The notes under the pieces: model-generated | Told to the model about the DNA's origin: nothing | The model's database searches: none | Seen by the model: the letters and a program-made list of their open reading frames with translations, nothing else | In this document: positions 1 through 17,077 of the stretch, one piece after another | Position numbering within the stretch: position 1 is the first letter of the stretch | Layout: each line of letters opens with the position of its first letter | Origin: Chloroflexota bacterium | GTDB lineage: Bacteria > Chloroflexota > Ktedonobacteria > Ktedonobacterales > Ktedonobacteraceae | Assembly (NCBI GenBank): GCA_902810755.1 | Contig: CADDYT010000138.1 | Span: 1-17,077, forward strand | Length of the DNA: 17,077 bases | Direction of reading: 5' to 3' | Program-made: the position numbers and the translations under genes

Positions 1-28
1 ATGTAAATACGATTTTCTTTCGCATACA

Positions 29-55
29 GCCGGTACCCCTCAGCAGGGTACCGGC
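29..55. terminator. Perfect 10-bp hairpin at window start, terminator-like
   Basis: GCCGGTACCC (29-38) pairs perfectly with GGGTACCGGC (46-55) around a 7-nt loop. Neither side has a clear T-run, so intrinsic termination of a gene to the left is only a possibility. It could equally be a dispersed palindrome. Confidence 0.4.
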
Positions 56-72
56 ACATCATTGAAAACGGA

Positions 73-117
73 CTCGGACGTGTCATGCTTCGCTTCATTC
101 AGCATGATACATCCGAG
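73..117. repeat. 17-bp stem-loop, short form of the TGTCATGCT repeat
   Basis: The arms 73-89 and 101-117 are complementary over 17 positions with two wobble-type mismatches, around an 11-nt loop. The left end CGTGTCATGCT is identical to 14240-14250. The loop and right side, TTCGCTTCATTCAGCATGA, closely match 14308-14326. It therefore looks like a condensed copy of the dispersed repeat at 14242-14330, with the middle missing. Confidence 0.6.
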
Positions 118-132
118 AGACTTTTTCATCGC

Positions 133-161
133 TTGCAATGCCTGTGTTAATCATGTATTCT
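133..161 (+). promoter_or_regulatory. Candidate sigma-70-type promoter for the C39-like peptidase
   Basis: TTGCAA (133-138) and TATTCT (156-161) are separated by 17 bp. If used, the transcript starts near 168 and carries the 22-bp hairpin at 210-283 in its 5' untranslated region. The -10 is weak, at 4 of 6 consensus positions. Confidence 0.35.
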
Positions 162-209
162 TGTCTATAGATAGAGTGATGTTCACTCGTAGCAGGCTAT
201 GTAGCAGAC

Positions 210-283
210 ACCATGCCGAGTTTTGTGTAATAGGTATGCTGGATCGGCCTGGCAGTGTTCAATTACACAAAACTCGGCATGGT
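210..283. repeat. Perfect 22-bp inverted repeat upstream of the peptidase gene
   Basis: Positions 210-231 (ACCATGCCGAG...) and 262-283 (...CTCGGCATGGT) are exact reverse complements, with a 30-bp spacer. After one mismatch a further AGA/TCT matches. It ends 57 bp before the ATG at 341. It could be a leader hairpin, an operator, or a non-autonomous palindromic element. Confidence 0.75.
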
Positions 284-340
284 ATCTATGTAGCATTCAC
301 CCCTGGAGTTATCCGGTTCAGCAGCAAAAGGAGGCAGCTT

Positions 341-1306
341 ATGCCCTCGATCAGGCGCAGCTTTTTTCCCGGCGCGATAGCGATTGCGCTGGCCTTGATC
401 GTATTGCAACTGGTATATTTCCAACTGGCGCAGTCGGTGCGGGCCGCTGCACGTTCTGCCGTGCAGGCACAGACCTATCGCTTCTATGGCTCTTCTCACT
501 CGATGATGTATACCGCGACCGGCGACTGGTACCAGCAGCAGGGGAACTGGTGCGGCATCGCCAGTATTCGCGCCATCCAACGCTACGACTGGCTCTATTA
601 TGACGGGGGCAGTCCGCAGTGGGATAACTCGCAGAGCGCAATTCATAACAGGCTCAACTCCTACTCAAGCCCCTGGGGTTCCGGCGGCGGCTACGTAACC
701 TCAGATATCAGCAGGGACTTTGGCACCGACCCGCACTCTGTGGCGTATGGAGCGTGGTACGATACGCCGCCAAGCACCAGCTCGCAGCCCTACTGGTTCC
801 ACAACTGGATTTACCGCACCAGCGCGCTGACCGCGACATACGATCTGAGTACCGACTTTGGCGTCAACACGGTTTCGCACAACGACCCCGTGACCGTAAT
901 GATCGATGCCGGTTATCACTCCTTCGTCATCGATGGCTTCTATGCCAGCAGCGACCCTTCTCTGGGCGGCGATACGCTGCAATCCATCGATACATGGGAT
1001 CCCTGGCTCAACCACGCCAATAACTCGCCTGACGGTACCCATCCCTACAATGCGACCGAGCAGGAAGTCTGGTCGATCAGCGACTGGACATCGCTCGGCA
1101 AGCTCTGGGGCAAAGGCTATGGCAATAGCTCTGATCCTGAGCCGGATACGGCCAACCATTACTACGTGCCGCCATTCCCCAGCTACAACGTTTCGCATCA
1201 CTGGAACACGTACTTCGTCACCATCGAGCAGGATCGCATCAACAACGATTCGACCTCGTTTGATTACGCCATCGACCAGAACGGCCACCTGGCCCCACAC
1301 AACTGA
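341..1306 (+). CDS. Secreted C39-like (papain-fold) cysteine peptidase domain protein
   Basis: 321 aa. The start at 341 is chosen because AAAGGAGG (327-334) sits just upstream and an N-terminal export signal follows at once (basic MPSIRR, hydrophobic core about residues 10-31, then an Ala-rich stretch ending near 43). An upstream in-frame extension to 62 would read through the hairpins. The mature part has a cysteine-peptidase layout: QQQGNWCG with the candidate nucleophile Cys71 preceded by the oxyanion Gln, GYHSFVIDGF with candidate His193, and IDTWDPW with a candidate third residue Asp217 or Asp220. This matches the Peptidase_C39_2 type, whose members cleave peptides or process exported proteins. 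The substrate is unknown. No ABC transporter or bacteriocin gene lies nearby. The protein is rich in Trp, Tyr, Ser and Asn, as expected for a surface or extracellular protein. Confidence 0.75.
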   Translation: MPSIRRSFFPGAIAIALALIVLQLVYFQLAQSVRAAARSAVQAQTYRFYGSSHSMMYTATGDWYQQQGNWCGIASIRAIQRYDWLYYDGGSPQWDNSQSAIHNRLNSYSSPWGSGGGYVTSDISRDFGTDPHSVAYGAWYDTPPSTSSQPYWFHNWIYRTSALTATYDLSTDFGVNTVSHNDPVTVMIDAGYHSFVIDGFYASSDPSLGGDTLQSIDTWDPWLNHANNSPDGTHPYNATEQEVWSISDWTSLGKLWGKGYGNSSDPEPDTANHYYVPPFPSYNVSHHWNTYFVTIEQDRINNDSTSFDYAIDQNGHLAPHN

Positions 1307-1388
1307 TGTGATGAACGTCATAAGGGTCGTCACCATCGATAACCTGGAATAGCAGAGCCCAGACCAGGGGAAGGAGAGGCAGCAAGAG

Positions 1389-2300
1389 ATGTTACAGGCA
1401 AGGAGACGCTCCACCTATCGGAGCTACCATACAAAGGCAAACGTCTACCAGAAGGCAAGGCTTCAGGCGAGCAGGCAGCTTGATACACACAGCAGTCACA
1501 GCGGTTCGGGATCAATCATAGCGACTATCGCAGGGGTTGCATTGGCGCTGCTCGTGGTAGCCGGTTTCGCGTTGATCGGGATTATCGGACACAGCAAAGG
1601 CACGGCCACAGCTTCGGGCGGCGGGCCAGGGACAGTGCCAGCAGGCTATGGCTCGCTCAATCATCCAAAGGGGCCGTGCGGCAACGCCGGGCAGGCAGCC
1701 TGTACAGCGGCACAGCCGAACTGGTTCTCTACATCATCGGCATCACCGGCTGCGGTGGCGGCGGCGATTGCTGGCAGCAGCGATTACCGCTCCATGCAGG
1801 CGCAGTATGGCTACGTGGCGCTGGACACGCCCGCGCTCGTCTACGCCTACGACGCGCATACCGGCATCGCCTATTACGACAGCGACCACTGGGTCGTCTC
1901 GGTGCGCAACGCGGCAGGGATGAGATGCGGCCTCTTCGATTTCGTCTATGATGCCGCCCACCAACGCCTGCGTTTCTCCTCGTTCGGCGTCATCACGCCC
2001 GCCGATCCGCACGCGCAGCAGGCATTCCCCTACATCTCACAGTCTCAGGCTATAGCGGTGCTGAGCAGCGAGCGCAAACTGGGCGTCAAAGGGGGGACAC
2101 AGCCAGAGTTAATCTTTTTCCCGATTGACCCCAGCTATCCCATTCTCACTTCGCCCGCCCATAAGTGGGCAGGCGGCGGCAACTCGCCCATGCTTCCCAT
2201 GTGGTACATCACCGGCAGCGATGGCAACAGCTACTTTATCGGCACCGACCTGCACACCCATACGCGCAGCCAGCTCCCTATCGCCACCACGCAGCCTTGA
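1389..2300 (+). CDS. Hypothetical single-pass membrane protein with large outer domain
   Basis: 303 aa, function not recognised. The start is supported by AAGGAGAG (1371-1378). Residues 1-40 are basic and polar (RRRSTYRSYHTK...), and one transmembrane helix follows at about 43-67 (IIATIAGVALALLVVAGFAL). A Gly/Thr/Pro linker leads to an outer domain of roughly 200 residues with many aromatics and three Cys (PCGNAGQAAC and MRCG), which suggests a folded extracytoplasmic domain. It lies 82 bp downstream of the peptidase gene in the same direction with no terminator seen between, so the two are probably co-transcribed. It could be an anchored partner or substrate of the peptidase, but nothing in the sequence proves that. 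Confidence 0.7.
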   Translation: MLQARRRSTYRSYHTKANVYQKARLQASRQLDTHSSHSGSGSIIATIAGVALALLVVAGFALIGIIGHSKGTATASGGGPGTVPAGYGSLNHPKGPCGNAGQAACTAAQPNWFSTSSASPAAVAAAIAGSSDYRSMQAQYGYVALDTPALVYAYDAHTGIAYYDSDHWVVSVRNAAGMRCGLFDFVYDAAHQRLRFSSFGVITPADPHAQQAFPYISQSQAIAVLSSERKLGVKGGTQPELIFFPIDPSYPILTSPAHKWAGGGNSPMLPMWYITGSDGNSYFIGTDLHTHTRSQLPIATTQP

Positions 2301-2313
2301 TGCGTTGCCTGCC

Positions 2314-2367
2314 CAGGGCGACCGCATCCCCGCAGGGCGACCGCACCCCCCAGGGCGACCGCACCCC
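2314..2367. repeat. Three tandem copies of an ~18-bp CAGGGCGACCGCA unit
   Basis: CAGGGCGACCGCA followed by C/T-rich bases repeats at 2314, 2333 and 2351. The block directly follows the stop codon of the preceding gene. Related GGGCGACC sequence recurs at 2452-2460. Confidence 0.75.
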
Positions 2368-2368
2368 A

Positions 2369-2512
2369 GGCCACCCGCAAGGGGTGGCCCTACTATACGC
2401 GATGTCCCGCAGGGCAAGACGGTGGGGATGGGGGCGGCGTATATTATAGTAGGGGCGACCCCAGAGGCGTTAACTTCAGGCCGCTGCAGGCCAGCCGCCA
2501 GGGGTGGCCTGC
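2369..2512. repeat. Composite palindromic GC-rich intergenic repeat
   Basis: Three inverted pairs are visible: GGCCACCC (2369-2376) with GGGTGGCC (2382-2389) around a GCAAG loop, CCCTACTATA (2388-2397) with TATAGTAGGG (2445-2454), and GCAGGCCA (2486-2493) with TGGCCTGC (2505-2512). The first hairpin recurs at 15074-15094 in the opposite orientation, with loop CTTGC. This is a dispersed element rather than coding sequence, although one reading frame happens to stay open through it. Confidence 0.65.
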
Positions 2513-2568
2513 GGGCTTGCGGTCTCCCCGCGGGTGGGACGGTCGGGACTTTAAGAGAGGATGTAAAT

Positions 2569-3246
2569 ATGGTTTCAAGAAAGATGCTGGTTTGCGCCGC
2601 ATGCTATTTCATGCTCTGTGCGCTGCTCGGCACAGCACTGCTCACGGGATGTGATATTTCCCCATCGGGTATCTCAATTGCCACAGCAACACCCAATCTG
2701 GACGGATCGCCCAAAGGGCCGGGCGCGGCTAATCTGACGGCGACGGCCCGCGCCACGCCTGTCCCTACGCCTGCCTGCCCCATTACGACCGCTGCCTTCG
2801 CCGCGACAACCGACTGGCAGACGTACAGGGACGACCAGTATCATTTCCAATTTGCCTTTCCGCCGCACTGGCAGCCGAATCTCTCTACAGGCGATAGCAA
2901 CGACCATACCGTCGCTGTTTTCCCGCCCGGCACCGCTATTGCGCCGCTGGGCATCGCGGCAGGCTCTCCTGAGTATTTCCAGGTCTCTGTCCTGCTCAAC
3001 GGCACGGCCAGCGACCCGGCCCACGACCCGAACTGGCAACCCGCGCTCTCGCATATCCACATCGGCAGTATCACAACCACTCTCTACGCCCGTCCAATGG
3101 TCGAGTGCGATGAGAAGGATCGCCTGGCGGTGGCCGATTTCGGTTCTCACCATTTCACGTTCTATATGACGGCAAAACCGGCGCAGGCGCAACGAGATAT
3201 TGGCCTTTTCCTGGGCCTGCTGCAAAGCTTTCAGTATACAGAATAG
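2569..3246 (+). CDS. Lipoprotein with PsbP-like domain
   Basis: 225 aa. The ATG at 2569 is chosen over upstream in-frame starts because AGAGAGG (2554-2560) is 8 nt away and a lipoprotein signal peptide follows: MVSRK, a hydrophobic core, then the lipobox LLTGC with lipidated Cys28. The upstream part of the frame is repeat DNA. A Thr/Pro/Ala-rich linker (about 29-80) leads to a domain beginning WQTYRDDQYHFQFAFPPHW. That is the signature opening of PsbP-like domains found in many bacterial surface lipoproteins (a short strand, then Y-x-F-x-P-x-W). The domain runs to the C terminus. Such proteins are thought to be exposed on the outer face of the membrane, but their bacterial function is mostly unknown. 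It is the third exported protein in a row on this strand. Confidence 0.75.
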   Translation: MVSRKMLVCAACYFMLCALLGTALLTGCDISPSGISIATATPNLDGSPKGPGAANLTATARATPVPTPACPITTAAFAATTDWQTYRDDQYHFQFAFPPHWQPNLSTGDSNDHTVAVFPPGTAIAPLGIAAGSPEYFQVSVLLNGTASDPAHDPNWQPALSHIHIGSITTTLYARPMVECDEKDRLAVADFGSHHFTFYMTAKPAQAQRDIGLFLGLLQSFQYTE

Positions 3247-3251
3247 GGGAG

Positions 3252-3653
3252 CTATAACAGACCTGTCGCCTGCACGACGGCGTCAACTTCAAGTTCGACC
3301 AGCCAGTCGGGGTCGATGAAACGCGAGACCTGTACGACGGTGCAGGCGGGTCGAATCTGGCCGAAGTATTCGCCATGAACATGACCCACGCTCTGCCAGT
3401 CCGCTATGTCGGTGAGCAGGATGCGCGTGCGAATGACATCGTTGAGGCTCGCGCCAAGTTGCTCCAGTGAGGCGCGCACAATCTCGATACAGCGCCGCAT
3501 CTGTGCCGCCGCGTCTCCCTGCCCGACCGTCTTCCCGTCGGGGCCGATGGGCGCTGTTCCCGAAACGGCGATGATGCTGCCGACGCGCACGGCTCGCGAA
3601 AAGCCCAGTTCTGGCTCATACGGTGAGCCGCTTGATACTCGTTGTTCTGCCAT
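3252..3653 (-). CDS. RidA/YjgF/YER057c-family protein without the catalytic Arg
   Basis: 133 aa. The ATG at 3653 is preceded by GAGGAGG at 11 nt. The other in-frame ATG, 9 nt upstream, lies only about 2 nt from that site. The typical RidA frame is visible: an N-terminal SSGSPYEPELGFSRAV segment, AVSGTAPIGPDGKTVG, a helix QMRRCIEIVRASLEQLGASLNDVIRTRILLTD, and a C-terminal strand VELEVDAVV. Canonical RidA enzymes deaminate reactive 2-aminoacrylate-type imines with an arginine in a FPARS-like motif. Here the matching motif is RPACT, with Cys104 where the Arg should be, so this belongs with Rid subgroups that lack the arginine and are not expected to have that activity. It is translated 20 nt after the upstream gene's stop, within one operon. 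Confidence 0.85.
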   Translation of the reverse strand: MAEQRVSSGSPYEPELGFSRAVRVGSIIAVSGTAPIGPDGKTVGQGDAAAQMRRCIEIVRASLEQLGASLNDVIRTRILLTDIADWQSVGHVHGEYFGQIRPACTVVQVSRFIDPDWLVELEVDAVVQATGLL

Positions 3654-3672
3654 GTTGAACATATCCTCCTCA

Positions 3673-4452
3673 CTACTCCATCTCATTATAGAGCGAAACC
3701 AGAAAAGCATCTTCGCCGTCGGAGACACGGAAGCATGCAGGGGCCTCTTCGTTGAGAAAACCGGCTGTGCCTCCCAGGGCGGCCAATTCGGCGGTATGCT
3801 CGGTCAGCCATTGATCCAGTTGTGGACGAGGGCGAGGGAGAAAGCGCACGGTTCTGGTCTGGTCAATCACAAAGTGCTTGATGCCGCTCAACTGCTGGAA
3901 GTGATAGCCCATCAACGCCCAGGGGATGTCAGGCTCACCGGGATCAAGGGGAACCGTTGATCTGCTATGATGGCTGTTGCCGCACCATACGAAAAGCCTG
4001 GCCTCTGACGGCAAAGCGTTGAGCGCAGCAAAGATATTGCGGGCTTGCATTTCCTCACGCCAGTTATTGCGCTCTCTTTCCGCAAGATTGGCAGGCTCTT
4101 GAGAGGGATCGGCTTCATAGGCGAGAAGCGTCCAGCCGAGATCGAGCGCGGCCTGGGCAAAGGCGCGCATCTCTGGATGGACAAAGTAATAGCCTGCCTG
4201 CTTCCCTGAGATGTTCCGACTACGATTGAACTCCTCGATGGTTCGCGTATCTAAAGCCTCCATTGCCATGTGGCGCACACCGCACCGGTGTAGCGTGGGC
4301 AGGAGACGCTGGCCGATCAGGCGCGTGCGAATGCAGCGAATGTCGCCGTTATGGGCCTCGTTCATCATAACCACACGCGAACGGCTGAAACCAATTTCTA
4401 CGAGTTCTTCGGGCGAGCGCAGATGATACTGCTGACTGTTCTGATCTTGCAC
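3673..4452 (-). CDS. EreA/ChaN/Tiki-like hydrolase-fold protein
   Basis: 259 aa, starting at GTG 4452 with AGAGAGG 8 nt upstream. Features that recall the erythromycin-esterase / ChaN / TraB-Tiki superfamily are an N-terminal VVMMNEAHNGD (Glu32, His34), AMEALDTR (Glu65), YEAD (112-115), the helix RNNWREEMQARNI (about 128-140), and FVWCGNSHHSR (His161, His162). In that superfamily the Glu/His residues line a metal or haem site or a hydrolytic pocket. The assignment rests on motif spacing, not on overall similarity that I could measure. No signal peptide is present, so the protein is probably cytoplasmic. It forms a two-gene operon with the RidA-family gene. The substrate is unknown, and antibiotic resistance should not be assumed. 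Confidence 0.55.
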   Translation of the reverse strand: MQDQNSQQYHLRSPEELVEIGFSRSRVVMMNEAHNGDIRCIRTRLIGQRLLPTLHRCGVRHMAMEALDTRTIEEFNRSRNISGKQAGYYFVHPEMRAFAQAALDLGWTLLAYEADPSQEPANLAERERNNWREEMQARNIFAALNALPSEARLFVWCGNSHHSRSTVPLDPGEPDIPWALMGYHFQQLSGIKHFVIDQTRTVRFLPRPRPQLDQWLTEHTAELAALGGTAGFLNEEAPACFRVSDGEDAFLVSLYNEME

Positions 4453-4653
4453 AGGAGATGCCTCTCTTTCTCACAGCTTTCTCCAGAAGGGAAACGTTTT
4501 TACACTACGTTTGAGAGACACTATCAGGAGATATTCCGTAACCATTGTAACGCACAAAGTCAAGCAGGCGGACAGGTGATCTATGTCACATTATTTTTGA
4601 TAACCAGATCACAATTGCGTCACTATTAATGGTTGCGATGTTATCGATAGCAA

Positions 4654-4672
4654 AGGGTAGGAAAGCTACCCT
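4654..4672 (+). promoter_or_regulatory. 7-bp hairpin just before the RBS of the 56-aa membrane protein
   Basis: AGGGTAG (4654-4660) pairs with CTACCCT (4666-4672) around GAAAG. It ends about 10 nt before the AAGGG ribosome site (4681-4685) of the gene at 4694, so it could affect translation or mRNA stability. A 7-bp inverted pair, GTGATCT (4576-4582) and AGATCAC (4606-4612), lies farther upstream. The rest of 4453-4693 shows nothing else clear. Confidence 0.35.
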
Positions 4673-4693
4673 GAAAGGAAAAGGGTGAAAGCA

Positions 4694-4864
4694 ATGATGT
4701 ACCTCCTGGTCTGGCTGCTGCTGCTTCTGCTGGTTGCGCTGGGCGTGGTGGGAAGTATCATCGTCGCCCTACCAGAGTATCGCCGACGCATGCGCCGGTT
4801 GGAGCGTCATGACCCCGATCTGCAAAGCGTCCTCTTCGAGGGCAGTAGCTGGGATCTCTGGTAA
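4694..4864 (+). CDS. Small single-pass membrane protein, 56 aa
   Basis: Begins ATGATG and ends at TAA 4862-4864. AAGGG (4681-4685) sits 8 nt before the start. Residues 3-26 are an almost uninterrupted hydrophobic helix (YLLVWLLLLLLVALGVVGSI). A strongly basic segment follows (EYRRRMRRLERHD), which should keep the C terminus in the cytoplasm, and then an acidic/aromatic end with four Trp/Phe residues, the last being LW. No family is recognised. The clean ribosome site, hairpin-bounded position and codon use like the neighbours argue that it is a real gene. It may be a small membrane regulator or subunit, but there is no direct clue. Confidence 0.6.
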   Translation: MMYLLVWLLLLLLVALGVVGSIIVALPEYRRRMRRLERHDPDLQSVLFEGSSWDLW

Positions 4865-4897
4865 TCCGTAGCTCGGGAGACAAAACAACTACCCCTT

Positions 4898-4940
4898 GAT
4901 GGAGATGTGCAAGCATCTCCGTCAGGAGGTATTATTTTTT
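4898..4940 (+). terminator. Likely terminator of the 56-aa gene
   Basis: GATGGAGATG (4898-4907) pairs with CATCTCCGTC (4914-4923) with one G-T pair and a 6-nt loop. A run of six T follows at 4935-4940. The T-run is offset by about 11 nt, which weakens the call. Confidence 0.4.
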
Positions 4941-4941
4941 C

Positions 4942-4985
4942 TATACTATAAGCATATCTTTGCTATCACCTATGCTTATAGTATA
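4942..4985. repeat. Perfect 15-bp AT-rich inverted repeat
   Basis: TATACTATAAGCATA (4942-4956) and TATGCTTATAGTATA (4971-4985) are exact reverse complements around a 14-nt spacer. It sits in the 371-bp gap between the small membrane gene and the response regulator. It could be a terminator stem or a protein-binding operator. The remainder of the gap, 4986-5125, is AT-rich without other clear features. Confidence 0.7.
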
Positions 4986-5125
4986 CTTCTTCCCTTGAAG
5001 AACACGTACACAGCAGGCAGGTAGGAGGGGATGGAAGAGAAGAGAATGTATGCACATCCATTATACTGGATACCGAACTAATTCCGCATAAAAAATAGAT
5101 ATGAATAAATTGTAATCAAATATTA

Positions 5126-5154
5126 TTGACTTTTTCCAGTATGTAGTGTTTAAT
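5126..5154 (+). promoter_or_regulatory. Sigma-70-type promoter of the response regulator gene
   Basis: TTGACT (5126-5131), a 17-bp spacer and TTTAAT (5149-5154), in an AT-rich stretch. This predicts a start near 5161 and a ~75-nt leader before the ATG at 5236. Confidence 0.6.
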
Positions 5155-5235
5155 TCTAGTGGTATTTTCAAAGTTTTGTGGGATGGACTGTACAAGCAAC
5201 CACATCTCACAAAGTTGGGAATGGAAGAGGCGGGT

Positions 5236-5619
5236 ATGAAAAAGCGTATTGTTGTAGTTGATGATCAGGTAGCGATTTTAGAGGTAGTGCAGTTAGCTCT
5301 GGAGATGGAGGGGTACGAGGTGGAAACAAGCCAGACTGGCTCGTATTTTCAGCACATGCATCCCCCGTTTCCCGATCTCATCTTGCTCGATATTTTCCTG
5401 GAAGGGGAAGACGGACGGGAGATCTGTAACAGGCTCAAAGCTGATGAACAGACGAAACACATCCCGGTCGTTTTACTCTCGGCCCATGCGAACAGTGAGC
5501 AAACCATGCGCGATTGTCACACCGATGATTTTCTCGCCAAGCCTTTTCATCTCGATGCGCTTCTCAGACTCGTAGAACAATATGTCAACAGGTCAAGTAC
5601 CTATCATCCCCAGTATTAG
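5236..5619 (+). CDS. Stand-alone receiver-domain response regulator
   Basis: 127 aa, one CheY-like receiver domain and no output domain. The start at 5236 is chosen because AGAGG lies 5 nt upstream; the alternative ATG at 5221 has no ribosome site. Conserved phosphorelay residues are present: the acidic pair Asp9-Asp10, phospho-acceptor Asp52 in LILLDIFLEGEDG, switch Ser82 in VVLLSAHA, and Lys102 in FLAKPF. Proteins of this form pass phosphoryl groups in a relay or act by protein contact (Spo0F/DivK-like) rather than by binding DNA. No histidine kinase is adjacent, so its partner must be encoded elsewhere. The own promoter and 190-bp downstream gap suggest a single-gene transcript. Confidence 0.9.
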   Translation: MKKRIVVVDDQVAILEVVQLALEMEGYEVETSQTGSYFQHMHPPFPDLILLDIFLEGEDGREICNRLKADEQTKHIPVVLLSAHANSEQTMRDCHTDDFLAKPFHLDALLRLVEQYVNRSSTYHPQY

Positions 5620-5703
5620 CTATCGTAACTGAGATGAATTTATGATGGCCGGAAGCAAGACAGGCAGTCAGGCTAGCAGGGGCATCATCTTTCTTCCACC
5701 TGT

Positions 5704-5732
5704 TTGCCAGTCGGTGCGAACAGATGTATAAT
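5704..5732 (+). promoter_or_regulatory. Strong sigma-70-type promoter of the eight-helix membrane protein gene
   Basis: TTGCCA (5704-5709), a 17-bp spacer and a perfect TATAAT (5727-5732). The start is predicted near 5739, about 70 nt before the ATG at 5809. Confidence 0.65.
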
Positions 5733-5808
5733 CTGACAGGGTTGGGAGGGTCTATGCTGTAACTTCCCAACTGCAATCATCACCGGCTAAAAAGGATTGA
5801 AAGATTAG

Positions 5809-6834
5809 ATGATACAGACGCTTCCACTGGTGTTGTTTATTGTGCTGGCGGAGTTGACGATCGGGGCGTTTGGCCTGCTGTACGCGCTGGATGTACGCAA
5901 CGAGGTCAAGCGCAACTTCCTTGTCCTCTACGGCATTATTTACCTGTTCCTGGCAGGTCTGACGCTGCTCTTCCAGCAGAATTTTTCCACCCCGGAACTG
6001 CTGGCAACCTTCCCGCAGCTTGATAAGGCGTGGATCCCCTACGAGACAGTCCCGCTGGTCGCCTTCCTGCTGTTGTTGATCCCCTATAACGTCTTTCTAT
6101 GGATGGATAAGAAGGCAGGAGTGGAGCAGGCAAAGGGGCAGCCAATCGAGGCAGGAGAGAGCGAGGGAGAGCGGGTACAGAAACGCAACTCAACCATGCG
6201 CACGCTGCGCCTTGTCTCCGGCGGAGCTGCTGTGCTGGCGGGCATTTTCACGCTCGCGGTCATGGCGCTGATCTACCGCCCGCTTGGCGATGCCGTCTTT
6301 GGCGGCGTGTTTACTGTTGCTGAGTTTTTTGCTGCTGCCCTCGCGCTTGGCGGCGTTATGACGGCCATGTGGCTCGGTCACTGGTATCTCGTGACGCCCG
6401 CGCTCACAGAGAAGCCGCTGCAATTTGCCGTGACTGTTGTACTGGCAGCCATTCTGGCGCAGGGCATCTTCACCTTCGCGGGCGGCCCGATCACTCCCGC
6501 CGCCAGTATCACTCCTCCTGCCGCCACATCGGTCAAGGCGCAGCCAACCGCGACGGCAACGACGGCGATTACTGCGGCCACACCGACGCCCACTTCCAGT
6601 ACGCCGGTCAAACCATCGAATGTGCCTGTGGTCACGCCGCTCAGCGTCGAGGCGATTGGCTGGCTGCGCATCGCCGTCGGTCTCGTCCTACCGCTCATCC
6701 TCAGCGCGCTGGCCTGGAAACTCATTCGCGATCGCTCGTTCCAGTCCGCCACCGGTATGCTCTACCTCGTGGTGGTAATGGCCCTCGCCGGTGAGTGTCT
6801 CGCGCGCGGTCTTTTCTTGATGGGGCTTTCCTGA
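5809..6834 (+). CDS. Hypothetical polytopic membrane protein with GHWYLVTP motif
   Basis: 341 aa. AAGGA (5792-5796) precedes the ATG at 12 nt. About eight membrane segments are visible, near residues 5-25, 37-56, 81-99, 135-156, 162-188, 204-225, 284-304 and 314-336. A charged cytoplasmic-type loop lies at 100-130 (KKAGVEQAKG...GESEGERVQKR). An extended Ala/Thr/Pro linker (227-279) lies between helices 6 and 7 and is probably exposed outside. The sequence GHWYLVTPALTEKPLQ at 190-205, at the end of helix 5, is the most distinctive motif. It reminds me weakly of polytopic respiratory-anchor proteins, where His in a helix end may bind haem or quinone, but no catalytic subunit gene is nearby. Function is unassigned. 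The gene has its own promoter and ends at a large inverted repeat. Confidence 0.7.
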   Translation: MIQTLPLVLFIVLAELTIGAFGLLYALDVRNEVKRNFLVLYGIIYLFLAGLTLLFQQNFSTPELLATFPQLDKAWIPYETVPLVAFLLLLIPYNVFLWMDKKAGVEQAKGQPIEAGESEGERVQKRNSTMRTLRLVSGGAAVLAGIFTLAVMALIYRPLGDAVFGGVFTVAEFFAAALALGGVMTAMWLGHWYLVTPALTEKPLQFAVTVVLAAILAQGIFTFAGGPITPAASITPPAATSVKAQPTATATTAITAATPTPTSSTPVKPSNVPVVTPLSVEAIGWLRIAVGLVLPLILSALAWKLIRDRSFQSATGMLYLVVVMALAGECLARGLFLMGLS

Positions 6835-6846
6835 TCGGAACAAAGA

Positions 6847-6927
6847 ACGCGGTCCTGTAGCCTGTAGGCGCCGATTTCATCGCACGCCGCGCCGCTTGAT
6901 GGGCGCCTACAGGCTACAGGACCGCGT
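6847..6927. repeat. Perfect 26-bp inverted repeat between convergent genes
   Basis: Positions 6847-6872 (ACGCGGTCCTGTAGCCTG...) and 6902-6927 are exact reverse complements with a 29-nt spacer. The spacer itself can close with CATC/GATG. The repeat fills the 92-bp gap between the 3' ends of the membrane protein and NTF2-like genes and touches the latter's stop codon. It may act as a bidirectional terminator, though no T-run follows on either strand. The core GTAGGCGCC resembles a dispersed palindromic repeat. Confidence 0.8.
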
Positions 6928-7292
6928 CATTTCTCTTTGATGGTGCAAGACACAGTCTGGTACTGGATAAGGCCATCCTTGAAGACGAAGGTGTCGACGC
7001 CATCGGAGACGCTGGCTTTGACGGAGTCCGCCGTCCAGAGCAGGAAGAGGATGTTGTCGACGTAGGTGGTGCGCACACCCCACTGTGCCTTCGGCAGGGC
7101 TTGAAAGACACCGGCAAAGAACTGGCGAATGGCCTCTTTGCCGCGCAACACGCTATCAGGCGTAATCAGCGCCGCGTCCTCGGCATAGTCCAGCACGGTT
7201 GCGTCCAGGTCCTCGGCGCCCAGCGCCTGGGCATGGTGCGTGAAAATCTCTTCCGGCGTCCGCTTCGACAGCTCGGTCACATTCTGGGTCAT
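6927..7292 (-). CDS. NTF2-like / SnoaL-like domain protein
   Basis: 121 aa, with GGGAGG about 11 nt upstream of ATG 7292. The pattern is typical of the SnoaL/NTF2-like cone fold. An N-terminal helix EEIFTHHAQALGAEDLDATVLDYAEDAALITPDSVLRGKEAIRQFFAGVFQAL carries the family phrase YAEDA...RGKEAIRQFF. It is followed by alternating strands (WGVRTTYVDNILFLLWTAD...DGVDTFVFKDGLIQYQTVSCTI). Members are small ligand-binding proteins or enzymes such as isomerases and hydrolases, and the sequence gives no indication of the ligand. The length is normal for the family. It is probably a single-gene transcript, convergent with the membrane protein gene. Positions 7293-7493 upstream show no further gene. Confidence 0.85.
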   Translation of the reverse strand: MTQNVTELSKRTPEEIFTHHAQALGAEDLDATVLDYAEDAALITPDSVLRGKEAIRQFFAGVFQALPKAQWGVRTTYVDNILFLLWTADSVKASVSDGVDTFVFKDGLIQYQTVSCTIKEK

Positions 7293-7493
7293 GATTGATT
7301 GTACCTCCCTGGAGTTGCTGCAACAATTACGCTTCCTTATCTACAGAGGCGACAATACGAGGAAATACCACTGAAAAGTATAGATTCGTTCTCGCCACAT
7401 GGCAAGAGGGGGAATTTCTCTCGCTGAAATTGCGTTATCGTCTATGGGAGTCGGCAATTCCTGCCACTTCCCGAAAAAGAGGCCCAAAACCTA

Positions 7494-7522
7494 TTTACAA
7501 TTCTCTGCCGATATGCTATTAT
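7494..7522 (+). promoter_or_regulatory. Promoter of tRNA-Ala(CGC)
   Basis: TTTACA (7494-7499), a 17-bp spacer and TATTAT (7517-7522). The predicted start is near 7529, six nt before the mature tRNA. Confidence 0.65.
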
Positions 7523-7534
7523 CATTTCTGCCCA

Positions 7535-7607
7535 GGGGATGTAGCTCAGCTGGGAGAGCGCGACAATCGCACTGTCGAGGTCAGGGGTTCGAGCCCCCTC
7601 ATCTCCA
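7535..7607 (+). tRNA. tRNA-Ala (anticodon CGC)
   Basis: A 73-nt cloverleaf is complete: acceptor GGGGATG/CATCTCC, D arm GCTC/GAGC, anticodon stem CGACA/TGTCG with loop ATCGCAC (anticodon CGC, 7568-7570), and T arm AGGGG-TTCGAGC-CCCCT. The G3:U70 pair, the alanine identity element, is present, with discriminator A73. CC but not A of the 3' CCA is encoded (next base T), so the end must be completed after transcription. It decodes GCG. Confidence 0.93.
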
Positions 7608-7656
7608 CCTTGCTTCCCGACTACCATGACTTTTGGATAAGGACAGGGAAAATGCC

Positions 7657-7685
7657 TTGCAAATAGCAAAGCATTGTGATATAGT
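7657..7685 (+). promoter_or_regulatory. Promoter of the T-box / tRNA-Ala(GGC) / leuS transcript
   Basis: TTGCAA (7657-7662), a 17-bp spacer and TATAGT (7680-7685). The predicted start near 7691 is immediately before the T-box Stem I sequence. Confidence 0.6.
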
Positions 7686-7951
7686 ACGGGAGCAATAAAC
7701 AGTTGCAGCGATCAGGAGTAGTAGGCCAGACTGATTGCGAAACAGAGAGCAGCCGGGTGGTGCGAGGCTGTAAACGCAAAGAAGTGACCGAACTCGCCTG
7801 GGAGCAAAAGGTGTGAACGTTTTTGCCGGTGGTCTATAGAAGTATCTATGAGTACCGGCGGCAAGCCTAGCACTTTTCGGGACGCCCGTTATCGCGTGGA
7901 ATGAGTGTATATCAGACTCATTCTTATTCTCGTATCGTTCGTACCACGTCT

Positions 7952-8027
7952 GGGCCTGTAGCGCAGCTGGGAGAGCGCCTCCATGGCATGGAGGAGGTCA
8001 GGGGTTCGAATCCCCTCAGGTCCACCA
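7952..8027 (+). tRNA. tRNA-Ala (anticodon GGC) embedded in the T-box leader
   Basis: 76 nt including an encoded CCA (8025-8027). Acceptor GGGCCTG/CAGGTCC with the G3:U70 alanine signal, D arm GCGC/GAGC (one imperfect pair), anticodon stem CCTCC/GGAGG with loop ATGGCAT (anticodon GGC, 7985-7987), and T arm AGGGG-TTCGAAT-CCCCT. It decodes GCC and GCU. No convincing promoter lies in 7860-7951 and a short T-run (8028-8032) follows. It therefore appears to be released from the T-box transcript by processing. Confidence 0.95.
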
Positions 8028-8038
8028 TTTTTATCCTT

Positions 8039-8069
8039 CTCGTTTCGGATCTGTACGAGGCGAGACGAG
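8039..8069 (+). promoter_or_regulatory. Hairpin between tRNA-Ala(GGC) and the T-box antiterminator
   Basis: CTCGTTTCG (8039-8047) pairs with CGAGACGAG (8061-8069), with one G-T pair and a 13-nt loop. Its place just before the antiterminator fits Stem III of a T-box leader. Confidence 0.45.
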
Positions 8070-8122
8070 CGCGAGAATGAATTTGATATAAAGTCAGGGT
8101 GGTACCACGGAATTGCTCTACG

Positions 8123-8153
8123 CCTTTCGTCCCGAGGGATGAAAGGTTTTTTT
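8123..8153 (+). terminator. T-box-controlled terminator before leuS
   Basis: CCTTTCGTCCC (8123-8133) pairs with GGGATGAAAGG (8136-8146), one G-T pair, followed by seven T (8147-8153). CGTCCC in the left arm can instead pair with AGGG of the T-box sequence to form the antiterminator. Confidence 0.92.
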
Positions 8154-8242
8154 ATTGCCGTTTGTTTTCAGGAAATTGTGTATTCGGCATTCATTGCGTA
8201 TTCGTCATTCATCATGAAGGAGAGAAGGGAGCGAGAAAGGTT

Positions 8243-10717
8243 ATGATTACGCGAACAAAGTATAATCCGAAAGAAATTGAACCGAGATGGCAGAAGCGGT
8301 GGGAGGAGGAACGTCTCTATCACGCTCCCGACAACTCGCCGAAGCCGAAATTTTATCACCTGGTGATGTTTCCCTACCCGTCTGGCGACCTGCATATGGG
8401 CCACTGGTATAACTATTCGCCGTTTGACGCCTATGGCCGCTTTATGCGCATGCAGGGCTATAATGTGATGCAGCCCATCGGCTTCGATGCCTTTGGCCTG
8501 CCTGCGGAGAATGCCGCCATCAAACGCGGGGTGCAGGCGCGCACATGGACACTGGCGAACGTCGAGAATATGCGCAAGCAACTGCGTATGATGGGCGCGG
8601 GCTGGGACTGGGAGCGTGAAGTTGTCACCTGCCTGCCCGACTATTATAAGTGGACGCAATGGCTGTTCCTGCAATTCTACAAGCATGGGCTGGCCTATCG
8701 CACGAAAGCGCCCGCCAACTGGTGTCCCGGCTGCAATACGACGCTGGCGAACGAGCAGGTGCTGGCCAATGGTACTTGCGAACGCTGCGGCAGCACCGTG
8801 GAGCGGCGCGAGATTGACCAGTGGCTACTGCGCATCACCGCCTATGCCGAAGAACTGCTGAACTTCGATGAGATCGAGTGGCCGGAAAAGACGGTCACCA
8901 TGCAGCGCAACTGGATCGGGCGCAGCGAGGGCGCGGAGATTCGCTTCTACACCGAGATCGAGGGCAGGCGCGAGGAGATTCCGGTCTTCACCACACGCCC
9001 GGACACAATTTACGGCGCGACCTTCTTCGTACTGGCCCCCGAACATCCGCTGGTCGAGAAGATCACCACGCCCGAACAGCGCGCCGCCGTCGAGGCTTAC
9101 GTGGAGCAGGCGCGGCGCATGACCGAGATCGAGCGCATGAGTACGGAGAAGGAGAAGACGGGCGTCTTCACCGGCGGCTACGTCACCAACCCGGTCAGCG
9201 GCGAGAAGGTTCCCGTCTGGATCGCCGACTACGTGCTGATGGGCTACGGCTCGGGCGCGATCATGGGCGTTCCCGCCCACGACCAGCGCGACTTCGAGTT
9301 TGCGCGCAAGTTCGGCATTCCCATCGTCGAGGTCATCCGGCCCGAAGGTGAGGAGCCGAGCAACCCGGAAACATGGACGGAGGCGCGTGTCGCGCAGGGG
9401 ACGATGGTCAATTCCGGCCCCTTCAGCGGCACGCCCGGCGAGGAGGCCATCGCGAAGGTCACGCGCTACCTGGAGGAGCAGGGCATCGGCAAGTTTATGG
9501 TCACCTATCGCCTGCGTGACTGGCTGATCAGCCGCCAGAGGTACTGGGGCGCGCCCATCCCCATCGTCTACTGCCCGCAGCATGGCACCGTTCCCGTACC
9601 GGAGGAGCAGCTGCCCGTCTGGCTGCCGGAGAACGTGCAGTTCAAGCCCACCGGGGAGTCGCCGCTGCGCTACGAGCCGGAGTTTCTGAACACGACCTGC
9701 CCCATCTGCGGCGGTCCTGCCACACGCGAGGCCGATACGATGGACACCTTCATCTGTTCGTCCTGGTACTTCCTGCGCTACGCCGACGCACACAACAATG
9801 AGCAGGCATGGAGCATGGAGAAGATAGCGCGCTGGCTGCCCGTCGATCAGTACGTCGGCGGCGCGGAACATGCCGTGATGCACCTGCTGTACGCGCGCTT
9901 CTTCGTCAAGGCGCTGCGCGATATGGGCTACCTGAACTTCAACGAGCCGTTCAAACGCCTGTATCATCAGGGCATGGTGCTGGGCGCCGACGGGCAGAAG
10001 ATGTCCAAGTCGCGCGGCAACGTCGAAGCGCCCGACAAGTACGTCGAGAAGTACGGGGCCGATACCGTCCGCCTGTACATGATGTTCATCGGGCCATTCG
10101 ATCAGGGCGGCTCGTTTATCCCGGAAAACCTGGAGGGCGTCTGGCGTTTCCTGAACCGCTTCTGGAGCCTGGTCACCGATAGCTGGGTCACGGGCAGCGT
10201 CAGTAGCGAGGAGACGGCGGAGAGTCGGGCTATCGAGCGCCTGCGCCACAAGACCATCCAGCGCGTCACGGAAGACCTGCGCGAGTTCCGCTTCAACACA
10301 GCTCTGGCCGCGCTGATGGAAGCCAACAACATCATGCTGAAACAGCAACACGAGCCGGTTGCGCGCACGGCCATCTACCGTCGCATGCTGGAAACGATGA
10401 TGCAATTGCTGGCTCCGATGGCCCCGCACATCACCGAGGAGCTGTGGCATCTAACCGGCCATAGCGGTAGCATCCACGTGACCGAATGGCCAACCTATAA
10501 CGAGGCGATGGTGCAGGACGAGACCTTCACGCTGGTGCTGCAGGTCAACGGCAAAGTGCGCGAGCGCGTCGAGGTAGCGACGACCATCAGCGAGCAGGAG
10601 GCACGCGCGCTGGCGCTGAGCAACCCGCGTGTCGCTTCGTTCATCGGCGAGTCGACTGTGCAGAAAGTCATCTACGTCCCCGGTCGTCTGGTCAACGTCG
10701 TCGTCAACAACGGGTAA
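8243..10717 (+). CDS. leuS: Leucyl-tRNA synthetase
   Basis: 824 aa, full length for bacterial LeuRS. It charges tRNA-Leu with leucine in the cytoplasm. The start MITRTKYNPKEIEPRWQKRW at 8243 matches the family N terminus, with AAGGGAG (8225-8231) upstream; the frame is open farther upstream only because it crosses the leader. The class I signatures are HMGH (residues 51-54) and KMSKS (586-590). A zinc-type cluster CPGC (161-164) and CERC (179-182) lies in the catalytic insert. The CP1 editing domain has TTRPDTIYG (250-258) and GVPAHDQRDF with Asp347, the residue that holds the amino group of mischarged amino acids, so proofreading looks intact. The C-terminal anticodon-binding and LeuS-C regions (about 680-824) are present. 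Expression is expected to be induced by uncharged tRNA-Leu through the T-box leader. Confidence 0.98.
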   Translation: MITRTKYNPKEIEPRWQKRWEEERLYHAPDNSPKPKFYHLVMFPYPSGDLHMGHWYNYSPFDAYGRFMRMQGYNVMQPIGFDAFGLPAENAAIKRGVQARTWTLANVENMRKQLRMMGAGWDWEREVVTCLPDYYKWTQWLFLQFYKHGLAYRTKAPANWCPGCNTTLANEQVLANGTCERCGSTVERREIDQWLLRITAYAEELLNFDEIEWPEKTVTMQRNWIGRSEGAEIRFYTEIEGRREEIPVFTTRPDTIYGATFFVLAPEHPLVEKITTPEQRAAVEAYVEQARRMTEIERMSTEKEKTGVFTGGYVTNPVSGEKVPVWIADYVLMGYGSGAIMGVPAHDQRDFEFARKFGIPIVEVIRPEGEEPSNPETWTEARVAQGTMVNSGPFSGTPGEEAIAKVTRYLEEQGIGKFMVTYRLRDWLISRQRYWGAPIPIVYCPQHGTVPVPEEQLPVWLPENVQFKPTGESPLRYEPEFLNTTCPICGGPATREADTMDTFICSSWYFLRYADAHNNEQAWSMEKIARWLPVDQYVGGAEHAVMHLLYARFFVKALRDMGYLNFNEPFKRLYHQGMVLGADGQKMSKSRGNVEAPDKYVEKYGADTVRLYMMFIGPFDQGGSFIPENLEGVWRFLNRFWSLVTDSWVTGSVSSEETAESRAIERLRHKTIQRVTEDLREFRFNTALAALMEANNIMLKQQHEPVARTAIYRRMLETMMQLLAPMAPHITEELWHLTGHSGSIHVTEWPTYNEAMVQDETFTLVLQVNGKVRERVEVATTISEQEARALALSNPRVASFIGESTVQKVIYVPGRLVNVVVNNG

Positions 10718-10732
10718 CGTTTCAAGGGCAAG

Positions 10733-11064
10733 GAAAAGCCGCGACAGGTACAGGCCCAACAGGCACTGGCCTACCAACCCGGGCCAGAGGCCCTGGCCAG
10801 CGACCGTCGATCGCACCCGCCACAGGTCACGCGCCCGCAGGTCACCCGCCACAGGCCATCGCCACCCGCAGGCCATCAGGGGCAGGCCTGTGAACGGCGG
10901 GGGCCTGCTTATACGTGGCCTGTCGGGCGCATTGCCTGTGCGGCTGGCCTGTACATCGACATAGCCTGTGAACGGCGGGTGCTTACTTATACGTGGCCTG
11001 TGCGGCTTGCCTGTACATCGACATGGCCTGGCGGGCGCATGGCCTGGGCCTGTCGCGGCTTTTC
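10733..11064. repeat. 332-bp repeat-rich block with 16-bp terminal inverted repeats
   Basis: GAAAAGCCGCGACAGG (10733-10748) and its exact reverse complement CCTGTCGCGGCTTTTC (11049-11064) bound the block. Inside, GCCTGTGAACGGCGG recurs at 10886 and 10964, and CTTATACGTGGCCTGT at 10908 and 10986 (both 78 bp apart). A TGCGGCT..GCCTGTACATCGACAT segment recurs at 10939 and 11001 (62 bp apart, so one copy has lost 16 bp). Smaller CCCGCAGGYCA and CCACAGGYCA units fill 10815-10876. There is no credible ORF. It could be a MITE-like insertion or a decayed repeat array. I see no clear target-site duplication. Confidence 0.65.
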
Positions 11065-11186
11065 TCTGCGCCTGGAATTTCCCTTTGAAATTTGTAACCT
11101 GCCAACGTTCTCTATAGTAAGACTGTTGTTTAGAACAACCGGGAAGCGCAAAACATCACAGAAATGTCACAGTTCTGGCGCAACCA

Positions 11187-11215
11187 TTCACCTATCGTGA
11201 CGTATTATATATAAG
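11187..11215 (+). promoter_or_regulatory. Candidate promoter for the 75-aa gene
   Basis: TTCACC (11187-11192), a 17-bp spacer and TATAAG (11210-11215), in TATTATATATAAG. The start near 11222 would give a ~370-nt leader. Confidence 0.4.
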
Positions 11216-11221
11216 TGAAAG

Positions 11222-11592
11222 GGTTGGAACTGACCTGCTGATTCTAAAACGTATCAGGAGCAGAAGGAAAAGCGTAAGTAGACAAACGCTCAGCCCGGCG
11301 CTTAACTGGATTGAGACTGGCAGGGGGTATTGCAGGCAACGCGAAGGACCGAAAGTGATGTAGTTCACCGGTTTCCTGTGGGCCAGAAGATAGTCACAGC
11401 GATCATTTCCGTTTATGCTTATTGCAGGAGGAAATAAGTAGTAGCGGTGATGATGTTCTAACAGTAAAGATGGGTGTGTTATTTGAAAATGTATGGGCCG
11501 GGCCTCTCTCAGAAAAAAGGTCGGAGCGGGCAAGCGGCCAATGTAAAAAATGATGAGGCGGTACGCCTTCTAACAGGCGAAAGGATACTGAG
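11222..11592 (+). other. Long, possibly structured leader or small RNA; no gene seen
   Basis: No ORF here is convincing in length or start. Visible pairings are AGCGT/ACGCT near 11270-11290, an outer CTGGC...GCCAG pair spanning about 11317-11385 that encloses a GGACCG/CGGTTTCC hairpin, ATTTCC/GGAAAT around 11405-11436, and a small AGGCG-GTA-CGCCT hairpin about 20 nt before the ribosome site of the 75-aa gene. I do not recognise a known riboswitch, SRP, 6S, RNase P or tmRNA core. The segment 11065-11186 before it shows nothing. Confidence 0.3.
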
Positions 11593-11820
11593 ATGAATCC
11601 ACAAACCCACTCTGAAGAAGAAATCACTATTGTTCCGGGTGTCGAGAACGCCGTTGCTGAGACGGAGATTCTGGCCCAGTGTGGCTTCACGCCGGATGAA
11701 ATCGTCTCTGTCCTCTGGCTGCGTCAGTGGTACGAGAACGGCGGCAGCGACCGTATCGAGATCGTGCGCCGCCTGGAATTCATCAAGCGCCTGGTCCTCA
11801 GCGGCAAACTCGAACCGTGA
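11593..11820 (+). CDS. Small hypothetical protein, 75 aa
   Basis: AAGGA (11581-11585) lies 7 nt before ATG 11593. The protein is acidic and soluble, with an N-terminal flexible part (MNPQTHSEEEITIVPGVEN) and a predicted helical region: TEILAQCGFTPDEIVSVLWLRQWYENGGSDRIEIVRRLEFIKRLVLSGKLEP. No family is recognised. The pattern (a helix, GFTPDEI, a helix with RQWYENGGSDR, a basic helix) looks like a small helical fold rather than a random ORF. It ends at a strong hairpin and lies 222 bp before the Get3/ArsA-like gene. The two may be functionally linked, but the hairpin suggests separate transcripts. Confidence 0.65.
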   Translation: MNPQTHSEEEITIVPGVENAVAETEILAQCGFTPDEIVSVLWLRQWYENGGSDRIEIVRRLEFIKRLVLSGKLEP

Positions 11821-11847
11821 TCCTTCTTTTTAAGATATATTATATAG

Positions 11848-11892
11848 AAAGCGCGAGGGCGAGCGCGGCATACGTGTTCGCCCTCGCGCTTT
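11848..11892. terminator. Strong 15-bp hairpin after the 75-aa gene
   Basis: AAAGCGCGAGGGCGA (11848-11862) pairs perfectly with TCGCCCTCGCGCTTT (11878-11892) around a 15-nt loop. The + strand tail is only three T, while the opposite strand has a T-rich tail. It is most likely a terminator, possibly bidirectional. Confidence 0.65.
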
Positions 11893-12042
11893 GCTATGAG
11901 GTGAATGCATTGATATCGCAGTACCTTTTTCACGGTCACGGGAAACCATATAACCGGCGGGGAGTCGCATACGTAGAAGTAAGTGAAGATAGCAACGAGG
12001 CACGCTCCTGTGCCGGTGAGAAATTAAGGAATAGTAATCAGT

Positions 12043-13227
12043 ATGCGCATTATCCTCTATCTTGGCAAGGGCGGAGTGGGGAAGACGACCATTTCCGCCG
12101 CTACCGCCGTGCGCTCCGCTATGTCTGGCAAACGCACGCTCGTCGTCAGCACCGACCTGGCGCACAGCCTGGCGGACTGTCTTAATCGCCCGCTCACTTC
12201 CGAGCCAGGCGAAATCGCGCCGAACCTGTGGGCGCAGGAAGTCAACGTTCTCGATGAGATGCGCCGTAGCTGGGGCAAATTGCAGGAGACAATGAGCAGG
12301 CTGCTGCGCCAGCGTGGCATGGACGCGGTGCTGGCCGAAGAGCTGGCCCTCATCCCCGGCATGGACGAGATTGTCAGTCTGATCAACATCTACCGCAACG
12401 CGCAGCAGGGCAACTTCGAGGTGGTTGTTATCGATGCCGCGCCCACCGGTGAGACGGTGCGCCTGCTAAGCATGCCCGATACCTTCCAGATGTACGCCGG
12501 GCGGCTCAACAGCCTGCAAAACAGCCTTGCGCGGCCATTCCTCAAGGCCGTTATTCCCACAACCGAGATACTGGAGGCCGTACAGGTACTCAGCGAGCGC
12601 GTCAAAACGCTGCGCACGGTGCTGACCAACCCGGATATCAGCTCCTATCGCCCGGTGGTCAATCCCGAACGCATGGTCATCAAAGAGGCTCTGCGCGCCG
12701 AAACCTACCTTGCCCTCTTCGGCTACCCCATCGATGCCGTCATCTGCAACCGCGTCATCGCCCCCGGCGACTATCAAGATACGTTCATGCAGGAGATGTA
12801 TCGCAACCAGGAGAAGCTGCGCCTGCAAATTCACCAGACCTTCGCGCCGCTGCCCATCTGGGAAGCTCCTTACTACTCGCACGAAATCCTGGGCGTCAGC
12901 CAGCTTGGCGCGCTGGCGCAGACCATCTTCGGCGACACCGACCCCACGCAAATCTTCTATCGCGGCCCCGTGCAGGAAGTGACGCAGCAAGGCGAGGAAT
13001 ACATCCTGAGCCTGCCGCTGCCGCATGTCGAAATGGACAAAGTGCTGATGACGCGCAAAGGCGACGAAATGATCATCGAGATCGGCAATTTCAAACGCGA
13101 GATCACCCTACCCGCTGTACTCGCCAATCAGGAAGCCACGGTCGCCCGCTTCGTCAACAAGGCCCTCGAAATCCACTTTACGGCCCGCCAGAACGAAGGC
13201 GAGGAAGAGCAGGAGAAATCAGCATGA
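12043..13227 (+). CDS. ArsA/Get3-family ATPase with C-terminal Hsp20-like domain
   Basis: 394 aa; AAGGA (12026-12030) upstream. The N terminus carries the deviant Walker A loop GKGGVGKTT (8-16) with signature Lys9. It continues with the Switch I-type STDLAHSLADCL (about 36-47) and the Switch II motif IDAAPTGETVRLLSMP with Asp131. These define the ArsA/Get3 branch of SIMIBI ATPases, which form nucleotide-gated dimers. Residues about 318-385 (LSLPLPHVEMDKV...GDEMIIEIGNFKREITLP) match the Hsp20/alpha-crystallin-like domain found at the C terminus of many bacterial ArsA-like proteins. The length fits a single ATPase unit, not the duplicated arsenite-pump ArsA. No arsB, arsR or other ars gene is nearby, and no CxxC metal pair typical of eukaryotic Get3 is seen, so an arsenic role is unlikely. 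A chaperone or membrane-protein-handling role is inferred only. It is transcribed alone and ends in a terminator. Confidence 0.93.
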   Translation: MRIILYLGKGGVGKTTISAATAVRSAMSGKRTLVVSTDLAHSLADCLNRPLTSEPGEIAPNLWAQEVNVLDEMRRSWGKLQETMSRLLRQRGMDAVLAEELALIPGMDEIVSLINIYRNAQQGNFEVVVIDAAPTGETVRLLSMPDTFQMYAGRLNSLQNSLARPFLKAVIPTTEILEAVQVLSERVKTLRTVLTNPDISSYRPVVNPERMVIKEALRAETYLALFGYPIDAVICNRVIAPGDYQDTFMQEMYRNQEKLRLQIHQTFAPLPIWEAPYYSHEILGVSQLGALAQTIFGDTDPTQIFYRGPVQEVTQQGEEYILSLPLPHVEMDKVLMTRKGDEMIIEIGNFKREITLPAVLANQEATVARFVNKALEIHFTARQNEGEEEQEKSA

Positions 13228-13252
13228 GGTACCTTAACCGGTACCTCTTTTT
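13226..13252 (+). terminator. Intrinsic terminator overlapping the ATPase stop codon
   Basis: GAGGTACC (13226-13233) pairs with GGTACCTC (13240-13247) around TTAACC, followed by five T. The first two stem bases are part of the TGA stop. The loop plus one base (TTAACCG, 13234-13240) can alternatively pair with CGGTTAA (13254-13260). Confidence 0.9.
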
Positions 13253-13338
13253 ACGGTTAAGTTAGCGAATCCACAGACAACATGCTACGATTGGTAAGAG
13301 AAATCAAAAAGAAAATTCAGGAAAGGATAGTGCCTGTC

Positions 13339-14208
13339 ATGCGTGTCTTTATAGCAGGAGCTAGCGGCGTTTTGGGCCGCGCCCTCATTCCACAGTTGCT
13401 TGAGCACGGGCATGAGGTGCGGGCGCTGGTGCGTTCGCCGGAGAAGGCCGGGGCGCTGAAGAGCGAGAAAGACTTGATTGAGACCGTCACGGGAGATTTG
13501 CTGGCACCGGAGACGGTGCAGCGGCTGCCGGAGATGATGGAGGGCTGCGATGCGGTGATGCATATTGCGACGGCTATTCCGCGCAATCCGTCGGCTCCTG
13601 GTGCGTGGGATGCCAATACGCGGCTGCGTACCGAAGGCACACGCAGCCTGCTGGATGCCGCGCTCTCTGCCGGTGTTCACTATTATTTTCAGCAGAGCAT
13701 CGTCATGGCCTACGTCAACGGCGGCGGCACCTGGCTGGATGAGAATACGCCGTTCGATACCTCACGAACGATCAGCGAGCCGGTGATACGTATGGAGGCG
13801 ATGGTGCGCGCCGTTCCCGTAGAGCAGATGCCCTGGTGCATCCTGCGCGGTGGGCTGTTTGTTGGACCCGGCACGGGACAGGATGAGACGGTAGCGCGCA
13901 TTCGCGAGGGGAAGATGGTTGTGCCTTGCGATGGCAGCAACTATATCTCGCTCGTCAACGTTGCCGATATGGCCCACGCTTTCGTGCTGGCCCTCACCAA
14001 CACTATGCCCGGCACGACCTTCAATATCGTGGCCGAGCCGTTGCGCAACGGCGAGTATCTCGACCATATTGCTTCCCTGCTGCACGTGCCTGCGCCACCG
14101 CGTGACCCATCGCAGCCCTGCCCGCCATCACACCGCTGCTCCAATGAGGCCGCCCGCGCCTTCCTGGGCTGGGAACCGCTGCACAGCATCTATGAGGGTA
14201 TTGGATAG
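13339..14208 (+). CDS. NAD(P)-dependent epimerase/dehydratase (atypical extended SDR)
   Basis: 289 aa. Start at ATG 13339, with AAAGGA (13322-13327) about 11 nt upstream; the in-frame GTG at 13330 lies too close to that site. The Rossmann dinucleotide motif GASGVLG (7-13) opens the protein, followed by a basic SPEKAG that suggests NADP. Family features include GDLLAPE, GCDAVMHIATAIP, RTEGTRSLLDAALSAGVHYYFQQSIVMAY, and LRGGLFVGPGTGQDE. The usual catalytic Tyr-x-x-x-Lys is not evident: the segment after the active-site Ser reads VMAYVNGGGTW without a Lys. Catalysis may therefore be altered, or the protein may be a NAD(P)-binding regulator like other atypical SDRs. The C terminus FLGWEPLHSIYEGI is typical for the family, so it is not truncated. 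Substrate unknown. It is separated from the ATPase gene by a terminator. Confidence 0.85.
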   Translation: MRVFIAGASGVLGRALIPQLLEHGHEVRALVRSPEKAGALKSEKDLIETVTGDLLAPETVQRLPEMMEGCDAVMHIATAIPRNPSAPGAWDANTRLRTEGTRSLLDAALSAGVHYYFQQSIVMAYVNGGGTWLDENTPFDTSRTISEPVIRMEAMVRAVPVEQMPWCILRGGLFVGPGTGQDETVARIREGKMVVPCDGSNYISLVNVADMAHAFVLALTNTMPGTTFNIVAEPLRNGEYLDHIASLLHVPAPPRDPSQPCPPSHRCSNEAARAFLGWEPLHSIYEGIG

Positions 14209-14241
14209 CAGACAGCATCCAGTGAAAAACGACCTCCGCCG

Positions 14242-14330
14242 TGTCATGCTCAGCGGCAGCGAAGCATCTCTGGTGAGTTACATCGCCCGGCTCGTGGCCT
14301 CAGATCCTTCGCTTCACTCAAGATGACATG
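14242..14330. repeat. Dispersed TGTCATGCT...AAGATGACAT intergenic repeat
   Basis: TGTCATGCTCAGCGGCAGCG (14242-14261), continuing AAGCATCTC, is mirrored by AGATCC, TTCGCTTCACTCAAGATGAC and AT (14303-14329), the reverse complement with a few changes. This is the layout of a widespread bacterial intergenic palindrome (left end like TGTCATnCTGAGCGAAGCGAAG). A shorter relative is at 73-117. Confidence 0.75.
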
Positions 14331-14371
14331 GGCGTGCTGGTTTCATAGGCGCGCTGATCTGTTATGGCATT

Positions 14372-14866
14372 TTACGCCTGCCGTTGATAGAGGCCGACCA
14401 GTTGTGCTGAGCCCAGGATATGACCCTCCATTGCCTGCATCAGACTGCTGTAGGGCAGTCCTTCGTAGGGAATACGCTCGATGTTGAGCGCGTAGAGCGT
14501 GAAGATGTAGCGGTGGGTCTGTCCCGGCGGTGGGCAAGGGCCGGTGTAGCCGCGTGTATTGGCGCTGGTCGTGCCTTCTGTGTAGGGCGCATTACCCTGC
14601 AAGCTCTGGGCGCTGGCCGGAATGTTGTAGACGAGCCAGTGGTGGAAACCACCCTGCACGGGCGCGTCCGGGTCAACGAGCGTCAGGGCGAAGCTGCGCG
14701 TTCCGGCAGGCGCGTTATTCCAGTTGAGCGTGGGCGCCCGATTTTTGCCGTGACAGCCCTGGCTGTTGGCAGCAGCCCATTCCGGCATCATACCCATGTT
14801 CTGAAAATCCGGGCTGGAAAGGGTAAAGGTTTGCGTCTGACCCGCTGTTTCAGTGCGTTGTTGCAT
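14372..14866 (-). CDS. YbhB/YbcL-type PEBP (Raf kinase inhibitor-like) protein
   Basis: 164 aa, normal for bacterial PEBPs. AGGAGG lies 8 nt before ATG 14866. The anion-binding pocket signatures are clear: LVDPDAP (63-69), GGFHHWLVYNIP (72-83) and GPCPPPGQTHRYIFTLYAL (109-127). These residues form a shallow site for phosphate-like or phospholipid head groups. The bacterial role is unknown, and eukaryotic relatives regulate kinases. No signal peptide is present, so the protein is cytoplasmic. It is flanked by intergenic repeats on both sides and probably forms its own transcript. The mainly polar, Asn/Gln-rich N terminus is ordinary for the family. Confidence 0.95.
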   Translation of the reverse strand: MQQRTETAGQTQTFTLSSPDFQNMGMMPEWAAANSQGCHGKNRAPTLNWNNAPAGTRSFALTLVDPDAPVQGGFHHWLVYNIPASAQSLQGNAPYTEGTTSANTRGYTGPCPPPGQTHRYIFTLYALNIERIPYEGLPYSSLMQAMEGHILGSAQLVGLYQRQA

Positions 14867-14984
14867 TATCTGTTCCTCCTCTCACATAATTCATCCCTGT
14901 AAAAGCCGGTACGTGTTTATGTATTACACGAGAAGAGGATTTATATGGAGACGATGCTGCTCCCACTCCATCCCAGACCAGCCA

Positions 14985-15094
14985 CAGCCGTCAGGTAACC
15001 CCTTGCGGGTGGCTTGACGGCTGGATACCAGTATGGAACACTCTCAATGCTTCCTGTAAGTTGTATAGAGTAGGGCCACCTCTTGCAGGTGGCC
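14985..15094. repeat. Pair of GGCCACC-type hairpins downstream of pheA
   Basis: CAGCCGTCA (14985-14993) pairs with TGACGGCTG (15015-15023) and encloses CCCTTGCGGG. GGCCACCT (15074-15081) pairs with AGGTGGCC (15087-15094) around CTTGC. The second is the same element as 2369-2389 in the opposite orientation. One or both may terminate pheA, which ends at 15119 on the minus strand, but T-runs are lacking. Confidence 0.6.
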
Positions 15095-15118
15095 TGATGG
15101 GGTAGGACTGCACACGAA

Positions 15119-16000
15119 TTATGCTGTTCTGGCGAATGAGCCGAGGACCTTGCAGAAGATGGTGTGACCGGCGAGGTCGGCGAGGGCGCTGCGCACGTGT
15201 GGGTCGTCGCGGTGGCCCTCGAAGTCGAGGTAGAAGACGTATTCCCAGATGCGCTGGCGCGATGGGCGCGATTCGAGCTTGAGCAGGTTGATATTGCGCT
15301 CCGCCAGCACACCCAGGCATTTGTAGAGCGAGCCGGGCTGGTGGGACGTTGCCATGACGAGCATGGTTTTGGCCGGGCCATCACGGCGTGGGGCTGGCTC
15401 GCGACCGAGGGCAATGAAGCGCGTGTAGTTATCCTGGATGGTCTGGATACCGGCGGCCAGGATGTCCAGCGCGTAGAGTTCTGCCGCGCCACGCCCGGCA
15501 ACGGCGGCGACGCCCATCAATTGCTCATCGCGAATCATCTTCGCGCTGCCTGCCGTATCGTAGGTGGCAACGATCTCGACGCCGAGTTCGCGCAGGTAGA
15601 CATCGCACTGCGCCAGGGCCTGTGGGTGCGAGATAACTCGTTTGATATCGCTTAATTGCTGGCCCGGCAGGCAAAGCAGACAGTGATTGACGGGATGGCT
15701 GATCTCGCCGATGACAAAGAGGTCGTGCTGACGCAACAGGTCGTAGACATCGTTGATACTGCCCGCCTGGGAATTCTCGACAGGGACAAGGCCATAACTG
15801 ACTTCGGCGGCAGCAACGGCGCGAAAGACATCACTGAAGCTGCGACAGGGTAACGGCTCCGCCTGCAAGCCTGTTTGCTGGCCGAAATAGGCACGCACCG
15901 CCTCATCACCAAAAGCTCCACGTTCACCCTGAAAAGCGACGGTAATGGCCTGCCCGCTCCCGTTCTCGCGGGCGCTCTGCTGCTCGGTCGATGGTATCAT
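15119..16000 (-). CDS. pheA: Prephenate dehydratase with C-terminal ACT domain
   Basis: 293 aa, the usual length for a monofunctional enzyme. It converts prephenate to phenylpyruvate, the committed step to phenylalanine, in the cytoplasm. The start MIPSTEQQSA at 16000 has AAGGAG about 9 nt upstream; the frame extends farther but without a ribosome site. The catalytic domain begins ITVAFQGERGAFGDEA and includes VPVENSQAGSI and ISHPQALAQC. It also holds the catalytic NYTRF motif with Thr193-Arg194-Phe195, which is intact. The ACT domain (about 208-290) holds QPGSLYKCL and KLESRPSR with ESRP (243-246), the phenylalanine-binding motif, so feedback inhibition by Phe is expected. No other aromatic-pathway gene is adjacent. 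It is divergent from the DUF1697 gene across a 149-bp gap. Confidence 0.97.
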   Translation of the reverse strand: MIPSTEQQSARENGSGQAITVAFQGERGAFGDEAVRAYFGQQTGLQAEPLPCRSFSDVFRAVAAAEVSYGLVPVENSQAGSINDVYDLLRQHDLFVIGEISHPVNHCLLCLPGQQLSDIKRVISHPQALAQCDVYLRELGVEIVATYDTAGSAKMIRDEQLMGVAAVAGRGAAELYALDILAAGIQTIQDNYTRFIALGREPAPRRDGPAKTMLVMATSHQPGSLYKCLGVLAERNINLLKLESRPSRQRIWEYVFYLDFEGHRDDPHVRSALADLAGHTIFCKVLGSFARTA

Positions 16001-16068
16001 GATATTATCTCCTTCACGTTTCATTGCGCCGATTGTGCCAGTTTCCGCGCAGATTGTCAAGGCGCGGG

Positions 16069-16098
16069 GTGACATTTGAACAAAAGGACGAGTATAAT
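16069..16098 (+). promoter_or_regulatory. Promoter of the DUF1697 gene
   Basis: GTGACA (16069-16074), an 18-bp spacer and a perfect TATAAT (16093-16098). The start is predicted near 16105, about 45 nt before the gene. Confidence 0.6.
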
Positions 16099-16149
16099 GG
16101 ATGAGAGTTATCAATCAAGCAGAGCAAACGAGAAGAGAAGGAAGATGTG

Positions 16150-16695
16150 ATGATGACAGCATTTGTTTCGCTCTTTCGCGGCATCAATGTTGGCGGCAAC
16201 CAGATAGTCAAGATGAACGAACTCAAGGCCCTGCACGAATCGCTGGGATTGCGCGATGTTGTGACCTATATCCAGAGCGGGAACGTTGCCTTCTTGAGCG
16301 AGAAGACGAACCCGGCCTCACTCGCGCAACAGATTGAGGAAGCCTTTGTCGGGCAATTCGGCTTTCGCGTGAGCGTGATTGTGCGCTCGTTGGCCGAGAT
16401 AGAGAGGATTATCGAGCATAATCCATTCCAGAACCAACCGGAGAAGGAGCCAAAATTCATCCTTGTGCTGTTTCTGGCATCGCGTCCTGAGGACATCGCT
16501 CTGGCAGAACTTCGCCAGGCATATAGCGGCCCTGAAGAAATTCACCTGATCGGTCAGGAACTCTACATCTATTACCCTGTTGGGATGGGGCGTTCAAAAC
16601 TCACGCTACCTCTGATTGAGAAAAAGCTGAAAACGGCAGGTACAGGCAGAAACTGGAACACGGTTCTGCAGTTGCAAAAGCTCCTCCAACGATGA
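16150..16695 (+). CDS. DUF1697 family protein
   Basis: 181 aa, typical for DUF1697. Start at ATG 16150 with AAGGA (16138-16142) 7 nt upstream; GTG 16147 and ATG 16153 are also possible. The family opening is clear: AFVSLFRGINVGGNQIVKMNELKALHESLGLRDVVTYIQSGNVAF, with its conserved LLRGINVGG-like and YIQSGN motifs. Later comes YPVGMGRSKLTLPLIEKKLKTAGTGRNWNTVLQL, matching the conserved C-terminal SKL...T-RNWNT block. Structures of the family show an alpha/beta fold, but the function is unknown. It is cytoplasmic, with no signal or membrane segment. It has its own promoter and a downstream hairpin, so it is probably a single-gene transcript. Confidence 0.95.
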   Translation: MMTAFVSLFRGINVGGNQIVKMNELKALHESLGLRDVVTYIQSGNVAFLSEKTNPASLAQQIEEAFVGQFGFRVSVIVRSLAEIERIIEHNPFQNQPEKEPKFILVLFLASRPEDIALAELRQAYSGPEEIHLIGQELYIYYPVGMGRSKLTLPLIEKKLKTAGTGRNWNTVLQLQKLLQR

Positions 16696-16712
16696 AAAAG
16701 GCCAGATAAAAA

Positions 16713-16736
16713 GCCAGCAAGTAGGTACTTGCTGGC
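16713..16736. terminator. 10-bp hairpin after the DUF1697 gene
   Basis: GCCAGCAAGT (16713-16722) pairs perfectly with ACTTGCTGGC (16727-16736) around AGGT, 18 nt after the stop. No T-run follows on the + strand. On the minus strand the tail TTTTTATC gives a better intrinsic terminator, so it may also stop transcription entering from the right. Confidence 0.6.
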
Positions 16737-17077
16737 CTGTAATTGCTTTCTGTTCAGTTGTACTGGACACCAACGCGCTCTTGAGAGGCTCGTGAAGCGA
16801 AGTCTGGAATCTGTCCTCAATTTTGCCGACCGCTCTCAGCAAGGCGTCGCCGGGGAGGCGCACAGCGTCACATAGTCAGCTGCGGCTTGCGCCGTCGTCT
16901 GCCACTTTTGCTGTTGTGTCCTTGCATATTCGTGCTGGCGATGAAAGAAAGACAAGCCGTACGATCATTAGGGCCACTTGGCTGAGCCGGTTACCCGGCT
17001 TGCACGTGTGGTCTATCAACCAGGTCGTCTTCCTGGGATCTTGATCTCACGCAGAGATGGGAAGACTGGTCTTGAGG
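16737..17077. other. 341 bases without a supportable gene
   Basis: No ORF here has both a ribosome site and a recognisable product. A short hairpin AGCCGG-TTAC-CCGGCT lies at 16985-17000. Minus-strand frames show protein-like fragments (for example GDALLRAVGKIEDRF) broken by stops and frame changes, so a decayed gene is possible but not demonstrated. Confidence 0.4.

What the first reader, a model, noticed from the sequence alone, without database searches (positions are those of the whole stretch)
7657..8245. A tRNA-Ala gene lies inside the T-box riboswitch of leuS
Seen: a promoter (7657-7685), T-box Stem I with Leu specifier CTC (7793-7795), an intact tRNA-Ala(GGC) with CCA (7952-8027), then the T-box AGGGTGGTACCACG (8096-8109), a terminator with seven T, and leuS. 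Known: T-box leaders are normally a continuous 200-300-nt RNA in which Stem I and the antiterminator hold the two ends of one tRNA. Here a structural tRNA separates them. If co-transcribed, RNase P and 3' processing would cut the sensing domain from the antiterminator. Alanine tRNA would be made on every initiation whether or not leuS is read. This could couple alanine-tRNA supply to leucine sensing, or make sensing strictly co-transcriptional. I know of no described case of this arrangement.
Basis: partly seen in the sequence, partly recalled or inferred. Interest (0 to 1): 0.88.

Follow-up and report, generated by a model that had tools for sequence, protein, structure and literature searches.

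The report
tRNA gene inside a leucine riboswitch
The leader RNA that switches the leucyl-tRNA synthetase gene on or off carries a complete alanine tRNA gene at the tip of one of its own hairpins, an arrangement found again in two bacterial phyla, so one RNA seems to be both a leucine sensor and a tRNA precursor.

Summary
Rfam's T-box model covers 7699-8137 in one match (74 bits, E 4e-16, below the curated 93). Its large insert is in the loop of Stem III, which holds an intact tRNA-Ala(GGC), 7952-8027. The tRNA does not pull the riboswitch apart: a helix of up to 35 pairs (7903-7944 with 8053-8095) closes Stem III beneath it, and the Stem III purine motif is kept.

It is not a one-off. A tRNA-blind pattern (tRNA 3' end, then T-box) hits 26 of 400 Chloroflexota, 41 of 113 relatives of a Peptococcaceae genome and 81 of 398 of Thermosyntropha's phylum (2 look spurious), but 0 of 295 in a fourth group. 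All 89 parsed loci carry tRNA-Ala(GGC); leuS follows in 58 of 61 and 28 of 30. It is often the only GGC gene found.

Most likely one promoter makes a transcript that is both leucine sensor and pre-tRNA-Ala, and the attenuator doubles as tRNA terminator. tRNA-Ala output should not depend on leucine. A promoter-like site inside the leader in 16 of 29 Ktedonobacteria loci, not in the window, keeps a two-promoter rival alive. I found no report in the papers searched.

The parts
7657..7685 (+). Promoter-like TTGCAA-17-TATAGT upstream of Stem I (P1)
   Evidence: same hexamers and spacing in L003, L088, L089, L098; L097 has TATTAT
7699..8137 (+). T-box leader, Leu type, with the tRNA gene in the loop of Stem III
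   Evidence: RF00230, 74 bits, E 4e-16, model 1-219 complete, one match across the tRNA; below gathering 93
7793..7795 (+). Specifier codon CTC (Leu) in Stem I
   Evidence: read; in 104 loci a pattern read CTC in 88, CTT in 1 and nothing in 15; of those 15 most show CTC by eye
7870..7893 (+). 3' strand of Stem II and the Stem IIA/B element (CGGGACGCCCGTTA); limits approximate
   Evidence: alignment to RF00230
7903..7907 (+). Purine motif GAGTG (5'-RRRNG) that precedes Stem III
   Evidence: motif described in PMC7778990 and PMC7583486 (passages)
7908..7944 (+). Stem III, 5' arm
   Evidence: pairs with 8053-8090
7952..8027 (+). tRNA-Ala(GGC), CCA encoded, A73 and G3-U70, U at -1
8053..8090 (+). 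Stem III, 3' arm
8091..8092 (+). AA that follows Stem III
8096..8109 (+). T-box sequence AGGGTGGTACCACG; bulge UGGU at 8100-8103
8097..8133 (+). Antiterminator: GGG/CCC (8097-8099 with 8131-8133), bulge, ACG/CGT (8107-8109 with 8128-8130)
   Evidence: drawn by analogy with known T-boxes; evaluated
8122..8153 (+). Intrinsic terminator, 11-bp stem (8122-8147), then seven T (8147-8153); its 5' strand overlaps the antiterminator's 3' strand
   Evidence: -16.6 kcal/mol
8243..10717 (+). leuS, leucyl-tRNA synthetase, 824 aa
   Evidence: NCBIfam TIGR00396, 1017 bits

Best explanation
This is a leucine-sensing, transcription-attenuating T-box leader of leuS whose Stem III carries a working tRNA-Ala(GGC) gene in place of its terminal loop. 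One transcript has two products. Shown by sequence and comparison: the nesting, the pairing of both Stem III arms under the tRNA, the conserved T-box motifs, the conserved tRNA identity, and the lack of a recognisable terminator between tRNA and T-box. Inferred: (1) RNA polymerase starts at P1 and makes Stem I, Stem II, then the tRNA, which folds alone at the tip of Stem III; (2) the Stem III helix restores the normal geometry, so uncharged tRNA-Leu bridges specifier and antiterminator in the still uncut nascent RNA; (3) with leucine plentiful the transcript ends near 8153 and is a pre-tRNA-Ala; with uncharged tRNA-Leu it runs on into leuS; (4) in both cases RNase P and 3' processing free the tRNA, the helix near the cut sites perhaps delaying this until after the switch decision; (5) in read-through RNA this also leaves a leuS mRNA with a new 5' end just before the antiterminator. 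Alanine tRNA output would follow promoter activity, not leucine.
For: Single RF00230 match across the tRNA, insert in Stem III; 5 of 6, 2 of 3 and 1 of 2 relatives above gathering with the tRNA inside. Stem III arms in the window -42.1 kcal/mol, 0 of 100 shuffles as low; over 75 non-identical loci matched arms average -15.4, arms swapped between loci -10.4. RRRNG-stem-AA in 55 of 75 loci against 9.1 on average (at most 16) when the 5' arm is shuffled. Motif-anchored pairing without fitting: 74% standard pairs in 74 short-armed loci, 63% with 3' arms permuted, at most 69% in 2000. The tRNA bears the marks of a chargeable one: GGC anticodon in 89 of 89 parsed loci (59 of 59 given, window included; 30 of 33 given; 88 distinct); A73 and G3-U70 in 94 of 94 with CCA, of 104. 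U at -1, best for RNase P (PMC9433436, passages), in 90 of 104 against 22% background. It is the only GGC gene found in 13 of 18 and 38 of 41 genomes with the pattern. A terminator-like hairpin between tRNA and T-box in 0 of 104, after the T-box in 92 of 104; stand-alone copies have one in 34 of 46. Where the T-box is lost (L007, L150-L152) the tRNA and a terminator-like hairpin remain; leuS follows in L007.
Against: No transcript data; nothing here shows that P1 is used or that the tRNA is cut out. The window scores below Rfam's gathering cut-off (74 against 93), as do L003, L225 and L052. Free folding of 7900-8095 does not give the cloverleaf; enforcing it costs 6.4 kcal/mol. Only 37 of 75 loci beat shuffles at 5% on arm pairing; many arms are short. 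20 of 75 loci lack the strict RRRNG-stem-AA. A promoter-like site between specifier and tRNA occurs in 16 of 89 loci, 2.7 expected in shuffles, all 16 Ktedonobacteria. On the LeuS tree the arrangement is scattered (12 of 81 rows, at least 6 changes forced by supported branches), so gain and loss are frequent.
Confidence: 0.68

Rival explanations
1. Two overlapping units: a second promoter inside the T-box (over Stem IIA/B) drives tRNA-Ala, and the T-box served by P1 merely shares the terminator. Short transcripts lack Stem I and would always stop, so tRNA-Ala is made constitutively.
For: TTGTCG or TTGCCG-17-TATAAT-like sites at 9-10 of 12 lie there in 16 of 29 Ktedonobacteria loci with a readable specifier; 2.7 of all 89 loci expected in shuffles. 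Stand-alone GGC copies have a promoter-like site within 100 nt in 35 of 46.
Against: Absent from the window (best reading TTTTCG-17-TGGAAT, 7 of 12, by eye; none listed) and from the 60 other loci scored (8 from the other Chloroflexota, 52 Bacillota). The hexamers coincide with conserved T-box parts (Stem II, pseudoknot, purine string), and related loci count many times.
Confidence: 0.2
2. The tRNA is a parked gene with no functional link: Stem III's tip tolerates insertions, and nesting only borrows a promoter and a terminator.
For: Stem III length and loop vary between T-boxes (PMC7430163, PMC7583486, passages); in other genomes the tRNA-Ala lies upstream of a leuS T-box (L009, L013, L017, L019) or stands alone.
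Against: Same isoacceptor, same position and same strand in every parsed locus, two phyla; the two arms keep pairing despite different sequences.
Confidence: 0.3
3. The element acts in cis: the embedded tRNA's own ACCA end pairs with the UGGU bulge of the T-box, so leuS read-through also reports tRNA-Ala maturation or charging.
For: A73-CCA in 94 of 94 loci with CCA and UGGU in 101 of 104 are complementary, and the acceptor end sits one Stem III length from the antiterminator.
Against: The complementarity is expected anyway if tRNA-Leu also ends in ACCA (recalled); before 3' processing the end is blocked, as in charged tRNA; the trailer varies from 10 to 69 nt.
Confidence: 0.07
4. The tRNA is a pseudo-tRNA used only as a structural cap for Stem III.
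For: It sits at the tip of the stem.
Against: G3-U70 and A73 are kept in 94 of 94, GGC in 89 of 89, U at -1 in 90 of 104, and it is the only GGC gene found in 13 of 18 and 38 of 41 genomes.
Confidence: 0.02

Closest known systems
T-box riboswitch (Rfam RF00230), transcription-attenuating, Leu-specific leuS leader
   Same: Stem I with Leu specifier, Stem II, IIA/B, Stem III with RRRNG/AA flanks, T-box bulge UGGU, antiterminator and terminator, aminoacyl-tRNA synthetase downstream
   Different: Stem III ends in a complete tRNA-Ala gene, so the terminated leader is also a pre-tRNA. TBDB, a 2020 review and a 2008 survey (passages only) do not mention it in what I saw; [quoted passage not shown]
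tRNA genes co-transcribed with mRNAs (such as E. coli metY-nusA-infB or tyrU-tufB; recalled, no call)
   Same: A tRNA is cut from a transcript that also carries a protein gene
   Different: There the tRNA is an operon member beside the mRNA; here it lies inside a regulatory RNA, between its sensor and its switch
T-box leaders cut or decayed by nucleases (B. subtilis thrS, recalled, no call; S. aureus met leader, PMC3771891, passages)
   Same: Leader RNA or its mRNA is a nuclease target
   Different: In S. aureus RNase J2 and RNase III are implicated in decay; here the predicted cutter is tRNA maturation
tRNAs inside rRNA precursor spacers (recalled, no call)
   Same: tRNA nested in a precursor of another functional RNA
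   Different: That precursor makes no regulatory decision

Membership tests
T-box riboswitch RF00230 | Covariance-model match over the whole model | tested here: inconclusive
   Window 74 bits, E 4e-16, full length, below gathering 93; 8 of 11 embedded relatives tested pass 93 (5 of 6, 2 of 3, 1 of 2)
T-box riboswitch RF00230 | Specifier codon matching the downstream synthetase | tested here: met
   CTC = Leu, leuS downstream
T-box riboswitch RF00230 | T-box sequence with UGGN bulge | tested here: met
   AGGGTGGTACCACG, UGGU
T-box riboswitch RF00230 | Mutually exclusive antiterminator and terminator | tested here: met
   Shared strand 8126-8132; terminator -16.6, drawn antiterminator -3.9 kcal/mol without tRNA
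T-box riboswitch RF00230 | RRRNG-Stem III-AA discriminator | tested here: met
   Window and 54 of 74 other loci
T-box riboswitch RF00230 | Binds uncharged tRNA-Leu and switches | not testable with these tools
   needs in vitro or reporter assays
tRNA-Ala gene | Cloverleaf, GGC anticodon, CCA, G3-U70 | tested here: met
tRNA-Ala gene | Is transcribed, excised and charged | not testable with these tools
   supported indirectly by U at -1 and by being the only GGC gene found in 13 of 18 and 38 of 41 genomes
Stand-alone tRNA transcription unit | Own promoter just upstream | tested here: not met
   None at 9 of 12 or better in the window; but 16 of 29 Ktedonobacteria loci have one between specifier and tRNA
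Stand-alone tRNA transcription unit | Own terminator just downstream | tested here: not met
   terminator-like hairpin between tRNA and T-box in 0 of 104 loci, window included

The most novel reading that the evidence does not exclude
A bifunctional nested RNA in which tRNA maturation is part of the switch: the embedded tRNA-Ala's ACCA end or its excision by RNase P feeds back on the leucine T-box (cis pairing with UGGU, or cutting that fixes or resets the decision), so leuS expression also reads alanine-tRNA maturation or charging.
Probability: 0.1. Interest if true: 0.93.

Novelty: new variant of a known kind. Interest (0 to 1): 0.8.

Why it matters
T-box leaders are usually thought of as RNA that is thrown away when transcription stops. 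Here the stopped product would itself be needed: a tRNA, often the only tRNA-Ala(GGC) gene found in the genome. That makes one RNA serve as sensor, as switch and as precursor of another RNA, and sets two machineries (the T-box and RNase P, both of which measure tRNA) to act on the same few nucleotides. It gives a direct test of how fast pre-tRNA processing is compared with a riboswitch decision, and of what the tip of Stem III may carry. Practically, covariance searches can lose such leaders below cut-off (the window scores 74 against 93), and a tRNA gene annotated before leuS can hide a riboswitch.

Tried and rejected
Chance juxtaposition: rejected; the reversed control pattern is 0 in the tables, and the arrangement recurs. 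Assembly artefact: rejected; named isolates carry it (Tengunoibacter tsumagoiensis L002, Desulfofundulus thermobenzoicus L015, Thermosyntropha lipolytica L018/L226, Halonatronum saccharophilum L052). tRNA insertion that breaks the T-box: rejected; the arms pair and the motifs are kept. Coupling of tRNA-Ala output to leucine: rejected on logic, since the tRNA lies upstream of the attenuator. A single origin readable from LeuS: not shown; the label is scattered. Counting as a new group: dropped, because its genomes repeat those. What group one search covers is not told; it is mostly small genomes, so it is a weak negative. The hits G746 and G755 lack a CTCCACCA tRNA end and look spurious.

Limits of the counts. 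Most loci were chosen by a pattern that fixes the T arm, CCA and T-box, so those are not evidence; anticodon, G3-U70, U at -1, Stem III pairing and specifier were not part of it. The 17 loci added were chosen by anticodon GGC and are not in the 89 of 89. That 89 includes the window and one repeat (88 distinct). Three of 33 loci (L241, L243, L251) did not parse and were dropped; one identical locus of 76 was dropped and one of 30. Relatedness inflates all per-locus counts. In the class of G403 I fetched 44 regions of GGC genes that the first pattern had missed or that were second copies, not all; two of these (L193, L221) gave no GGC tRNA in my script. So 46 of 89 is a lower bound. One search was given 20 of 80 loci, 11 of 80, 50 of 80. 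leuS downstream: 37 of 61 within the first stretches, 20 more in longer ones and one through L015; of the last three, two contigs end first and for one my cut missed the T-box. Two early surveys that should be checked, Vitreschak 2008 and Gutierrez-Preciado 2009 (DOIs recalled), are not held.
Full report
WHAT IS THERE. The window belongs to a relative of Ktedonobacteria: its LeuS is nearest to Ktedonobacteraceae and Tengunoibacter proteins (tree). Upstream of leuS (8243-10717; NCBIfam TIGR00396) lies a T-box leader. Rfam RF00230 aligns end to end to 7699-8137 in a single match, E 4e-16, 74 bits; the curated cut-off is 93 (not listed at gathering), the shortfall probably due to the long insert (inference). 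The alignment places that insert in the loop of Stem III. In the loop sits a full tRNA-Ala(GGC), 7952-8027, with CCA.

The tRNA is not a spacer between Stem I and the antiterminator but the tip of Stem III. The flanks on either side of the tRNA pair: with the cloverleaf enforced, 35 pairs run from 7903/8095 to 7944/8053, and the duplex of the two arms is -42.1 kcal/mol against a mean of -21.7 for 100 shuffles, none as low. Free folding without constraint forms the lower Stem III too, but not the cloverleaf; enforcing the cloverleaf costs 6.4 kcal/mol. The purines that flank Stem III in T-boxes, 5'-RRRNG and AA-3' (PMC7778990 and PMC7583486, passages), are present as GAGTG (7903-7907) and AA (8091-8092). 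In leuS T-boxes without the tRNA similar flanks enclose an ordinary hairpin (for example L009 and L017, by eye).

HOW WIDE IT IS. I searched whole genomes with a pattern that asks for any tRNA's T arm and CCA end followed within about 40 bases by a T-box, whatever the tRNA. It matches 18 of 47 genomes of the class of Tengunoibacter, 26 of 400 drawn from its phylum (the 18 included), 41 of 113 in the class of Peptococcaceae BRH_c4b, 3 of 50 diverse genomes, 81 of 398 in the phylum of Thermosyntropha (2 look spurious, 61 of 299, repeats those genomes and is not counted) and 0 of 295 in a fourth, unnamed group of mostly small genomes. The reversed pattern gives 0 in these tables. Looking at tRNA-Ala(GGC) genes directly finds more (weaker T-box motif, CCA not encoded, longer trailers): in the Tengunoibacter class 29 of the 39 genomes with a detected GGC gene have it inside a T-box, in the Peptococcaceae class at least 46 of 89. 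L073 and Halonatronum L052 are further cases, with one T-box match across the tRNA each (94.2 and 84.1 bits). Among loci parsed without choosing the anticodon, 89 of 89 (88 distinct) are tRNA-Ala(GGC): 59 of 59, 30 of 33 given.

WHAT FOLLOWS IT. leuS follows the T-box in 28 of the 30, within 160 bases. In the 61 loci it is seen in 37 at once, in 20 more when the stretch is lengthened and in one through the longer L015, 58 of 61; of the other three, two contigs end first and one was cut badly by me. In the lengthened loci a long gene like the AMP-binding, acyl-CoA-synthetase-like gene of L015 (name by recall from its sequence) comes first: 21 of 22 parsed, the one without being a 400-base contig end, leuS about 1.75-2.25 kb after the T-box. 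There the T-box would control both.

IS THE STRUCTURE CONSERVED. Over 75 non-identical loci the two arms of one locus pair better (mean -15.4 kcal/mol) than arms swapped between loci (-10.4); 37 of 75 beat their own shuffles at 5%. RRRNG-stem of at least 4 pairs-AA is found in 55 of 75, against 9.1 on average and at most 16 with the 5' arm shuffled; by eye the misses are largely stems offset by two bases or with one mismatch. Anchoring the arms on the motifs, with no fitting to pairing, gives 74% standard pairs in 74 short-armed loci, against 63% and at most 69% in 2000 permutations. Shared ancestry inflates such counts, but the helices of different lineages differ in sequence (TATATCA/TGATATA, GGTAAA/TTTACC, GATGAGCCG/CGGCTCATC, CCAGTCACC/GGTGATTGG).

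IS THE tRNA REAL. G3-U70, the alanine identity pair (recalled), and A73 are in 94 of 94 loci with CCA (of 104); U at -1 is in 90 of 104 against 22% background, and U(-1) is what RNase P prefers (PMC9433436, passages). It is the only GGC gene detected in 13 of 18 Ktedonobacteria and 38 of 41 Peptococcaceae-class genomes with the pattern. So it looks like a gene in use, not a mimic or a cap.

UNITS OF TRANSCRIPTION. A terminator-like hairpin lies between tRNA and T-box in 0 of 104 loci; one follows the T-box in 92. In 46 stand-alone tRNA-Ala(GGC) loci, 35 have a promoter-like site within 100 bases upstream and 34 a terminator within 120 downstream; the embedded ones have such a promoter-like site in 18 of 104. 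The result that cuts against the simple reading: between specifier and tRNA a TTGTCG-17-TATAAT-like site occurs in 16 of 89 loci (2.7 in shuffles), and all 16 are among the 29 Ktedonobacteria scored. It overlaps Stem IIA/B and the purine string, so it may be T-box conservation alone, or a real second promoter. The window lacks it (7 of 12 by eye; none), as do the 60 loci from other groups.

HOW IT MOST LIKELY WORKS. [quoted passage not shown] Uncharged tRNA-Leu (anticodon GAG by complementarity, end ACCA by recall) bridges CTC and UGGU. The decision falls within 126 bases after the tRNA's last base (8027 to 8153), a few seconds of transcription at most (general knowledge), so probably before RNase P acts. 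Pairing of a pre-tRNA's leader with the RCCA end, or near the cut, is known to slow RNase P (PMC9433436, passages); here the leader pairs with the trailer, so the same effect is only an analogy. Both the stopped and the read-through RNA then yield tRNA-Ala. Since the tRNA precedes the attenuator, its supply should not follow leucine. In read-through RNA the excision would also give leuS mRNA a new 5' end just upstream of the antiterminator. All of this paragraph is inference.

HISTORY. On a LeuS tree of 81 rows the embedded label (12 rows) needs 10 changes, at least 6 on well supported branches. Same isoacceptor, position and strand favour an old state with many losses, but transfer or repeated gain are not excluded. 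Losses can be seen: in L007 and L150-L152 the tRNA and a terminator-like hairpin remain while Stem I and the T-box are gone; in L007 leuS follows.

KNOWN OR NEW. Nine literature searches and passages of TBDB, a T-box review, the 2008 BMC Genomics survey and three others show no mention. Two surveys that might contain it are not held. I therefore call it a new variant of the T-box, with the caution that a remark in an unheld paper is possible.

Noticed in passing
window 7494-7609: A second tRNA gene, tRNA-Ala(CGC), 7535-7609, with its own promoter-like site (TTTACA-17-TATTAT, 7494-7522) just upstream of the leader; a CGC gene lies some 320-430 bases before the embedded GGC gene in many Ktedonobacteria.
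   Followed up: partly
L003, L088-L092, L097-L100, L102, L103, L154, L156, L163, L215: Promoter-like TTGTCG/TTGCCG-17-TATAAT-type site overlapping Stem IIA/B between Stem I and the tRNA; possible second promoter.
   Followed up: partly
L007 2753-2890; L150-L152: T-box eroded: tRNA-Ala(GGC) followed by a hairpin like GGCCTTTCACCC...GGGCGAAAGGCC, with no Stem I or T-box sequence found; leuS follows in L007.
   Followed up: partly
L015 1154-2818; L115; L132; L258-L279: A long AMP-binding, acyl-CoA-synthetase-like gene lies between the Leu T-box and leuS in Desulfofundulus-like genomes and would come under leucine control.
   Followed up: partly
L009, L013, L017, L019: tRNA-Ala(GGC) lies upstream of a leuS T-box instead of inside it, so the tRNA-Ala/leuS neighbourhood is wider than the nesting.
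   Followed up: partly
L158-L160, L167, L216, L218, L220: Some Ktedonobacteria have a second, stand-alone tRNA-Ala(GGC) gene followed by a terminator-like hairpin.
   Followed up: partly
window 12043-13227, 15119-16114, 16948-17077: Get3/ArsA-family ATPase, prephenate dehydratase and the 3' end of a 23S rRNA on the minus strand.
   Followed up: no
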